From NCBI RefSeq assembly GCF_004362395.1, contig NZ_SNWE01000016.1:1-64000 (forward strand): a stretch of 64,000 nt of DNA. The letters are read 5' to 3'. The DNA comes from Salegentibacter sp. 24. Its GTDB lineage: Bacteria; Bacteroidota; Bacteroidia; Flavobacteriales; Flavobacteriaceae. Every line of letters begins with the position of its first letter. The first letter of the stretch is position 1. The notes under the pieces are model-generated. The model worked only from the letters and a program-made list of their open reading frames with translations. It was not told where the DNA came from and did not search any database. The position numbers and the translations under genes are program-made. Below, in pieces: positions 1 through 64,000 of the stretch.

Positions 1-2
1 AC

Positions 3-218
3 CTGATTCGTCTCAAGAAAAAAGCCAGGAACCTATTATTAAGTGAGGAGGGAATAACACATCGCAAAAGAAGATGCTGGGATGTAGAAGCAGTCTTTGG
101 AAATATCAAGCAAAATATGGGTTTTAAGCGATTTATGCTCCGGGGAATGGATAAAGTAACTACTGAAATAGGCCTAATAGCAATGGCACACAACTTAAAG
201 AAGTTCAGTATAGCCTAG
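3..218 (+). CDS. IS1182-like transposase, C-terminal fragment
   Basis: This open frame enters from the left edge and stops at TAG 216-218, giving the last 71 residues of a DDE transposase. The segment DVEAVFGNIKQN followed by GFKRFMLRG and IGLIAMAHNLKKF is the typical end of IS1182-family (IS4/IS5-related) transposases; the Glu of EAVFGNIK is the likely last acidic residue of the catalytic triad. Only the 3' end lies in the window, so I cannot tell whether the element is intact. No terminal inverted repeat could be assigned in the 145 bases that follow before hup. The family call is by motif memory rather than by search. Confidence 0.72.
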   Translation: MIRLKKKARNLLLSEEGITHRKRRCWDVEAVFGNIKQNMGFKRFMLRGMDKVTTEIGLIAMAHNLKKFSIA

Positions 219-295
219 GCGAGGGGATCTCTCTGCCATTTTTTATCACAAAGAAGATTTACAAAAAGAAAAGTGCTTCTGTTAACAAAAAAATT

Positions 296-336
296 ATCAA
301 AAAAAAAAGGCCATCTAAATACTTTTTAGACGGCCT
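296..336 (-). terminator. Rho-independent terminator of hup
   Basis: On the minus strand an AGGCCGTCTAAA-type arm (323-336) pairs with its complement at 308-319 across a short loop and is followed by a run of T (A on the plus strand, 291-308). It lies about 30 bases past the hup stop codon. Confidence 0.8.
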
Positions 337-363
337 CCTTAAAAGTTTTACTAATACAAATTA

Positions 364-636
364 TTAGTTTACAGCTTTTTGTAAATCTGCTCCGGCCTTA
401 AATTTAACTACATTTTTAGCAGCAATTTTAATTGTTTTACCGGTTTGTGGGTTTCTTCCTTCACGGGCAGCTCTTTTAGAAACTGACCAAGATCCAAATC
501 CTACCAAAGAAACACGATCCCCTTTTTTAAGAGATTTTTCAACGTTTTCTAAGAAAGATTCTAAGGCTTTTTTTGCTGCTGCTTTTGAGATTCCAGCGTT
601 TTCAGCCATTGCATCAATTAAATCTGTTTTGTTCAT
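364..636 (-). CDS. hup: HU family DNA-binding protein
   Basis: This 90-residue protein has the full length of bacterial HU. It starts [11 protein letters not shown], has the helical dimer part with [20 protein letters not shown], and carries the [22 protein letters not shown] beta-arm (split here: GFGSWSV and [12 protein letters not shown]), where the conserved RNPQTG tip contains the Pro that intercalates into DNA. HU is an abundant nucleoid protein that bends DNA non-specifically. The gene is monocistronic, with its own Bacteroidota-type promoter upstream and a strong hairpin terminator downstream. Confidence 0.97.
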
Positions 637-687
637 AATTTGAATTTTAAATAAATTGTTGGTTAAACATTCTGTTAAATTGCTTTA

Positions 688-717
688 CAAATTTATATGG
701 AATTCTCGGCCGTGCAA
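688..717 (-). promoter_or_regulatory. Bacteroidota-type promoter of hup
   Basis: Minus-strand -7 box TAAATTTG (688-695) fits the TAnnTTTG consensus, and a -33 TTGC (714-717) lies 19 bases upstream. Transcription would begin about 45 bases before the hup ATG. The rest of the 637-821 gap shows nothing else clear. Confidence 0.7.
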
Positions 718-821
718 GTAATATCAAGGGAAATGCAGATTTTTGTTAATAAGTCGGCTATTTTGTTAATAAACAAGTCAGCTTTTAGTTGATTTTTATC
801 CCTTTCAGCAACCATAAGGGC

Positions 822-1772
822 TTAGAAGAATTTTGCAGTTTCTGTAAAATTATATCCGTTTAAAAGTGATTTTATATCCATTTTTCGCTTTCCCGGAAGT
901 TGTAATTCTTCAATTATTATGTAACCGCCCTGTGCCGCTACCTTCAGTATTTTATCTTCAACCAAAATACTTCCATTTTTTGTGTCATGAAATGCCGATT
1001 CCTTTCTACAACGATAAACCTTAACTTTTCCTTGTTTTCCATCGTTAAACAAAATGGACCAGGCCCCTGGATAAGGGTTTAGCCCTCGAATGAGGTTGTA
1101 AATTTGATCTATAGAACGATCCCAGTTAATTCTTGTGTTTTCTTTATCTAACTTTGGTGCCTCTTTAAGCATTTCTACCAAAGGTTGGTTAGTGGGTGTA
1201 AGCTTGTCTTTTTCTATAAGCTGAAGGGTCTCTATCACAAGCTTGGAACCAATTTTCATTAATTTGTCATGAAGTTCACCTGCGTTTGAATCAGCAGCAA
1301 TATCAGTCTCCTTTTGTAGAATTATAGCGCCAGTATCTATTTTTTCATCCAGGAAAAAAGTTGATACCCCTGTTCTTGTTTCACTATTGATAATAGCCCA
1401 GTTTATGGGAGCAGCTCCGCGATATTGTGGTAAAAGGGAGGCATGAAGGTTGAAAGTGCCCAGCTCTGGTAAACTCCATACTATTTTGGGCAACATTCTA
1501 AAAGCAACTACCACCTGTACGGTGGGATTAAGTGTTTTAAGCTCTTCAATAAATTGCTCGTCTTTTAAATTTGTAGGCTGTAAAACTTTTAGGCCTTTTT
1601 TTAATGCGAATTGTTTGACAGCACTTTCTTGTAATTTTCTTCCACGTCCTGCAGGTTTATCAGGAGCGGTAATAACTCCAACTACATTGTAATTAGCATT
1701 TAAGATGCTTTCCAGGCTGGTCACCGCGAAATCTGGTGTACCCATAAATACTATTCTTAATGATTTCATCAT
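822..1772 (-). CDS. fmt: Methionyl-tRNA formyltransferase
   Basis: Transfers a formyl group from 10-formyltetrahydrofolate to Met-tRNAfMet for translation initiation in the cytoplasm. The start IVFMGTPDFAV, the folate site NLHASLLPQYRGAAP and the following GVSTFFLDEKIDTGAI contain the conserved Asn, His and Asp of the catalytic centre. The C-terminal oligonucleotide-binding domain contains INWDRSIDQIYNLIRGLNPYPGA. The length, 316 residues, is normal. The start codon overlaps the recQ stop by four bases (ATGA); a second ATG directly follows, so the true start may be one codon later. It is the last gene of an AAA-recQ-fmt operon. There is no nearby def gene. Confidence 0.96.
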   Translation of the reverse strand: MMKSLRIVFMGTPDFAVTSLESILNANYNVVGVITAPDKPAGRGRKLQESAVKQFALKKGLKVLQPTNLKDEQFIEELKTLNPTVQVVVAFRMLPKIVWSLPELGTFNLHASLLPQYRGAAPINWAIINSETRTGVSTFFLDEKIDTGAIILQKETDIAADSNAGELHDKLMKIGSKLVIETLQLIEKDKLTPTNQPLVEMLKEAPKLDKENTRINWDRSIDQIYNLIRGLNPYPGAWSILFNDGKQGKVKVYRCRKESAFHDTKNGSILVEDKILKVAAQGGYIIIEELQLPGKRKMDIKSLLNGYNFTETAKFF

Positions 1773-3670
1773 TTATTTATTTTATAAATATTCCCTGATT
1801 TTATGGAAATTAATTCCTTTTCTATGAGTAATCGCAAAACTTCTAAAACCTGATCTTTAGGAAAATTTATAGTTTTGAAAAGCTCTTGAGAGGAAGTTTC
1901 AGAGCTTTTCAATACTTTCATTATTTCCTTATAAATCATATTTTTAAGTTCATTTGTCAAAGGTGCAGCTTGTTTTTGGCAAACAGAGCAAATTCCACAA
2001 TTTTCAATTTGTACTTCTCCAAAGTATGTTAAAAGTTGTTTACTTCTGCAAATCGAATCGTTTTCTAAATAAGTTAAAACAGAATCGATTTTTTTTTGTT
2101 TAGATATATTATGTTGTCTTATATAAGGCACCAGTGGAAAAATCACGGAATCATCTTCCCTTGGAACCAAAAATAATACAGTTGAGTCTTGCTCTGCAAA
2201 AACATATTCTAAAACCTGATCTTTTTCCAGTTCTTTGAGAAATTTAAGGGCTATTTTTTGGTCCAACTTAGATTTTTTGCAAACCCAGGCCAGGTCAATA
2301 GCGGTTTTATTTTCCATAATTCCGCCATAGTTTCTCAAAATTGTTTTTACAAAATTTTCGTATTTCTGATTTTGATCTACGTAATACTGAAGTTGCTTGG
2401 CTGAAATAGTAAAATGAATACTGGTTTTCTTATGAAATTCCTTTGAAAGTTTAATTATGCTACACCGGTCTAAAAGCTGAAGTACTTGGTAGGTTTTTGA
2501 AAATGGAAGTTCGTACTGAGCGCAGAATTCGGAAAAACTAAAATTATATTCGGTCTGTGCTCCTTCGCCATAAGCGATTCTGAAGTAAGTATTCAGCTTT
2601 TTATAGACCAATTTAACATCTTCCAGTTGTGGTAAATTACCCAGAAACTGGTTCTTTAAAACAGGAATATCACTTTTATTGGAGATAATAGTTGCCACTG
2701 CTTTTTTTCCATCTCTTCCGGCTCTGCCAGCTTCCTGAAAATAACTTTCTAAGGATTCAGGAAGATTTAAATGAACCACCTGCCTTACATCGGATTTGTC
2801 AATTCCCATTCCGAATGCCGTAGTAGCAACGATTATATGGTTTTTGTTTTCTAACCAGTCATTTAACCTTTTGGTTTTTTCTTTTGGCAGTAATCCACCA
2901 TGAAAAGTATCAGCTTTATAACCACTTTTGTTTAATAGATCAGCGATCTCCAGACTTGCCTTTCTACTTCTAACATAAACTATAGCCGTTTCATTTTTAT
3001 TCTTCAGGAGTTGTTTTAATCGATTAAATTTGTTTTCGGCTATAGAAACATTGTATGAAATATTTTCACGATAAAAGGAATCTTTTAGCACTTCGATATC
3101 TTCCAGTGCTAACTCTTTTAGAATATCTTTTACCACGGTTAGGGTAGCCGTCGCAGTAAGAGCAATAAATGGGGTCCCATTTTTTAAATCTTTTAAAAAA
3201 GAAATATTGCGGTAAGCCGGTCTAAAATCATGACCCCATTGCGAAATGCAATGTGCCTCATCCACGGCGATAAGGTTCACATTCATCAGTTTAATACGCT
3301 CCTGCACCAGGTCCTGCTGGAGTCTTTCAGGGGATAAATAAAGAAATTTATAATTTCCATAGATACAATTATCAAGAGCGGTATCCAGTTCGCGATAACC
3401 CATACCTCCGGTTAGAGCCATCGCTTTTATACCTTTATTCTGAAGCCCTTTAACCTGATCCTCCATTAAAGCTACCAGGGGGGAAATCACAATACAAATT
3501 CCTTCCTGCATTAAAGAGGGGAGCTGAAAACAAAGGGATTTACCTCCACCTGTCGGCATTAAGGCAAGCACATTCTTTTGCTCCAGGAGCCTATTTATAA
3601 TAGGTTCCTGGAGTGGCCTGAAAGATGTATGACCCCAGTATTTTTTTAATATATGTTGTGCATTTTGCAA
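1769..3670 (-). CDS. recQ: RecQ family ATP-dependent DNA helicase
   Basis: A 3'-5' DNA helicase used in recombination and fork repair. Walker A is MPTGGGKSLCFQLP, the DEAH box is AVDEAHCISQWGHDFRP, and motif VI is the QEAGRAGRDGK segment. Four cysteines at about 541, 558, 561 and 564 form the RecQ zinc site. Compared with E. coli RecQ the order is unusual: about 190 residues, probably winged-helix, lie between the helicase core and the zinc cysteines, and there is no recognisable HRDC domain at the end, only a short helical/winged tail. This matches a second RecQ class common in Bacteroidota. The gene lies 10 bases after the AAA gene and overlaps fmt. Confidence 0.93.
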   Translation of the reverse strand: MQNAQHILKKYWGHTSFRPLQEPIINRLLEQKNVLALMPTGGGKSLCFQLPSLMQEGICIVISPLVALMEDQVKGLQNKGIKAMALTGGMGYRELDTALDNCIYGNYKFLYLSPERLQQDLVQERIKLMNVNLIAVDEAHCISQWGHDFRPAYRNISFLKDLKNGTPFIALTATATLTVVKDILKELALEDIEVLKDSFYRENISYNVSIAENKFNRLKQLLKNKNETAIVYVRSRKASLEIADLLNKSGYKADTFHGGLLPKEKTKRLNDWLENKNHIIVATTAFGMGIDKSDVRQVVHLNLPESLESYFQEAGRAGRDGKKAVATIISNKSDIPVLKNQFLGNLPQLEDVKLVYKKLNTYFRIAYGEGAQTEYNFSFSEFCAQYELPFSKTYQVLQLLDRCSIIKLSKEFHKKTSIHFTISAKQLQYYVDQNQKYENFVKTILRNYGGIMENKTAIDLAWVCKKSKLDQKIALKFLKELEKDQVLEYVFAEQDSTVLFLVPREDDSVIFPLVPYIRQHNISKQKKIDSVLTYLENDSICRSKQLLTYFGEVQIENCGICSVCQKQAAPLTNELKNMIYKEIMKVLKSSETSSQELFKTINFPKDQVLEVLRLLIEKELISIKSGNIYKINK

Positions 3671-3680
3671 ATAGCCTTGA

Positions 3681-4214
3681 TCAAATTTGGTTTAAAATAA
3701 ACATGGTTCTATCAATTACTGAGGTTTTGGGAACTTCAATAGGGGTGTAGCCGTATGTTTTATAAGTTTCAAAAAGATGCTTTGAGATTAAACTCGCTTC
3801 TTTAAAAGATTCGTAACGCTCATTATCACTTTGGTAGATTTCTTCCCAGGGTGGTAAAAAGAAAATCTTGTCATACGAATACTCGGTACAGGCATCGGAG
3901 AAGTAAGTGGAATATTCGGTTTTAAAGTAATCCATATAAGCCAGTACATCAGGAATGCCGCGATCGATAAAAATAGTTGAAGCTGGAATCATATCTGCTT
4001 CACGATGCTGAATTTTTCGACCTTCTAGCAATTTTTCACTAAAGAACAAAGGTTTTTCAAGAAATAACTGATCTATTCCCTGTTTTTGAGCTTCTAAAGT
4101 TACCTGTCTTGAAATTTCATGAAGGCATTCGTAGCCGTGTTTTTCAAGTTGGCGAATTATAGAAGATTTTCCGGTACCGGGACCGCCGGTAATTACTATT
4201 TTCTGCTTTTTCAC
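3681..4214 (-). CDS. AAA_28-type P-loop ATPase
   Basis: A 177-residue stand-alone nucleotide-binding protein. Walker A is GGPGTGKSS (residues about 10-18). The segment FIDRGIPDVLAYM holds the DRG acidic/arginine motif typical of the AAA_28 (NadR/Ttd14-like) family, whose members resemble nucleoside or nicotinamide-riboside kinases. No other domain is present. The substrate is unknown; a small-molecule kinase is likelier than a mechanical ATPase given its size. It is the first gene of the minus-strand operon with recQ and fmt and is divergent from the DUF493 gene. The call rests on motif recognition. Confidence 0.8.
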   Translation of the reverse strand: MKKQKIVITGGPGTGKSSIIRQLEKHGYECLHEISRQVTLEAQKQGIDQLFLEKPLFFSEKLLEGRKIQHREADMIPASTIFIDRGIPDVLAYMDYFKTEYSTYFSDACTEYSYDKIFFLPPWEEIYQSDNERYESFKEASLISKHLFETYKTYGYTPIEVPKTSVIDRTMFILNQI

Positions 4215-4265
4215 GCTGCAAATTTCGACATTTGAAATTGATTATAAAAATGTATGCATTCTATG

Positions 4266-4273
4266 TATCTTTG
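4266..4273 (+). promoter_or_regulatory. -7 box before DUF493 gene
   Basis: TATCTTTG matches TAnnTTTG 20 bases before the ATG at 4294. A candidate -33 TTG (4238-4240) is 25 bases upstream, slightly long, so only the -7 element is well supported. Confidence 0.5.
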
Positions 4274-4293
4274 CAGCCTAAAATTAAGTTATT

Positions 4294-4587
4294 ATGAGTG
4301 GAGCGAAAGATCAGGAAGAATTTTATACCAAATTGAAATCACAGTTACAGGATACATCTCTGTGGCCATCTGAATATCTCTATAAATTTATAGTTCCCGC
4401 AAAGTCAAATCAGGTGAAAATTATCGATAAGATTTTTGATAATATGGGAGCAGTTATTACCACCAGAAAATCCAAAAAAGGAACTTATATAAGTACTTCG
4501 GTTAATGTGCGAATGAAAAATCCAGATGCGGTAATAGAAAAGTATAAAGAAGTTGCTCAAAAGGTAGATGGTGTAATCTCCCTTTAA
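4294..4587 (+). CDS. DUF493 (YbeD-like) protein
   Basis: A 97-residue protein of the DUF493/YbeD family, a small ferredoxin-like fold related to ACT-type regulatory domains. Visible features are YKFIVPAKSNQVKIIDKIFD and TRKSKKGTYISTSVNVRMKNPDAVIEKY (cut here: KKGTYISTSVNVRMKN), the alternating strand/helix pattern of the family. In proteobacteria the homologue sits near lipB, but here it is upstream of the DUF4290-murA pair on the same strand, 94 bases away. The biochemical role is not established. Confidence 0.88.
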   Translation: MSGAKDQEEFYTKLKSQLQDTSLWPSEYLYKFIVPAKSNQVKIIDKIFDNMGAVITTRKSKKGTYISTSVNVRMKNPDAVIEKYKEVAQKVDGVISL

Positions 4588-4681
4588 TTTTAAATTCGTA
4601 AAATTTTATCTATCCCGATAATATTTAGTATTTTGCAGCGATTAACTTCTACATTAAAGTATCACCTTATAAATTTCAATT

Positions 4682-5329
4682 TTGACACACGCATTAGAAT
4701 ATAACTCCGAAAGGAGACACTTAATTATTCCCGAATACGGAAGACATCTTCAAAAAATGGTGGAAGAAGCCATAGAAATTGAAGACGATAAAGAGCGAAA
4801 CCAGGTTGCGAAATCTATTATTGCGGTAATGGGCAATATGCAACCACACCTTCGTGACGTGCCCGATTTTCAGCATAAATTATGGGATCAGTTATTTATA
4901 ATTAGTGATTTTAAGCTTGATGTGGAATCACCTTTTCCTAAGCCGACAAAGGAAATGCTAGCAGAGCGTCCAGAGATGCTAGGTTATCCTCAGAACTTTC
5001 CAAAATATCGTTTCTACGGAAATAATATAAACCGAATGATTAATGAGGTTAAGGATTGGGAAGAAGGACCCCTAAAAGAAGGTTTGGTTTTAACCATAGC
5101 CAACCATATGAAAAAGTCCTACCTGAATTGGAACCGGGATACCGTAGAAGATGATGTGATCTTTGAGCATCTTCGTGAACTTAGCGGGGGAAAAATTAAT
5201 TTGAAAAACGCCGATGAAGATCTTAGCGATGCTTCCAACCTTATTAGAAATAAGAAAAAGCATACCGGTAAAAACAATAATCCTAAAAAATCCAACCGCA
5301 AAGGTGGAGGTGGACGTAAGCGCTACTAA
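4682..5329 (+). CDS. DUF4290 protein with basic C-terminal tail
   Basis: A 215-residue protein of the Bacteroidota-specific DUF4290 family, starting at TTG (4682-4684) with MTHALEYNSERRHLIIPEYG. The first 170 residues look like a compact helical domain. The tail from about residue 188 is almost only Lys, Arg, Asn and Gly and ends GGGGRKRY, which suggests nucleic-acid or ribosome contact (inference). The gene sits 16 bases before murA and is probably cotranscribed with it; this pairing is common in flavobacteria. No enzymatic motif was seen and the function is unknown. Confidence 0.9.
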   Translation: MTHALEYNSERRHLIIPEYGRHLQKMVEEAIEIEDDKERNQVAKSIIAVMGNMQPHLRDVPDFQHKLWDQLFIISDFKLDVESPFPKPTKEMLAERPEMLGYPQNFPKYRFYGNNINRMINEVKDWEEGPLKEGLVLTIANHMKKSYLNWNRDTVEDDVIFEHLRELSGGKINLKNADEDLSDASNLIRNKKKHTGKNNNPKKSNRKGGGGRKRY

Positions 5330-5345
5330 ATAATACTTTACTTTC

Positions 5346-6659
5346 ATGGGAACTTTCCAAATTGAAGGCGGGCAGCAACTGAGTGGCGAAATTCAGCCTC
5401 AAGGTGCTAAAAATGAGGCCCTGCAAATTCTTTGTGCCGTTTTATTGACTTCAGATGAAATTGTAATTGAAAATATTCCGGATATTCTGGATGTGAATAA
5501 GCTAATTCAGCTTCTGGAACATCTGGGCGTTAAAATCAAAAAACTTGGAAAGGGAAGCTATTCCTTTAAAAGTAACGATCTGGATTTAGATTATCTAAGT
5601 AGTGATCAATTTAAAAAAGACGGTAGTGGGTTAAGAGGCTCAATTATGATCGTTGGACCATTACTTGCAAGGTTTGGAAAAGGATTTATACCAAAACCGG
5701 GAGGTGATAAAATTGGTAGAAGAAGATTAGATACCCATTTTGAAGGCTTTATTAAATTGGGCGCTGAATTCAGATACAATAAAGAAGAGCGGTTCTACGG
5801 AGTAGAAGCACCAAATGGATTAAAAGGGGCTTACATGCTTCTTGAAGAAGCTTCAGTTACCGGTACTGCTAATATTGTAATGGCTGCTGTGCTTGCTGAA
5901 GGAACAACTACGATTTACAACGCTGCCTGTGAGCCTTATCTCCAGCAACTTTGCAATATGTTGAACTCTATAGGTGCTAAAATCAGTGGTGTTGGTTCTA
6001 ATCTTTTAAATATTGAGGGAGTGGATTCCTTAAAGGGTTGCCACCATAAAATTTTACCGGATATGGTCGAAATAGGCTCTTGGATAGGGCTTGCAGCTAT
6101 GACCAAAAGCGAAATTACCATTAAAAATGTTCGATGGGATATGTTGGGTATCATTCCAACTACATTTAGAAAATTAGGAATTACCATTGAGCGTAAAGGG
6201 GATGATATTTTTATTCCGGCTCATACAAATGGTTATGAAGTGCAGAGTTTTATAGATGGCTCTATTATGAATATTAGTGATGCACCCTGGCCTGGTTTTA
6301 CTCCAGATTTGTTGAGTATATTACTGGTAGTTGCTACTCAGGCTCGGGGGAGTGTACTTATTCATCAAAAAATGTTTGAAAGTCGTTTGTTCTTTGTAGA
6401 TAAGTTAATTGATATGGGGGCCAAGATTATTTTATGTGATCCTCATCGAGCTACGGTAATTGGACATGATTTTCAATCGCAATTAAAAGCTACGACAATG
6501 ACATCTCCAGATATTCGAGCGGGGATTTCCTTGCTTATTGCGGCACTTTCAGCTAAAGGAACATCCACTATACATAATATTGAACAAATAGACAGGGGTT
6601 ACGAAAATATTGACGAACGTTTAAAAGCACTTGGTGCTAGAATAGAGCGGGTAGCATAA
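5346..6659 (+). CDS. murA: UDP-N-acetylglucosamine 1-carboxyvinyltransferase
   Basis: Adds enolpyruvate from PEP to UDP-GlcNAc, the first committed step of peptidoglycan synthesis, in the cytoplasm. The 437 residues cover the two inside-out alpha/beta domains; QGAKNEALQ holds the catalytic Lys-Asn pair and DIRAGISLLIAALSAKG the PEP-binding Arg. The mobile loop reads KPGGDKIGRRRLDTH: Asp121 stands where E. coli MurA has Cys115, the residue alkylated by fosfomycin. Asp here keeps activity in other bacteria and gives intrinsic fosfomycin resistance. The gene follows DUF4290 closely and ends at a hairpin terminator. Confidence 0.97.
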   Translation: MGTFQIEGGQQLSGEIQPQGAKNEALQILCAVLLTSDEIVIENIPDILDVNKLIQLLEHLGVKIKKLGKGSYSFKSNDLDLDYLSSDQFKKDGSGLRGSIMIVGPLLARFGKGFIPKPGGDKIGRRRLDTHFEGFIKLGAEFRYNKEERFYGVEAPNGLKGAYMLLEEASVTGTANIVMAAVLAEGTTTIYNAACEPYLQQLCNMLNSIGAKISGVGSNLLNIEGVDSLKGCHHKILPDMVEIGSWIGLAAMTKSEITIKNVRWDMLGIIPTTFRKLGITIERKGDDIFIPAHTNGYEVQSFIDGSIMNISDAPWPGFTPDLLSILLVVATQARGSVLIHQKMFESRLFFVDKLIDMGAKIILCDPHRATVIGHDFQSQLKATTMTSPDIRAGISLLIAALSAKGTSTIHNIEQIDRGYENIDERLKALGARIERVA

Positions 6660-6684
6660 GGCGCTGTTTGTAAAATAATTTCAT

Positions 6685-6717
6685 AAAAAAATCCGGATTG
6701 ATCATCCGGATTTTTTT
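6685..6717. terminator. Bidirectional terminator between murA and the 6736 gene
   Basis: Two copies of the self-complementary octamer ATCCGGAT (6691-6698 and 6704-6711) form a hairpin with loop TGATC, flanked by A7 on the left and T7 on the right. It can terminate murA on plus and the convergent gene on minus. Confidence 0.85.
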
Positions 6718-6735
6718 GTTTAAACGTTTCAGGAA

Positions 6736-8196
6736 CTAAACTTCAGTTTCTGCTTTTTTCTTGTTCTCTTTATAGTGAAAAAGATTGTGCTCCTTAATCA
6801 TTTTTGTAGTTGTTTCCGGCAACATATCTTCCCAGCCTTCTTTTCCCTCACTTATCATTTGAAGCACTTCTCTTGAGTAAATATCCAGAATTTCGGGATT
6901 GTAATTTTCAATATCCTCAACTCTTCCATTATATTTAAAAAATTTGTACAACTCTTTCATTCTAGGATGAACTTTCAGGTTTTCGCTGGTTGTGATCTCT
7001 CCTGTCTCAGGATCTTTAAGCGGATAGAGGTATACCTTGAGATCCTTAAAGAACAGTTTTCCAAAGGCTTCCAGGATGCCACCACTTAGATGTCTGTAAT
7101 ATTTTTCATCGAATACGTCAACCAGGTTATTGACTCCCATAGTTAATCCCATTCGTTGCTTTGAATATCTGGAGAAATATTCAACCACGCGATAATACTC
7201 CTGAAAATTGGAGATCATTACCGTTTGTCCCAGGGAACATAGTAGTTCAGCCCGGTCCATAAAATCGCGTTCATCAATTTCACCTTCAGCTCTAAGGTTG
7301 GAAAGTGTTATTTCAAAAATTACTTCAGTGTTTTCTTTCTCAACCTTGCTCTCTTTTAAAAATAATTCCAGCGAACGTTCATACATGTCCATATTTACCT
7401 TGGTCACCGGTCTAAAACTTCCTCGCAGGGCTAGAATGTTCTTCTTATAAAGAATTTTTGCAGGAAGTACATTATTACCATCAGGGGCAAACATTACGGC
7501 ATCAGTCATTCCATTTTTAACCAGTTGTAGGCTCATAAGACGATTGTCTACTCCTTCAAAACGCGGTCCACTAAAATTTATAGTATCGATTTCAATTTGG
7601 TCCTTATCTATATGATCGTAGAGATAACGCAATAGTTTCTTAGGGTTATCGTATTTATAGTATGCACCATAAATAAGATTTACACCAAGGATTCCAAGGG
7701 TATTTTGCTGGTGACGGGCATCGGTTTCGTGGAATCTTACATGAAGAATAATTTCGTTATAATCTTCCTTAGGGCTTACCTGGTATTTAATTCCTACCCA
7801 TCCATGTCCTTTATATTTTTTTGCAAAATCTATAGTTGCAACCGTATTGGCGTAGCTAAAGAAAAGTTTATCGGGGTGTTTTTCGCGAGAAATTCGCTGC
7901 TCAATTAAGCCAATTTCATGGGAAAGCATTTTTTTTAACCTCGCTTCCGTTACATATCTTCTGTCATTTTCAACTCCATAAATTGCATCACTAAAGTCTT
8001 TATCATAAGCACTCATCGCCTTAGCAATAGTTCCCGATGCACCTCCGGCTCTAAAAAAATTCCTAACAGTTTCCTGACCAGCACCGATTTCTGAAAACGT
8101 TCCGTAAATATTTTCATTTAAATTAATGCGGAGTGCTTTGCTTTTTATAGAAGGAACATTTTCAAATTCCTTATCGCCCATTATTGTAATTGGCAT
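6736..8196 (-). CDS. Conserved Bacteroidota protein of unknown function
   Basis: I chose the start MPITIMGDKEFENVPS (ATG at 8196, 486 residues); the frame is open 34 codons further up but that stretch overlaps the probable promoter box at 8235-8242. I recognise the family as highly conserved in flavobacteria, with segments such as YGTFSEIGAGQETVRNFFR and GGASGTIAKAMSAYDKDFSD, but no catalytic motif I can name. Database labels such as nicotinate-nucleotide adenylyltransferase are not supported: the HxGH motif of nucleotidyltransferases is absent. There is no signal peptide or membrane segment, so it is cytoplasmic. The gene is monocistronic, convergent to murA and divergent from the metallo-hydrolase gene. 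Confidence 0.85.
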   Translation of the reverse strand: MPITIMGDKEFENVPSIKSKALRINLNENIYGTFSEIGAGQETVRNFFRAGGASGTIAKAMSAYDKDFSDAIYGVENDRRYVTEARLKKMLSHEIGLIEQRISREKHPDKLFFSYANTVATIDFAKKYKGHGWVGIKYQVSPKEDYNEIILHVRFHETDARHQQNTLGILGVNLIYGAYYKYDNPKKLLRYLYDHIDKDQIEIDTINFSGPRFEGVDNRLMSLQLVKNGMTDAVMFAPDGNNVLPAKILYKKNILALRGSFRPVTKVNMDMYERSLELFLKESKVEKENTEVIFEITLSNLRAEGEIDERDFMDRAELLCSLGQTVMISNFQEYYRVVEYFSRYSKQRMGLTMGVNNLVDVFDEKYYRHLSGGILEAFGKLFFKDLKVYLYPLKDPETGEITTSENLKVHPRMKELYKFFKYNGRVEDIENYNPEILDIYSREVLQMISEGKEGWEDMLPETTTKMIKEHNLFHYKENKKKAETEV

Positions 8197-8234
8197 AATT
8201 TTTCTTTTAGGTGTGATTTCTTTTTTGTGTATAT

Positions 8235-8242
8235 CAAAGGTA
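8235..8242 (-). promoter_or_regulatory. -7 box for the 6736-8196 gene
   Basis: On the minus strand TACCTTTG matches TAnnTTTG, 39 bases before the chosen ATG. It lies inside the longer open frame and so supports the shorter start. The -33 region is only T-rich. Confidence 0.5.
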
Positions 8243-8276
8243 CTAAAAACGGTAAGGTATTGAAAAAAAATATCTT

Positions 8277-8284
8277 TACTTTTG
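8277..8284 (+). promoter_or_regulatory. -7 box for the metallo-hydrolase gene
   Basis: TACTTTTG matches TAnnTTTG 17 bases before the TTG start at 8302, leaving a very short leader. A TTG at 8260-8262 is only 14 bases upstream, so a -33 element is doubtful. Confidence 0.5.
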
Positions 8285-8301
8285 CTTAAAACAAACAATT
8301 C

Positions 8302-9063
8302 TTGGAAGTAATATTTTTAGGCACTGGCACCTCACAGGGAATTCCCATTATTGGTAGCAAACACCCGGTTTGTCTAAGTGAAAATCCTAAAGACAAACGC
8401 CTGCGTGTGTCGGTTTTGGTAAAGTGGGAGGGCTATAACATTCTTATAGATTGCGGGCCTGATTTCAGGATGCAAATGCTTGCCAATCCGGTAGAAAGCC
8501 TGGATGCCATTCTATATACTCACGAGCACAATGACCATACCGCGGGTTTAGATGATATTAGACCTTTTTTCTTCCGGCAGGGAGATATCCCAATTTTTGC
8601 CCATAAACGTGTTTTAGAATCTTTACGAAAACGTTTCGAATATATTTTCACGTCAACCAATAAATATCCGGGGGCACCGGGTGTAATTGAACACGAAATT
8701 GTAAACGAGGCATTTTATTTTAAGGATTTAAAAATTACGCCTATAGATTTTAAACACAACCGATTGCAGGTTTTTGGATTCAGACTTAAAGATTTCGCCT
8801 ACCTCACCGATCTTAAATCTATTGAAGAAAAGGAGGTACAAAAGCTTGATGGTGTAAAAGTTCTGGTAATTACTGCTTTAAGAATTGAGCCCCATCATTC
8901 TCATTTAAACCTGGAAGAAGCTTTAGAATTTATTGCCAGGGTTAAGCCAGAGAAAGCATATTTAACCCATATAAGTCATTTGCTCGGCTTTCACGATGAA
9001 GTGCAGCAGAAACTCCCGGAAAATGTATATGTTGCATATGATAACCTAAAAATCCACATTTAA
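8302..9063 (+). CDS. PhnP-like MBL-fold metallo-hydrolase
   Basis: A 253-residue metallo-beta-lactamase-fold hydrolase that starts at TTG. The first strand is IFLGTGTSQGIPIIG, and the metal motif is THEHNDHTAGLDD (HxHxDH), with further ligands expected in FAYLTD and LTHISH. The order and length resemble PhnP, the phosphodiesterase acting on cyclic ribose phosphate, but there are no other phosphonate genes here, so the substrate is unknown. It is followed two bases after its stop by a membrane-anchored protein gene and probably shares a transcript with it. It is cytoplasmic: no signal peptide. Confidence 0.88.
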   Translation: MEVIFLGTGTSQGIPIIGSKHPVCLSENPKDKRLRVSVLVKWEGYNILIDCGPDFRMQMLANPVESLDAILYTHEHNDHTAGLDDIRPFFFRQGDIPIFAHKRVLESLRKRFEYIFTSTNKYPGAPGVIEHEIVNEAFYFKDLKITPIDFKHNRLQVFGFRLKDFAYLTDLKSIEEKEVQKLDGVKVLVITALRIEPHHSHLNLEEALEFIARVKPEKAYLTHISHLLGFHDEVQQKLPENVYVAYDNLKIHI

Positions 9064-9064
9064 A

Positions 9065-9562
9065 ATGAGTAAAAATTTATTGCTTTACCTGTTTATTTTT
9101 TCTCTATTGTTTACCATTTTTATTTATGTGAATGATAAAAAAATTCTTGATTCCAGGGATGCCGATATTCAGGCTTTGAGAGAAGAAGTCCAAAACCTGG
9201 AACTAAAAAACGATTCTATAGCCTTACTTAACAAGAATTCCGATTATTTTACTTTGTTAGATAATGGAGACGCGATGAGCTATTTTGAAGACAGAGGTAT
9301 TGAAGCCGTAACTGTTTCTGAAGCTATTGAAAACGAGTTAATAGGGCACAATGAGGTGAATACCGATAATTCGTATGTACCATTTGCGGGAATGGATGGC
9401 AATATGCACATCAATAAAATCAAGATATTAAACCATAAATGGATAATTGCCGATTTTACAGATGGAACTTACTGGGGTGAGGTCTTTTTCACCTATTCAA
9501 TAGATGAGGAAGGTAAACTCGATCTTAAGGCGGAAAAATCCTTTCTTTATCCGTCGAATTAA
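9065..9562 (+). CDS. Membrane-anchored protein of unknown function
   Basis: A 165-residue protein with an N-terminal transmembrane helix (residues about 4-22, LLLYLFIFSLLFTIFIYV), a short coiled-coil-like stretch (about 28-55, rich in Glu, Leu and Asp) and a soluble C-terminal domain of about 100 residues containing HKWIIADFTDGTYWGEVFF. The soluble part should face the periplasm. I do not recognise the family. The gene follows the metallo-hydrolase by one base and ends convergently with the esterase gene, the two stop codons sharing TTAA (9559-9562), so transcription from both sides meets here. Confidence 0.82.
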   Translation: MSKNLLLYLFIFSLLFTIFIYVNDKKILDSRDADIQALREEVQNLELKNDSIALLNKNSDYFTLLDNGDAMSYFEDRGIEAVTVSEAIENELIGHNEVNTDNSYVPFAGMDGNMHINKIKILNHKWIIADFTDGTYWGEVFFTYSIDEEGKLDLKAEKSFLYPSN

Positions 9563-10218
9563 ATTCGGGTTTTAAGCCATTCACGTAATTCGAAAAAATT
9601 CTGCGGAGCCACGCCGTGACCTACCGGAAATTCGGAATAGCTGTTTTCAATGTTAAGTTCATCCAATACAGGTTTGGTCTTTCTCGCCCATTCTACTGGA
9701 ATTACCTGGTCAGCAGAACCGTGAGAACAGTAAAATGATAAGTTTGAAAAATCGTTTTTCTCAAATCCTGTTTTTAATATCCCCTTATTTATATAACCGC
9801 TAAGGGCTATAACATTTTTGACTTTTTCAGGGTAGGAGAGTGCAACCGCATAGCTTAAAATACTGCCCTGGCTAAAACCTAGAAGAGTAACGTTTTCAGC
9901 ATCCAGATTGTAGGCCTCAATGGCTTGATCAATAAACTTTGAAATTAGCTCCCTGGATTCTTTAGCCTGATGGTCGTCACTAAATTTCCCATCCTGGTTA
10001 TCCCAGTGAATTTCATACCATGCATTTCCATAAGGCTGCATTGCCAAAGGCGCTCTTACCGAAATAATAAATAATTCATCTGGTAATTCTTCAGCAAAAG
10101 AGAAAAGATCACTCTCATCGCTTCCATATCCGTGAAGCATAAGGAGTAATGGTGACTTTTTTGTCTGTTTTTTCGGTTTTCTTATAAGATATTCCAGTGA
10201 AAGTGCTTTGGTATCCAT
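9559..10218 (-). CDS. Alpha/beta hydrolase, carboxylesterase/phospholipase type
   Basis: A 219-residue serine hydrolase of the carboxylesterase/lysophospholipase family. The oxyanion strand is LMLHGYGSDESDL, the nucleophile elbow is LLGFSQGSI (Ser in GFSQG), and the Asp and His of the triad lie in GSADQVIPVEW and FPVGHGVAPQ. There is no signal peptide, so it probably acts in the cytoplasm on short acyl esters; the natural substrate is not known. It is the last gene of the BatA - pseudo-dihydroorotase - Tic20-like - esterase run, with no bases between it and the preceding gene. Confidence 0.9.
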   Translation of the reverse strand: MDTKALSLEYLIRKPKKQTKKSPLLLMLHGYGSDESDLFSFAEELPDELFIISVRAPLAMQPYGNAWYEIHWDNQDGKFSDDHQAKESRELISKFIDQAIEAYNLDAENVTLLGFSQGSILSYAVALSYPEKVKNVIALSGYINKGILKTGFEKNDFSNLSFYCSHGSADQVIPVEWARKTKPVLDELNIENSYSEFPVGHGVAPQNFFELREWLKTRI

Positions 10219-10545
10219 CTATTGTATTGTACTAAACCATTTTTGAAAATATGTGCCCATAATAGGCACTTCTTTTTGTTCGCCCTGTATTGCTGTTACC
10301 AGGCCGTATATTCCTAATACTGCTATAAAGACATAAAAGGCGGATGTAATTAACCAGCTGTCAAACAGACCGACCAAAACTCCAAGAACGTAAAAAGTTA
10401 CATGAATACCAAATGCCTGTCTAATATGAAATGAAGCAAACGGATTTTTATGTTCATTATTCATAAAATAGGCGATAATAGTGCCAATTATGGTAAGATA
10501 GGCAACAATAGCAGGTGTTTTTCCTTCTTCGGCTACAGTTTTCAT
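10219..10545 (-). CDS. Tic20-like / DUF4870 small membrane protein
   Basis: A 108-residue integral membrane protein with three to four hydrophobic helices (about 12-30, 45-60, 62-85). The motif NPFASFHIRQAFGIH between helices is typical of the DUF4870/Tic20-like family, often labelled import component protein in flavobacterial genomes. A real protein-import role is unproven in bacteria. It is sandwiched between the pseudo-dihydroorotase and esterase genes (32-base gap upstream, none downstream), so it is in their operon. Confidence 0.82.
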   Translation of the reverse strand: MKTVAEEGKTPAIVAYLTIIGTIIAYFMNNEHKNPFASFHIRQAFGIHVTFYVLGVLVGLFDSWLITSAFYVFIAVLGIYGLVTAIQGEQKEVPIMGTYFQKWFSTIQ

Positions 10546-10577
10546 AAGGTGTTATTTTAATTTATAAAGGTAATAAA

Positions 10578-11840
10578 TTAAGTAAGGAAATTTAAACCGA
10601 AATCTCCTGCCTTGGTAATAATTCCCAGAGCTTTTCCTTTTAGTTGATGGCCTACAAAAATGCTATTTTTTGAAGTTGAAAAAATATTTGCCTTAGAAAA
10701 CACATAATTTTCATCCGGAATAAACAAACTCAGATCTGCAGGATTGCCCTCTTTAATTTCCCTGTCTTCAAGACCAAACCTTTGTTTTCCCCTGCATAGG
10801 ATTTCAACAACATCTTCAGTTGAAAAAAGAGTATGCAAAGCTCCAAATGCAGATTCCAGGCCGATACTTCCATACAGGGCATTGTCGAATTCCACCTTTT
10901 TATGTTCTATGTCAATCGGAGAATGATCGCTGGTAATCATATCTATAGTTCCATCTTTTACTCCTTTTAGTAGCGCTTTTATATCTTCTTTGGTTCTTAG
11001 TGGTGGCAAAACTTTAGCATTGGTGTCAAAATCATTTAAGAGCTCATCGGTAAAGATCAAGTTATGAATAGCAACGCTGCAGCTTACATCCAGACCTTTC
11101 TTTTTGGCCTGGCGGATCAAGGCCACCGATTTCTTAGTGGAAACAGTAGGAATATGCAGTTTTCCACCGGTGTACTCCAAAAGATAGAGATCTCTGGTAA
11201 TCTGTAATTCTTCGGCCAGGTTTGGGATACCTTTTAAACCCAAAGAGGTGCTGTTTTTTTCTTCATTCACCATTCCCTTGCCTGCGATTCGATCTTCCTG
11301 TGGAAAAGATTGCACTAAAGCATCAAAATTTTGGGCGTATTGGAGTGCTATTTTTAGCAAATTGGGGTTTTTTACTGCTCGTTTATAATCTCCGAAGGCT
11401 ATAGCTCCTCCTTGTTTCATATCAAAAAGTTCGGCTAAATCTACACCTTCACTTTTTATAGTTAGCGCGCCGGTTGGAAAAAGTGTTACCGGGTGATTCA
11501 TCGCTTTCGAAATTATAGAAGTAATCGCACTATTATTATCGATTACCGGGTAAGTATTTGGATTTAAAACAATGTTGGTAAATCCACTTTTAGCGGCAGT
11601 ATCCAGGCCGTTTTCTATAGTTTCACGCTCTTCAAAACCTGGTTCTCCAAAACTTACACTACTATCAAACCAGCCCCTTGAAATGTGAAGATTCTTATGG
11701 CTAAGAATTTTAGCCGCTTTAATGGTAAGATCTTTTCCAATTTTTTTTATAATCCCGTTTTCAATTAGAATATCCAGCTTTTTATTGTGGTAAGCTGTGT
11801 GCTTATCTATAATTTTAACCGATTTTACGAGTATCTTCAT
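10578..11840 (-). CDS. Dihydroorotase-like protein lacking metal ligands
   Basis: A 420-residue member of the class I dihydroorotase family (amidohydrolase barrel). Active enzymes carry DxHVHxRxPG; here residues 59-68 read DSSVSFGEPG, so both zinc His are Ser and the substrate Arg is Gly. The next metal motif, normally HICHVST, reads HIPTVST, and the late DHAPH is DHSPI. The rest of the fold is well kept, for example SGFTNIVLNPNTYPVIDN and GSIGLESAFGAL. By analogy with inactive PyrC-like partners elsewhere it may be a structural or regulatory partner of aspartate transcarbamoylase (inference). Flavobacteria usually also encode an intact dihydroorotase. Do not count this gene as pyrC without a test. 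Confidence 0.88.
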   Translation of the reverse strand: MKILVKSVKIIDKHTAYHNKKLDILIENGIIKKIGKDLTIKAAKILSHKNLHISRGWFDSSVSFGEPGFEERETIENGLDTAAKSGFTNIVLNPNTYPVIDNNSAITSIISKAMNHPVTLFPTGALTIKSEGVDLAELFDMKQGGAIAFGDYKRAVKNPNLLKIALQYAQNFDALVQSFPQEDRIAGKGMVNEEKNSTSLGLKGIPNLAEELQITRDLYLLEYTGGKLHIPTVSTKKSVALIRQAKKKGLDVSCSVAIHNLIFTDELLNDFDTNAKVLPPLRTKEDIKALLKGVKDGTIDMITSDHSPIDIEHKKVEFDNALYGSIGLESAFGALHTLFSTEDVVEILCRGKQRFGLEDREIKEGNPADLSLFIPDENYVFSKANIFSTSKNSIFVGHQLKGKALGIITKAGDFGLNFLT

Positions 11841-11893
11841 TTATTTATAATTTTAATCCTATTTGGGTTTGCCAAAATTTATAACCAGTCTGG

Positions 11894-13819
11894 TCATTTA
11901 AGATATTTCAAAAAAAGCATTTCTATGGTTAAAAATAACAATGCAAAAATAACAAAGGGTTTCCAAAGCTCGTTGCTTTGGTCATTTGCTTTTATTTCAT
12001 CAAAATAAGACGCTATATTGGGGTGTCTATTTATGGAACCTTTTTCTTCTGGGATTTTATATTCCAATTTACTTTCATTTCTGGGGGAATTAAAACTTAT
12101 GTAGCCCTGGTTTTCATTTTTATATTCCAATGTATAGTTCCCTGGGGCAATATCGAGTTTCCCCAGATTAATTTCCAGGTTATTGCCTAGTGACTCTTGC
12201 TGAGGAATTAAATCTTGAGAATCGGAAACGATATGCAAGACTTCATCCTGACCGGTACGTAGCGGAATTTTAATTTTATCTTCTTTATTTATTTCATAAT
12301 ACAGATTCGGCAATTCTAAAGCGGTAAGTCCCATATTATAAAAAACCGGTACTATTAGGGGAGAGTTTCTGAAATTAGAATTTTCAGAATTCAAAGCCGC
12401 AGAAAATAAATAAATCCCATTTTCTTCCAGTAAAAATCCTGCATTATTCTGAAAGGAAATAATCCGGTTCCCTCTGGTTACATTATAATAGGACCGGACC
12501 TTTGGATAATCAAAATTCTCGACTCGTTCTTTAAAAACTCCGGTTAATAAAGGATGATCAAAACTAAGTTCGGTGATTAAATTCTCCTGGGTTTTTAATT
12601 CTTGAAATTTTGGTGCATTAAGAAGATTTAGAAAATGGTTAAAGGAATTTAAAGAAATATTTTTAGATGGAATAATTACCAAGCCCGCTCCATTGTTTTT
12701 AAGATTTACCAGGTTTGATTCCAAAGCTCCTGAGAGCGATTCCAACTCGTTGAGAATAATTAAGTCTGCCTTATTAAGGGTGTTGAAATCAATTTGATCA
12801 ATCTCAAAAATTTTAGTATGAAACTCTGGGAGAGTAAGGATACCGGGTATAAAACTGGCATCTATATCATTGGTTATGATCACTACCTGAGCAGGTTTAA
12901 GTTTATTGATGCTAAAAAATAAGGAGTTATCGTATGTTAAAGAAGCATCTTCAATGCTTATAATACCGGTAGAAATTTCTTCAGCATTAATTTTAAAACT
13001 GGTTTCTGCATGCAGATTATCTCGGAAGCTTACAGCAGTTTTGGCTATAAGTTCTTGGTTATTATAGACTGAAATACTTACCGGTTCTAGAATCTTTGAA
13101 GTACTGCTAAGTAAAACCTCTAAATTAATGTCATTGGCTTCCCGATTACTTATACCCATCGAATCTATACTGATATTTTGAGTGTTTTCAGGAATATACG
13201 GTATGAAATGGTAGTTGATTTTTGGGGTGCCAGTCAATTTTTCTAGCTTAAGGTTTTTCTGAAAATCTGAAATTAAAATGAAATCTATTTCTCCTTCAGT
13301 ATCCTCTAAAAGTTGTTCTGCCTTTAGTTTCAAAGTATTAAAATCTAATGAACTTTCAGCAAAATTAAGATCTTGAAGTTCCTTAGTTAATTCCTCTGCA
13401 GAGTAACCCCGAAACTCTTTATCATGAGTTAAAAGATTTATTTCTTCCTTCCCCGGCAGGCTTTCTAGTAACTCCTGAGTGGCTGTGGCCAAAAGTTCAC
13501 CCTTTGCACCAGTGGCCTGCATGCTATAGGAATTATCTAAAAAGATCACCTTAGGGTTTGATACTTTTTCAGGATTTTCGGCCGGAAAATAGGGCTGGGC
13601 AAACGCGAGAATTAATGCTATTAACATTAGCATCCTGCTGGCAAGAACCAGCCATTTTTTTAACTGTGAGCTTTTTCTGGTTTGCCGAATAACTTTTTTT
13701 AGAAATTTCACATTTGTGAAATCTTCTTTTTGAAATCGACGTAATTGAAATAAATGAACAGCCAGTGGTATGAGTAGTAAAAACAGGGCATAAAGTAATT
13801 CCGGCTGTTTAAATTCCAT
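11894..13819 (-). CDS. BatA / VWA domain membrane protein
   Basis: A 641-residue inner-membrane protein. The start MEFKQPELLYALFLLLIPL with LFQLRRFQKEDFTNVKFLKK is the N-terminal BatA (aerotolerance regulator) domain, with two transmembrane helices (about 8-24 and 58-74). A von Willebrand A-like domain follows; its MIDAS start is VIFLDNSYSMQATG. A long periplasmic beta-rich part leads to a C-terminal helix FVIFALLFLTIEMLFL. Such proteins are found with MoxR ATPases in Bat operons, but no moxR or other bat gene is here. It is the first gene of the operon that continues into the pseudo-dihydroorotase, 53 bases on. Confidence 0.9.
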   Translation of the reverse strand: MEFKQPELLYALFLLLIPLAVHLFQLRRFQKEDFTNVKFLKKVIRQTRKSSQLKKWLVLASRMLMLIALILAFAQPYFPAENPEKVSNPKVIFLDNSYSMQATGAKGELLATATQELLESLPGKEEINLLTHDKEFRGYSAEELTKELQDLNFAESSLDFNTLKLKAEQLLEDTEGEIDFILISDFQKNLKLEKLTGTPKINYHFIPYIPENTQNISIDSMGISNREANDINLEVLLSSTSKILEPVSISVYNNQELIAKTAVSFRDNLHAETSFKINAEEISTGIISIEDASLTYDNSLFFSINKLKPAQVVIITNDIDASFIPGILTLPEFHTKIFEIDQIDFNTLNKADLIILNELESLSGALESNLVNLKNNGAGLVIIPSKNISLNSFNHFLNLLNAPKFQELKTQENLITELSFDHPLLTGVFKERVENFDYPKVRSYYNVTRGNRIISFQNNAGFLLEENGIYLFSAALNSENSNFRNSPLIVPVFYNMGLTALELPNLYYEINKEDKIKIPLRTGQDEVLHIVSDSQDLIPQQESLGNNLEINLGKLDIAPGNYTLEYKNENQGYISFNSPRNESKLEYKIPEEKGSINRHPNIASYFDEIKANDQSNELWKPFVIFALLFLTIEMLFLKYLK

Positions 13820-13838
13820 AAAGCTTTCAAAAGTTTTT

Positions 13839-13846
13839 CAAATATA
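13839..13846 (-). promoter_or_regulatory. -7 box for the BatA operon
   Basis: Minus-strand TATATTTG matches TAnnTTTG 19 bases before the BatA ATG. No convincing -33 element is visible; it lies in the 43-base gap after the kinase gene. Confidence 0.4.
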
Positions 13847-13862
13847 TGAAATGGAATTTAAG

Positions 13863-15065
13863 CTAGGGTCGTTTAATTTTGAATTTAAAAGTACTGCCTT
13901 TTCCCTTTTCTGAAATAACATCAATGGAACCCTGCATTTGATCTATGTGTTTTTTTACCGTAGCAAGTCCAATGCCGCTGCCGGGATTCCCCTCCCTATC
14001 CTTAGCATCTAGAGTGGAGAAGAGTTGAAAGATCTTCCCGGTATCATTAGTATTCATCCCATTCCCATTATCACTTACAGAAAAGCAATAATAAGTTTCT
14101 GTGGTCTTAAAGCTAATATCAACTTTCCGAACGTCCTTATTGTTATATTTTAAAGCATTACTGATTAAGTTCATAAAAACCTGGCTAAGCGCAGCTTTAT
14201 TTACATTTTTTAGATGACCATAGTCCGGATAAGTGATCTGTACATTTTCATCCAACGAATATAAATCGGTAATCTTTTTTAATAATGCCGGCAGGTGAAC
14301 ATCCTCAAAATCTTTTTCAAGAATATGATCACTGCGGTAAAAACTTAGGATTCCGTCTACATAATTTCGAAGTGAATAGGAAGACTCTACTAAAAAATCC
14401 AGATACTGCCTGCTTTGTTCGTCTAGTTTTTCTTTGTTTTCATCCTTGAGCAATTCAGTTAAGGAAATAATGTTCGCCAAGGGCGATTTAATATCATGTG
14501 AGACCAGGCTCGCAAATTTTTCCAGGTCTTTGTATTTTTGCTTTAATTTTCGTTGAACGTGTTGCAGTTTAGTTCTTTGTTTCCGAGATTCAAATAGATT
14601 AAGACTCTGGTTTGCCAAAGCGAGCAGTGCTTTTTTCTGCTCTTCGTCTAAATTTCTGATTTGGGTGTCAAAAATGCAAAAAACTGCTATGGCGTGACCT
14701 TGCGGGTTTAATAATGGTACACCAGCATAGAAATGAAACTCACGATCGTAGATTTCTTTTGCATTCCTAAAGAACTCGGAATGGTCTCTGGAATTAATGA
14801 TAAAGATTTTCTCATCGGCATAAATAGTACGTTCGCAAAAGGAATTCTCACGCGGAATTTCCTCTAACTGGGCTCCGTAAACGGATTTATACCAAATATC
14901 ATTTTTTCCTATAATACTAATGGTGGCTATAGGAGTTTGGCAAATTTTTGCAGCTAAAAAAGTGAGTTGATCGTAATCTTTATCCTCACCCGATTTGAAA
15001 ATAGCATATTCGGCCAGTGCTGCCCTACGTAGTTTTTCGTTTGAAGAAACATATCCTTGTTGCAT
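13863..15065 (-). CDS. GAF-domain sensor histidine kinase
   Basis: A 400-residue soluble kinase with no membrane segment. Residues about 20-160 form a GAF domain (FCERTIYADEKI, HFYAGVPLLNPQGHAIAVFC), then a short coiled linker, HisKA with LVSHDIKSPLAN (phospho-His190) and a HATPase domain with NLISNALKYN (N box), DNGNGMN (G1) and GSGIGLATVKKH (G2). The signal sensed by the GAF is unknown. It is a paralogue of the next kinase upstream (same architecture and many shared blocks) and lies 143 bases after it. No response regulator is near either gene, so the partner is elsewhere. Confidence 0.93.
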   Translation of the reverse strand: MQQGYVSSNEKLRRAALAEYAIFKSGEDKDYDQLTFLAAKICQTPIATISIIGKNDIWYKSVYGAQLEEIPRENSFCERTIYADEKIFIINSRDHSEFFRNAKEIYDREFHFYAGVPLLNPQGHAIAVFCIFDTQIRNLDEEQKKALLALANQSLNLFESRKQRTKLQHVQRKLKQKYKDLEKFASLVSHDIKSPLANIISLTELLKDENKEKLDEQSRQYLDFLVESSYSLRNYVDGILSFYRSDHILEKDFEDVHLPALLKKITDLYSLDENVQITYPDYGHLKNVNKAALSQVFMNLISNALKYNNKDVRKVDISFKTTETYYCFSVSDNGNGMNTNDTGKIFQLFSTLDAKDREGNPGSGIGLATVKKHIDQMQGSIDVISEKGKGSTFKFKIKRP

Positions 15066-15208
15066 TTTATCTGCTATTTTCTACTTACCGGGCGAGACTT
15101 TCCATCTGGATAAAGCGGTGAAACTTTCCAGTTTTTAATCATTTAAGATTACCTCCTCACTGGTTATTATAAGTTAATAAAAATTCTGGAATTATCCATA
15201 AAAAGCAG

Positions 15209-16426
15209 CTAGGATTGAGGTTTTATTCTTATCGAAAAATTAAAACACGTGCCTTTGCCCAATTTGGAATCTACTTTTAGATTTCCTCCCAAATTACCAA
15301 CTAGTCTTTTAACAGTAGAAAGGCCGATGCCATTACCTTTATTTCCGGAACGATCAGTTTTAGCTACAGTAGTAAATATTTTGAAAATATCGTCCTCTTT
15401 TTCCTTGGGAATCCCTATACCGTTGTCTTTAATACTGAAATAGTAAAAATCAGGATTATGAGAGCATTCAATATCGATGATAATTTTTGGTTTATCATTG
15501 TATTTTAGACTGTTTCCCAATAAATTTAAAAATATCTGCTCCAATGCGGCACGGTTAGAGCTAATAATTGTATTCTCTTCAGGAAGATTAATGATGCAAT
15601 CTTCAGTAATATTAAAAAGATCTATGATTTCTTCTAATAATTGATGAACGTCAAATTCTTCATTAGTAGATGCAGCAATTTTATCACTTTCATAATGGTC
15701 CAAAATTCCATTGATATAACCACTAAGTCTTAATCCAGCTTGTTTTAAGTTTTTTAAATACTCCAATCCTTCTTCCCCCAGTTTTCCCCCAAACTTTGCT
15801 TTGAGTATATCTGCTGTGATAATCATATTTGCCAGTGGCATTTTCATATCGTGGGAAACCACCCCTGCAAAATCTTTAAGCAAGGTATTATGTTCGTTTA
15901 GCTCTTTTTTAATATTTTCTAAATAATCATTCTTACGTTTCAATTCGAGAAGAATCTCTACCTGCTTGGCTAAAGACCTTAAAGCCTTTTTCTGTGCAAC
16001 GTCTAATTTGTTTGGTTGAGAATCTATCACACAAAGCGTTCCTAAAACCATTTGATTGTGATCCTTAAGAGGCATTCCTGCGTAATAAATTATAGGGTCC
16101 TTTTCAGCTGTTACAAAAGGATTATCATGGAAACGAACGTCTAACCTAGTGTCCTCAATTTCCATTAATTTTTCGGGCTCTAATATCGCGTGGCTGCAAA
16201 AAGAAAGATCTCGATCTGAAGAGCAGAGCTTTGTGCCAAATTTTGATTTAAACCATTGCTCCTTTTCACCAACCAGGGAAATTAATGCTATGGGTGTCTT
16301 ACAGATAAAGGAAGCCAGCTGAGTGATATTATCGAATTCTTCTTCAGAAGGGGAGTACAAAATATTGGCATCCTGAAGCGCTTTCAGTCGTTGGCTTTCG
16401 TTATCTGGAATCGCTGGATGTAACAT
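15209..16426 (-). CDS. GAF-domain sensor histidine kinase (paralogue)
   Basis: A 405-residue soluble kinase with the same layout as the neighbouring paralogue: GAF (about 20-165, with FCSHAILEPEKL and IYYAGMPLKDHNQMVLGTLC), HisKA with VVSHDMKMPLANM (phospho-His192), and HATPase with NLLGNSLKYN, DNGIGIPKEKE and GNGIGLSTVKRLV. The Cys in FCSHA and in GTLCVID is also typical of GAF kinases of this class. The two genes probably arose by tandem duplication. The GAF ligand and cognate regulator are unknown. The gene has its own upstream -7 box. Confidence 0.93.
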   Translation of the reverse strand: MLHPAIPDNESQRLKALQDANILYSPSEEEFDNITQLASFICKTPIALISLVGEKEQWFKSKFGTKLCSSDRDLSFCSHAILEPEKLMEIEDTRLDVRFHDNPFVTAEKDPIIYYAGMPLKDHNQMVLGTLCVIDSQPNKLDVAQKKALRSLAKQVEILLELKRKNDYLENIKKELNEHNTLLKDFAGVVSHDMKMPLANMIITADILKAKFGGKLGEEGLEYLKNLKQAGLRLSGYINGILDHYESDKIAASTNEEFDVHQLLEEIIDLFNITEDCIINLPEENTIISSNRAALEQIFLNLLGNSLKYNDKPKIIIDIECSHNPDFYYFSIKDNGIGIPKEKEDDIFKIFTTVAKTDRSGNKGNGIGLSTVKRLVGNLGGNLKVDSKLGKGTCFNFSIRIKPQS

Positions 16427-16445
16427 AGGATAAATTGAATTTAAT

Positions 16446-16462
16446 CAAATTTAACAAAATTA
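16446..16462 (-). promoter_or_regulatory. Overlapping -7 boxes for the second GAF kinase
   Basis: Minus-strand TAAATTTG (16446-16453) and TAATTTTG (16455-16462) both match TAnnTTTG, 20-29 bases before the ATG. No clear -33 was found, so which box is used is uncertain. Confidence 0.4.
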
Positions 16463-16484
16463 AACATAACTTGTTAAATTTATC

Positions 16485-17249
16485 CTAATATTTTTCAAAC
16501 ACTCCTAGGCCAAATAAAGCAAAATCATATTTAACGGGATCTGCCGGATCCAGCTTCCTAAGGGCAGTATCCAATTCAACTAAAGCCTTGGCATCATTAG
16601 CTTTTCGTTTTAACAAGTTTAATTTTCTAGCCACATTCCCCGAATGCACATCTAAAGGACAACTTAATTGAGCGGAATGTAATTTTTTCCATATTCCAAA
16701 ATCAACACCCGACTGGTCTTTCCTTACCATCCATCTCAGGTACATGTTTATTCGCTTGGCAGCAGAATTTTTCAAGGGATCGCTGACGTGCTTTTGTGTT
16801 CGCAGTGAATGTGGGATTTCAAAAAATATTTTTTTGAATTTATGAATGGAGAGTTGAAGTGAATCTTTTTCAGCGTTTTTAGTAAAAACGGTTTCCAGCC
16901 CCTCATGGTTTTTGTAAATATTTTTTAAGGCTTTAATAAAATAAAGTAAATCAGCTTCGTTGAAAGTGCGGTGTACAAATCCGGTGAGATTTTCTAAATC
17001 ACTTTGCGAGTGATTCAAAACAAAGTCGTATGGACTGCGATCCAGCATATCCATTAAAAGATTAGCGTTTTTAAGAATACTTTTTCGATTTCCCCAGGAG
17101 ATGGTGGCAGTAAGAAAACCTGAGATTTCAATATCTTCTTTTTGATTGAAATGGTGAGGAATTTGTATGGGATCTGATTCTATGAATTCTGGAGTATTAT
17201 ACTGCTCCGCTTTAAAATCGAGAAATGATTTGAGTTCACTTTTGTTCAA
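16485..17249 (-). CDS. TIGR02757 (DUF2400) family protein
   Basis: A 254-residue protein of the conserved TIGR02757 family, found in Bacteroidota and some spirochaetes. Recognisable parts are FLTATISWGNRKSILKN, GFVHRTFNEADLLYF, and the C-terminal INMYLRWMVRKD followed by PLDVHSGNVARKLNLL. The late helices resemble helix-hairpin-helix DNA glycosylases of the endonuclease III type, although no iron-sulphur cysteines are seen; a DNA-binding role is an inference. The gene follows the ABC ATPase gene by five bases and is almost surely cotranscribed with it. Confidence 0.9.
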   Translation of the reverse strand: MNKSELKSFLDFKAEQYNTPEFIESDPIQIPHHFNQKEDIEISGFLTATISWGNRKSILKNANLLMDMLDRSPYDFVLNHSQSDLENLTGFVHRTFNEADLLYFIKALKNIYKNHEGLETVFTKNAEKDSLQLSIHKFKKIFFEIPHSLRTQKHVSDPLKNSAAKRINMYLRWMVRKDQSGVDFGIWKKLHSAQLSCPLDVHSGNVARKLNLLKRKANDAKALVELDTALRKLDPADPVKYDFALFGLGVFEKY

Positions 17250-17254
17250 ACTGA

Positions 17255-17929
17255 TTAAATTTCTTTTTTGTCTATAATCATCCCATCTTGCATTATTATC
17301 TTTCTATCGGCCATATCCGCCAGTTCTTCGTTATGGGTTACAATTACAAAAGTTTGTTGGAACTCATCCCTTAATTTAAAAAATAATCGGTGAAGGTTTT
17401 CGGCAGATTCGGTATCTAAATTTCCGGAAGGTTCATCAGCAAAAATTACGGCGGGATTGTTAATTAAGGCCCTGGCCACTGCAATTCGTTGTTGTTCGCC
17501 TCCACTAAGTTCTCCCGGTTTATGCCTTGCGCGGTTTTGAAGCCCTAAGAAACCTAAAAGTTCAGTAGCCCGTAATTCAGCCTTTTTTTTTGGCATATTC
17601 TGGATAAATGCCGGAATACAAATGTTTTCTATAGCCGTAAATTCAGGTAATAACTGGTGGAACTGAAAAATAAAACCAATGTTTTTATTTCTAAATTTAG
17701 ATAGTTCCTTCGAGGATAGTCCATAAATATCAATATTGTTAATTTGTAGTGTGGAATCTTTGTCTTTTTGTGGTTTATCCAAAGTCCCCAATATTTGAAG
17801 TAAAGTGGTTTTCCCCGCTCCAGATGCTCCTACGATAGAAACAATTTCACTTTTTTCGATATGAAGATCAAGACCTTTTAGAACGTGTAGGTCTCCGTAA
17901 TATTTATGAATATTTTTAGCTAATATCAT
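17255..17929 (-). CDS. ABC transporter ATP-binding protein, LolD/MacB type
   Basis: A 224-residue stand-alone ATPase subunit. Walker A is [11 protein letters not shown], the signature is [15 protein letters not shown] and Walker B is [12 protein letters not shown], with the H-loop in [11 protein letters not shown]. The [15 protein letters not shown] segment after the Q-loop is typical of LolD/MacB-type proteins that drive lipoprotein release or extracytoplasmic function rather than import. No permease gene is adjacent; the next gene is TIGR02757. Its FtsX-like partner must therefore be encoded elsewhere. LolD is plausible but unproven. Confidence 0.93.
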
Positions 17930-18055
17930 TTTTTTGCTTTAAGGCTCGGGAAAATTAGCCAAATTAAAGAAAACTCCAAAGCTATAAGTAGTATGTTTAA
18001 TGAAAAATCGATTTAAAATCCCGTTAAATTATAAGTTATTTGTTTATTAATACCT

Positions 18056-18063
18056 TAAATTTG
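18056..18063 (+). promoter_or_regulatory. -7 box before msrA
   Basis: TAAATTTG matches TAnnTTTG 17 bases before the msrA ATG. A TTTG at 18039-18042 is only 13 bases upstream, too short for a standard -33 element. Confidence 0.45.
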
Positions 18064-18080
18064 CTAAACAAAATTAATTT

Positions 18081-18623
18081 ATGAATTCAGACAATTTAGA
18101 ACTGGTGACCTTGGCAGGAGGTTGTTTCTGGTGTACGGAAGCAGTTTTTCAACGTTTAAAGGGCGTAGAACAAGTGCTTTCGGGATTTACCGGAGGATCT
18201 ATAAAAAATCCTGCTTATCGTGAAATTATTACTGGAAGAACCGGCCATGCCGAAGCAATTCAGATTAGATTTAATCCTGAAGTCATAAGTTTTCAGGATT
18301 TATTATATGTGTTTTTTGCAACCCACGACCCAACCACCTTAAATCGACAACAAAATGATGTAGGTACTCAGTATCGCAGTGCTATTTTTTATCATTCCCA
18401 GGTTCAAAAAGAAATTGCAGAAAAAGTGATGGAGGAGTTGGAGAAAAAAGGCATTTTTGATAAGAGGATCGTAACAGAATTAAGTGCTGTAAAGGATTTT
18501 TATATTGCAGAAAAGGAACATCAGGATTTTTATAATCAGCATAGACAACAACCATATTGCCAATTTATCATAGATCCTAAAATAAAAAAATTAACTGAAG
18601 TCTTCTCAGATAAACTGAAATAG
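18081..18623 (+). CDS. msrA: Peptide-methionine (S)-S-oxide reductase
   Basis: Repairs the S-form of methionine sulphoxide in proteins. The active site is [11 protein letters not shown], with the catalytic Cys in GCFW, and the family segments [35 protein letters not shown] (cut: [19 protein letters not shown]) are all present. At 180 residues and without a signal peptide it is a cytoplasmic single-domain MsrA; no MsrB domain is fused. It is followed two bases on by folE, so the two form an operon from a promoter just upstream of msrA. Confidence 0.97.
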
Positions 18624-18625
18624 CA

Positions 18626-19219
18626 ATGTATAAATTTAAAGAAGAATATAATATTGAAGTTACAGATGGACTTCAGAAAAATTACCAGGCAATCCTTGAA
18701 GGAATTGGGGAAGATATTAGTAGAGAAGGGATAGAAAAAACACCAGAGCGCGCGGCAAAAGCTATGCAGTTTCTTACTCAGGGGTATAAAATGGATGCGG
18801 AAACCATCCTTAAAGAAGCTATGTTTAAAGAGAGTTATGATGAAATGGTGGTGGTAAAAGACATAGAATTGTATTCGCTTTGTGAACATCATATGCTGCC
18901 TTTTTTCGGGAAAGCCCATATAGCCTATATACCCAACGGACATATTGTAGGCTTAAGCAAGTTACCACGTGTTGTAGATGTTTTTGCTCGTAGGTTACAG
19001 GTACAAGAGCGTTTAACACATAATATTTTAGAATGCATTAACAATACGCTGCAACCAAAAGGAGTTGCGGTGGTTATCGAAGCTGTGCATATGTGTATGA
19101 TGATGCGCGGGGTACAAAAGCAAAATAGCGCCACAACCACTTCCGGATTTCGAGGACAATTTGAAAAAATTGAAACTCGAAATGAGTTTTTAAAACTCAT
19201 TAGCTCCAATCTTAAATAG
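18626..19219 (+). CDS. folE: GTP cyclohydrolase I
   Basis: Converts GTP to 7,8-dihydroneopterin triphosphate, the first step of folate (and pterin) synthesis. The 197 residues carry [19 protein letters not shown] with the zinc Cys and His, VVGL-type [13 protein letters not shown], and the later Cys motif [14 protein letters not shown]. This is the type IA, zinc-dependent form. It lies two bases after msrA. The two small membrane protein genes that follow may be separate, as a hairpin terminator comes after the first of them. Confidence 0.97.
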
Positions 19220-19263
19220 TAATCTGGCACTTTATTTGTTCAGCATTGAATAAAGATATTAAG

Positions 19264-19566
19264 ATGAAACTTTTAAAAAATAAATTACTTATAAAAAGTC
19301 TGGGCTATGATGCTATTGGTATGGCTACTATAGCAATTCCTTTTGTAGGACCATTTCTAGATTTATTATGGGCACCATTTGCAGCCAGAAAAATGAGTGA
19401 AATGTATCCTGGAAAAAAAGGTAAATTTGCCTCCGTATTTGTCTTTTTGGAGGAAATACTGCCGGGAACGGACCTTATTCCAACTTTTACCCTGATGTAT
19501 TTATATACTTTTATATGGAAGAAGGAAATGAATGAACCAAGAACAATAGAGGTTGAGAGTTATTAG
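19264..19566 (+). CDS. Small membrane protein of unknown function
   Basis: A 100-residue protein; I chose ATG 19264 (MKLLKNKLLIKSLGYDAIG) over an in-frame TTG six codons earlier. Two hydrophobic segments are seen, one near residues 18-38 (MATIAIPFVGPFLDLLWAPF) and one near 62-82, with the loop AARKMSEMYPGKKGK between. Similar small proteins occur in many flavobacteria but I know no function. It starts 44 bases after folE and may be read from the msrA-folE transcript; a hairpin terminator follows. Confidence 0.75.
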   Translation: MKLLKNKLLIKSLGYDAIGMATIAIPFVGPFLDLLWAPFAARKMSEMYPGKKGKFASVFVFLEEILPGTDLIPTFTLMYLYTFIWKKEMNEPRTIEVESY

Positions 19567-19592
19567 CAATATTTTTTAGGGGAATTTGAAAT

Positions 19593-19624
19593 GGGAAATC
19601 AATTAAAGGGTTTCCCTTTTTTTT
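19593..19624 (+). terminator. Terminator after the 19264 gene
   Basis: GGGAAA (19593-19598) pairs with TTTCCC (19611-19616) and a T-run to about 19624 follows. Confidence 0.6.
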
Positions 19625-19752
19625 GGTTTTAATTTTGAATGTAAACCGTTAAATCTGTGTTATTTGAAACCTCTTTAACGTTCCGAAAGCAGAATTACCG
19701 CGATATTTATAGCATAAAGATTAGTTTGGATAAATTCAATAAAAATAAAATC

Positions 19753-19992
19753 ATGAATAATCAAGTAGTAAAAAAAGGAATTACCTGGCTGAAAAGGGCT
19801 GTGATTTTTAAAGCGGGAAAAATGATCCTCAAAAAACCGGCAAGTGCACTTGGAGTAGGAGCAGTAGCGGCTGGAGCTGGAATTGCGGCGTATAGCTTTT
19901 TGAAAGATAGGAAGAAAAAAGATTTAACTCGCATTGACGATATTGAAAAAAATAATCCCGAGGTTGAAGGCAAAAAGAAAATTGTAGTATAA
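19753..19992 (+). CDS. Small alanine/glycine-rich membrane protein
   Basis: A 79-residue protein starting at ATG 19753 (MNNQVVKKGITWLKRA). The frame is open 32 codons further upstream but that part has no similar composition and would run close to the terminator of the previous gene. One hydrophobic segment, ALGVGAVAAGAGIAAYSFL (about residues 34-52), is followed by a very charged tail KDRKKKDLTRIDDIEKN. The pattern suits a single-pass membrane protein with a cytoplasmic tail. Family and function are not recognised. It is followed by a strong hairpin terminator. Confidence 0.65.
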   Translation: MNNQVVKKGITWLKRAVIFKAGKMILKKPASALGVGAVAAGAGIAAYSFLKDRKKKDLTRIDDIEKNNPEVEGKKKIVV

Positions 19993-19996
19993 TAAA

Positions 19997-20033
19997 ACAA
20001 GACCTCTAAGGTATAAAGCCTGCGAGGTCTTGT
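19997..20033. terminator. Hairpin between the 19753 gene and the TonB receptor gene
   Basis: ACAAGACCTC (19997-20006) is the exact complement of GAGGTCTTGT (20024-20033), with an inner AGG/CCT pairing possible in the loop. Located between convergent genes, it can serve both. Confidence 0.7.
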
Positions 20034-20071
20034 ATATATAAATTTAAGGGACTTTTATAAGGATATTTATA

Positions 20072-22381
20072 TTAAAACAACCACCTAACCGAAACGGAAA
20101 TATTTCTTCCAATATTGGAGATGCCGTCTGGTTTTAACCGGGATAAATGAGAGATATAGTCTTTATTCAAGATGTTATTCGCACTTACCCCGATCCTCAT
20201 TTCTGTAGCATTGATCGCTAATTGACCACCGAATCCCGCCCCTAGAAGTCCATAACCATCGGTGCGAGTTTCAAATTCACTTACATTATTTTGACCGAAA
20301 ACATTTTTATGTCTTAAAAAAATATATTTGCTATAGATCTTTTCTTTTGCATTTTCGAATTCTAATCGCAACGTATTGGTTAGGGAATTGGCTGGGATTA
20401 GCGGTAGATATGTACCATTATCCCGTTTACCAGTAACAGTTTCAAAAGTGCTTTCTAAATGTAACCAGTCTAACGGATGGGGGTGAATATGTACGCCAAT
20501 TTCCCCTCCGTACAATTCAGCATCATTTTGAATATATTCGAAAACCGGGTTTTCTTCTAATAGCGCACCAGTGGGTTGCAAATAAATATAATTATTTATC
20601 GTATTGTGAAATCCATTAACGAAAGCTTCAAAATGTTTATTTCGCCATTCTAAGGAAAGATCTACCTGGAAATTCTGTTCATTATCGAGATTCTCATTTC
20701 CGACTTCATAGCGGTTGGTCCCGTGATGAGCCCCGTTGGAGGTTAATTCCGATAAATTAGGTGCCCTGAAACCAGTAGCAAAATTAAGCCTTGTGCTTAA
20801 TTTTTCGGAAAGATTATACTTCGCACCTAATGCCCCGTTGATGCTTTTATAAGCATTATTTATAGCCGCAATGTCTCCTCCTTCCGCATGTGCTTCACCA
20901 TTATGTTCATCTTCAAGATGTACTTCTACAGCTTCACTATCAATATGGCGGGTATCAAATCTTAATCCTCCCTGAAAATCCCAGTTATCGAAATGAACGT
21001 GCGTAGTGGCAAAAACTCCAAAATCCGTAGTTGTAGCATTCGGGATTAAAATTTCTTCACCGTAATTGGTATTTGTTTGATGCATTCCTTGCAGACCCAA
21101 AATAGTTTCAAACCTTCCGCTTTTGGGTAAATTATACTTCAGGTTATAGTTTAAGGTTTCAAGATGCATTTCCAAAGCAGCATGCTTCGTATCTTCTTCC
21201 TCTTGGTGTTCCATATGTTCTCCAGGTTCTTCTTCACTATGGTCTTCTTCATGATGATGTTCTTCAAATTCCTTTCGGTTATTATACTGATAACCAACTT
21301 TAAAGTCTAGACTGGAATTTTTTAAATAAAGTTTATTTTCCAGACTTACAATATGATTGTCAATTTCCTGATAGGGTAGAAGTGGTGTTTTCTGTGTTGT
21401 CTGCAACCCAATTTCCTCTGGTATTCCTATCTTAGATTTATTGAAATTGTACCTAAGGTCAGTTTTGAATTTAGCATCCTGGTATCCCACTCCCGCTTTA
21501 AAATCGGTCTCATCAAAACGCGTATTGGTTACTCTTTCACCGTTCCCAGTCTCGTAATCACTATGAGCCGCATAACTTCCACGTGCCAGGAATTTTAATT
21601 TTTCACCCGAAGTTTTTGCCATTACACTTCCCTGGTAGCCCAGCGTATTACTAAAGTAAGTTAGATCTATTTCCCCGTCGGTTTTATTTTGGGGAGCGTA
21701 GCGTTCAGGGTTCAGGTACAGTACACCACCAATAGCATCACTTCCGTATAGCAGGGATGCGGGACCTTTAATTACCTCAACACTAGCAATACCTTTTGAA
21801 CTTATACCAAGACCGTGTTCGTCACCATATTGTTGGTTTTCCAACCGAATACCCTGTGTATAAACCAAAACGCGGTTTGAACTTAAACCTCTAATTACTG
21901 GTTTTCCAATTCCTACCCCGGTAGTTAAACTTTCTACTCCGGCTATTTGGGTTAAGCCATCACTTAAGGTTATGGCCCCTTTCCGATTTAATTCTGCGAC
22001 ATTTTCACGTTCCACACGCATTACATTTTCACTTTGTAACTGGTGAAACGGTGTAGATACAATCACTTCTTCCATTTCTATGGCTGATTTCTCTAAAGTG
22101 ATATTTAAATTTTTTGTTTCGGGAAAACTTAGTTCTTGCGAATAGGTGGCAAACCCAACCGAGGAGATTACGATCTTGAAGGTTCCGTTGGGTATATTTT
22201 TTATGTGGAAATTTCCATTAATATCGGTCATTTCGCCTTTACTTAGTTCTGGAAAATAAACATTTGTACTAAAAACCGGATCTCCGTTTTCAGCATTGGT
22301 AATTTGGCCCGAGAGACTATTTTGGGCATATATAATAGGGCTCAGTGCTAAGAATAGCAATGAGAAAAGTAAACTTTTCAT
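20072..22381 (-). CDS. TonB-dependent receptor, probably for a metal (ZnuD-like)
   Basis: A 769-residue outer-membrane receptor. A signal peptide (MKSLLFSLLFLALSPIIYA) leads to a carboxypeptidase-like regulatory domain (about 22-105, SLSGQITNAENGDPVFSTN), the plug (about 120-225, VIRGLSSNRVLVYTQG and GPASLLYGSDAIGGVLYL) and a beta-barrel ending in SVRWLF. One extracellular loop is very rich in His and Glu (HHHEEDHSEEE, near residue 380) and another has HLEDEHNGEAHAEGG (near 495), as in zinc receptors of the ZnuD type. The two small genes just upstream on the same strand, one His-rich, fit a metal-uptake operon. The metal identity is an inference. Confidence 0.9.
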   Translation of the reverse strand: MKSLLFSLLFLALSPIIYAQNSLSGQITNAENGDPVFSTNVYFPELSKGEMTDINGNFHIKNIPNGTFKIVISSVGFATYSQELSFPETKNLNITLEKSAIEMEEVIVSTPFHQLQSENVMRVERENVAELNRKGAITLSDGLTQIAGVESLTTGVGIGKPVIRGLSSNRVLVYTQGIRLENQQYGDEHGLGISSKGIASVEVIKGPASLLYGSDAIGGVLYLNPERYAPQNKTDGEIDLTYFSNTLGYQGSVMAKTSGEKLKFLARGSYAAHSDYETGNGERVTNTRFDETDFKAGVGYQDAKFKTDLRYNFNKSKIGIPEEIGLQTTQKTPLLPYQEIDNHIVSLENKLYLKNSSLDFKVGYQYNNRKEFEEHHHEEDHSEEEPGEHMEHQEEEDTKHAALEMHLETLNYNLKYNLPKSGRFETILGLQGMHQTNTNYGEEILIPNATTTDFGVFATTHVHFDNWDFQGGLRFDTRHIDSEAVEVHLEDEHNGEAHAEGGDIAAINNAYKSINGALGAKYNLSEKLSTRLNFATGFRAPNLSELTSNGAHHGTNRYEVGNENLDNEQNFQVDLSLEWRNKHFEAFVNGFHNTINNYIYLQPTGALLEENPVFEYIQNDAELYGGEIGVHIHPHPLDWLHLESTFETVTGKRDNGTYLPLIPANSLTNTLRLEFENAKEKIYSKYIFLRHKNVFGQNNVSEFETRTDGYGLLGAGFGGQLAINATEMRIGVSANNILNKDYISHLSRLKPDGISNIGRNISVSVRWLF

Positions 22382-22426
22382 AATGTGTTTTTAAATAATT
22401 ATACTTCTAACAAATTAAACGAAATG

Positions 22427-22744
22427 TTAGGCTGCCAATGGTGGGCCGCGAAGCTCGAAAGAGAGCTTCTGATAATCACTTAAAAATTGATAAAAATCAA
22501 AGAATTGTTTTTTAACCTGCTTTTCCTGAAGAGTTTCAAAATAGGGAAAGGCTGCAGTTAATGCCGGGTTTTGATGATAGGAATAAACATCGCAATCTAG
22601 GTTGCTTTGGTGAAAATGTTCATCGGCATAATTAATACATAATTCGTGGCCGTGACCACTGAAAATATGAGAGAAACTAATTACAACTGGAAGTAAAAGT
22701 AAGGCTCCCAGTAATATCGCGAATATGTGCTTTAAAATTTTCAA
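22427..22744 (-). CDS. Small His-containing exported protein
   Basis: A 105-residue protein with an N-terminal hydrophobic segment (about 7-25, IFAILLGALLLLPVVISFS), either a signal peptide or an anchor, followed at once by SHIFSGHGHELC and EHFHQSNLDCDVYSYH, a His/Cys-rich stretch with metal-binding character. It ends ELRGPPLAA. Small proteins with this plan and ending are often found just upstream of TonB receptor genes in flavobacteria. It sits 45 bases before the metal-type receptor gene and 5 bases after the DUF6787-like gene. A periplasmic metal sensor or chaperone is possible, but not shown. Confidence 0.78.
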   Translation of the reverse strand: MKILKHIFAILLGALLLLPVVISFSHIFSGHGHELCINYADEHFHQSNLDCDVYSYHQNPALTAAFPYFETLQEKQVKKQFFDFYQFLSDYQKLSFELRGPPLAA

Positions 22745-22749
22745 GAAAT

Positions 22750-23052
22750 TTATTGAAGTAATTTAGAAAATCCCAGTCGGCTTAACATTTTCTTTTCAAA
22801 TGCCCAGAAGAACTGAAACTGGCCAAAGATCCAGCCAAAGCTAACTAATAACACCTGATAAATAGGAAATATTAGAATAATTCTGGCACTCCAGTAAACT
22901 GCCCAATGCGATGAGGATTCGTAGATTCCCAAAAGGTTACATACAGGTTCAGCCAACTTGGCTGAAGTAGAACCCGTAATGGCGAAAACCAATAGTATAA
23001 TAAAAATTTGCCAATTAGAATCTATACCCCAACGTGCTTTTAATTTATTCAT
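22750..23052 (-). CDS. DUF6787-like membrane protein
   Basis: A 100-residue protein with two clear transmembrane helices (about 13-30, WQIFIILLVFAITGSTSA, and about 48-75) and a conserved start KLKARWGIDSNWQIF. I believe this is the Bacteroidota family DUF6787; the number is from memory. Function unknown. It is the first gene of a three-gene run with the His-rich exported protein and the TonB receptor. A -7 box lies only five bases before its ATG, so the message may have almost no leader. Confidence 0.78.
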   Translation of the reverse strand: MNKLKARWGIDSNWQIFIILLVFAITGSTSAKLAEPVCNLLGIYESSSHWAVYWSARIILIFPIYQVLLVSFGWIFGQFQFFWAFEKKMLSRLGFSKLLQ

Positions 23053-23056
23053 ACGG

Positions 23057-23064
23057 CAAAAGTA
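23057..23064 (-). promoter_or_regulatory. -7 box of the TonB receptor operon
   Basis: Minus-strand TACTTTTG matches TAnnTTTG just upstream of ATG 23052, which would give a leaderless or nearly leaderless transcript. No -33 TTG was seen at the usual distance. Confidence 0.4.
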
Positions 23065-23096
23065 CTAAAAGCTTTGAAGAATTAAAATAATCAGTG

Positions 23097-23516
23097 TTAA
23101 ATACGCGTAGGTACAGAAAAATCCTGATTGTAATGCCTACTGAAAAAAACGAAATAATTGTACAATAAATAATTTACCTCGTAACCATAATCTATCGATG
23201 GGTTATAATTGATTTGTTGTAAATAAAGGTTCGGGTTATAGCGCTGGGGTTGTCTCACTCTTTGATTATACTCGGAAACAAGCAAACGGTTTTTGTTTTC
23301 CAGGTACTGCTGAGAGTAATAACCTTCTGGCTTTGCGATAGAATTTATAAAAAGATTAAATCCTGGTTCAATAATTATAATTTCATACTCAAGGCTATCA
23401 TTAGCAATTCGCACGGTATCCTCATTAATCTGAGAATCTCCCAGATTTCTATTTCGCGTGCTGCCACAACTATAAATAAATAATCCAAGTAATAATATGT
23501 ATATGAAATTTTTCAT
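23097..23516 (-). CDS. DUF6146-like lipoprotein
   Basis: A 139-residue lipoprotein. The signal peptide ends LFIYSCGS, with Cys17 as the lipid site. The mature part has EYEIIIIEPGFNLFI, KPEGYYSQQYLENKNRLL and QPQRYNPNLYLQQINYNP-type text, then YGYEVNYLLYNYF, a conserved block I associate with the flavobacterial DUF6146 family (number from memory). No enzymatic motif is seen. It is probably anchored in the inner leaflet of the outer membrane. It stands alone between the DUF937 and DUF6787-like genes. Confidence 0.85.
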   Translation of the reverse strand: MKNFIYILLLGLFIYSCGSTRNRNLGDSQINEDTVRIANDSLEYEIIIIEPGFNLFINSIAKPEGYYSQQYLENKNRLLVSEYNQRVRQPQRYNPNLYLQQINYNPSIDYGYEVNYLLYNYFVFFSRHYNQDFSVPTRI

Positions 23517-23585
23517 TGTTGTTTTTTATTCACACGGGGTGATTTTTAACTCTGTAAAAATATAGTGCAAAATATATTCCTAAAT

Positions 23586-24206
23586 TTATTTCCCACCTAG
23601 CATTCCACCAAGTAAGCTTCCACCTTTCTTTCCTTTTTTACCACCAAAGATCATCCCTGCCACATCATCAGTAATCTTACCGTCACCATTGGCATCCAAT
23701 AAAGTTTCTAACAAAGACTGATCGTGCGAAGAACTGGAACCCATAACCGAATCTAAAAGATCTGATAACCCGGAAGCACCCACATTATCTTTCCTTTTTT
23801 GCTGGCCCAGTAAACCCATCACCACAGGCGCAGCCATTTCAAGGATTCTGTTAACCGAAGCTTCATTCATATTGAGGGCACCAGCAACAGTTTTGCTGAC
23901 TCCACTTTGATTAGTACCCAATACATGATTTAAAATTTTACTACCTTCTCCTATAAGTTCTTCCGGATTTTTATCCTCCAGCTTATTTAATACATCACCA
24001 TTATGCTTTTCATTTTGTAAAGCTTTATTTAAGCTCTCGGCACCTTGTGGATCTTTTGTATTGCGTCTCATTGCACCAAGAATCAGCGGTAAAGCCATAC
24101 CAAGCACGGAAGTTACTTTCCCTTCTTCTTCGGAAGTTTTCATGCTAGCTTTACTAACCAACTGATTTCCGGTCTGAGTATTTAATAAATCCAAAATAGA
24201 AGCCAT
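23586..24206 (-). CDS. DUF937 protein with EF-hand-like loop
   Basis: A 206-residue protein of the DUF937 family starting MASILDLLNTQTG (an ATG two codons earlier is possible). The main body is helical and Ala/Leu-rich (LGMALPLILGAMRRNTKD, MAAPVVMGLLGQQKRKDN). Near the end, LLDANGDGKITDDVAGM is a good EF-hand/dockerin-type calcium loop (D-A-N-G-D-G-K-I-T-D-D), followed by a Gly/Lys-rich tail. Homologues resemble YidB. The role is unknown; calcium binding is a prediction from the loop. It lies 68 bases after serA on the same strand. Confidence 0.87.
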   Translation of the reverse strand: MASILDLLNTQTGNQLVSKASMKTSEEEGKVTSVLGMALPLILGAMRRNTKDPQGAESLNKALQNEKHNGDVLNKLEDKNPEELIGEGSKILNHVLGTNQSGVSKTVAGALNMNEASVNRILEMAAPVVMGLLGQQKRKDNVGASGLSDLLDSVMGSSSSHDQSLLETLLDANGDGKITDDVAGMIFGGKKGKKGGSLLGGMLGGK

Positions 24207-24274
24207 AATCATTATTTTTATAAAATGAATTTACGTCTTTTAAAGAATTCAGGGCGTTAAAGCTTTATTATAAT

Positions 24275-25282
24275 CTACTTTTTAAAGTATGAAATTATTT
24301 GATTTGAAAGTTCTAAAGCTATACGTTCTTGTGCTTCCAAGGTAGAAGCTCCAATATGTGGGCTTAAGGATAGTTTTTCGTTCATAAGTAGTTTAATGGC
24401 TGGTCTTGGTTCTGCTTCAAAAGTATCTAAACCGGCAAAAGCTACTTTCCCATTTTCTATAGCCTCTAGAAGGGCAACCTCATCTATTACACCACCTCGA
24501 GCAGTGTTAATAATACCAACCCCCGGCTTCATTGCTTTAAGTTCTTCTTTACCAATTATAGGTTTAGGCTGAGCCGGTACATGTAATGTTATAAAATCCG
24601 AATGTTTTATAAGTTCTTCCACCGGTTCCGTTTTTATAGGGATTTCTATACTTTGATGATTATAGAATTCCAGGCAGATTTTAACTTCCCCAACCTCATT
24701 ATCACTGGCAATGACTTTCATACCCAGGCCCAAGGCTATTTTTGCCACTTCTCGACCAATTCTACCAAAACCAATAATTCCCAAGGTCTTTCCTCTAAGT
24801 TCAATTCCTGCAGAATAAGATTTTTTAAGCGCGTTAAATCGAGATTCACCTTCTAAGGGCATATTCCTATTGGCATCGAATAATTTTCTAACTCCACTGA
24901 AAAGATGTGCAAACACAAGTTCAGCTACGGAGCCAGAAGCCGCCTGCGGAGTATTAAACACCTTTATATTTTTGCTTTCCGCATAATCTACGGCAATATT
25001 ATCAAGGCCAACCCCACCGCGGCCTATTAATTTTAAGTCTTTGCAGGCATCAATTAAGCTTTTGTCCACCGTAGTTGCACTTCTGACCAGCAAGACACTA
25101 ATATTTTTGGAATTTATATATTCTGCCAATTGTTCCTGGGCTACTTTGGTACTAATTACTTGAAATCCAGCATTTTCCAAAGCTGCTATACCGGCTTTGG
25201 CAAGGCCATCGTTGGCAAGAACTTTGATCTTTTCAGGTCGGGTTGAGGATGTGGATTTGTTAAAAAAATCTTCAGGTTTCAT
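24275..25282 (-). CDS. serA: D-3-phosphoglycerate dehydrogenase, short form
   Basis: Oxidises 3-phosphoglycerate to 3-phosphohydroxypyruvate, the first step of serine synthesis. The NAD site is GIIGFGRIGREVAK; catalytic Arg, Glu and His lie in NTARGGVIDE, the FEAEP region and SPHIGASTLEAQ. At 335 residues it has no ACT or other C-terminal regulatory domain, so it is the unregulated short type. It follows serC by 15 bases, and the two with the acyl-CoA reductase gene upstream look like one transcript. Assignment to serA rather than another D-2-hydroxyacid dehydrogenase rests on this context. Confidence 0.92.
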   Translation of the reverse strand: MKPEDFFNKSTSSTRPEKIKVLANDGLAKAGIAALENAGFQVISTKVAQEQLAEYINSKNISVLLVRSATTVDKSLIDACKDLKLIGRGGVGLDNIAVDYAESKNIKVFNTPQAASGSVAELVFAHLFSGVRKLFDANRNMPLEGESRFNALKKSYSAGIELRGKTLGIIGFGRIGREVAKIALGLGMKVIASDNEVGEVKICLEFYNHQSIEIPIKTEPVEELIKHSDFITLHVPAQPKPIIGKEELKAMKPGVGIINTARGGVIDEVALLEAIENGKVAFAGLDTFEAEPRPAIKLLMNEKLSLSPHIGASTLEAQERIALELSNQIISYFKK

Positions 25283-25297
25283 TTATTGCTTTTTGAT

Positions 25298-26362
25298 TTA
25301 TGACTGTTGTTCGAGTTGTTGCATCGCCTTTACTAGAACTTTTACGCTTTCTAGCTCCAGGGCATTATACATTGAGGCGCGGTAGCCTCCAACGCTTCGG
25401 TGGCCGTTAAGTCCGTTAATGCCCGCATCTTTCCAAAGTTTATCGAAAGCTTCTTTTTTACTATTGTCTGTAAGGTTGAAGGTGGCATTCATAGCGGAAC
25501 GATCCTCCACTTGAGCAAAGCCTTTAAATAGAGAGTTTCGGTCTATTTCACTATATAGTAGGTTGGATTTTTCAGCATTGCGTTTTTCCATCGCTTTTAT
25601 TCCGCCATGGTTTTTAATCCACCTCAGGGTTAAAAGTGACACATAAACCGCATATACCGCCGGGGTATTAAACATACTGTCCTTTTCCAGGTGTATTTTG
25701 TAGTTTAACATGGAAGGAATCTCCCGCTCTACTTTACCTAAAATATCTTCTTTGATAACAACTAGGGTAGTTCCCGCAGGTCCCATATTCTTTTGGGCTC
25801 CGGCATAAATAAGATCGAATTTAGAGAAATCCAGTTGCCGGGAAAAGATATCGCTGCTCATATCGCAAACCAGGGGGGCGTCAACTTCAGGGAAGTTTTT
25901 AATCTGAGTTCCGAAAATCGTGTTGTTACTTGTACAGTGAAAGTAATCTACATCCCTGGGAATTTGATAGTTCTTTGGAATATAATTGAAATTTTTGTCT
26001 TTAGAAGAAGCTACTTCATCAATTTCCCCAAAAAGTTTAGCTTCCTTTATTGCTTTTGAAGACCAGGTTCCGGTATTTAGATAAGCCGCTTTTTTATTTA
26101 ATAAATTATAAGCGGTCATTAAAAACTGTAAACTTGCGCCTCCCTGTAAGAATAATGACTTGTAACCTTTATTTTCAAGCCCTAGAAGTTCCAGGGAAAG
26201 GCTTCGAGCTTCTTCCATCACCTCTACAAAAGCAGTGCTGCGATGTGAAATTTCCAAAATAGATAATCCTGAAGCCTGGTAATCTAAGATTCCCTGAGCG
26301 GCTTCTTTAAAAACTTCTTGCGGTAGAATACACGGACCAGCGCTGTAATTATGTTTTTTCAT
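25298..26362 (-). CDS. serC: Phosphoserine aminotransferase
   Basis: Transaminates 3-phosphohydroxypyruvate with glutamate to phosphoserine; also serves pyridoxal phosphate synthesis in some bacteria. The 354 residues start HNYSAGPCILPQEV, typical of SerC, and contain ISHRSTAFVEV, the PLP Lys in YAGAQKNMGPAGTT, and the C-terminal GHRSVGGYRASMYNA that binds substrate phosphate. It is directly upstream of serA. No serB is in the window. Confidence 0.97.
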   Translation of the reverse strand: MKKHNYSAGPCILPQEVFKEAAQGILDYQASGLSILEISHRSTAFVEVMEEARSLSLELLGLENKGYKSLFLQGGASLQFLMTAYNLLNKKAAYLNTGTWSSKAIKEAKLFGEIDEVASSKDKNFNYIPKNYQIPRDVDYFHCTSNNTIFGTQIKNFPEVDAPLVCDMSSDIFSRQLDFSKFDLIYAGAQKNMGPAGTTLVVIKEDILGKVEREIPSMLNYKIHLEKDSMFNTPAVYAVYVSLLTLRWIKNHGGIKAMEKRNAEKSNLLYSEIDRNSLFKGFAQVEDRSAMNATFNLTDNSKKEAFDKLWKDAGINGLNGHRSVGGYRASMYNALELESVKVLVKAMQQLEQQS

Positions 26363-26413
26363 AGTTGGTTTATTAGTTGTTAATTTCTCAGGGTTTACCA
26401 GGAGAATCTTTAT

Positions 26414-27463
26414 TTAAAGGTTTTCTAAAAATTTCAAAGTGTCTACACCATCTGCATAATCCCATAATTTGGGTTTTTGGGTGTGACCAAAATTAACGTC
26501 AAAATCATTACCTACAACGCATTGGAGGTTTTCTTTATTTCTCAGAAGCTTTTCCTGTAAATCCTTATCACTTTCATATTCATCATAAAATAAGGTAGCA
26601 ATAGGAGAGCCGAAACTTTCGTCTTTCTTTAGGATGAGAAATCCGTTTTCCAGTAATTTGAATTCACTCATTAAATACACCGCCTTATTATAATCGTAAT
26701 TATTAGCATATTTAGCTGAATTCAATAAGGTTTTCCAAGGATACATCGCTTTAAAGAAATTGTCAAAATCATATTCCATGGGAACATATAATTTAGAAAC
26801 ATTACGACAGCCCAATCCGAAATATCTAAAAACGTCTTCACCAAGGGCTTCGAGTTCTTCTTTACTTTCTTTTCCATTGAGAATAGCAACTGAGTTTCTA
26901 TTTTTTCGTATGATATTTGGTTTTTCTGAGAAATAATATTCGAAATATCTTGCGGTATTGTTGCTTCCTGTAGCAATAATTGCTTCAAAACCCGAGAGTT
27001 TGTCTTGGGTGAATTTTATGCGATCTTCAAATTCCGGCGCAATTTTTATTAAGAAGTCTACAATTACCGGCAATAATTCTTTGTCGTTAGAAGATTGTTT
27101 TACCAATACTTTATGCCCTGAAATTAAAACCGAAAGAAAATCATGAAAACCAACAAGCGGTATATTTCCAGCCATAATTATGGCCACGGTTTTTTGCGTT
27201 GTTTTATCAAATTCATAGGGTGTCAGCCATTGATCCAAATTGCTTTTTGTTAACGCTTTGCTCCACTGTTGAAGAGCATAAATGACATTTTCCCTGGTAA
27301 ACCAACCATTATAATGAATAGACTGGTCGATTTTATCGTTCAGATTATTATAATATCTTTTGTCTTGGGGTGTTATTGTTACTGAATCATTAATGTCATC
27401 CCTAAAAAGGCCCAGGAATTTTCCCAGTTGAACAAAATATGATTTTCTTTCTTCGATTGTCAT
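26414..27463 (-). CDS. Acyl-CoA reductase, LuxC-like
   Basis: A 349-residue member of the LuxC-type acyl-CoA reductase family (aldehyde dehydrogenase fold). The segment VAIIMAGNIPLVGFHDFL is the nucleotide-binding start, and FGLGCRNVSKLYVP holds the likely catalytic Cys. LuxC makes aldehyde from acyl groups in luminous bacteria, but no other lux gene is here. In Bacteroidota this gene often sits with serC, serA and a divergent ferredoxin gene, as here, so a different acyl or acyl-phosphate substrate in central metabolism is likely (inference). It overlaps no neighbour and lies 51 bases before serC. Confidence 0.87.
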   Translation of the reverse strand: MTIEERKSYFVQLGKFLGLFRDDINDSVTITPQDKRYYNNLNDKIDQSIHYNGWFTRENVIYALQQWSKALTKSNLDQWLTPYEFDKTTQKTVAIIMAGNIPLVGFHDFLSVLISGHKVLVKQSSNDKELLPVIVDFLIKIAPEFEDRIKFTQDKLSGFEAIIATGSNNTARYFEYYFSEKPNIIRKNRNSVAILNGKESKEELEALGEDVFRYFGLGCRNVSKLYVPMEYDFDNFFKAMYPWKTLLNSAKYANNYDYNKAVYLMSEFKLLENGFLILKKDESFGSPIATLFYDEYESDKDLQEKLLRNKENLQCVVGNDFDVNFGHTQKPKLWDYADGVDTLKFLENL

Positions 27464-27470
27464 TTCCTTA

Positions 27471-27502
27471 TTTGGTTATGATAGCCAATGGCTTTAAATT
27501 TG
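27471..27502 (+). promoter_or_regulatory. Promoter of the ferredoxin gene
   Basis: TTTG (27471-27474), a 20-base spacer and TAAATTTG (27495-27502) fit the Bacteroidota -33/-7 pattern well. Transcription would begin about 90 bases before the ATG at 27597. Confidence 0.7.
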
Positions 27503-27578
27503 TATCGCGAAATTAAAACTTAAGCGGTCAAACTCCTAAAAAAGGAAGGGAAATACTACCAAGTTTTAACTTAATTAA

Positions 27579-27950
<372 letters not shown>

Positions 27951-27973
27951 GTACTATTCGGACTTTAAATATT

Positions 27974-28007
27974 AAAAATCCTGTTTCTTATGAATCAGGA
28001 TTTTTGC
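27974..28007. terminator. Terminator after the ferredoxin gene
   Basis: AAAAATCCTG (27974-27983) and CAGGATTTTT (27996-28005) form a perfect hairpin flanked by A and T runs; it may also end the convergent AraC transcript. Confidence 0.85.
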
Positions 28008-28054
28008 GTTTCAATGCTAATACTGATAATTTTTATAGGCTATTTTTTAGGTAC

Positions 28055-28939
28055 CTAAGAAACAGAAAATTTTATTTCATTTCTATAGATTGAAGGCGAT
28101 TTTCCGGTAAATTTTTTGAACTGCTTATTAAAATGACTGAAATTATTAAAGCCACTTTCAAAGCACACATCGTTGATACTTATTTGTTTTTCGTGCAATA
28201 ATTTTGCAGCGTGTACAAGACGGTATTCATTTACGAATTGAATAAAGGTTTTTCCGGTGGTTTTTTTAAAATACCGGCAGAATGCAGGTACAGTCATACT
28301 GACCAAATCAGCAATTTCTTCCAGAGCGATATTTCTTTTAAATTCATTTTTGACAAAATTAAAGATCACGTTAATTCTATTGTTGTCTCCCAATGCCGTA
28401 TCCAATACAAAGCCTTCCGCATTTAAGAGTGTAAAATCTTTGGCATTTTCTAGCATATTGAGGACTTCAAGTAATCCTAGTAATCTTTTGTAATTAGTCA
28501 GGGAATTTAAGGCCTCTATTTTTCTTCCAATTATCTCTTTGTCTTCCCCGTGAAAAACAATTCCATTTTTAGCCCGTTCCAATAGCACCCTTACATTTTT
28601 CATTTCCGGGATTTCCCAGAAATTTTTTCCGAGGAAATCTGCACTAAACTGAATCACGGTTTCCTTATCGTGATCGGTTAAGCTATCTGTGAATCCGCAA
28701 TGCGGTAAGTTAGCACCTATTAAAATAAGGTCTCCGTGTTGATAATAAGAGACGTGACTCCCAATCTGCCTTTTCCCTGACCCATCATTTACATACACCA
28801 GTTCAATTTCGGGGTGATAGTGCCAGAATGTATGGTTTTTATTCTGATGTTTTTGGTTAAAACTCTTGAATGAAAAGGAACTGCCAAAACTGGGATCAAC
28901 TTTTTCAAAAGAGGGCTTACTTGATTTTATCATATTCAT
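28055..28939 (-). CDS. AraC family transcriptional regulator
   Basis: A 294-residue regulator with an N-terminal cupin-like sensing domain (about 40-120, with FWHYHPEIELVYVNDG and DLILIGANLPHCG) and a C-terminal AraC double helix-turn-helix (about 190-285): ALEEIADLVSMTVPAFCRYFKK and ISINDVCFESGFNNFSHFNKQFKK, ending FTGKSPSIYRNE. The first motif is cut here: LVSMTVPAFCRYFKKTTG. The effector is probably a sugar or other small organic ligand. The gene is divergent from a secreted protein gene, and an 11-bp inverted repeat flanks the shared 223-base region, one copy beginning six bases before its own ATG. Confidence 0.93.
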   Translation of the reverse strand: MNMIKSSKPSFEKVDPSFGSSFSFKSFNQKHQNKNHTFWHYHPEIELVYVNDGSGKRQIGSHVSYYQHGDLILIGANLPHCGFTDSLTDHDKETVIQFSADFLGKNFWEIPEMKNVRVLLERAKNGIVFHGEDKEIIGRKIEALNSLTNYKRLLGLLEVLNMLENAKDFTLLNAEGFVLDTALGDNNRINVIFNFVKNEFKRNIALEEIADLVSMTVPAFCRYFKKTTGKTFIQFVNEYRLVHAAKLLHEKQISINDVCFESGFNNFSHFNKQFKKFTGKSPSIYRNEIKFSVS

Positions 28940-28944
28940 AATAA

Positions 28945-29062
28945 ATTAACCTTTATATAACTTAGAAATAAAGTAAAAATAAAACAGTATTCCTTTACGA
29001 AATTAACTAAAAAATATGCTATATAAACAATTATTGAATATTAAATAATTGTAAAGGTTAAT
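28945..29062. promoter_or_regulatory. Inverted repeat in the AraC / 29163 divergent region
   Basis: ATTAACCTTTA (28945-28955) recurs as its exact complement TAAAGGTTAAT (29052-29062), centres 107 bases apart, about ten helical turns. The left copy lies next to the AraC-type gene start. It could be a pair of operator half-regions; no binding site of this family is known to me. Confidence 0.45.
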
Positions 29063-29113
29063 ATAGGACATTTTCTTGTTTATTCAGTACTTTTCAGAAG
29101 GAGTTTTCAGACA

Positions 29114-29121
29114 TATCTTTG
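29114..29121 (+). promoter_or_regulatory. -7 box before the 29163 gene
   Basis: TATCTTTG matches TAnnTTTG 41 bases before the ATG. The -33 region is only T-rich, consistent with an activator-dependent promoter. Confidence 0.5.
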
Positions 29122-29162
29122 TAAATGTAAAAAGGATGTATTAACATTTAAAAATCATTATT

Positions 29163-29735
29163 ATGGAAAAAGTATTGAAAAATTCATTATTATTAGTTGC
29201 CTTGGTAACAGGAATTAGTCTATATGCGGCTGATCGTGTGGAAGTTAGTGTAGATGAAGCTCAAACATTAATTGTGGAACTAGATCAGGTAAAAACGATA
29301 AGTTTAGAAGATGCTTCCGGATTCACTCTGTTCAAAGATAGTCCGGTCCTGGAAGGAAACTATAAAAAGCAAATAGATTTTACCCGTATTCCTAAAGGGA
29401 CATATTTTCTCCACGCTGAGGACCTATATGGAGTTTATACTACGGTAATTAATAAGACGTCAAAGGGTATAATGATAGAAAAGAAAACTCCCGCGGTAGT
29501 ATTCAAACCGATTTATAAGATTGAGGCTGATCAGGTTAAATTCTTTTTAACCAATCCAGCAAAAACATTTGCGAGCCTTAGCGTATACGATGCTAAAGGT
29601 GAACTGGTTGGAGAGGTTAAAGATAAGGCATATACTATGAATAAAACATTTGACTTTTCCAATATGCCAAAGGGTCAGTACACTTTTAGATTACGTGTTT
29701 CCGGTGAGGTTTTTATTGAAAAGCTTTCTATTTAA
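29163..29735 (+). CDS. Secreted protein with two tail-like beta domains
   Basis: A 190-residue exported protein with a signal peptide ending near GISLYAAD (residue 21). The mature part has two similar halves: about 25-100, ending IDFTRIPKGTYFLHAED, and about 105-190, ending FDFSNMPKGQYTFRLRVSG. The pattern LxxLPKGxYxxxL resembles the beta-sandwich of type IX secretion tails, but it forms the whole protein, so it is probably periplasmic rather than a sorted cargo. Function unknown. It is divergent from the AraC gene and may be its target; a hairpin terminator lies 200 bases downstream. Confidence 0.8.
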   Translation: MEKVLKNSLLLVALVTGISLYAADRVEVSVDEAQTLIVELDQVKTISLEDASGFTLFKDSPVLEGNYKKQIDFTRIPKGTYFLHAEDLYGVYTTVINKTSKGIMIEKKTPAVVFKPIYKIEADQVKFFLTNPAKTFASLSVYDAKGELVGEVKDKAYTMNKTFDFSNMPKGQYTFRLRVSGEVFIEKLSI

Positions 29736-30058
29736 TTAGCTTCATTAGAACCATAGAATATAAACGGTCTAATTATTATCAAAGAAAGGTTATGCAACAT
29801 TAATGATGGCTTTAAAAGCCAGGAGGTTATCGAAAATAATTATATAGAAGTCGCCAGATTCTTTGAACTGATATAAACAGGGACGAGGCCAAAGTTTAAA
29901 GCTCGATAATTAGAGTTAATTAAAGGAGTATTTTTAAAACCGGAGTAGAGCACTTCGGTTTTTTTCTACCGGCTTATCAACCTATATCATAGATTTTAAG
30001 TATTTTCAAAGGCAAAACAGAGTTTTCATTTGTTAAAACTCCATAATTTTAATTAATA
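29736..30058 (+). other. 323-base gene-free stretch with a terminator
   Basis: No convincing coding frame is present. The first 200 bases hold a small stem GGCTTTAAAAGCC (29808-29820) and then end at the terminator (29936-29966). This could be a long 3' untranslated region of the secreted protein gene or a small RNA; I see no promoter that decides. The last 90 bases before the PAS kinase show no clear TAnnTTTG box. Confidence 0.5.
29936..29966 (+). terminator. Terminator downstream of the 29163 gene
   Basis: AAAACCGGAGT (29936-29946) pairs with ACTTCGGTTTT (29952-29962) with one G-U pair, loop AGAGC, followed by a T-run. Confidence 0.8.
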
Positions 30059-33000
30059 ATGATTACCCCCGCGCAATTAAAGGAAGTTTTTCAATCTTTT
30101 CCTGACAACTGTTTATTATTAAAACCAGATGCTCCAAGATTTACCATAGCTAAGGTAAACCGGGCTTTTGAGGAAAGTTTCCTTCTGACAAGCGAGCAAC
30201 TTTTAGGGAATAGTTTCCTGGAAGCCCTGGATAGTCGAACCGGAGATAAAGCATATATCGATACCCTTTCAGATGCTTTGGAAAAAACATTAGAATTGGG
30301 TAAACCGCACCATATACCAGAGCTTAGATATGATATTACCGATCCAAAAACAGGCATTTTAATCGAAAGATTTTGGGAAGTAGATAATATTCCTGTTAAT
30401 AATGCTATTGGTGAAACTGAATTTATCTTGCATCGCGTTCGTGATATTACCCATATTATTAGAACAAAAGAAAAAGAAATAGCTTCATTAAGGAGGTTGA
30501 AGAAAAGCGAAAGAGTATTAGAGCAAACCCAGGAAATCGCTAAAATAGGTAGCTGGGAACTAGATTTGGAAAAAAACACGCTTTTTTGGTCCGGAACATT
30601 AAAGAAAATACACGAAGTACCACAAAATTTTATTCCATCTCTTGAGACAGCTATTGATTTTTATAAAACTGATAAGGACAAAAGCACCATCAGAGAGGTT
30701 ATTGCAAATGCGATTAAAACGGGGGGAGGTTTTGACCTCGAACTTGAAATTGTTACCGCGAATAGAAATGAAAAATGGATAAGAGCAACTGGTAAAGCTG
30801 AATTTAAAAACGGTAAGTGTATACGTGTTTTTGGTGCCACCCAGGATATTACCACCCGTAAACTAGCCGAGATAAGGCTTGAAAATATTAACGATAATAT
30901 TCCTGGAGTTGTTTTTAGATATAAACTTAAACCTAATGGAGAAGATCAATTGATGTATATCAGTGAAGGCGCCAGGGATGTTTGGGGTATTGCTCCCGAG
31001 GAAGCAGCGAGTAATAATGCACGAGTTTGGGAGATTTATTATGAAGAAGATGTGGAGGCGCATAATGAGAGTATTCGTAATTCAGCCCGTAATTTATGTT
31101 TATGGACGAATGAATGGCGTATAAAACATCCGGAAAAGGGGATTAGATGGAATAGGGGGTTTGGTTCTCCTCAAAAAGGCTCAGACGGCAGCATTATTTG
31201 GGATGCTATAATTTTGGATGTTACCGAAGAGAAACTTGCTTATGAATTGTTGGAGTTGAATGAAGCCCGTCAGCGTGGTTTACTGGAATCCCAAACCAAT
31301 TATGTGATTAGAACAGATATAGAAGGAAATTACACGTATTATAATAATAAATTTGAGGAAGATTTTGGTTGGATTCATCAGAGAGAAGGATTAATTGGTG
31401 AGACCTGTATGATTGCAGTAATTGAGAAAGACCGGTCTAAAGTAGAGGAAACAGCATTTAAATGTCTTGAAAACCCAGATGAAACTTTTCAAATAGAAAT
31501 TGGAAAACCTAAACGTGATGGGGAGGTTCGCACAACGGTTTGGGACTTTACAGCTTTAAGTGATGCGGAAGGAAATCCTACAGAAATTCAGTGTATTGGG
31601 ATAGATATTTCAGAAAAAAAAGAGGCTGAACTCGCATTAAATAAAATAAAGGAGCAATATGAAGTACTCATAGAAAGTATAGAAGGAGTTTTCTGGGAAT
31701 TAAATGTGGAAACTTTTGAGTTTACTTTCGTTAGCGAGCAAGCTTCCATTCTTTTAGGAATTAAACCTAAAGATTGGTACAATAAACCTAAATTTTGGGA
31801 AAATCATATTCACCCTGAAGACCGAGCGTACGCTATTAATTTTTGTATGAGTCAGGTGGAGAAAGGAAAGAACCATAGTTTTGAGTATCGAATGCAAAGA
31901 GCTGATGGTAGTTACATCTGGATAAGCGATATGGTTTCGGTAGTCAAAGAAAATGGAAAACCGCGGTGGTTAAGAGGTATTATGACTGATATTTCTAAAA
32001 GAAAACACACCGAGGAGCAGCTTCAACTAAGTGAACAGCGTTTTAAAGGTTTAGTGCAGGAGGGAGGAGACCTTATTGCTCTCTTAGATGAAAGTGGTGA
32101 CTATATGTATGCTAGTCCTACCTCAATTTCTGTATTAGGCTATACCCCGGAAGATTTTAAGAATCGAAATGCATTTGAATTTATTCATCCCAGGGATATT
32201 GGAAAAGTTCAGAAAAAATTTGAAGAGATAAGCAGACAAAAAAGAGTACAAATCAGCGCCTTTAGGTTTAAGCATAAAAACGGGGGATGGCGCTGGTTGG
32301 AAACAACAGTAACCAATCTTTTAGATGACCCAGCAGTAAAAGGTATCGTATCCAATGCCCGGGACATTACCGATAAAAAGCGGTTTCAGGAATTGGAAAA
32401 CCTTGAGCGCAAGGTATTGGAAATGAATTTCAAAAAAGATTCCAGGTTGACTAAAATCCTGAATTTTTATGTCGAAAATCTGGAAAATATAAATCCCAAT
32501 GCTTATTTCATTATTCACAAACTGGAGCATGAAAAATTATACAAATGGGCCGCAGGAGCGCTACCTGAAAATTTAACAAAATTATTGGAAGGGCATGCCC
32601 TTCAGGAAAAAGACAATGCTTGTTTTTTCTTTCATCAGAAAGAACACAAAATATTAAAAATTGATACCGCTGATAATTCAGAATTAAAATCGATAGCCAT
32701 AAAAAATGAAATTGATTCCTGTTATTCCTATCCAATTGTAGATTCAAAAAGCCAGAGGTTGGGAGTTTTTACGGTTTTCTATAAAAGCGATCCTTTCTCA
32801 GAAGAAAAGCAAGAGCAAAGAGGTATTAAAAGATCGGTTGGTTTATTGCAGTTAATCATTGAATTTCAACTTAACGAACTGGCTTTAAAACGCAGCAACC
32901 AACGATATGAATTTGTAAACAAAGCTACCGAAGATGCAATTTATGACTGGGACGTAGTAAATAACGAATTGAAATGGGGGGATGGATTCTATAAAATGCT

Positions 33001-34399
33001 TGACCTGGATAGAGAGAATGGCAAATTCCCCCTTGAGAAATGGAGTGAAAGAATTCATCACGATAATATAAACGAAGTCAATAAAAGTCTGGAGAAAAGT
33101 TTAGAGGATAAAAGCAAGAATAAATGGAGTTCGGAATACCTTTTTAGAAAAAATAATGGCACTTATCTTGATATAATAGAAAACGGGTATATCATTAGAA
33201 ATGATACAGGAGAACCCTTAAGAATGATCGGAGTTTTACGTGATATTACCGATTTAAAAGCCTACGAAAAAGAGCTGAAGAGTGCCAATGAAAGATATCG
33301 CTATGTCACCAAAGCCACTTCAGATGCTATCTGGGATTATGATATTGAACAGGGGACTGTATTTTGGGGGGGCGGTTTCGAAACTTTATTTGGTTATAAT
33401 TTAGAAAAAATTAAACCCGATTTGTCTCCCCGCTATGAGAATATTCATCCTGATGATCTAAGGCGAACTATAAAGAGTTTTCTGGATGTTATTGAGAGTG
33501 GTGATACTATTTGGGAAGAAGAATATAAATATAGAAATGTACACGGGGAGTATTTAGATATTTTTGATAGAGGTTTTGTAGTTCGCGATAAAAAAGGAAA
33601 AGCAGTTAGAATGGTAGGGGCAATGCAAGATATTAGCCGAAAAAAACAGTACGAGATTTCTCTTACTAAATTAAATGAAGATTTAAAGAAAAGAGCCAAA
33701 GAACTGGTTATTTCCAATGCCGAATTAGAGCAGTTTGCTTATGTTGCTTCCCACGACCTTCAAGAGCCGCTACGTATGGTCACAAGTTTTCTTACCCAAC
33801 TGGAAAAAAAATATGCAGAAGTTTTAGATGAGAAAGCTTTGTTATACATTGATTTTGCTGTAGATGGAGCTAAAAGAATGCGTCAAATTATTCTTGATCT
33901 TCTAGAGTTTTCCAGGGTGGGCAGAACGGAAGACAAACTAGAAGAGCTGGCCTTAAATGAAATTTTGGAGGAAATAAAACATTTATACCGAAAAAGAATT
34001 GAAGAACGCAATGTGAGGATTATAAGTGGAAATTTACCGGTCATAAAGGCTCCTAAAAGTCCAATTCGGCAAGTATTTCAAAATCTTATAAGCAATGCAA
34101 TAAAATACAGTAAAGAAGATGTTCATCCAGAAATTGCTATAGAATTTAAAGAGATTCAAGATTTTTGGGAGTTTAGTATTAAAGACAATGGCATAGGAAT
34201 AGCTGAAGAATATTTTGACCGCATATTTGTTATCTTTCAACGTTTACATCGTCGGGAGGAATATTCGGGAACTGGAATGGGGTTAGCAGTTACTAAAAAA
34301 ATCATTGAAAATCTGGGTGGCAAAATTTGGTTAGAATCACTCGAGGGAGAAGGAAGTACTTTTCATTTTACCATTTCAAAAAACATTGCGAAATTGTAA
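30059..34399 (+). CDS. Multi-PAS/GAF sensor histidine kinase
   Basis: A 1446-residue soluble kinase with no membrane segment. I count about eight PAS domains (starting near 5, 150, 275, 400, 530, 660, 945 and 1075), each ending in a PAC-like segment such as RVFGATQDITTRK or MVGAMQDISRKK, and a GAF-like domain near 790-930. The kinase core has FAYVASHDLQEPLRM with phospho-His1232, then HATPase with NLISNAIKYSKED, DNGIGIAEEYFDRIF and GTGMGLAVTKKI. The H box is like that of Cph1-type kinases. The response regulator gene follows 116 bases on. The inputs, perhaps redox or small ligands, cannot be read from sequence. Confidence 0.93.
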   Translation: MITPAQLKEVFQSFPDNCLLLKPDAPRFTIAKVNRAFEESFLLTSEQLLGNSFLEALDSRTGDKAYIDTLSDALEKTLELGKPHHIPELRYDITDPKTGILIERFWEVDNIPVNNAIGETEFILHRVRDITHIIRTKEKEIASLRRLKKSERVLEQTQEIAKIGSWELDLEKNTLFWSGTLKKIHEVPQNFIPSLETAIDFYKTDKDKSTIREVIANAIKTGGGFDLELEIVTANRNEKWIRATGKAEFKNGKCIRVFGATQDITTRKLAEIRLENINDNIPGVVFRYKLKPNGEDQLMYISEGARDVWGIAPEEAASNNARVWEIYYEEDVEAHNESIRNSARNLCLWTNEWRIKHPEKGIRWNRGFGSPQKGSDGSIIWDAIILDVTEEKLAYELLELNEARQRGLLESQTNYVIRTDIEGNYTYYNNKFEEDFGWIHQREGLIGETCMIAVIEKDRSKVEETAFKCLENPDETFQIEIGKPKRDGEVRTTVWDFTALSDAEGNPTEIQCIGIDISEKKEAELALNKIKEQYEVLIESIEGVFWELNVETFEFTFVSEQASILLGIKPKDWYNKPKFWENHIHPEDRAYAINFCMSQVEKGKNHSFEYRMQRADGSYIWISDMVSVVKENGKPRWLRGIMTDISKRKHTEEQLQLSEQRFKGLVQEGGDLIALLDESGDYMYASPTSISVLGYTPEDFKNRNAFEFIHPRDIGKVQKKFEEISRQKRVQISAFRFKHKNGGWRWLETTVTNLLDDPAVKGIVSNARDITDKKRFQELENLERKVLEMNFKKDSRLTKILNFYVENLENINPNAYFIIHKLEHEKLYKWAAGALPENLTKLLEGHALQEKDNACFFFHQKEHKILKIDTADNSELKSIAIKNEIDSCYSYPIVDSKSQRLGVFTVFYKSDPFSEEKQEQRGIKRSVGLLQLIIEFQLNELALKRSNQRYEFVNKATEDAIYDWDVVNNELKWGDGFYKMLDLDRENGKFPLEKWSERIHHDNINEVNKSLEKSLEDKSKNKWSSEYLFRKNNGTYLDIIENGYIIRNDTGEPLRMIGVLRDITDLKAYEKELKSANERYRYVTKATSDAIWDYDIEQGTVFWGGGFETLFGYNLEKIKPDLSPRYENIHPDDLRRTIKSFLDVIESGDTIWEEEYKYRNVHGEYLDIFDRGFVVRDKKGKAVRMVGAMQDISRKKQYEISLTKLNEDLKKRAKELVISNAELEQFAYVASHDLQEPLRMVTSFLTQLEKKYAEVLDEKALLYIDFAVDGAKRMRQIILDLLEFSRVGRTEDKLEELALNEILEEIKHLYRKRIEERNVRIISGNLPVIKAPKSPIRQVFQNLISNAIKYSKEDVHPEIAIEFKEIQDFWEFSIKDNGIGIAEEYFDRIFVIFQRLHRREEYSGTGMGLAVTKKIIENLGGKIWLESLEGEGSTFHFTISKNIAKL

Positions 34400-34515
34400 T
34401 ATTTTTCTTACACTTACAATGGCTCCTGTCATGCTGAAAAAGTAGACCTAATCGCTGTTAATATGCTTATTATTCGTATATTTTATACTGAAATATTTAA
34501 CGAACTTTTTTAATC

Positions 34516-34944
34516 ATGGAATCTATTCACATACTTTTAGTTGAAGATAACGAAGGAGATATACTGCTTACCAGAGAAGCCCTGGAAGAAGGCAAAATTC
34601 TGAATAAGTTAAGTGTGGTAAGAGATGGAAAAGAAGCCATCAATTTTCTTAATAAGAAAGAAGAATTTAAAAAGGAACATAGACCAGATCTAATTTTACT
34701 GGATGTAAATCTTCCAAAAATGAATGGCCATGAAGTGCTCAAATATATAAAACAGCATAAAGGTCTGAAGACAATCCCAGTGATTATGCTTACGACTTCC
34801 TCTTCTCAGGAGGATATAAAAAGCTCCTATCAAAATTATGCGAATTGCTATATTACAAAACCCATTGAAGTTGGTGATTTTATCAAAGCAGTTAACCAAA
34901 TTGAAGAATTTTGGGTCAATTTGGTAAAGCTTCCTAAGGAATAA
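34516..34944 (+). CDS. Rcp1-like single-domain response regulator
   Basis: A 142-residue receiver domain with no output domain. LLVEDNEGDILLTREAL carries the acidic pocket, LILLDVNLPKMNG the phospho-Asp63, and MLTTSSSQEDI and CYITKPIE the Thr/Ser and Lys switch residues. The DNEGD start is typical of Rcp1, the partner of the cyanobacterial phytochrome kinase Cph1. It follows the multi-PAS kinase, whose H box is also Cph1-like, so the two probably form a phosphotransfer pair. What the regulator acts on is unknown. Confidence 0.93.
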   Translation: MESIHILLVEDNEGDILLTREALEEGKILNKLSVVRDGKEAINFLNKKEEFKKEHRPDLILLDVNLPKMNGHEVLKYIKQHKGLKTIPVIMLTTSSSQEDIKSSYQNYANCYITKPIEVGDFIKAVNQIEEFWVNLVKLPKE

Positions 34945-35067
34945 CTATTTTTCTGAAAAAATGTAATTAACAAGAAATTTTAAATCTTTGTTAATTAAAA
35001 TATCAATGCTTTGTTTTAACTTTTTACCCTAAGCCTTATATTAGCGCTACAACTCCATGAATTACTT

Positions 35068-36930
35068 ATGAGCCAGGAAACCAAGTATACCGAAGATAAC
35101 ATACGGTCTTTAGACTGGAAGGAACATATTAGAATGCGTCCGGGGATGTACATTGGAAAACTTGGGGACGGTTCAAGTGCTGATGACGGGATTTATATTC
35201 TCCTTAAGGAGGTGCTGGATAACAGTATCGATGAATTTGTCATGGGCTCTGGGAAAACCATAGAAATTTCAGTTCAAAACCAGCGAGTTATAGTTCGGGA
35301 TTATGGTCGAGGAATTCCCTTAGGGAAAGTAGTGGATGTAGTATCTAAAATGAACACCGGGGGAAAATATGATTCACGTGCCTTTAAGAAGTCCGTTGGG
35401 CTCAACGGGGTTGGAACTAAAGCCGTAAATGCCCTTTCTTCCTATTTTAGGGTAGAATCTTCCAGGGATGGTAAATCTCACGCTGCCGAATTTGAACAAG
35501 GTGAACTAAAAGAGGAGGAACATCTGGATGAAACTTCCCGTCGCCGAGGTACCAAAGTAACCTTTGTGCCCGATGAGGTTATCTTTAAAAATTTTAAATT
35601 CCGGAATGAGTACATAGAGAAAATGCTCAAAAATTATGTTTATCTGAATCCTGGATTAACCATAATTTTTAACGGGGAGAAATTTTATTCAGAAAACGGA
35701 CTTAAAGATCTTTTAAAAGATAGTATTCCGGAAGATGAGCGATTATATGATATCATTCATATGCGGGGAGATGATATTGAAGTTGCTATAACTCATAGTA
35801 AAGCTCAGTATAGCGAAGAATATCACTCTTTTGTTAATGGTCAGAACACCTCTCAAGGGGGGACACATCTAGCCGCTTTTAGAGAAGCAGTTGTAAAGAC
35901 AGTCCGTGAGTTTTACGGAAAAAACTATGATGCTAGCGATATTCGCAAATCTATAGTATCAGCGATCAGTATTAAGGTAATGGAGCCGGTTTTTGAAAGT
36001 CAGACCAAGACAAAGCTGGGTTCTACCGATATGGGTGGGGATATGCCAACTGTGCGGACTCATATTAATGACTTTTTAAAAACACAACTGGATAATTACC
36101 TGCATAAAAATCAGGAGACAGCCGATAGACTACAACGAAAAATATTACAGGCTGAAAGGGAGCGCAAAGACCTATCTGGAATTAGGAAACTTGCAAAGGA
36201 CCGTGCGAAAAAAGCCAGCTTGCATAATAAAAAATTGCGGGACTGCCGTATTCATCTCGGGGACAGCAAAAAAGAGCGCTATCTGGAGACCACCTTGTTT
36301 ATTACCGAGGGCGATTCGGCCAGTGGTTCTATTACCAAATCTCGAGATGTGAATACCCAGGCGGTATTCAGCTTAAAAGGGAAACCTTTAAACAGTTATG
36401 GCTTAAGCAAGAAAATTGTATATGAAAATGAGGAATTCAATTTACTGCAAGCAGCCCTGAATATAGAAGAATCTTTAGAAGATCTAAGATATAATAATAT
36501 TGTAATTGCTACTGATGCTGATGTGGATGGAATGCACATCAGGTTATTACTTATCACCTTTTTCCTTCAGTTTTTCCCTGAATTGATCAAGGAAAATCAT
36601 TTGTACATTTTGCAAACACCATTATTTAGGGTTCGCAATAAAAAAGAAACTATTTATTGTTATAGCGAAACCGAAAGAAAAAATGCGGTAAATAAACTAT
36701 CCGGCAAAGCCGAAATTACCCGATTTAAGGGTTTGGGTGAAATTTCTCCCGATGAATTCAAGCATTTTATCGGCGATAATATTCGCCTGGATCCAGTAAT
36801 GCTCGATAAGGAGAAGTCTATCGAGGAAATGCTTAATTTCTATATGGGTAAGAATACCCCGGATAGGCAGGAATTTATTATTGATAATCTTAAAGTTGAA
36901 CTTGATCTTATCGAAGAGTTAGGCTTATGA
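35068..36930 (+). CDS. parE: DNA topoisomerase IV subunit B
   Basis: The ATPase subunit that with ParC decatenates daughter chromosomes. The GHKL ATP site includes [12 protein letters not shown] and [10 protein letters not shown], followed by the transducer domain and the Toprim motifs [10 protein letters not shown] and [10 protein letters not shown]. The 620 residues and the end HRxxFI-type [10 protein letters not shown] are normal for ParE of Bacteroidota. It is the first gene of parE - membrane protein - parC - mscL; its stop overlaps the next start by four bases (ATGA). Confidence 0.95.
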
Positions 36931-37409
36931 GATTCACCAATAAGAATGAAGTGAAAATAGTTCCCTCGATTTACATTGTTTTGGTGGCGATTTTCGTGAC
37001 TAATATTTTTGTAAATATAGAGCTGATGAGTAGTGATGAACCGGTTAGGTTTAGTCATTATCTTCCCAATATAGTAGTTCTTTTTCTTGGTTTTTATGTG
37101 CATAGAATAGGGCAGAGTTTTGATTTTGATAGTGATGGCGAAACTTTAAACCTTAAAAATAACGGCGTATTCTTTTCAAAATTCATGGAATACCGCGTAA
37201 AAAAGGCCGAATTTCCCAAAAGAAAACTTGGAAAATTTAGGGTGAGCGATTACTATTTCTATGCTTCCGTAACAATTTATATAAGTTCAAGCAGAAGACG
37301 CGGTTTTAAAAAATATACCTTTAACACTACTTTTCTCAACCGTAAAAAGAAGCGTGGCATGATAGCTTCGATGCAGAAAATAGTAGACAATCAAAAAAGT
37401 ACAGCTTAA
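36927..37409 (+). CDS. Membrane protein between parE and parC
   Basis: A 160-residue protein with two N-terminal transmembrane helices (about 12-31, [20 protein letters not shown]-like, and about 46-62, [12 protein letters not shown]) and a C-terminal cytoplasmic domain of about 95 residues rich in Lys and Arg ([26 protein letters not shown]). Family not recognised; the soluble part has the strand-rich look of a PH-like domain. Its start overlaps parE and its stop shares a base with the parC start, so its translation is coupled to topoisomerase IV. This hints at membrane-proximal chromosome segregation, which is only an inference. Confidence 0.85.
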
Positions 37410-40057
37410 TGGAAGAAAACCACGAAGAAGCTAATGAAGAACATTTAGAGCAGCCTAAAGAAGAGCTTATAAAGGTAACCGGGATGTACAAGGACTGGTT
37501 TCTTGATTATGCATCTTATGTGATTCTCGAACGTGCGGTACCAGCCATGGAGGACGGGTTTAAACCTGTGCAACGCCGTATCATGCATTCTATGAAAGAT
37601 CTTGACGATGGACGTTACAATAAAGTGGCCAATATTGTCGGACATACTATGCAATATCACCCACACGGGGATGCTAGTATTGGTGATGCTATGGTACAAA
37701 TCGGCCAGAAAGATATCCTTATTGATACCCAGGGGAACTGGGGTAATATTTTAACCGGAGATCGATCCGCAGCACCAAGATATATTGAAGCCCGTTTATC
37801 TAAATTTGCCCTGGAAGTTCTTTTTAACCCAAAGTTGACCGAATGGCAACTTTCTTATGACGGTAGAAAGAAAGAACCCGTTAATTTACCGGTGAAATTT
37901 CCCATGTTGCTGGCCCAGGGAGCAGAAGGAATTGCGGTGGGCTTGAGCACCCGAGTGCTTCCGCATAACTTCAATGAACTTATAGATGCTTCCATAAAAC
38001 ATTTAAAAGGGAAGAAATTTACGATATTCCCAGATTTTCCAACCGGCGGAATTGCTGATATTTCCAATTATAACGACGGGAAACGGGGTGGTCGCGTAAG
38101 AGTACGGGCAAAAATTAGTCAATACGATAAAAACACCTTGACTATTACGGAAATCCCCTATGGAACTACAACTACTACCTTAATCGATTCCATTTTAAAG
38201 GCGAATGATAAAGGTAAGATCAAAGTCAAGAAAATTGAGGATAATACTGCTGCCGAGGTAGAAATTCTTATCCATTTACCTAGTAACATTTCACCGGACA
38301 GAACTATAGATGCGCTTTATGCTTTTACCTATTGCGAGAATTCTATAGCACCACTGGGGTGTGTAATTATAGATAACAAACCTATTTTTCTGGGAGTTTC
38401 AGAAATATTAAGAACCTCTACGGACCATACCCTTCATTTGCTGAAGAGAGAATTAGAGATTACCCTTGAGGAACTTGAGGAACAATGGCATTTTTCGTCA
38501 TTAGAGCGAATTTTTATTGAAAAACGAATCTATCGTGAAATTGAGGAAGAAGAAACCTGGGATGGTGTCATCAATGCTATAGATGAAGGATTAAAGCCGC
38601 ATATAAAACACTTAAGGCGGGCCGTAACTAGGGATGATATTTCAAGGCTTACGGAAATTAGGATCAAAAGAATTTCGAAATTTGATTTAGATAAGGCACA
38701 GCAAAAAATTGAATCTCTGGAAGATGAAATCGCAAAGGTGAAACATCACCTAGATCATTTGGTGGATTATGCAGTTGCATATTTCACGAAACTTAAAAAT
38801 GATTATGGACGAGATAGAGACCGGAAAACCGAATTGCGCATATTTGACGATATCGAAGCCACCAAAGTTGTGATTAGAAATTCCAAGCTTTATGTAAATA
38901 GAAAAGAAGGATTTATCGGTACAGCACTTAAAAAAGACGAATATGTTACCGATTGCAGTGATATAGATGATATAATCTGTTTTACTGCTGATGGAAAAAT
39001 GATGGTTACCAAAGTAGATAGCAAGACCTTCATTGGAAAAGATATAATTCACGTTGCCATTTTTAAGAAAAAGGATAAACGTACTATTTATAATATGATT
39101 TATCGTGACGGAAAAAATGGAGCATCATATATAAAACGATTTTCAGTAACCTCGGTTACCCGGGACAGGGAATATGATCTGTCTCAAGGAAAAAAAGATT
39201 CTAAAGTACATTATTTTTCAGCAAACCCTAATGGGGAGGCCGAAGTAGTAACCATTTTCCTTAGACAGGTAGGAAGCATCAAAAAATTGAAATTTGATGT
39301 TGATTTCGCTGATATGCTTATTAAAGGTAGAAATGTAAAAGGAAATATTGTTACAAAATATGCCGTAAAACGAGTAGAATTAAAAGAAGAAGGCGTTTCA
39401 ACTTTAAAGCCTAGGAGAATCTGGTTTGATGAGACAGTTAAAAGGTTGAACGTAGATGAACGCGGAGAACTTCTTGGTGAATTCAGAGGTGACGATCGTA
39501 TTTTAATAATTACCCAGGACGGAATTGCAAAAACCATTATTCCTGAGCTCACTACTCGTTTTGATGAAGAAATGGTCGTCCTTGAAAAATGGATGCCCAA
39601 AAAACCAATCTCAGCAATTTACTGGGAACCTGAAAAAGAGCGTTTCTATGTAAAGCGGTTTTTAATCGAAAACCCGGAAAGGGAGGAGAAATTTATTAGT
39701 GAACACCAGAACTCTTATTTAGAATTAGTATCTACCGATTATTACCCTCAGGCGGAAATCGTTTTCTCCAAACCGCGCGGTAAAGAACAGCGCCCGAATG
39801 AAGAAATTAATATTGAAGAATTTATTTCGGTGAAAGGGATTAAGGCTCTTGGAAACCAGTTAACTACAGATAAGGTAAAACAGATAAATCCTTTAGAGCC
39901 TTTACCTTATGAAGAGGAGAAGGAAATTCATGCTGAAGATCTTGAAGTTGTAGAAGAAGAATCCGTTTCTGAAGAAAAAAACACGCTTAATATCGTTCGG
40001 AAAAAAGAAGATTCCGATAATTCGTCCCAAAGTCAGACTAAGTTATTTGATGAGTAA
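37409..40057 (+). CDS. parC: DNA topoisomerase IV subunit A
   Basis: The DNA breakage-rejoining subunit. The winged-helix core has LERAVPAMEDGFKPVQRR and HPHGDASIGDAM, with the catalytic Tyr in APRYIEARLSK. The long C-terminal region (from about 500) is the beta-pinwheel, and the last 60 residues are acidic and low-complexity (VVEEESVSEEKN). The 882 residues are normal for Bacteroidota ParC. It is directly followed, with no spacer, by mscL. Confidence 0.95.
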   Translation: MEENHEEANEEHLEQPKEELIKVTGMYKDWFLDYASYVILERAVPAMEDGFKPVQRRIMHSMKDLDDGRYNKVANIVGHTMQYHPHGDASIGDAMVQIGQKDILIDTQGNWGNILTGDRSAAPRYIEARLSKFALEVLFNPKLTEWQLSYDGRKKEPVNLPVKFPMLLAQGAEGIAVGLSTRVLPHNFNELIDASIKHLKGKKFTIFPDFPTGGIADISNYNDGKRGGRVRVRAKISQYDKNTLTITEIPYGTTTTTLIDSILKANDKGKIKVKKIEDNTAAEVEILIHLPSNISPDRTIDALYAFTYCENSIAPLGCVIIDNKPIFLGVSEILRTSTDHTLHLLKRELEITLEELEEQWHFSSLERIFIEKRIYREIEEEETWDGVINAIDEGLKPHIKHLRRAVTRDDISRLTEIRIKRISKFDLDKAQQKIESLEDEIAKVKHHLDHLVDYAVAYFTKLKNDYGRDRDRKTELRIFDDIEATKVVIRNSKLYVNRKEGFIGTALKKDEYVTDCSDIDDIICFTADGKMMVTKVDSKTFIGKDIIHVAIFKKKDKRTIYNMIYRDGKNGASYIKRFSVTSVTRDREYDLSQGKKDSKVHYFSANPNGEAEVVTIFLRQVGSIKKLKFDVDFADMLIKGRNVKGNIVTKYAVKRVELKEEGVSTLKPRRIWFDETVKRLNVDERGELLGEFRGDDRILIITQDGIAKTIIPELTTRFDEEMVVLEKWMPKKPISAIYWEPEKERFYVKRFLIENPEREEKFISEHQNSYLELVSTDYYPQAEIVFSKPRGKEQRPNEEINIEEFISVKGIKALGNQLTTDKVKQINPLEPLPYEEEKEIHAEDLEVVEEESVSEEKNTLNIVRKKEDSDNSSQSQTKLFDE

Positions 40058-40513
40058 ATGAGCATATTACAAGAGTTTAAGGAATTTGCCATTAAAGGAA
40101 ATATGGTAGATATGGCCGTGGGAATTATAATCGGCACGGCTTTTAATTCAGTCGTTAATACTCTGGTCCAACAAGTGGTGATGCCCCCCCTGAGTTTAAT
40201 GACTAACGGCATTGACTTCGCGAATAAAAAGTGGATTCTTAGGGATAGCGTTGCCAGCGCTGAAGGTGACTTGGTTATCGAAGAAGTCGCTGTAGGTTAT
40301 GGAGCTTTAATAGAGTCCCTGTTGGATTTTTTAATTATTGGTCTTACAATTTTCGTAGTGGTAAGATTTATGAATCGCTTTAGAAAGAAGGCTGAAAATC
40401 CAGAAGATAAACGGGAGGTTACTCCCAAAGATATAGAGCTTTTAGCCAAAATGAATCATCTTATGGAAGAGCAAAATCTTCTGCTCAAAAGAAATTTTTC
40501 AGAACGGAAATAA
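40058..40513 (+). CDS. mscL: Large-conductance mechanosensitive channel
   Basis: A 151-residue pore protein that releases solutes on hypo-osmotic shock. The start EFKEFAIKGNMVDMAVGIII and the first helix GTAFNSVVNTLVQQVVMPP are diagnostic; TM2 is LLDFLIIGLTIFVVVRFMN. The C-terminal bundle is slightly longer than in E. coli. Its ATG is the base after the parC stop, so it is cotranslated with the topoisomerase operon, an unusual but shared arrangement in the group. It is convergent with the lipoprotein gene. Confidence 0.96.
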   Translation: MSILQEFKEFAIKGNMVDMAVGIIIGTAFNSVVNTLVQQVVMPPLSLMTNGIDFANKKWILRDSVASAEGDLVIEEVAVGYGALIESLLDFLIIGLTIFVVVRFMNRFRKKAENPEDKREVTPKDIELLAKMNHLMEEQNLLLKRNFSERK

Positions 40514-40516
40514 TTT

Positions 40517-40891
40517 TTATCTAACGCGATTAACCGAACCGCGTTGTTTTTTATCCTGCCCCACAATCCCGTACTCAAAGGTATAACCATCTTTATTTGT
40601 AGTAAGTATTTTTATATGTATCGGCTTTTCTTCCGCCATGCTATTGGGATTTAAATTTCTCAGAATGTATTCGCAATCATTTATCCATCTGACTGAAGAA
40701 GTATCAGATTTCCCCTGGAATTTATCTATTTCTATAGAATCGTTTCTTATAAAAGTAGAAGTGGCTAATTCACCGTTTAAATAGGTTTTATATTCGAATG
40801 TTCCAGTTTTATAATCGATGCAATTTCTTTCCGGTTGAAAGCAGCCGGAAAATATAAAAACAAGACTACAGAACACTAAAAGTTTCTTCAT
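40517..40891 (-). CDS. Small lipoprotein (often mislabelled topoisomerase IV)
   Basis: A 124-residue lipoprotein; I chose ATG 40891 (MKKLLVFCSLVFIFSGCFQ) seven codons inside the longer frame because it gives a standard signal with the lipid Cys in SGCFQ. The mature part has RNCIDYKTGTFEYKTYLNG and DCEYILRNLNPNSM. Homologues beside parC in flavobacteria carry the label DNA topoisomerase IV, which I think is copied from the neighbour: no topoisomerase feature is present. The function is unknown. It is convergent with mscL. Confidence 0.85.
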   Translation of the reverse strand: MKKLLVFCSLVFIFSGCFQPERNCIDYKTGTFEYKTYLNGELATSTFIRNDSIEIDKFQGKSDTSSVRWINDCEYILRNLNPNSMAEEKPIHIKILTTNKDGYTFEYGIVGQDKKQRGSVNRVR

Positions 40892-40936
40892 GACATTTCT
40901 TTTGAACTGCAAAATAAGTCATTTATAACGGGACTT

Positions 40937-41347
40937 TCAATTTTCAAAGGCTTCAAAAGTACCATCTTGGTAAAAAATCACAATTTTTCTAATAGGTTTG
41001 CTTTTTCCGGATTTGCTAAAAGAAAATGGCATTTCATTTTTCTCTGGACTACTATTTTCTTGGTGGTTTAAAGTGGATGAGGTGTCCTTTATAGCTTCCT
41101 GGGGAGCGATAGGTTTACCAGAAGGAGGAAAGCTTCCTTTTCCATTTAATAGCCAATATAATTCCACTTCGGGAAATGACTTTATAACCTTCATTACAAA
41201 ATCCAAACTAGGCTTGTTTCTGCCCGATAAAATATGCGAAATAGAAGATCGTCCAACTTCAATTTTATCAGCAAAACCTGCAGCCGATAATTCATAAAAT
41301 TCGAGGATTTTATGCAAGCGTTTAGAAAAATCCTCGGTGTTTACCAT
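40937..41347 (-). CDS. XRE-family transcriptional regulator
   Basis: A 136-residue DNA-binding protein. The N-terminal helix-turn-helix (about 8-65) reads LSAAGFADKIEVGRSSISHIL and SGRNKPSLDFVMKVIKSFPE (cut: GRSSISHILSGRNKPSLDF), in the lambda-repressor class; the C-terminal half is a low-complexity linker and a short strand-rich end KIVIFYQDGTFEAF. Its start codon lies within the first of six TTAC-N4-GTAA palindromes that fill the space to the divergent M14 peptidase gene, which strongly suggests autoregulation and control of that gene. Confidence 0.9.
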   Translation of the reverse strand: MVNTEDFSKRLHKILEFYELSAAGFADKIEVGRSSISHILSGRNKPSLDFVMKVIKSFPEVELYWLLNGKGSFPPSGKPIAPQEAIKDTSSTLNHQENSSPEKNEMPFSFSKSGKSKPIRKIVIFYQDGTFEAFEN

Positions 41348-41623
41348 TGTAAATAATACTGTAGTGAATTGTTATTTACAAATGTAATCAAACCTATTGT
41401 AGCCTGCAAATTACAATTGTAATTAAATCAAACAGGGTAAACTTATACTTTAATTGAACGAGTTTAAAAAACTAAAAATAAGAATATTATATGTAAAATA
41501 TAATTCAGTTGGAGAAATTCCATGTCTCTGGCATTTTGAAATCAATTAGTGTTTACAGATGTAACTAATAAAAGTTAATTTAATCGTTTACAATTGTGAA
41601 TTTTGTATTGTTTACTTTTGTAA
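41341..41623. promoter_or_regulatory. Array of six TTAC-N4-GTAA palindromic operators
   Basis: Six copies are seen: 41341-41352, 41376-41387, 41411-41422, 41553-41564, 41588-41599 (last half GTGA) and 41612-41623. Centre spacings are 35, 35, 142, 35 and 24 bases. The first covers the XRE start codon, the third is a perfect 16-mer (41409-41424) and the last, GTTTACTTTTGTAAAC (41610-41625), covers the -7 box of the M14 peptidase gene. They are most likely sites for the XRE protein. Confidence 0.75.
41594..41620 (+). promoter_or_regulatory. Promoter of the M14 peptidase gene
   Basis: TTG (41594-41596), a 16-base spacer and TACTTTTG (41613-41620). Start of transcription would be at or near the ATG 41626, so the message is nearly leaderless. 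Operators 5 and 6 overlap both boxes, as expected for repression. Confidence 0.6.
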
Positions 41624-41625
41624 AC

Positions 41626-42789
41626 ATGAAAAAAATGACATTATACAAACAACTTTTGCAGGACTATAATTTGTTTAAAGAAGAGGGAGTTTCCGGAAGG
41701 TATGTTCGATATGCTGATATCCAAATTTTACTCAAAAAATTGGGAGATGAATTCCTTTTGGAAGAAATTGGAGAATCGGTTTTGGGAAAGCCTATCGATG
41801 GGATTCAATTCGGCAGTGGAAAAATTAGAATTCTTGCCTGGTCCCAAATGCACGGAAATGAATCTACCACTACAAAAGCTATTTTTGACCTGCTTAATTA
41901 TATTTATAAATACAAAAAAGAAGCTTTTGTGATATCGCTGTTGGAGAAATGTAGTTTCTATATTCTCCCCATGTTGAATCCTGATGGCGCTCAGGCGTAT
42001 ACCCGTGTTAATTCCAATAAGGTTGATCTAAACCGAGATGCCCAGGATTTAAGTCAGCCCGAAAGTAGGATTCTTCGAAAAGTTTTTGAAAAATTTAAAC
42101 CTGACTTCTGTTTAAACCTCCACGACCAGCGCACTATTTTTAGTGTCGGCAATAAGCCAGATCCTGCAGTGCTCTCTTTTTTAACGCCTTCTATGGATAA
42201 GGAACGACGAATTTTTCCTTCCAGGATTAAAAGTATGCAGCTTATTGCAAAAATTGTCGATGATCTTTCCGATTTGTTACCCAATAGAATAGGCAGGTAT
42301 GATGATGGATTTAATATTAATTGTACAGGAGATACTTTTCAAAGTACCCAAACTCCTACGATTCTTTTTGAAGCCGGCCATTTTCCGGGGGATTACCAGA
42401 GAGAAGAAACCCGGAAATATGTGTTTTTAGCTTTAATATCTGTTTTGAAAGCTATTAGTGAAAAAAGTTTCGAAAATTTGGATTATAATAAATACCAGGC
42501 AATTCCAGAGAATAAAAAGCTTTTCAATGATGTTATTCTAAGAGGGGTTAATTCAGAAAATGGCATAGTAGATATCGCCATTCAATATAAAGAAGAGGTA
42601 AAAAATAAAGAACTGGTCTTTATTCCAATAATCGAAAAAATAGCTCCTAAAATTAGCAGATTTGCACATAAAGAAATCATTTGTGAGAATAAAAAAATTA
42701 CCATTAATCACAAATCTATACTTACCGAAAACGTTATAGTTAATAAAATCGCCTTAAATGGTGTAGAATTACAGTTTAAATGTGAATAA
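41626..42789 (+). CDS. M14-family zinc carboxypeptidase
   Basis: A 387-residue cytoplasmic metallopeptidase; the start ATG 41626 (MKKMTLYKQ) is chosen because the longer frame runs through the promoter. Zinc ligands are in WSQMHGNEST (HxxE) and LNLHDQRT, with the substrate Arg in VDLNRDAQ and the catalytic Glu in FEAGHFPGDYQREE. The C-terminal 100 residues form a separate strand-rich part. No signal peptide is seen, so the substrate is a cytoplasmic peptide or amide. It faces the XRE gene across an array of palindromes. Confidence 0.88.
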   Translation: MKKMTLYKQLLQDYNLFKEEGVSGRYVRYADIQILLKKLGDEFLLEEIGESVLGKPIDGIQFGSGKIRILAWSQMHGNESTTTKAIFDLLNYIYKYKKEAFVISLLEKCSFYILPMLNPDGAQAYTRVNSNKVDLNRDAQDLSQPESRILRKVFEKFKPDFCLNLHDQRTIFSVGNKPDPAVLSFLTPSMDKERRIFPSRIKSMQLIAKIVDDLSDLLPNRIGRYDDGFNINCTGDTFQSTQTPTILFEAGHFPGDYQREETRKYVFLALISVLKAISEKSFENLDYNKYQAIPENKKLFNDVILRGVNSENGIVDIAIQYKEEVKNKELVFIPIIEKIAPKISRFAHKEIICENKKITINHKSILTENVIVNKIALNGVELQFKCE

Positions 42790-42827
42790 TTCTCAAAAAC
42801 CTTAGCAATTATTCAAGGATTTTGTAT

Positions 42828-42835
42828 TAATTTTG
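42828..42835 (+). promoter_or_regulatory. -7 box before the Lrp/AsnC gene
   Basis: TAATTTTG matches TAnnTTTG 29 bases before the ATG; the -33 position holds only TTAG at a 22-base spacing. Confidence 0.4.
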
Positions 42836-42864
42836 AATTTCATATAAATAAAGAAATTTAAAAA

Positions 42865-43344
42865 ATGGCCAAGTTTAAATTAGACGAAACAGATCACCAA
42901 ATTCTCGATATGTTAATTGAGAATACTAGGACTCCATTTACCGATATCGCGAAGAAACTTTTAATATCGGCAGGAACTGTACATGTAAGGGTTAAAAAAA
43001 TGGAAGAAGCAGGAATTATAAAAGGTTCCTCTTTAACCCTTGACTACAAGAAATTGGGTTATGCGTTTATTGCCTATGTTGGTGTATTTTTAAAGAATAC
43101 TTCGCAAACTAAATTCGTACTGGAACGTATTAATGAAATTCCATTCGTAACTGTTGCCCACGTAACTACAGGTAAATTTAACGTGTTTTGCAAAATTAGA
43201 GCACGAAATACTCAGCACGCTAAGGAAGTTATCTTTCAATTAGACGATATTGAAGGAGTTTACAGAACAGAAACTATGATTTCTTTAGAAGAGAGCTTAA
43301 ACGATAAAAAACGTTTAATGCACTCTATTTTTCAGGACATGTAA
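42865..43344 (+). CDS. Lrp/AsnC family transcriptional regulator
   Basis: A 159-residue regulator with the N-terminal winged helix-turn-helix (LDETDHQILDMLIENTRTP, FTDIAKKLLISAGTVHVRV, KKMEEAGII) and the C-terminal RAM ligand domain (about 68-150, YVGVFLKNTSQTKFVLERI, HVTTGKFNVFCKIRA). Members respond to amino acids and bind as octamers. The ligand is not evident. A hairpin terminator separates it from ppc downstream, so it is monocistronic. Confidence 0.95.
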   Translation: MAKFKLDETDHQILDMLIENTRTPFTDIAKKLLISAGTVHVRVKKMEEAGIIKGSSLTLDYKKLGYAFIAYVGVFLKNTSQTKFVLERINEIPFVTVAHVTTGKFNVFCKIRARNTQHAKEVIFQLDDIEGVYRTETMISLEESLNDKKRLMHSIFQDM

Positions 43345-43363
43345 ACAAGCCTAAATTTATTAT

Positions 43364-43400
43364 AAAAACCCTTTAGGCTACTGTGTTTAAAGGGTTTTTT
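43364..43400 (+). terminator. Terminator between the Lrp/AsnC gene and ppc
   Basis: AAAAACCCTTTA (43364-43375) and TAAAGGGTTTTT (43388-43399) pair across a 12-base loop and T-run. Its position rules out the earliest in-frame ppc start at 43383. Confidence 0.85.
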
Positions 43401-43439
43401 TATAATTTTAAAATCAATCTTAATCAACTAAAATTTATT

Positions 43440-46013
43440 ATGAACAGAGAACCAAAACTGGAACGTTTTAACGAAAGTGTGCTTTCAAAATACCAGGTTT
43501 ATAACAGTATATTTTTAACCCTGCCTTTTGACGATATTAGCAAAACAGGATCCCTGCTACCTCTATTTCAGGAGTTATGTGAAGCCGGTTTTAAGCAGAA
43601 TAAAAATCCTTCAGAAATTATTGAAACCTTCTTCAGTAAATATCAGGATGATCCTTCCGAAGAACTTCAGATCAGTTTATTATTTAGGTTTATCCAATAC
43701 ATAGAGCGGCAGGTAGTACTTTTTGATGCTATTGAAGACGCTTCTTTTCCGATAGTGAATAATATGGACGGTCGCGGTACTCTTAGAAACGTTAAAGAGG
43801 AAGCCGAAGCAAAGGATAAAACACCGGAATTACGTGAATATCTGAAACGCTTTAATGTAAGGCCAACTTTGACAGCGCACCCCACGCAGTTTTATCCAGG
43901 GGCTGTTTTAGGAATTATTACTGATCTAGACAAAGCTATCCAAAAGAACGATATTACCCTAATTAAAAAATTACTATCACAACTCGGGAAAACCCCGTTT
44001 TTCAAGAAAGAAAAGCCAACACCATATGATGAGGCGGTTAGTCTAATCTGGTATTTTGAAAATGTATTTTACCAGAGTGTCAGTAAAATCTATAATTACA
44101 TTCAACAAAATATTTTTGAAGGACAGGATATTGGCAATCAGGTTATCAATTTAGGATTCTGGCCAGGCGGAGACCGTGATGGAAATCCTTTTGTAACTAC
44201 TGAGATCACCTTAAAGGTTGCTCAAAGATTGAGAAGCACAATTTTACTTAATTATTATCGTGATATTAGAGCACTTAAAAGAAGGGTAACCTTTAATGAA
44301 GTTGATCTAATTATCGCTGAAATGGAAACCGCGCTTTATCAGAGTGCAATCTCCAGATCCGGAAAGATTAAAATGTCACTTGAAGACTTTAAATCAAAAC
44401 TACAACAGATCAGGGAAATAGTTGAAGAAAAACACCAGGGGCTGTTTATTGAAGAAATAAATGATTTAATCAATAAGGTTAATATCTTCGGTTACCATTT
44501 TGCTACTTTAGACATCCGTCAGGATTCAGGAATTCATGATGAGGTTCTTAAAGAAATCCTTAAAAAACACGCGGATTTATTTCCTGAAAATTATGCTTCG
44601 CTCTCTAATGAAGAGCAAATTGAAACCCTTACCAAGGTTCAAGGGAATATAGATCCCGATCATTTTGAGGATGGAATAGTTAAATCTACCCTTTCTTCCA
44701 TTTATGCGATGAAGGAAATTCAGGGAAAAAATGGAGAAAATGGAGCTAACAGGTATATAATTAGTCATAGTGAAGTCCCTCAAAGTATTTTAGAACCCTT
44801 TGCATTCTTAAGGCTATGCGGTTGGAAAAAGCCGACGGTAGATATTATCCCACTTTTCGAAACAGTTCCTGATTTAAAAGCTTCCCCAGATGTCATGGAA
44901 ACATTGTATAAAAACCAGGTTTATCGTGAGCATTTGAAAAGCAGAGGTGATAAGCAAACGATTATGCTCGGATTCAGTGACGGGACTAAAGACGGCGGTT
45001 ATTTAATGGCTAATTGGAGTATTTACAAAGCCAAGGAAATGCTTACCGAGGTTTCCAGAAAATATGGTATCAAGGTCGTTTTCTTTGATGGTAGAGGAGG
45101 ACCACCGGCTCGTGGCGGCGGTAAAACCCACCAGTTCTACGCATCTTTAGGTTCTGGTATTGAAAATGAAGAAATCCAGTTGACCGTGCAAGGGCAAACG
45201 ATTAGTTCTAATTTCGGAACCCGGGATTCGTGTAGATATAACCTGGAGCAATTGCTTAGTTCCGGAGTTTCTAACGAGATCTTTAGTAAAGGGGAAAATC
45301 AATTAACTGATGAAGACCGGGAAACCATGACAAATCTTGCTGAAATTAGTTATGAGACTTACACTAATTTCAAGGAGCATGAGAAGTTTATTCCTTATTT
45401 GGAAAAAATGAGTACCCTAAAATATTACTCTAAAACCAATATTGGAAGTCGTCCTTCAAAAAGAAATAAATCAGCTAAATTAAATTTAACCGATTTAAGG
45501 GCCATTCCGTTTGTGGGAAGCTGGAGCCAGTTGAAACAGAATGTTCCAGGATTTTTCGGAGTAGGAACTGCCTTGGAGAAGTATGAAAAAGCAGGAGAAT
45601 TTCATAAAGTCAAACAACTTTATAACAATTCGGTTTTCTTTAAAACGCTACTGGAAAATTCTATGATGAGCCTTACCAAATCTTTCTTTGCACTTACAGC
45701 TTATATGGAGAAAGACAAGGAATTTGGTGATTTTTGGAAAATTATTTATGCTGAATACAAACGTAGTCATGCCATGTTATTGAAAGTAACCGGTTACCAG
45801 GAACTGATGGAAAATCAACCAGCAGGAAGAGCTTCTATTCAAGCTCGTGAGCGCATTGTATTGCCATTGTTAACCATTCAACAGCATGCCCTTAGAAAAG
45901 TACAGGAGCTTCAGAAACAAGGTAAGAGCAAAGAGGAGTTGCTTGAGGTATACGAGAAAATGGTAACCCGTTCTCTTTACGGTAATATTAATGCAAGCAG
46001 AAATTCAGCTTAA
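43440..46013 (+). CDS. ppc: Phosphoenolpyruvate carboxylase, atypical catalytic loop
   Basis: Carboxylates PEP to oxaloacetate, refilling the TCA cycle. The start MNREPKLERF (ATG 43440, 857 residues) is used because the longer frame begins inside a terminator. The first catalytic His is in RPTLTAHPTQFYPG; GGDRDGNPFVT and LGFSDGTKDGGYLMANW are conserved. The usual FHGRGG loop reads FFDGRGGPPARGGGKT: Asp550 is in the place of the His that in E. coli (His579) assists PEP and bicarbonate binding. The C-terminal NASRNSA replaces the common RNTG end. It appears to be a Bacteroidota-type enzyme; activity should not be assumed without a test. DinB follows immediately. Confidence 0.9.
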   Translation: MNREPKLERFNESVLSKYQVYNSIFLTLPFDDISKTGSLLPLFQELCEAGFKQNKNPSEIIETFFSKYQDDPSEELQISLLFRFIQYIERQVVLFDAIEDASFPIVNNMDGRGTLRNVKEEAEAKDKTPELREYLKRFNVRPTLTAHPTQFYPGAVLGIITDLDKAIQKNDITLIKKLLSQLGKTPFFKKEKPTPYDEAVSLIWYFENVFYQSVSKIYNYIQQNIFEGQDIGNQVINLGFWPGGDRDGNPFVTTEITLKVAQRLRSTILLNYYRDIRALKRRVTFNEVDLIIAEMETALYQSAISRSGKIKMSLEDFKSKLQQIREIVEEKHQGLFIEEINDLINKVNIFGYHFATLDIRQDSGIHDEVLKEILKKHADLFPENYASLSNEEQIETLTKVQGNIDPDHFEDGIVKSTLSSIYAMKEIQGKNGENGANRYIISHSEVPQSILEPFAFLRLCGWKKPTVDIIPLFETVPDLKASPDVMETLYKNQVYREHLKSRGDKQTIMLGFSDGTKDGGYLMANWSIYKAKEMLTEVSRKYGIKVVFFDGRGGPPARGGGKTHQFYASLGSGIENEEIQLTVQGQTISSNFGTRDSCRYNLEQLLSSGVSNEIFSKGENQLTDEDRETMTNLAEISYETYTNFKEHEKFIPYLEKMSTLKYYSKTNIGSRPSKRNKSAKLNLTDLRAIPFVGSWSQLKQNVPGFFGVGTALEKYEKAGEFHKVKQLYNNSVFFKTLLENSMMSLTKSFFALTAYMEKDKEFGDFWKIIYAEYKRSHAMLLKVTGYQELMENQPAGRASIQARERIVLPLLTIQQHALRKVQELQKQGKSKEELLEVYEKMVTRSLYGNINASRNSA

Positions 46014-46014
46014 T

Positions 46015-46539
46015 ATGATAGCAAATAGTTTAGAATCTAATGAGTACAATGCGTACTACGACAGATATTTGCAAAAAATCCCCGGCACTTTAGAGCTGGG
46101 GATTTTACTTCTTGAAAACAGGGAAGAATTTCTTCAGCTTTTAGATAAAATAAGGCCAGAAGATCTAAAGTATAGTTATGCCAAAGGAAAATGGACCATA
46201 GCTGAAGTACTTCAGCACCTTATAGATGTAGAAAGAATTTTTCAATACAGGTCGCTCACTCTGGCAAGGGAACCCGGAATTAAATTACCGGGATTTGATC
46301 ATAACGCATACACTCCTATGAGTTCTGCACAAAACCGGAATTTAAAAAGTTTTAAAAAAGAATTTAAAACGGTAAGAAATGCAGGTATTTCTCTTTATCG
46401 TAGTTTTTCAAAAGAAATGCTGGAGCGTCAGGGGTTTGTAAGTGGGAGTCCAACGAGCTGCCGTGCTTTAGGTTTTATAACAGCAGGCCATACCAAACAT
46501 CATATTGAAATATTCAAAGATAATTATCGAATTTTATGA
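46015..46539 (+). CDS. DinB superfamily protein
   Basis: A 174-residue four-helix-bundle protein of the DinB/DUF664 (DinB_2) type, starting at ATG 46015 one base after the ppc stop. IAEVLQHLIDVERIFQYR and ITAGHTKHHIEIFKDNYR carry the His residues of the typical metal triad. Many such proteins are thiol transferases or of unknown function; despite the name it is not DNA polymerase IV. Its stop overlaps the next gene by four bases, so ppc, dinB-like and BrkB/YihY genes are probably one transcript. Confidence 0.9.
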   Translation: MIANSLESNEYNAYYDRYLQKIPGTLELGILLLENREEFLQLLDKIRPEDLKYSYAKGKWTIAEVLQHLIDVERIFQYRSLTLAREPGIKLPGFDHNAYTPMSSAQNRNLKSFKKEFKTVRNAGISLYRSFSKEMLERQGFVSGSPTSCRALGFITAGHTKHHIEIFKDNYRIL

Positions 46540-47546
46540 AGTTCTTTAAAACTTCCTGGTCATTGTTGAAGCAGGCTTATCTAAGCTGGAATAGAAATGA
46601 GCCTTTTGCTCGTAGCGCAACCATTGCATATTACGCATTATTTTCCCTGCCTTCTTTATTAATAATTGTTGTAACCATTGCCGGTTATTTTTTTGAACAA
46701 AAGGCAGTTCAGGGAAGATTGACTTCAGAAATCAGTGGTTTTATAGGCCAGGAACCTGCTAAGGCTATTGAAGAAATGATTGCCAGCGCTGCCTTGGCAA
46801 CAGAATCTACCTGGGCAATTATATTTGGTATAGGAATGTTGCTATTTGGTGCTACCGGAGTGTTTTTTCAGCTTAAAATGGCGATGAATAATATTTGGAA
46901 TGTTGCTGCTAAACAAACTAATTTCGTGGGAATTTTATTAGATCGGCTTATTTCGTTCGGTATGGTAATGGTAATCGGTCTTTTACTTTTATTATCCCTG
47001 GTTATCTCTGCTTTAATCACCATTTTAAAGGAGGAAATCAAACATTATGCCCCAAATGTAACTGAATTTATGGTTGAGGCTGCCAATTCCGGCATTTCAT
47101 TTCTGGTAATTACTACTTTGTTTGCTGCTATTTTTAAGTTACTCCCAGATATTAAATTACGTTGGAGAATTACTTATTTGGGAGCAGCAGTTACTACTAT
47201 TTTATTTCTGATAGGAGAAGGCTTAATTAGCTTTTATTTCGGAAAAAGTGAACCAGCTTCTGTCTACGGAGGTGCTTCCTCTGTCGTACTCATTTTACTT
47301 TGGGTTTATTATACCTGTTTAATATTGTTTTTTGGTGCTGAATTTACTGTACAATATGCCCTTCTTAGAAATGAACGGGTAATCCCTAATAAATATGGAG
47401 AACCTGCAATTTATCAGGAATTGGAAAAACTACAGCAAAAGCGTACCCAACTAGGGGAAGAGAAGGAAATTATCGACACCCTTAAAAATAATATGGATTG
47501 GGAGAAAAATCGTGGGAAAAATCAGAAAATAAAAAATAAGAAATAG
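46536..47546 (+). CDS. YihY/BrkB family inner-membrane protein
   Basis: A 336-residue integral membrane protein of the YihY/virulence factor BrkB family, with about six transmembrane helices (starting near 28, 90, 135, 185, 215 and 245). ARSATIAYYALFSLPSLLII and the later ASVYGGASSVVLILLWVYY, FFGAEFTVQYA are the family blocks. The C-terminal 60 residues are hydrophilic and Lys/Glu-rich, probably coiled. Not an RNase: the old RNase BN label was wrong. It overlaps the DinB gene by four bases. Transport substrate unknown. Confidence 0.93.
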   Translation: MKFFKTSWSLLKQAYLSWNRNEPFARSATIAYYALFSLPSLLIIVVTIAGYFFEQKAVQGRLTSEISGFIGQEPAKAIEEMIASAALATESTWAIIFGIGMLLFGATGVFFQLKMAMNNIWNVAAKQTNFVGILLDRLISFGMVMVIGLLLLLSLVISALITILKEEIKHYAPNVTEFMVEAANSGISFLVITTLFAAIFKLLPDIKLRWRITYLGAAVTTILFLIGEGLISFYFGKSEPASVYGGASSVVLILLWVYYTCLILFFGAEFTVQYALLRNERVIPNKYGEPAIYQELEKLQQKRTQLGEEKEIIDTLKNNMDWEKNRGKNQKIKNKK

Positions 47547-47642
47547 CTCTAATTTAAATACTTTTAAGAGAATTAATCAAAGTTTAACTTTAGACGGAAT
47601 CCTTTTATAAAGACCTTAGCACACTATGGGCTTTACATATTT

Positions 47643-47650
47643 TATCTTTG
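47643..47650 (+). promoter_or_regulatory. -7 box before the DJ-1/PfpI gene
   Basis: TATCTTTG matches TAnnTTTG 26 bases before the ATG; the -33 region has only TTAG at a 23-base spacing. Confidence 0.45.
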
Positions 47651-47676
47651 AATGAACTAAAAATGAAGATGAAATT

Positions 47677-48225
47677 ATGGAAAAGAGAATAGCAATTTTA
47701 GCTACAAACGGATTTGAAAAAAGTGAATTATTTTCACCAAAAGAAGCTTTGGAAAATGAAGGCTTTAAAGTAGATATCGTAAGTCTCGAAAAAGGAAAAA
47801 TTAAAGGCTGGGAAGGCACCAACTGGTCAGGAGAAATAGAGGTTAATTATTCCGTTAAGGAAGTAAGTGCGAAAGATTATAATGCATTAGTACTTCCTGG
47901 AGGTGTTTTAAACCCGGATCAGTTAAGGAGAAACGAAGATGCACTTGTGTTTGTGCGTGATTTCTTTAAGCAAAGTAAGCCTGTAGGTGCTATTTGCCAC
48001 GCGGCCTGGACCTTGATTAGTGCTGAAGTTGTAGAGGGACGAACTATGACTTCCTTTAAGTCAATCAAAAAAGATCTTGAAAATGCCGGTGCACTTTGGG
48101 TAGATAAAGAGGTTGTTGTCGATGAAGCCTTTGTGACGTCAAGAAACCCTGATGATCTTCCTGCTTTTAATGCTAAGATGATCGAGGAGATTAAAGAAGG
48201 TAAACACGATTTGCAACACGCATAA
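47677..48225 (+). CDS. DJ-1/PfpI family protein
   Basis: A 182-residue class I glutamine-amidotransferase-fold protein of the PfpI/YhbO group. IAILATNGFEKSELFSPK is the first strand; the nucleophile elbow is GAICHAAWTLISAEVV, with Cys in AICHAA and His next to it, and Glu (E near 16 in FEKSE) completes the site. Homologues have been described as general stress proteins with deglycase or glyoxalase activity, still debated. It is monocistronic, with its own -7 box and a strong hairpin terminator. Confidence 0.93.
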   Translation: MEKRIAILATNGFEKSELFSPKEALENEGFKVDIVSLEKGKIKGWEGTNWSGEIEVNYSVKEVSAKDYNALVLPGGVLNPDQLRRNEDALVFVRDFFKQSKPVGAICHAAWTLISAEVVEGRTMTSFKSIKKDLENAGALWVDKEVVVDEAFVTSRNPDDLPAFNAKMIEEIKEGKHDLQHA

Positions 48226-48245
48226 TCCAGTTTAAAAGTAGATAC

Positions 48246-48285
48246 AAAAAAGCTGTATGGAATAAGTTCCCTACAGCTTTTTTTG
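48246..48285. terminator. Terminator after the DJ-1/PfpI gene
   Basis: AAAAAAGCTGTA (48246-48257) and TACAGCTTTTTT (48272-48283) form a perfect stem with an inner GGAA/TTCC pairing. It is placed between convergent genes and may serve both. Confidence 0.85.
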
Positions 48286-48302
48286 TGTTCTAAAATCACT
48301 GA

Positions 48303-49592
48303 TTATGCTTTCTGGAGTTTGGTTGCCACATCATTAACTTCATTCATCACCCTTAGTAGATTCTCTCCCCAGAGTTTGGCGATTTCATCCCTTGAATAAC
48401 CGCGTTTAACCAGTTCTTTGGTAATATTCAAAGTTTGAGAAGCATCCTGCCAGCCTTCAATTCCGCCTCCACCATCGAAATCTGAGCTTATTCCAACATG
48501 CTCAATTCCAATTAAATTAACCATATAGTCTATGTGGTCTACGAAATCGGCAACATCTACAGGTTCAATTTTCTGCTTTAATAATTCTATTTCAGGAATT
48601 GCTGCAGTTTTTACTTGGTGGTGTTTTGCATAATACCTATTTCTATCAATGTTGCTTAGTGTTCTTAAAGTATCATCAGGCAAGATCTCAAAATTCATTT
48701 CCTCTGCTTTCTTATTATAGATTATCGCACTTGCTTCTTCGAAGGCTTTATTCTTTTGGTTATTGACATATGCACTAAAAGCCACAGTTTGTACTACGCC
48801 ACCATGTTTTTTAAAGAGTAATAAAAGTTCATCGTCCAAATTTCGACTGTGATCGCAAAGTTGCCGGGCAGAGGAGTGGGAGGCAATAAGCGGGGCTTTA
48901 GAAAGTTCAAACATCTGCTTAATGGCTTTCTTAGAAGGATGAGAAACATCTATCATCATACCCAGACGATTCATTTCAACGATAACCTTCTTTCCTAAAT
49001 CGCTAAGGCCATTGTGCAACCAGTCCTGGTTTTCTTCTCCAGTATTTGAATCGCTTAACTGGCTATGTCCCTGGTGAGCTAAAGACATATACCTAGCACC
49101 CAGGTCATAAAATTTTTCAACGTTTTCAATATCTTTCCCAATAGAATAACCGTTTTCAACACCAATCATTGCCACTTTTTTCCCTTCAGAAATTAAATTT
49201 CGAACTTCTTTAGAATTCGTTGCTAAACCTATTTGATTCGGAGCAAAATCATTCACCAGTTTATGGATCGCTTTAAACTTACTCATCGCGTTTTGATAAG
49301 CATTTCTATAACCTTCATCGGTAAGTTTATCCTGCCCGGTATACACGATAAACCAGGCCACATCAAGCCCGCCAGCTTCCATTTTTGGTAAGGTTACTTG
49401 GTTTTCCAATGCCATCGAATAATTTCTATCTTTTGTGAAATTGTTGATATTAATATCGGCATGAGTATCTATCGTAATTACATTTTCGTGAATTTCTTTT
49501 GCTTTTTTTAATAAAATTTCATCTTTGTGTTGTTGGCCAAAAGCAAGATTTCCTGTAAAAATTAGTGTAAGGCTCAGTAGGTATAATTTCAT
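48303..49592 (-). CDS. Exported membrane dipeptidase (M19)
   Basis: A 429-residue zinc dipeptidase of family M19 starting at ATG 49592 (MKLYLLSLTLIFTGNLAFG), chosen over an ATG 11 codons earlier since it gives a proper signal peptide ending near FGQQH. Zinc ligands include VITIDTHADIN (HxD), GVENGYSIG (Glu), and MIDVSHPSKKA and IASHSSARQLCDHSRN (His); GISSDFDGGGGIEGW is the C-terminal Asp motif. It cleaves dipeptides in the periplasm, possibly including D-amino-acid ones. It is divergent from the ATP-grasp cluster. Confidence 0.93.
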   Translation of the reverse strand: MKLYLLSLTLIFTGNLAFGQQHKDEILLKKAKEIHENVITIDTHADININNFTKDRNYSMALENQVTLPKMEAGGLDVAWFIVYTGQDKLTDEGYRNAYQNAMSKFKAIHKLVNDFAPNQIGLATNSKEVRNLISEGKKVAMIGVENGYSIGKDIENVEKFYDLGARYMSLAHQGHSQLSDSNTGEENQDWLHNGLSDLGKKVIVEMNRLGMMIDVSHPSKKAIKQMFELSKAPLIASHSSARQLCDHSRNLDDELLLLFKKHGGVVQTVAFSAYVNNQKNKAFEEASAIIYNKKAEEMNFEILPDDTLRTLSNIDRNRYYAKHHQVKTAAIPEIELLKQKIEPVDVADFVDHIDYMVNLIGIEHVGISSDFDGGGGIEGWQDASQTLNITKELVKRGYSRDEIAKLWGENLLRVMNEVNDVATKLQKA

Positions 49593-49703
49593 ATTAATGA
49601 GTTTGCTTTTTGTTGAAGCTCTCAAATTACTAATAAAAATTAAATGATTAAAAAGAAAGTCTTAATTTGCTAAAAATGATTAAAAACATAATCAATTTTC
49701 TAC

Positions 49704-49711
49704 TACATTTG
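49704..49711 (+). promoter_or_regulatory. -7 box of the ATP-grasp cluster
   Basis: TACATTTG matches TAnnTTTG 20 bases before the RimK-like ATG. No TTG lies at the proper -33 distance, so an activator may be required. Confidence 0.5.
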
Positions 49712-49731
49712 ATAGAATTTTCAACCGCTCA

Positions 49732-51183
49732 ATGAATAAATATATAATTGTAAACCAGCCTGAAAAGTGGAAATTAAAACTTGACCACGTAGAAATTATT
49801 TCAGCGCAATCCTATCTCACCAATCCTAACTTCGCTAAGATCAAAAACGCAAGGATATTCAACCTATGCAAGGATTATTCTTATCAGTCGAAAGGTTATT
49901 ATGTTTCACTTTTAGCCGAGGCCCGAGGCCATTTAGCGATTCCAACAGTAAAAAATATAGTTGATTTGAGGGAACCTAAACTGGTTAAAATAGTATCAGA
50001 GGAGTTTGATGATTTAATGCAAACCAGCTTAAAAGGCATCAAATCCCAGGAGTTTACCCTCAGTATTTATTTTGGCCAAAATGTTGCGCAGAAATATAAG
50101 GAGTTGAGTGCCATGTTTCATAGACATTTTCAAATTCCATTCTTGCGAGTAAAATTCAACTACACAACCAAATGGAATATAAAAAGCATCAAAGCAATTT
50201 CCGAAGCAGAAATTCCGGAAGAGCATTTAGAAAGCATGTACGAGTTTGCGGCTCAATATTTTGCTAAAAAGCGTTACGATACACCACGAACCAATATTGC
50301 CGAATACGATTTAGCTATTTTAGTACAGGCCGATGATCCTGCTCCGCCAAGTAATGCAAAGGCCTTAAAAAAATTCATTGAGATAGCTGAAAAAATGGAC
50401 TTCTACGTAGAAATCGTTTCTCCCAAAGATCTTTCTCGTCTATCGGCATTTGATGCCTTATTTATTCGGCAAAGTACCGAGGTGAATAATGAGGCTTACG
50501 CTTTTGCTAGAAAAGCTCAGCAGGAAGGTATAGCCATTGTAGATTATCCAGATGCAATCCTAAGGTGTTGTAACAAAGTTTATATGGCAGAAGCATTAGA
50601 GAACGCTAATATACCAACTCCTAAAACAGTAATAATTCATAAAGAAAACATAGATAAGGTACTTGAAATTACTGGGCTACCGGTGGTTTTAAAATCACCT
50701 GATTCTACTTTTTCTTTTGGAGTGAAAAAAGCAACTACAACGGCAGAGTACCAAGAATTGGTAACCATGATGCTTAAAAAATCAGAATTAGTGATTGCGC
50801 AAGAATTTTCACCATCAGAGTATGATTGGAGAATAGGGGTCTTGGATAATAAACCTTTTTATGCCTGCCGTTATTATATGGCCAAGGGGCATTGGCAGAT
50901 TTATAATTGGGATGCAAAAGTAAAAGACGACCAGGACGGAAATGCCGATTGCCTTCCTATAGAAAAGGTCCCAAAAAAAATACTTGAGGCCGCTTTAAAA
51001 TCAGCTAAATTAATGGGTATGGGCCTTTATGGAATAGATATAAAAGAAGTTGGCGGAAAGCCTTTGGTTATTGAGATAAACGATAACCCGAATATAGATT
51101 TTGGAGTTGAAGATGCTTATTACGGAGAACAGGTTTACATGGAAATTTTGGCAGCTTTAAAAAACCGACTGGTAAAGAAATAA
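49732..51183 (+). CDS. RimK-like ATP-grasp ligase with RLAN domain
   Basis: A 483-residue ATP-dependent carboxylate-amine ligase. The N-terminal about 190 residues (start MNKYIIVNQPEKWKL; ARIFNLCKDYSYQSKGYYVSL) look like the RLAN domain that precedes some RimK-like ATP-grasp modules. The ATP-grasp part begins near YDLAILVQADDPAPPSN; VVLKSPDSTFSFGVKKA is the phosphate-binding loop, and GLYGIDIKEVGGKPLVIEINDNPNID holds the Mg2+ Asp, Glu and Asn (cut: VIEINDNPNIDFG). It would form an amide bond. It heads a three-gene cluster with a GCS2-type ligase 3 bases on and an N-formylglutamate amidohydrolase-like gene. Confidence 0.92.
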   Translation: MNKYIIVNQPEKWKLKLDHVEIISAQSYLTNPNFAKIKNARIFNLCKDYSYQSKGYYVSLLAEARGHLAIPTVKNIVDLREPKLVKIVSEEFDDLMQTSLKGIKSQEFTLSIYFGQNVAQKYKELSAMFHRHFQIPFLRVKFNYTTKWNIKSIKAISEAEIPEEHLESMYEFAAQYFAKKRYDTPRTNIAEYDLAILVQADDPAPPSNAKALKKFIEIAEKMDFYVEIVSPKDLSRLSAFDALFIRQSTEVNNEAYAFARKAQQEGIAIVDYPDAILRCCNKVYMAEALENANIPTPKTVIIHKENIDKVLEITGLPVVLKSPDSTFSFGVKKATTTAEYQELVTMMLKKSELVIAQEFSPSEYDWRIGVLDNKPFYACRYYMAKGHWQIYNWDAKVKDDQDGNADCLPIEKVPKKILEAALKSAKLMGMGLYGIDIKEVGGKPLVIEINDNPNIDFGVEDAYYGEQVYMEILAALKNRLVKK

Positions 51184-51186
51184 TTT

Positions 51187-52407
51187 ATGAAGTATCATCT
51201 TTTTGAAGTTTTTGGGATCGAACTGGAATATATGCTTGTTAATGCCTCAAGTTTTAAGGTTAATCCAATTGTAGACCAGCTTTTTATAAATAAAAATGGA
51301 GTAATTACCTCGGACATTGAAAATGGACAAATACAATGGAGCAATGAATTAGTGGCACATGTAGTGGAATTAAAGACCAATGGCCCAACCGGGGATTTGG
51401 ACCAATTAGATCTTCATTTTTCTAAAAATATCAAAGAAATAAACGCTTTGCTAAAGAGGCAAAACACCATGCTTTTACCTTCAGCAGTACACCCTCTAAT
51501 GAACCCTGCCATGGAGACGAAGTTGTGGGAGCATAGCTACAGCAAAATTTATGCACTTTATAACCGCATTTTTGACTGCAGTGGTCACGGCTGGAGCAAT
51601 GTTCAAAGTATGCATATAAATCTTCCCTTTTTTGATGATAATGAATTTGAAAAATTACACGCAGCGGTGCGTTTGCTTTTGCCAATAATTCCGGCTTTAA
51701 GTGCTAGTTCTCCGGTGGTCGAAGGTAAAAATACTGGCTTTAAGGATTTTAGAATGCAGGTGTATAAAACCAACCAAAAGGAAATCCCACAAATGACAGG
51801 GAAAGTAATTCCCGAGCAAGTTTTTTCTAAAGATAATTATTATAGAACTATTTTTGAGCCCATAAATATTGCGATAAAACCTCACGATACGGAAAATATT
51901 TTGGATCATCATTTTTTAAATTCTAGAGGGGCCATTGCAAGGTTTGATAGAAATGCAATAGAGATTCGAGTAATAGATATTCAGGAATGCCCCAAAGCTG
52001 ATATGGCGATCGCAATTCTTATTATTGAATGCTTAAAATTGCTGGTGAGTGAAGAATTAGTTTCTATAGAAGAACAAAAGAATTGGAATGAAGATGAACT
52101 TTTTGAAATATTCAATGCTGTAATTAAAGATGCTGAAAACACTAAAATCAGCAATAAAGATTACCTCAAAATCTTTGGACTTTCTCAGCCTATAGAAATT
52201 AAGGAAATATGGCGAATTTTATTCTCTAAAGTAAAAAGGAATATGGCCATCAGACATCAGGAGAGCATTAAGTTCCTTTTAAGCAATGGAAGTCTATCTA
52301 CCAGAATTTTAAAAGCTCTAAGGAATGATTTTTCTGATGAAAATATTAGCAGGACCTATTTCAAATTGGCTGATTGCCTAGAGTCAAACAAATTTTTTAA
52401 GCCGTGA
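51187..52407 (+). CDS. GCS2-type carboxylate-amine ligase
   Basis: A 406-residue member of the glutamate-cysteine ligase 2 (YbdK-like) family. FGIELEYMLVNASSFKVNP carries the metal-binding Glu pair at the start, MHINLPF the substrate His, and FDRNAIEIRVIDIQECP the C-terminal Arg/Glu site. It may join the gamma-carboxyl of Glu to an amine, or build a similar amide; true glutathione synthesis is not implied, since no gshB is next to it. It lies between the ATP-grasp and amidohydrolase genes, and overlaps the latter by four bases (GTGA). Confidence 0.9.
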   Translation: MKYHLFEVFGIELEYMLVNASSFKVNPIVDQLFINKNGVITSDIENGQIQWSNELVAHVVELKTNGPTGDLDQLDLHFSKNIKEINALLKRQNTMLLPSAVHPLMNPAMETKLWEHSYSKIYALYNRIFDCSGHGWSNVQSMHINLPFFDDNEFEKLHAAVRLLLPIIPALSASSPVVEGKNTGFKDFRMQVYKTNQKEIPQMTGKVIPEQVFSKDNYYRTIFEPINIAIKPHDTENILDHHFLNSRGAIARFDRNAIEIRVIDIQECPKADMAIAILIIECLKLLVSEELVSIEEQKNWNEDELFEIFNAVIKDAENTKISNKDYLKIFGLSQPIEIKEIWRILFSKVKRNMAIRHQESIKFLLSNGSLSTRILKALRNDFSDENISRTYFKLADCLESNKFFKP

Positions 52408-53087
52408 AACTGGTTTTAACTTGCGAACACGCTTTTAATTCAATTCCGCAGGAATACAAAAATTTATTTATAAATGCTGAAGAGGTCCTAGAATCGCACA
52501 GAGGTTATGATCCCGGGGCCTTAAATTTATTTAGGAAATTGGAAGCCCTAGCCAGTTTTACTAAGCTTCAGGAAGCTAGTAGGTTATTGATTGAAGTCAA
52601 CCGATCTAAAGCTCATCCGTATTTATTTTCTGAATTCACTAGGAAGTTATCGTTACATCAGAAATCAAAAATTTTCGACCAGTTTTATCTTCCTTATCGC
52701 CGGGCGGTGGAAAAGAAAGTTTTAGAATATACAAGAACAGGGGAGAAAGTCTTACACCTTTCAGTTCATACCTTTACGCCGGAATTAAACGGAAATATAA
52801 GAAATACAGATATTGGAATACTTTATAATCCTAAAAGGCAGAAAGAAAAAGCATTTAGCAGAAGTTTCAAAGGAAATTTGCAGTATCAGAAACCTGATTT
52901 AAAAGTAAGGTTTAATTATCCATATCTGGGAAAGGCAGACGGTTTTACAACATATTTACGTAAAAAATTCCCCGAGAATTATTTGGGAATTGAACTGGAG
53001 GTAAATCAAAAATTTGTGTCTAAAAACCAAATGGATCATCAGATTAATAATGCAGTGTTTTGGGCATTGAAAGGTTTATTAAAATAA
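52404..53087 (+). CDS. N-formylglutamate amidohydrolase family protein
   Basis: A 227-residue zinc amidohydrolase of the N-formylglutamate deformylase fold. It starts at GTG within the stop of the previous gene. LTCEHAFNSIPQEY carries the zinc Cys-Glu-His start, RLLIEVNRSKAHPYLF, LSVHTFTPEL, TDIGILYNP and YLGKADGFTTYLR the conserved sites, and GIELEVNQKFV the C-terminal Glu/Asn. No histidine utilisation genes are present, so it more likely processes a product or intermediate of the two ligases upstream. A hairpin terminator follows. Confidence 0.92.
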   Translation: MKLVLTCEHAFNSIPQEYKNLFINAEEVLESHRGYDPGALNLFRKLEALASFTKLQEASRLLIEVNRSKAHPYLFSEFTRKLSLHQKSKIFDQFYLPYRRAVEKKVLEYTRTGEKVLHLSVHTFTPELNGNIRNTDIGILYNPKRQKEKAFSRSFKGNLQYQKPDLKVRFNYPYLGKADGFTTYLRKKFPENYLGIELEVNQKFVSKNQMDHQINNAVFWALKGLLK

Positions 53088-53091
53088 AGAA

Positions 53092-53137
53092 AGCCCCGAA
53101 TTCACAAATATATAAGTGAATATGGGGCTAATATTTT
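53092..53137. terminator. Terminator after the ATP-grasp cluster
   Basis: AGCCCCGAATTCAC (53092-53105) pairs with GTGAATATGGGGCT (53116-53129) with a two-base internal mismatch; T-rich sequence lies on both sides, so OsmC could also end here. Confidence 0.7.
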
Positions 53138-53158
53138 TATTGTGGTGTCTTTTTAACC

Positions 53159-53572
53159 CTATTGAACTAATTCAGATTCCAAAGTGATTTCTGTGTTGAG
53201 TAATTTAGAAATTGGACAATTCTCTTTAGCATCTGTGGCAATTTTATCAAATTGAGCTTTATCAATTCCTTTTACTTTCGCTTTCAAAATTAAGTGTGAT
53301 TTTTTAACAGTGCCATCTTCAAAAGTAATTTCAGCTTTGGTTTCCAATTCATCAGGCTCGAAACCTTCTTGAGAAAGATTAGCGGCAAGCTGCATTGAAA
53401 AGCAGCCAGAGTGGGCGGCGCCTATAAGTTCTTCAGGATTGGTGCCTTTACCGTCTTCAAATCTGGTTTTAAACGAATACTTCGTTTTATCCAAAACCCC
53501 ACTTTGGGTACTAATTATACCATTTCCCTCTTTAAGGTTACCTTTCCACACTGCGGTTCCATTTCTTTTCAT
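53159..53572 (-). CDS. OsmC family peroxiredoxin-like protein
   Basis: A 137-residue protein of the OsmC/Ohr superfamily (OsmC subgroup). The two reactive cysteines are in AAHSGCFSMQLAANL and NCPISKLLN; Arg and Glu partners are in KTRFEDGKGTNPEELIG (cut: FEDGKGTNPEEL). It reduces organic hydroperoxides in the cytoplasm with thiol donors. It begins MKRNGTAVWKGNL as usual. It is monocistronic, convergent with the ATP-grasp cluster and same strand as the FKBP gene. Confidence 0.94.
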   Translation of the reverse strand: MKRNGTAVWKGNLKEGNGIISTQSGVLDKTKYSFKTRFEDGKGTNPEELIGAAHSGCFSMQLAANLSQEGFEPDELETKAEITFEDGTVKKSHLILKAKVKGIDKAQFDKIATDAKENCPISKLLNTEITLESELVQ

Positions 53573-53670
53573 AATTCTAATTTTTATGTTGATTTATCCT
53601 AATATAGAAATGATAATGCTTATCAAAAAATTATTATCAAAACCTTAACCTATAGTCTGAGTTTTAAACC

Positions 53671-53702
53671 AAAAAAGCCCGAAACCTAATAGCTTCGAGC
53701 TT
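53671..53702 (-). terminator. Terminator of the FKBP gene
   Basis: On the minus strand AAGCTCGAA (53694-53702) pairs with TTCGGGCTT (53675-53683), the one mismatch being a G-U pair on this strand only, followed by a T-run. The pairing is better on minus than on plus, which fixes its direction. Confidence 0.75.
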
Positions 53703-53725
53703 TTAAAGTATAAGTTATTAAGAAC

Positions 53726-54157
53726 TTATTTGATCTCTACTACTTCAAGATCAAATACTAAGTCTTTTCCTGCTAACGGGTGATTTCCGTCTACCACGAT
53801 AGTTTCTTCCTTTACATCTTTTACCACGAGATTCATTTCCTGACCATCAGGGCTTTTGGAAACAAGTCCCATTCCAACTTCTGGCTTAATATCTTCTGGA
53901 AGTTGACTTTTTTGCACCTCTTGAACAAGTTCTTCTCTTGGCTCTCCGTAAGCTTCCTCTTTAGGAATATTTATGGTTTTTTTCTCGTTCACTTTCATAT
54001 CAATCAGGCCATTCTCAAAACCAGGAATAAGCTGTCCTTGCCCCATAGTAAATTCTATAGGCTCTCCTCTTTCTACAGAGCTGTCAAAAACCTGCCCGTC
54101 AGATAGTTTACCTGTGTAATGTACCTTTACTGTGTCATTTGCTTTTACTTGACTCAT
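53726..54157 (-). CDS. FKBP-type peptidyl-prolyl isomerase (SlyD-like)
   Basis: A 143-residue chaperone/isomerase starting at ATG 54157 (MSQVKANDTVKVHYTG), preferred over an ATG five codons up. The FKBP fold begins VKVHYTGKLSDGQVFDSS and the EFTMGQGQLIPGFENGLI loop contains the proline-binding site; the middle (about 70-120) is an insert-in-flap domain, as in SlyD. It lacks the His-rich nickel tail of E. coli SlyD. It acts in the cytoplasm on folding proteins. It has a clear Bacteroidota promoter and its own terminator. Confidence 0.93.
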   Translation of the reverse strand: MSQVKANDTVKVHYTGKLSDGQVFDSSVERGEPIEFTMGQGQLIPGFENGLIDMKVNEKKTINIPKEEAYGEPREELVQEVQKSQLPEDIKPEVGMGLVSKSPDGQEMNLVVKDVKEETIVVDGNHPLAGKDLVFDLEVVEIK

Positions 54158-54215
54158 AATGTTGTTTTTCAAAAATTATAATGGGCTTTGTTAACAATAT
54201 GCCCGTTAAAGAGTG

Positions 54216-54246
54216 CAAAGGTACAGTTATAATATACGCTTCCAAA
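54216..54246 (-). promoter_or_regulatory. Promoter of the FKBP gene
   Basis: Minus-strand TTTG (54243-54246), a 19-base spacer and TACCTTTG (54216-54223) fit the -33/-7 pattern exactly. Transcription would begin about 50 bases before the ATG. The remaining 200 bases up to the next gene show nothing definite. Confidence 0.75.
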
Positions 54247-54442
54247 TTATCATGACTTTAATCCCGGAATCTTTTAAAAATATTAACATTTAACGATGAG
54301 CCTGATTTCGAGATGTTACTTTCTGACTGACAATAGCTTAAAATTTAAATTGGAATTTCCGGAATTAGTAAATACATTTATTAACTTAAATTTTTGAAAA
54401 ATTTCAAATTAGCTAAAGCAATTAAAATTAAATTTCTGTCCA

Positions 54443-55909
54443 ATGAAAAAAGACCAAACCCCTAACTCAAATTCCAGAAGAAACTTTCTTAAAACTACCG
54501 CCCTTGCCACCGCCGGAATCAGTATAATCCCAAGACATGTAATGGGTGGCCCCGGATTTTTGGCTCCCAGTGATAAACTGGTAGTTGCTGGAATTGGAGT
54601 AGGTGGAAAAGGAGAGAGTGACCTTCAAAGTTTTTATCAATCAGGAAAGGCTGATATAGGTTTTTTGTGTGATGTAGATAAAAAAAGAGCAGCAAATTCA
54701 ATTGCTCGGTTTCCAAAGGCTAAATTTTATACCGACTACAGGGAGATGTTGGAGAAGGAATCTAAAAATATTGATGCAGTTTCTGTTTCCACTCCAGATC
54801 ATGGTCACGCTGTGCAGGCTTTAGCGGCTATGGAATTAGGTAAACCAGTATATGTTCAAAAACCATTAACTCATGATATTTATGAAGCCCGACAATTAAC
54901 GGAAGCTGCTAAAAAATACCAGGTGGTTACCCAGATGGGAAATCAAGGCGCCTCTGGAGATGGAGTGAGAAAAATGCGGGAATGGTATGATGCTGATGTG
55001 ATTGGTAAAGTACATACGGTATATGTATGGACAGACCGTCCAGTTTGGCCACAAGGAATCCCATGGCCTAAAGGAAAAACCGCAGCAATACCCGAAGGTT
55101 TAGACTGGGATTTATGGTTGAATACTGCTCCTTACAAGAATTATATTGATGGTTTGGTCCCGTTTAACTGGCGTGGTTGGTGGGATTATGGAACGGGCGC
55201 CCTCGGCGATATGGGTTGCCACTTAATAGAAGCTCCTTATCGTGTATTAGGCCTGGGCCATCCGAAAGATGTTCAGTGTAGTGTGGGAAGTGTATATGTA
55301 GATGAATTTCAAAGAGGTTATTTCCCAGAAAGCTGTCCGCCCTCAAGCCACGCGGTAATGACTTTTCCTAAAACGGATAAAACCAGTGAAGATGTAACAT
55401 TACACTGGATGGACGGTGGTATTAAACCAAAAAGACCGGAAGAACTGGGACCAAATGAAACATTTGGTGATGGAGGCAACGGTGTGCTGTTTATCGGGGA
55501 TAAAGGAAAAATGATGTGTGGTACTTACGGCCGAAACCCACGTTTATTACCCACTTCTAAAACTGATCAAGTGAATGTTGCTCAAAAATATGATCGCGTT
55601 CCCGGGGGAGAAGAAGGGCATTATGCACAATGGGTAGAAGGAGCGATTGCCGGCTATGGAAAAAAAGAATTGAGTTCTCCTTTCGAAATCGCTGGACCAC
55701 TAACCGAAACTTTATTGATTGCGAATCTAGCTATTAGAGGCTATGACGTAAGAAACAAAAAGACACGGGATAATGGGGATACTTACTTTGAATATCCAGG
55801 GCGTGATATAAAAATGCTTTGGGATTCAGAAAATATGCGGGTAACCAACTTCGATGAAGCCAATCAATTTGTACGAAGAGAATATCGCGATGGCTGGGAA
55901 TTGAGCTAG
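54443..55909 (+). CDS. Tat-exported Gfo/Idh/MocA family oxidoreductase
   Basis: A 488-residue NAD(P)-dependent oxidoreductase exported folded through the Tat path: SRRNFLKTTALATAGISII carries the twin-Arg motif near residue 13, ending about GGPGFLAPSD. The Rossmann start is VVAGIGVGGKGESDLQ, and VSVSTPDHGHAVQAL and EYVQKPLTHDI-type KPVYVQKPLTHDIYEA are the cofactor Lys-Pro motif. The C-terminal domain contains WRGWWDYGTGALGDMGCHL. Members act on sugars and cyclitols, often in periplasmic polysaccharide processing. The substrate is unknown. The 3D-domain lipoprotein gene follows 24 bases on. Confidence 0.92.
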   Translation: MKKDQTPNSNSRRNFLKTTALATAGISIIPRHVMGGPGFLAPSDKLVVAGIGVGGKGESDLQSFYQSGKADIGFLCDVDKKRAANSIARFPKAKFYTDYREMLEKESKNIDAVSVSTPDHGHAVQALAAMELGKPVYVQKPLTHDIYEARQLTEAAKKYQVVTQMGNQGASGDGVRKMREWYDADVIGKVHTVYVWTDRPVWPQGIPWPKGKTAAIPEGLDWDLWLNTAPYKNYIDGLVPFNWRGWWDYGTGALGDMGCHLIEAPYRVLGLGHPKDVQCSVGSVYVDEFQRGYFPESCPPSSHAVMTFPKTDKTSEDVTLHWMDGGIKPKRPEELGPNETFGDGGNGVLFIGDKGKMMCGTYGRNPRLLPTSKTDQVNVAQKYDRVPGGEEGHYAQWVEGAIAGYGKKELSSPFEIAGPLTETLLIANLAIRGYDVRNKKTRDNGDTYFEYPGRDIKMLWDSENMRVTNFDEANQFVRREYRDGWELS

Positions 55910-55933
55910 AAAAATAATTTTGGGATTATAGGT

Positions 55934-56392
55934 ATGAAAGTCGAGGTAGTAATATGGTTAATAGTTTTTTACTTCAGTTTTTCAGCATGTAATTTCAGTA
56001 ATCAAAAGTCTAAGGAACCAAAAACCGTTTGGGATACTTTAGAAGTTACGGCTTCGGCATATAATTCTCTGAGTTGGCAAACGGGAGCCGGAGGAGCTAA
56101 TATAACCGCCTGGGGAGATACTTTGAAGACCGGCCTTAAAGCAATTGCAGTTTCTAGGGATTTAATAGAAAAAGGTTTAGATCACAATACCCCCGTTAAA
56201 ATCGAAGGATTTGACGGGGTTTTTCTGGTAAAGGATAAAATGCACTATCGCTGGAAGAATAAAATCGATATTTATATGGATGAAGATGTCGAAAAAGCCA
56301 GGAAATTTGGACGGAGGAAATTAAAGATCTATTATGAGGTTCCTTACAGCTCAATTTCAGAGAATAAAAAATCAAAAAATAATTCTGAATGA
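55934..56392 (+). CDS. 3D-domain lipoprotein
   Basis: A 152-residue probable lipoprotein with the lipid Cys in FSFSACNFSN (about 19). The mature part is a 3D (Asp-Asp-Asp) double-psi beta-barrel like that of MltA and Rpf-type proteins: LEVTASAYNS, ITAWGDTLKTGLKAIAVS, then IEGFDGVFLVKDKMHYRWKNK and the acid cluster DIYMDEDVEKARKFG. The first of these is probably the carbohydrate-binding region. Such domains act on peptidoglycan, but catalysis is not certain here. Its stop overlaps the ion channel gene start by four bases. Confidence 0.9.
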   Translation: MKVEVVIWLIVFYFSFSACNFSNQKSKEPKTVWDTLEVTASAYNSLSWQTGAGGANITAWGDTLKTGLKAIAVSRDLIEKGLDHNTPVKIEGFDGVFLVKDKMHYRWKNKIDIYMDEDVEKARKFGRRKLKIYYEVPYSSISENKKSKNNSE

Positions 56393-57459
56393 TTAAAAAA
56401 TACTTTCTGGCATTCATCTTTTTATTTTCAAGTTTAAATATTAATGCACAACAGGCTTTGGATAGTCTGGATCTATCCAAAACATTTTTGATTGGTGTGA
56501 CCACCACACCACCTTTTGTGATGCAAGAAAATGGAGAATACACAGGCTTAAGTATAGATTCCTGGGAATTGGTAAATGAAGGCCTGGACCTAGATTATGA
56601 ATATAAAGAATATGCTACACTTAAGGCATTACTAAATGGAATTGAAAACAGGGAGGTAGATTTTAGTATTAATCCCGTTACGGTAACCAATAGCCGAATG
56701 CAGCGAATGGATTTCTCCCAACCTTACTTTATCTCGCATACCGGTGTTGCAAAAAGAAGTGAATCGCAAATTTTTAATTATTTAGGTAACTTATTTAGCT
56801 GGAATTTTATTTCAGCAATACTTATTTTACTCGCCGTAATTTTTATTTTCGGATTTTTAGTTTGGATCTTTGAACGAAAAAAGAATGTTGAGGAATTTGG
56901 TGGTGGTTCCCGCGGAATCCTTCAGGGTTTTTGGTGGAGTGCAGTAACGATGACAACGGTAGGTTACGGCGATAAATCGCCTAAAACTATCGGCGGGAGG
57001 GTAATTGCCCTTGTTTGGATGTTTATGGCCATAATTATAATTTCCAGTTTAACGGCCGGTATCGCTTCTTCTTTAACAGTGCAATCCATGAACGATGAAA
57101 TAAATTCTGTGCAGGATCTTTCAAAATTTGATGTAAGCAGTGTAGAAAGTAGTAGTGCCCAGGAGTTGTTAGATCTTTACAATATCGACCATACCACTGT
57201 TCTCGATGAAAAGGAAGGAATTGATTTACTTGAAAATAGAGAAATCAAACTATTTGTTTACGATGAGCCCATACTACGCTATGAAATTAAACAAAGTGGT
57301 CTCGAAGGTGAAATTGAAATCCTTCCAAAAACGCTAAAGATGGATTATTACGGCTATAGTTTCCCGAGGAATTCCCCATTATTAAAAAAGATTGATCCGG
57401 TACTCATAGGGGTAATGAAAACAATGGAGTGGAATTCTATTATGTCTGAATATGAGTAA
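56389..57459 (+). CDS. Ionotropic glutamate receptor-like channel
   Basis: A 356-residue protein with a signal peptide (about 1-21), a split ligand-binding domain (about 30-125 and 235-345; FVMQENGEYTGLSIDSW and NPVTVTNSRMQRMDFSQPYF hold the substrate Thr and Arg; FVYDEPILRYE the second-half Asp) and in between a pore: TM1 about 139-162, pore helix and filter TTVGYGDKSP (189-198), and TM2 about 203-225. This is the plan of GluR0-type bacterial glutamate receptor channels with a potassium-like filter. The ligand-binding part is periplasmic. It overlaps the 3D-domain lipoprotein gene by four bases and is tail-to-tail with a 43-residue gene. Confidence 0.9.
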   Translation: MIKKYFLAFIFLFSSLNINAQQALDSLDLSKTFLIGVTTTPPFVMQENGEYTGLSIDSWELVNEGLDLDYEYKEYATLKALLNGIENREVDFSINPVTVTNSRMQRMDFSQPYFISHTGVAKRSESQIFNYLGNLFSWNFISAILILLAVIFIFGFLVWIFERKKNVEEFGGGSRGILQGFWWSAVTMTTVGYGDKSPKTIGGRVIALVWMFMAIIIISSLTAGIASSLTVQSMNDEINSVQDLSKFDVSSVESSSAQELLDLYNIDHTTVLDEKEGIDLLENREIKLFVYDEPILRYEIKQSGLEGEIEILPKTLKMDYYGYSFPRNSPLLKKIDPVLIGVMKTMEWNSIMSEYE

Positions 57460-57591
57460 TTAACCCAGTCCCAAATAACCCAGGATAATCCAAAGGATTA
57501 CAAACATTACAATTATCCCAATACATCCGCAACCCCCACCTAGTTTTTTGGCTCCCCAGCCTGCAAGGATCGCTCTGATAATACTTTTCAT
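57460..57591 (-). CDS. Small Gly/Cys-rich membrane protein, 43 residues
   Basis: ATG at 57591 (MKSIIRAILAGWGAKKLGG) to TAA at 57460-57462. After an N-terminal amphipathic helix comes GGGCGCIGIIVMF and a membrane helix VILWIILGYLGLG. The Cys-Gly pair before the helix is unusual. I recall similar short proteins in flavobacteria, but no function is known to me. It ends on the base after the ion channel stop. The 150 bases upstream to the next gene give no clear promoter. Confidence 0.7.
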   Translation of the reverse strand: MKSIIRAILAGWGAKKLGGGCGCIGIIVMFVILWIILGYLGLG

Positions 57592-57743
57592 AATTATCTA
57601 AATTTAGGTTAAGTTGGGCTAAATTAGGGGAAAACAAATTTGGAAATCGAGAATTAGCAAATATTTAGCAGCATTTCAGTAGAAAGCCTTAAAACAATAC
57701 AACTTATGATTTTGTATCTTTATAAAAAACAAAATAAAATCTG

Positions 57744-58619
57744 ATGAAAATATACACTCTCAAACTCGTTTTTATATGTTTAATTATTGGCAGCGGAGTT
57801 TATGCGCAAAGCACTTCAGCAACCTTAATTAAAAAAGTAGAAGGCTTTAGCCATCCAGAATCTGTAATTTTTAATGAAGATAAGAGCGAATATTATATCT
57901 CGAATATGGCAGATGGCGTAGAAGGAGATGGCTTTATTTCCAGGGTTTCTGCTGAAGGAGAAATTACCGAATTAAAGTGGATCGATGGTTTAAAAGACCC
58001 GAAGGGATTACTTATGGTTGGGGATAAACTGTATGTGACCAATAATACTGAACTTATTGAGATTAGTATTGAAGATTCTGAAATAACAAAGAGAATTGAA
58101 GTTGAGGATGCCAAGTCCTTAAACGATATTACCCTAGATGCTCATGGAAATATCTTTATTTCAGATTCAGGAAAAAGCGCTATTTATTTGATGCCCGGCG
58201 ATAATCCCAATATGATGATTCCTGAAAATAAAAAAGGGGAGGTTTTTGAATATTTAAACAGTACCAATTTAGAATATGTAAACGGACTTTACGCACATAA
58301 AGATAATTTATATGTAGCGGCCTGGGGCGAAAATCAAGACGGGAATTTTATAAAAGTCAATATGGATACGCGCAAGATTGAAAAGCTATCAAAAGAAGGA
58401 ATAGGGAACTTGGATGGCGTACAACCGGTTGGCGAAGATGCATTTTATCTTTCCGATTGGGCCACTGGTAAAATTTACTTGACAGGAAAAAACGGAAAGA
58501 TAAAAGAAGTTTTAACTTCTGAAAAAAGCGCTGGAGATATTTTCTTTGACCCTGGAAAAAACCAGTTGGTTTTACCTATGAACCATCAAAATGCCGTTTG
58601 GTGGTATCAACTGAATTAA
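57744..58619 (+). CDS. Secreted SMP-30-like beta-propeller protein
   Basis: A 291-residue exported protein with a signal peptide ending about GVYAQSTSA (residue 21). The mature part has repeated propeller blades of the SMP-30/gluconolactonase type: GFSHPESVIFNEDKSEYYIS, GLKDPKGLLMVGDKLYVTN, SLNDITLDAHGNIFISDSG, YVNGLYAHKDNLYVAAWG and VQPVGEDAFYLSDWATG. The Glu in HPESV and Asn/Asp residues in YVNGL and LSDW match the metal site of the family. The substrate, perhaps a lactone or other ester, is unknown. A 51-residue membrane protein gene lies 62 bases downstream. Confidence 0.85.
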   Translation: MKIYTLKLVFICLIIGSGVYAQSTSATLIKKVEGFSHPESVIFNEDKSEYYISNMADGVEGDGFISRVSAEGEITELKWIDGLKDPKGLLMVGDKLYVTNNTELIEISIEDSEITKRIEVEDAKSLNDITLDAHGNIFISDSGKSAIYLMPGDNPNMMIPENKKGEVFEYLNSTNLEYVNGLYAHKDNLYVAAWGENQDGNFIKVNMDTRKIEKLSKEGIGNLDGVQPVGEDAFYLSDWATGKIYLTGKNGKIKEVLTSEKSAGDIFFDPGKNQLVLPMNHQNAVWWYQLN

Positions 58620-58681
58620 ATTAGGATTAGTTTATTATTTTAATATTCTTTAAATCTTAAATTTAAAGAAAAATCAACCAA

Positions 58682-58837
58682 ATGGAATTACAGGAAGACA
58701 AAAACGATAAAGAGTCGAAAGATTATATTTTAAAGGATAATAAGAAAACTAATTTTGGAATGGGATTTATCATCACTATCATAATAATTCTTATTATAGC
58801 AGTGGTGATTTCGGGTTTTTATTTTGAGTTTTGGTAA
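58682..58837 (+). CDS. Small single-pass membrane protein, 51 residues
   Basis: ATG 58682 to TAA 58835-58837. A charged N-terminus (MELQEDKNDKESKDYILKDN) precedes a membrane helix FIITIIIILIIAVVIS and the end GFYFEFW. The charged-then-hydrophobic pattern and the codon use fit a real gene; no family is recognised. It probably belongs to the transcript of the propeller protein 62 bases upstream. The following 104 bases to the next (convergent) gene show no clear terminator. Confidence 0.6.
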   Translation: MELQEDKNDKESKDYILKDNKKTNFGMGFIITIIIILIIAVVISGFYFEFW

Positions 58838-58941
58838 AATTTATACCAATATACTGAATGTATCTCTGGATCTTACTTAGTTGCAGGACAACTTAGGATG
58901 AATATATGCTTTTGATTAAATTGATTCAAAAGGAGATTACC

Positions 58942-59586
58942 CTACTTCTTAATCTCATTAATCAAAAGAAACGCCTGATTTACATATTCCTTTTCTAAAA
59001 AGAGCGCAAAATAGTTAGAGGTAGAGATCATTTCAAAAATAGGTATACCTTCGTAGGCAAGTAATTTAAAAAGATAGAAATACAACCCCACAAATTGCGA
59101 ACTATTCTTAGGTAGAGCAATGGTTATAGAAGATAGTTCTTCTTTAATAGAGACCCGTCTTTCGTTTCTGAAGCAATCTTCCACAAGGTTGGTAAGACTG
59201 GAAGACACTAAAATATTGCTTTCCTGGTAATTACTAGAATAGTTAAGATAAACCCCGGTTTGATCCTTTACAGCATCAAGTAACCTTGCTTTATTGGCAA
59301 TTATGGTATTCGAGTTTAGGAAGGTATATTCGGTAATTCCTGATCGAACTACAATATCGCCAAGTTCCCGGAGATGCTGCATATTTATTTTAGTCCGCCG
59401 GGGAGCGTATCTTCTTAAAGCCATTATTATAGAACCCTGTTTTACAGGTTTTCGCATTTCCTTTTCTACTTGAGGCTGAATATCTTCTGCCAACCCACTG
59501 AAATTTACAATATCTCGGGCAATGGCATCATCTAAAAAGGGTTGGTGTCTTATTATATCGTGAACGCAGGTAGTAATAGTTTTCAT
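58942..59586 (-). CDS. ACT-like protein divergent from lysC
   Basis: A 214-residue soluble protein without signal. The N-terminal half contains PRRTKINMQHLRELGDIVVRSGIT, cut here to TKINMQHLRELGDI; the last 70 residues (ITIALPKNSSQFVGLYFYLFK, LLAYEGIPIFEMISTSNYFA, FLEKEYVNQAFLLINEI) show the strand-helix pattern of an ACT regulatory domain, like those at the end of aspartate kinases. The family appears beside lysC in flavobacteria. A regulatory role in aspartate-family amino acid control is an inference. The two genes share a 151-base region with two inverted repeats. Confidence 0.82.
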   Translation of the reverse strand: MKTITTCVHDIIRHQPFLDDAIARDIVNFSGLAEDIQPQVEKEMRKPVKQGSIIMALRRYAPRRTKINMQHLRELGDIVVRSGITEYTFLNSNTIIANKARLLDAVKDQTGVYLNYSSNYQESNILVSSSLTNLVEDCFRNERRVSIKEELSSITIALPKNSSQFVGLYFYLFKLLAYEGIPIFEMISTSNYFALFLEKEYVNQAFLLINEIKK

Positions 59587-59598
59587 TGTTAAATATTG

Positions 59599-59670
59599 TA
59601 CATTTTGTGCAAATGTATATAAATTGATAGATAATTTTTGTGACTGAATGCATAAATTCTAATTATGCAT
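59599..59670. promoter_or_regulatory. Two inverted repeats in the lysC divergent region
   Basis: TACATTT-N5-AAATGTA (59599-59617) covers a minus-strand -7 box TACATTTG (59610-59617) of the ACT-like gene. ATGCATAA-N7-TTATGCAT (59648-59670) lies between the two starts. Either could be an operator for a repressor; neither resembles a known T-box or lysine riboswitch. Confidence 0.55.
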
Positions 59671-59737
59671 GTAATAATTCAGTGGACGAATTATATATTA
59701 AAAATTAAAACCTCAATTCGAGAGTAAATTATTAGCA

Positions 59738-61075
59738 ATGAAAGTATTAAAGTTTGGCGGGACTTCTGTGGGATCTGTAGAAAGTATCCGAAATGTAAAA
59801 AATATTTTGGCTAAGGGGAGTGGAAAGAAAGTCCTGGTACTTTCGGCCATGGCCGGGGTAACCAATAAACTAGTTGAAATTACTGATTTTATTAAAGCTG
59901 AGAATTATTCCGCTATCAATTCTATTATTGCTGAGTTGAAAATTAAACACGAATCAACTATAGATGCGCTTATTGATCAACCTGTGTTAAATTCACAAGC
60001 TAAAGATTTTATAAATAATGTACTTCAAAACATACAAGACCTGAGCCATACAAAATATTCTGAAAGCCTGTATGCAGAGGTTGTGACAACTGGCGAAACC
60101 ATGCTCACTTATATTTTCTCTAATTTTCTTACAAATTCCGGGTTCCAGAATAATTTTCTCAACGCGAAGGAATTTATGAAGGTTTCTAACCTGGAGAATC
60201 CCGATACAGATTTGGTAGGGAAGTTATTTGAAAAAAATATAGCTCATCTTGAACCGGCGGATATTTACATCACTCAGGGTTTTGTTAGAATAGATGGTCA
60301 AAATTCTATCAGTACCCTCAAGCGCGGTGGAAGTGATTATAGCGCCACCATTTTGGCAGCGGCAGTTCAGGCTGAAGAAGTACAAATATGGACCGATATT
60401 GATGGTTTCCATAATAATGATCCACGTTATGTTGAAAATACGCATGCTATTGCTGAATTAAGCTTTGAGGAAGCTGCTGAGCTAGCATATTTTGGAGCGA
60501 AGATCTTGCATCCGCAAACTATTTCCCCGGTCATAAAAAGACAAATTCCTTTATTTTTAAAAAACACTTTTACTCCTGAGCTTCCCGGAACTAAAATCTC
60601 AGCTGAAATACATTCTCGGGGGCTTAAAGCAATTTCTGCAAAAGATGGGATTACTGCCATTAAAATCAAATCTAACCGAATGTTGATGGCTCATGGTTTT
60701 CTCAAAAAAATCTTTGAAGTTTTCGATAAGTATGAGACCGCCATAGATATGATTACCACTTCAGAGATTGCGATATCTTTAACTATTGATGATGACCGTA
60801 ATTTAAAAGAAATCCTGGAGGAATTGATCGCTTATGGGGAAATTACCGTTGAGAAAGAACATAGTATTATTTGTATTGTGGGCGAAGGCCTTATTGAGGA
60901 TAAAAGCACTAGCCGATTATTTGAATTATTAAACGAAATTCCTGTACGAATGATTTCCTATGGAGGGAGTGATAACAACATTTCTTTATTAGTCGACACC
61001 AAAAACAAAATACAAACCCTACAGGGTTTAAACCGAAAATTGTTTGAAGACCGAGCAATACCTCAATTTGTTTGA
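59738..61075 (+). CDS. lysC: Aspartate kinase (monofunctional)
   Basis: Phosphorylates aspartate, the entry step to lysine, threonine and methionine. VLKFGGTSVGSVESI is the kinase start, TQGFVRIDGQNSISTLKRGGSDYSA (cut: TLKRGGSDYSATILAAA) and WTDIDGFHNNDPR the aspartate/ATP sites. Two ACT domains occupy about 300-445 (AIDMITTSEIAISLTIDD, VRMISYGGSDNNISLLVD). At 445 residues there is no homoserine dehydrogenase fused. It is divergent from the ACT-like protein gene and ends at a strong hairpin. Confidence 0.95.
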   Translation: MKVLKFGGTSVGSVESIRNVKNILAKGSGKKVLVLSAMAGVTNKLVEITDFIKAENYSAINSIIAELKIKHESTIDALIDQPVLNSQAKDFINNVLQNIQDLSHTKYSESLYAEVVTTGETMLTYIFSNFLTNSGFQNNFLNAKEFMKVSNLENPDTDLVGKLFEKNIAHLEPADIYITQGFVRIDGQNSISTLKRGGSDYSATILAAAVQAEEVQIWTDIDGFHNNDPRYVENTHAIAELSFEEAAELAYFGAKILHPQTISPVIKRQIPLFLKNTFTPELPGTKISAEIHSRGLKAISAKDGITAIKIKSNRMLMAHGFLKKIFEVFDKYETAIDMITTSEIAISLTIDDDRNLKEILEELIAYGEITVEKEHSIICIVGEGLIEDKSTSRLFELLNEIPVRMISYGGSDNNISLLVDTKNKIQTLQGLNRKLFEDRAIPQFV

Positions 61076-61117
61076 TTTCTGTTTGTGAACAGGTAAAACT
61101 GTTCCTTTTGTGTAGTG

Positions 61118-61158
61118 AAAACCGCTGGTAGGCTAATTTAAACCAGCGGTTTTCTATT
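61118..61158. terminator. Terminator after lysC
   Basis: AAAACCGCTGGT (61118-61129) and ACCAGCGGTTTT (61142-61153) form a perfect stem with T-rich flanks; it is placed between the convergent lysC and glycosyltransferase genes. Confidence 0.85.
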
Positions 61159-61175
61159 TAAAAGCCTTCGATATT

Positions 61176-62426
61176 TTAATTTTGAAAATTAGATTTCTCT
61201 TTTTCTTCAATGAATTTGGCCATAAAATAGGTACTTCTATGCTGATGATGTCTTAGCATTTTTCCAACAAAATTCTGCTGTCTGTAAGTATATATGTTTT
61301 CTTTAAGATCAGATAATCTTTGCGATAACTTCCTCTGATGTTTTTGTCTACTGAACCTTGATTCAATAATTTTAAATCCATTTTCTACAGAAATATTCCA
61401 AAGTTCTTTTTCAGAATATAATTGAACAGCTTTATTTGCAAATTCCTTTGGATCGTTTGTGATAAATCTTTCCCAATGGACGTCCCCAGCTTCGGCAATT
61501 CCCTCGGCTCCAACTGAGGTGGTCACACAGGGCGTGCCACATTGCATTGCCTGTATGAGTTTTCCTTTTAATCCCGCTCCAAATCGTATCGGTGCCAGGC
61601 AAACTTTTGACTTGCGCATTACACTTTCAGCATCCTCAGCTCGCCCTTTTATCTTAAAACCTTCCTTTTCATCGTGTAGGTTCCAGACTTTCTGAGATGG
61701 ATAGGCTCCATAAATATGAATTTCTGCCTCAGGAAGCTTCCGTTTTATTAAGGGCCAGATTTGTTCCTTTAAATATAAAACCGCATTCCAATTAGGCTCA
61801 TGTAAAAAATTACCAATACTTATAAAATTTTCGCGTTGATCAAATTTAGGCAGCTTTGTCTTATTTTTCTCAGAAACAGCATCGAGGAGAAAGGGGAGAT
61901 AATGTAAAAGGTTTCTGCTTATATTGAATTTCTTTTGAAGTATTTCCATTTCAACTTCAGAAATTATAAGGCTCAGGTCACAGCGGTATATACTCGCGAT
62001 TTCCCTTTTTGTAATCTCGCTATCAAAATAAATATTTTCCGCGTGAATATTTTTTTTGAAAGCTTCGGTTCTTGTTTTTCTTAAGAAATGAAGATCTTCT
62101 GTATCTAAAATCTTTATTGCTCCCGGACAGGCTTCCTCTACTCTCCATCCAAATTGCTCTTCCGTTATAAACCGGTCAAAAAGAACCAGGTTTGGTTGAA
62201 TTTTTTTTAGGATTTCATCAAAAGAAGCATGGTTCATTTTAACAACTTCCGAAGCGATATTTATCACTTTTAAATCTATAGCAAATTTGCTACGAGCAGC
62301 TGTGGTCACAAAATTTATTTCATAATTTTCAGAAAGAAAGAACTTTAATAATTGCAGCATTCGACTGCCGGCGGCAGAAGATTCAGGTTCTGGCCAAACA
62401 CATCCAATAACAAGTAAGCGCTGCAT
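61176..62426 (-). CDS. Glycosyltransferase, GT4-like
   Basis: A 416-residue GT-B fold protein. The N-terminal domain starts LLVIGCVWPEPESSAAGSRM; the C-terminal domain has ISIGNFLHEPNWNAVLYLKE, IHIYGAYPSQKVW and the donor site CLAPIRFGAGLKGKLIQAM followed by GTPCVTTSVGAEGIAEAG, in the family-1/4 manner. The sugar and acceptor are unknown. It has no membrane segment. A -7 box TATTTTTG on the minus strand (62437-62444) is 11 bases before the ATG. It lies 42 bases after the SLC13 permease gene and may be cotranscribed. Confidence 0.87.
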   Translation of the reverse strand: MQRLLVIGCVWPEPESSAAGSRMLQLLKFFLSENYEINFVTTAARSKFAIDLKVINIASEVVKMNHASFDEILKKIQPNLVLFDRFITEEQFGWRVEEACPGAIKILDTEDLHFLRKTRTEAFKKNIHAENIYFDSEITKREIASIYRCDLSLIISEVEMEILQKKFNISRNLLHYLPFLLDAVSEKNKTKLPKFDQRENFISIGNFLHEPNWNAVLYLKEQIWPLIKRKLPEAEIHIYGAYPSQKVWNLHDEKEGFKIKGRAEDAESVMRKSKVCLAPIRFGAGLKGKLIQAMQCGTPCVTTSVGAEGIAEAGDVHWERFITNDPKEFANKAVQLYSEKELWNISVENGFKIIESRFSRQKHQRKLSQRLSDLKENIYTYRQQNFVGKMLRHHQHRSTYFMAKFIEEKEKSNFQN

Positions 62427-62468
62427 ATTTTTTTTTCAAAAATACCTGAAATTATAGCAGATTCCTAA

Positions 62469-64000
62469 TTAAAAACTAGCTGAAAGTAGGAGAGAACCCG
62501 TTACCCAAAGTACCAGAGAGAGAATACCTCCAATGATAAAAAAATGCCTGAATCGGTAAATACCCATTCCGTAAATAATAGTGTTTGTTTGATAACCAAC
62601 AGGGGTGAAAAAACTGAAGTTGGAAGCAAATAAAACCGATAGTATAAAAGGTTTGGGATCCATTTGCATACTTGCTGCAATACTTATGGCAATAGGAGTG
62701 ATAATAATAGCAGTAGCATTATTAGAAATAAATCCGCTAAGGATCATTGTGACCAAAAACAAGATTCCGATAACAATCGTATCGGTCTGATTTTGAAAAA
62801 TTAACATTAATTGATCTGAGATCCATTGATCGGCCCCGGTATTGCTCATCGCTACACCTAGGGGAATCATTCCGGCCAAAAGAAAAATAATTTGCCAGTT
62901 TACCTGGGAATAAATTTTTCCTAAATCTATACACTTGGTAAAAATCATTAAAAAGCAGCCAATAATAGCACTTTTTAAAATAGGAAAAATTGAAAATGCC
63001 GACAGTCCAATAACAACTAACAAAATAGCTAAAGAAAGATATCTCTTAGTTTTTGTAGTGACTTCAATATTTTTATGCTGCTGTAAAATAGTAACATTTT
63101 CAATCTTTTGAAGCTCGTCAAGGGCGCTTTGGCTAACCTCCACAAGCAGTCGGTCCCCAACCCTTAATTCAATTTCATCTGTACCTCGATTAAAAATTCG
63201 TCTTCTTGGATTTCTAAAATTTCTACGCTTTCTTATCGCTAATGGAACAGCGCCGTGAAGGTCATACCACCCCACGGTTTTAATACTTTTTCCAATTAAG
63301 GGAGAGTTTGGCAACATTAATATTTCCACTACCTGTATATTTTCTTCCAGGTCATCAGAATCAGTGATAGGATCAGTAAGTTTTTTATTGTCATTTTCCT
63401 TGATGACAGTAAAACCTTCAGCATCTTTTAGTTTTATTAAATTTTTAAGATTGCAACGTAACAGAAGTTGATCTCCTTCTTTGAGCGTTGTGAATTTACC
63501 CGGACGATCATTTATAATGCCGTTACGCTTTAGTCTTAAAACCTCAATATCCTGATTATCATATAAAAGGCTTTCACTAATGCTTTGTCCAATTACACTT
63601 GAATTTTTGGTTATGATAACCTTAGTGATATATTCATCGAGATTATAATCTTCACTGATTTGAGTTTTTTTAGTCCTGGGTAGCAATTTTACCATGGAAC
63701 TTACTATTACTATGGTAATAACCATAAAAATTATACCATACCATGTAAATTCAAAAAAGCTAAAGCGTTCTATACCGCGTTCTACAGCAACGGCATTTAC
63801 AATAAGGTTAGTTGAGGTTCCCATAAGGGTACAACTTCCCCCAATAATACCAGCAAAGGAGATAGGTAATAGTAATTTCGAATTAGGGATATCGTACTTG
63901 GCAGATAATTCTGTTATAATCTTGATAAAAACAATTACCACGGCAGTAGTATTGATAAATGCCGAGATGCTCCCGGCAATAAACATAAAAGCAGGAACCA
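62469..64000 (-). CDS. SLC13-type permease with TrkA_C domains, partial
   Basis: A DASS/SLC13 family sodium-coupled carboxylate or sulphate permease cut by the right edge: 505 residues follow an internal Met, and the frame stays open to the edge. Transmembrane blocks include FINTTAVVIVFIKIITEL, GGSCTLMGTSTNLIVNAVAV (the SNT signature of the family is in GTSTNL) and late NATAIIITPIAISIA. Two TrkA_C (RCK_C) domains lie in the cytoplasmic loop (about 100-175 and 210-295, e.g. VIGQSISESLLYDNQDIEVL), giving a regulated transporter. Substrate unknown. Confidence 0.9.
   Translation of the reverse strand, partial: VPAFMFIAGSISAFINTTAVVIVFIKIITELSAKYDIPNSKLLLPISFAGIIGGSCTLMGTSTNLIVNAVAVERGIERFSFFEFTWYGIIFMVITIVIVSSMVKLLPRTKKTQISEDYNLDEYITKVIITKNSSVIGQSISESLLYDNQDIEVLRLKRNGIINDRPGKFTTLKEGDQLLLRCNLKNLIKLKDAEGFTVIKENDNKKLTDPITDSDDLEENIQVVEILMLPNSPLIGKSIKTVGWYDLHGAVPLAIRKRRNFRNPRRRIFNRGTDEIELRVGDRLLVEVSQSALDELQKIENVTILQQHKNIEVTTKTKRYLSLAILLVVIGLSAFSIFPILKSAIIGCFLMIFTKCIDLGKIYSQVNWQIIFLLAGMIPLGVAMSNTGADQWISDQLMLIFQNQTDTIVIGILFLVTMILSGFISNNATAIIITPIAISIAASMQMDPKPFILSVLFASNFSFFTPVGYQTNTIIYGMGIYRFRHFFIIGGILSLVLWVTGSLLLSASF

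Follow-up and report, generated by a model that had tools for sequence, protein, structure and literature searches.

Background

The CI repressors of phages lambda, 434 and P22 act on multiple operators, and CI-type repressors are able to loop or wrap DNA. DNA loops are also formed by the Escherichia coli repressors LacI, GalR, AraC, DeoR and NagC, which belong to protein families other than XRE. Helical phasing between operators is normally shown by base insertion in one construct; in the case described here, the natural sequences are the experiment. PMC8053113 describes both the 186 CI wheel and the lambda loop, and states that helical phasing experiments often confirm loops in vivo and that sensitivity to phasing is absent for loops over 500 bp.

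In the window, by which we mean the whole 64-kb stretch of DNA that was analysed, a gene for an XRE-family regulator and a gene for an M14 peptidase diverge from an intergenic region carrying six palindromes. The locus resembles the phage CI systems (lambda, 434, P22 and the 186 CI wheel) in the small HTH_3/CI-like domain of the regulator, the several palindromic operators, the two divergent promoters, the probable autoregulation and the putative action across a distance. Unlike phage CI, XRE is encoded by a Flavobacteriaceae chromosomal gene, carries a short hairpin, with no CI C-terminal domain found, and has an M14 peptidase as its partner. With the E. coli loop-forming repressors the locus shares helical phasing between separated operators, but here the phasing is read from natural species variation, not from engineered inserts. 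The restriction-modification controllers C.BclI and C.AhdI, SinR and 434 Cro are alike in the fold of the XRE HTH, whereas their partner genes differ. We know of no long gap between operator clusters in the restriction-modification controllers, SinR or 434 Cro.

Literature searches that covered titles and the start of abstracts, with subscription journals mostly outside their range, gave no match for the XRE-M14 pair or for an autoregulated divergent XRE. Searches of titles and abstract starts for the motif letters, the phasing and the conserved operator spacing yielded no description of an XRE-M14 system, and one for DNA loops made by Bacteroidetes repressors returned nothing relevant, only one apparently unrelated review. 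The initial annotation had called this a regulatory system unknown from the literature. That holds for the regulator-target pair and for the record of phasing in natural sequences, both of which are new, but not for the kind of system, since looping or wrapping repressors of the CI type and of E. coli are known.

Palindromes and promoters of the XRE-M14 region

The features of the region are as follows, in window coordinates.

40937-41347, minus strand: XRE-family regulator, 136 aa (HTH at about residues 1-72, low-confidence linker, C-terminal beta-hairpin at 121-135)
41341-41352, no strand: site 1, covering the XRE ATG (41347-41345); present in 204/223 loci
41376-41387, no strand: site 2, holding the predicted XRE -7 box TACATTTG (41386-41379, minus strand); present in 183/223 loci
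41407-41410, minus strand: TTTG, a possible -33 element for XRE, at a distance of 20 bp from its -7 box
41411-41422, no strand: site 3, 35 bp beyond site 2; present in 41/223 loci and missing from most relatives
41423-41552, no strand: spacer between the two clusters, the proposed loop, with its length constrained modulo one helical turn
41553-41564, no strand: site 4, present in 103/223 loci, 32-35 bp ahead of site 5
41588-41599, no strand: site 5, TTACAATTGTGA, with one mismatch; 24 bp ahead of site 6
41612-41623, no strand: site 6, holding the predicted M14 -7 box TACTTTTG (41613-41620)
41626-42789, plus strand: M14 zinc carboxypeptidase-like protein, 387 aa, with an in-frame ATG at 41635 as alternative start
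42865-43344, plus strand: AsnC/Lrp regulator, downstream of M14 on the same strand

A pattern search of the intergenic region found five exact copies of TTAC-N4-GTAA, starting at 41341, 41376, 41411, 41553 and 41612, and one copy with a single mismatch; successive steps are 35, 35, 142, 35 and 24 bp. The initial annotation had listed six copies, and its centres, its three 35-base steps and one of 142, and its placing of one palindrome over the XRE start codon and of the last over the M14 -7 box all agree with our results. It erred in taking all six as exact, since 41588-41599 has one mismatch, and it did not mention the XRE -7 box within site 2.

The clustering of the palindromes is far beyond expectation. 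The 64-kb window contains eight exact copies compared with 1.27 expected (none of 100 shuffles reached eight), and five of the eight fall in the XRE-M14 region; for the 329-bp XRE-M14 stretch, the five copies compare with 0.024 expected, and none of 20,000 dinucleotide shuffles reached five. The palindrome consensus, derived from 272 sites, is GTTTACAnnTGTAAAC. Across the genome the loose TTAC-N4-GTAA motif was at background (112 copies, control 109). The tighter core TTACAnnTGTAA occurs eight times in the 4.15-Mb genome, compared with two for the control, and three of the eight copies are at the XRE-M14 locus. A wider regulon in the same genome was considered and rejected, as only five TTACAnnTGTAA copies lie outside the locus (control 2).

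In Flavobacterium psychrophilum, PMC9723704 places the sigma-A -7 box, TAnnTTTG, at -12 to -5. This sequence is directed towards XRE within site 2 in 173 of 183 loci and towards M14 within site 6 in 179 of 204 loci, whereas site 5, which has the same consensus, contains it far less often, with 53 and 57 of 204 loci for the two directions. If the box lies at -12 to -5, as PMC9723704 indicates, transcription is predicted to start near 41374 for XRE and near 41625 for M14. With an XRE start near 41374, site 1 would lie downstream of it, over the ATG, at about +23 to +34 of the predicted transcript. The TTTG at -33 of XRE is poorly conserved; of the 173 loci having the -7 box, 36 show a TTTG at a distance of 16-23 bp. 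M14 translation could begin at ATG 41626, which gives a leader of about 1 nt (nearly leaderless), or at ATG 41635, with a leader of about 10 nt. The distance from the box to the first in-frame M14 ATG is 16-20 nt in 112/179 relatives and 5 nt, like the window, in 27/179. Operators that cover both -7 boxes argue for repression, and we infer that XRE would repress rather than activate both genes.

The XRE protein

XRE scores 28.3 bits against HTH_3 (PF01381; Pfam cut-off 23), and all 39 aligned orthologues match HTH_3 at E<=0.001. Its score against Phage_CI_repr, 21.6 bits, is just under the cut-off of 22, and no Pfam match to the CI C-terminal domain was found in the protein, which places it outside full membership of the phage CI repressors. 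Its Pfam matches are confined to HTH/CI families, and it is the single match in its own genome at E<=0.01. The structure predicted with 39 aligned orthologues consists of a confident five-helix HTH and, beyond a linker of low confidence, an isolated beta-hairpin at residues 121-135, again predicted with confidence, in which D128, G129 and F131 are nearly invariant. The closest solved folds of the HTH include C.BclI, C.AhdI, SinR and 434 Cro (Foldseek, best E 7e-3); no Foldseek match reached E 0.001 or below. In the model, one could guess that the C-terminal hairpin joins dimers or bridges clusters.

Two other identities were considered and set aside. XRE scores 19.6 bits against the HigA antitoxin model TIGR02607, for which the NCBIfam cut-off is 47.7, and the divergent neighbour is M14, not a toxin. 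As a defence or toxin-antitoxin protein, XRE gave weak matches only.

Conservation of the sites and their coupling to XRE

A search for M14 relatives, from which the best 80 of 585 confirmed loci were used, revealed an XRE orthologue divergent from M14 in 75 of the 80. The 76 XRE-M14 intervals (window included) contained 211 exact motifs compared with 1.7 expected and a shuffle maximum of 8. A further 80 loci were added from 80 of the 236 matching genomes of the order; the 80 take in the greater part of the window's family, the other families being sampled. The combined set held 161 loci, of which 5 were without XRE; among the 156 oriented loci, 17 had no divergent M14 and 6 had an interval over 420 bp, and 133 were kept. 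A new test set consisted of 100 unused loci of the family, the top ones by similarity to the window's XRE out of 343 matching genomes. Removal of 2 loci without a detected M14 and 8 exact duplicates left 90, and 77 of these have both site 2 and site 5; since non-duplicate relatives were retained, some dependence between these 77 and the first set persists.

Every one of the 231 loci in which M14 is divergent and no more than 420 bp from XRE has at least one site scoring >=11, and 224 have at least three; the 231 include the 8 exact duplicates (223 distinct loci), and the first 76 regions supplied the weight matrix, which makes this result partly one of construction, although the 90 new loci had no share in the matrix. 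Homologous loci keep the palindromes and also, as described below, their spacing, contrary to what the initial annotation had named as grounds for refutation.

A regulator other than XRE, for example a winged-helix protein of the BlaI/CopY type, might bind the sites, with XRE as only a target gene. Which protein binds cannot be read from the motif by itself, because its core, TACAnnTGTA, is the same as that of the CopY/CopR operators. CopY and CopR themselves belong to a family other than XRE. Twenty orthologous M14 loci (5 from the best-80 search and 15 further) were initially without an XRE match. Fourteen of them have at least 450 bp of upstream sequence in which no XRE was found, and here 12 were siteless, one had one site and one had two; L039 and L287, both among the 14, apparently represent a single genome. 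The other six fall into two groups of three: loci truncated at a contig end, with two, none and one site, and loci where a diverged or broken XRE was recognised in the end, with two, one and one. The sites are thus mostly gone where XRE is not found though M14 stays. Conversely, among XRE loci in which M14 was undetected in the stretch or more than 420 bp away, sites were present at the XRE start in 24 of 25, compared with 0.13 expected in total; other families contribute 18 of these loci, and three (L163, L214 and L278) are on short contigs from which M14 may be missing.

Close site pairs elsewhere in the genomes are almost absent. Among 395 genomes of the order, pairs were detected in 51 of 72 XRE-positive and in none of 4 XRE-negative genomes of the window's family, compared with 2 of 76 family genomes for a backward-pattern control, and in 18 of 319 genomes of other families. 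With the single exception of G388 contig 10, all pair places listed in the 51 genomes coincide with the XRE locus. The genome-wide count suggested in the initial annotation therefore gave a divided answer, with the loose motif at background and its clusters above it. Because the sites go with the presence of the XRE gene and are nearly absent elsewhere, XRE is likely the binder of the palindromes, and we regard control by another regulator as very improbable. The putative binding of XRE would need no loop, as the sites persist at XRE without an adjacent M14.

Several loci of these sets deserve separate mention. In two of the 14 XRE-less M14 loci, sequence next to M14 weakly matches the C-terminal hairpin of XRE (E 0.004 and 0.016). 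XRE is decayed in L313 and L314, with weak remnants of the C-terminal hairpin only, and in L319, where it is matched only from residue 9, contains one stop and is next to a much shortened interval; the palindromes of these three loci are gone or down to two. In family f5 (L166, L169-L178, L184 and L185) the XRE frame is longer, 165-201 aa, and M14 is undetected in the stretch or 739-916 bp away; palindromes remain at the XRE start, often 33-35 bp apart. L308 and L309, of family f7, contain a relative of XRE that is highly diverged (25-27% identity) but keeps the C-terminal hairpin motif, and palindromes lie directly upstream of it, beside a different gene. The lone pair of G388 contig 10 (L306:1984-2035), with palindromes 36 bp apart, lies upstream of genes that were named by eye as an MFS-like transporter and a solute-binding/CoA-transferase-like pair.

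Spacing of the sites and helical phase of the gap

Within the clusters the spacing is well conserved. Sites 1 and 2 are 34-36 bp apart in 84/97 loci and in 67/73 new loci, and sites 5 and 6 are 24 bp apart in 106/120 loci and in 79/84 new loci. The rule by which sites 5 and 6 were picked considered 21-25 bp and slightly favoured 24; a spacing count made without the picking rule also peaks at 24 and 35, with 41 neighbours at 24.

The distance between sites 2 and 5 falls into classes near 202, 213, 223, 233 and 243 bp, one helical turn apart. In 92 of the first 96 loci it was 201-203, 210-215, 222-224, 232-235 or 243 bp, and the remaining four had 178, 194, 230 and 247 bp. A phase rule was fixed on these 96 loci ahead of the new data, with a distance d counted as in phase when the absolute value of (d-213)/10.45 modulo 1 is below 0.2. 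It was obeyed by 73 of the 77 new loci compared with 40% expected (binomial p about 1.6e-24, uncorrected for relatedness), and the out-of-phase loci had 209 bp once and 221 bp three times. Pooling gives 165 of 173 loci in phase and 8 out, with R = 0.79 at 10.45 bp, a best period of 10.3 and a smooth-null maximum of 0.23. In the 173 measured loci, therefore, the intergenic length drifts almost only by whole turns. The initial annotation had read the 142-bp step as 4 x 35; this lattice is contradicted by the gaps of the relatives, which step by about 10.4 bp, not 35.

The phase is sharper from site 2 than from site 1. Over all loci the site 1-site 5 distance gave R 0.54 compared with 0.79 for site 2-site 5, and among 88 loci with all of sites 1, 2, 4, 5 and 6 the values were 0.74 (site 1-based) and 0.82 (site 2-based). 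No site 2 was detected in 40 of 223 loci, including those of the Maribacter and Arenibacter type, so the loop geometry, though common, is not universal.

One could envisage that common descent or the way in which sites were picked has produced the phasing artificially: many loci have inherited their 213-214 bp from a common ancestor, and scores decided which sites served as site 2 and as the site 5/6 pair, a 24-bp step between sites 5 and 6 earning a small bonus. The all-locus statistics ignore relatedness, which is allowed for in the disjoint-pair test alone. A tree of the XRE and M14 proteins requires 36 or more changes of turn class (this tree replaced a first one with 41 changes, in which 77 of 173 M14 rows had under 200 residues). 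The absolute difference in distance between the members of 86 phylogenetically disjoint pairs was 0-3 bp in 63, 4-7 bp in none, 8-12 bp in 15, 14 bp in one, 15-21 bp in none, and 22 bp or more in 7. For the 23 pairs differing by at least 4 bp, the mean cosine at 10.45 bp was 0.51, a value attained by 37 of 200,000 jittered nulls. As to picking, which makes no reference to the 10.45-bp period, a count of exact motifs, which involves neither a weight matrix nor a choice of sites, has its gaps at the same distances (204-209, 216-220, 226-231, 240-244 and 250-255 bp). The exact-motif count gave R 0.54 at 10.45 bp with a best period of 11.4; R is lower here since this count does not separate site 5 from site 6 as the partner, and the two differ by 24 bp. 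A control gap, from the M14 stop to the Lrp start (56-126 bp, in 80 loci), showed no periodicity (R 0.04). We give hardly any credence to an artefactual origin of the phasing.

Conservation in the spacer is 0.3-0.5 bits per base, compared with 1.3-1.6 in sites 2, 5 and 6, and same-length members of disjoint pairs have a median of 53% ungapped identity in the spacer (random, 36%). Given the quantised distances and the weakly conserved sequence, the length of the gap is constrained modulo one turn while the spacer sequence drifts.

Probable loop formation by XRE

Operator separation in whole helical turns, a property expected of a DNA-looping repressor, is found at this locus by comparison among species, and the gap of about 200-245 bp fits looping, as PMC8053113 has phasing sensitivity absent above 500 bp. 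We think it fairly probable, from the sequence comparisons, that XRE is a CI-like autorepressor whose dimers bridge the two operator clusters into a loop, silencing the XRE and M14 promoters. XRE would be dedicated to this divergent promoter pair, and its dimers would bind the GTTTACAnnTGTAAAC palindromes of an XRE-side cluster (sites 1-3), over its own start codon and -7 box, and of an M14-side cluster (sites 4-6), over the peptidase -7 box and directly upstream. Dimers inside a cluster would be about 2.3 or 3.3 helical turns apart, and the clusters, held at a fixed rotational phase, would be bridged by protein-protein contacts, probably via the C-terminal beta-hairpin. Bridging would close a loop of about 19-23 turns, in which XRE and M14 are repressed together, and a fall in XRE activity would open both promoters. 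Since XRE would shut its own gene, the arrangement may act as a homeostatic or threshold switch. The initial annotation had likewise proposed control by XRE with looping or wrapping of the region, and apart from its 35-bp lattice this outline agrees with the comparison in that the sites follow XRE, lie on both -7 boxes and flank a phased gap.

Alternatively, XRE might act on the two clusters separately, repressing either promoter from its own sites, with the phasing of the gap being due to another factor such as a host architectural protein, to rotational coupling of the promoters or to DNA curvature. Each cluster alone covers a promoter, and the persistence of XRE-proximal sites without an adjacent M14 indicates that autoregulation needs no loop. 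Independent binding, however, needs no phase across 200 bp, yet the great majority of the new loci obey the phase rule; and, with the spacer sequence diverging, a conserved curved element or binding site within it is not evident. Independent action of the clusters is, in our judgement, unlikely.

A special form of the looping reading, which overlaps with it, is that roughly 280 bp are wound around a large XRE ring or filament, as with 186 CI, instead of forming an open loop. The 24- and 35-bp spacings and the gap classes share, by simple arithmetic, an offset of roughly one-third of a turn, and XRE has a weak profile similarity to 186 CI (E 0.09). On the other hand, XRE has no 186-like C-terminal domain but a short hairpin after a low-confidence linker, and no repeats were found inside the window's spacer. 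Wrapping of this kind appears unlikely. More broadly, we put forward tentatively, as a possibility somewhat short of an even chance, that a CI-like family of host regulators with a minimal hairpin assembles dimers at one-third-turn offsets into one higher-order particle that wraps or loops the region and switches two genes as a unit, the variation of length in steps of a turn recording selection on the particle.

The looping reading, in which XRE dimers would bridge the two clusters, makes the XRE-M14 region a directly testable candidate for DNA looping in Bacteroidota. Turn-quantised spacing is a signature that can be read from sequence only, and could be used to seek other loops.

The M14 peptidase and its neighbours

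The M14 protein scores 56.7 bits against PF00246 (Pfam cut-off 21.6), and H76, E79, R127, N136, R137, H166 and E249 are invariant in 25 sequences. We take these residues to correspond to the zinc ligands and catalytic residues of carboxypeptidase A. The protein is accordingly classed, from its sequence, as a predicted zinc carboxypeptidase; comparison with solved structures for its function gave weak general carboxypeptidase matches only. A second, paralogous M14 (L301-L305), which was set apart, had sites in none of 5 loci.

The AsnC/Lrp gene is possibly co-transcribed with M14, which it follows in all 80 related loci (best 80 of 585). Across the best 80 of 585 loci, the AsnC/Lrp protein is 79-100% identical compared with 46-75% for M14, and is thus unusually conserved.
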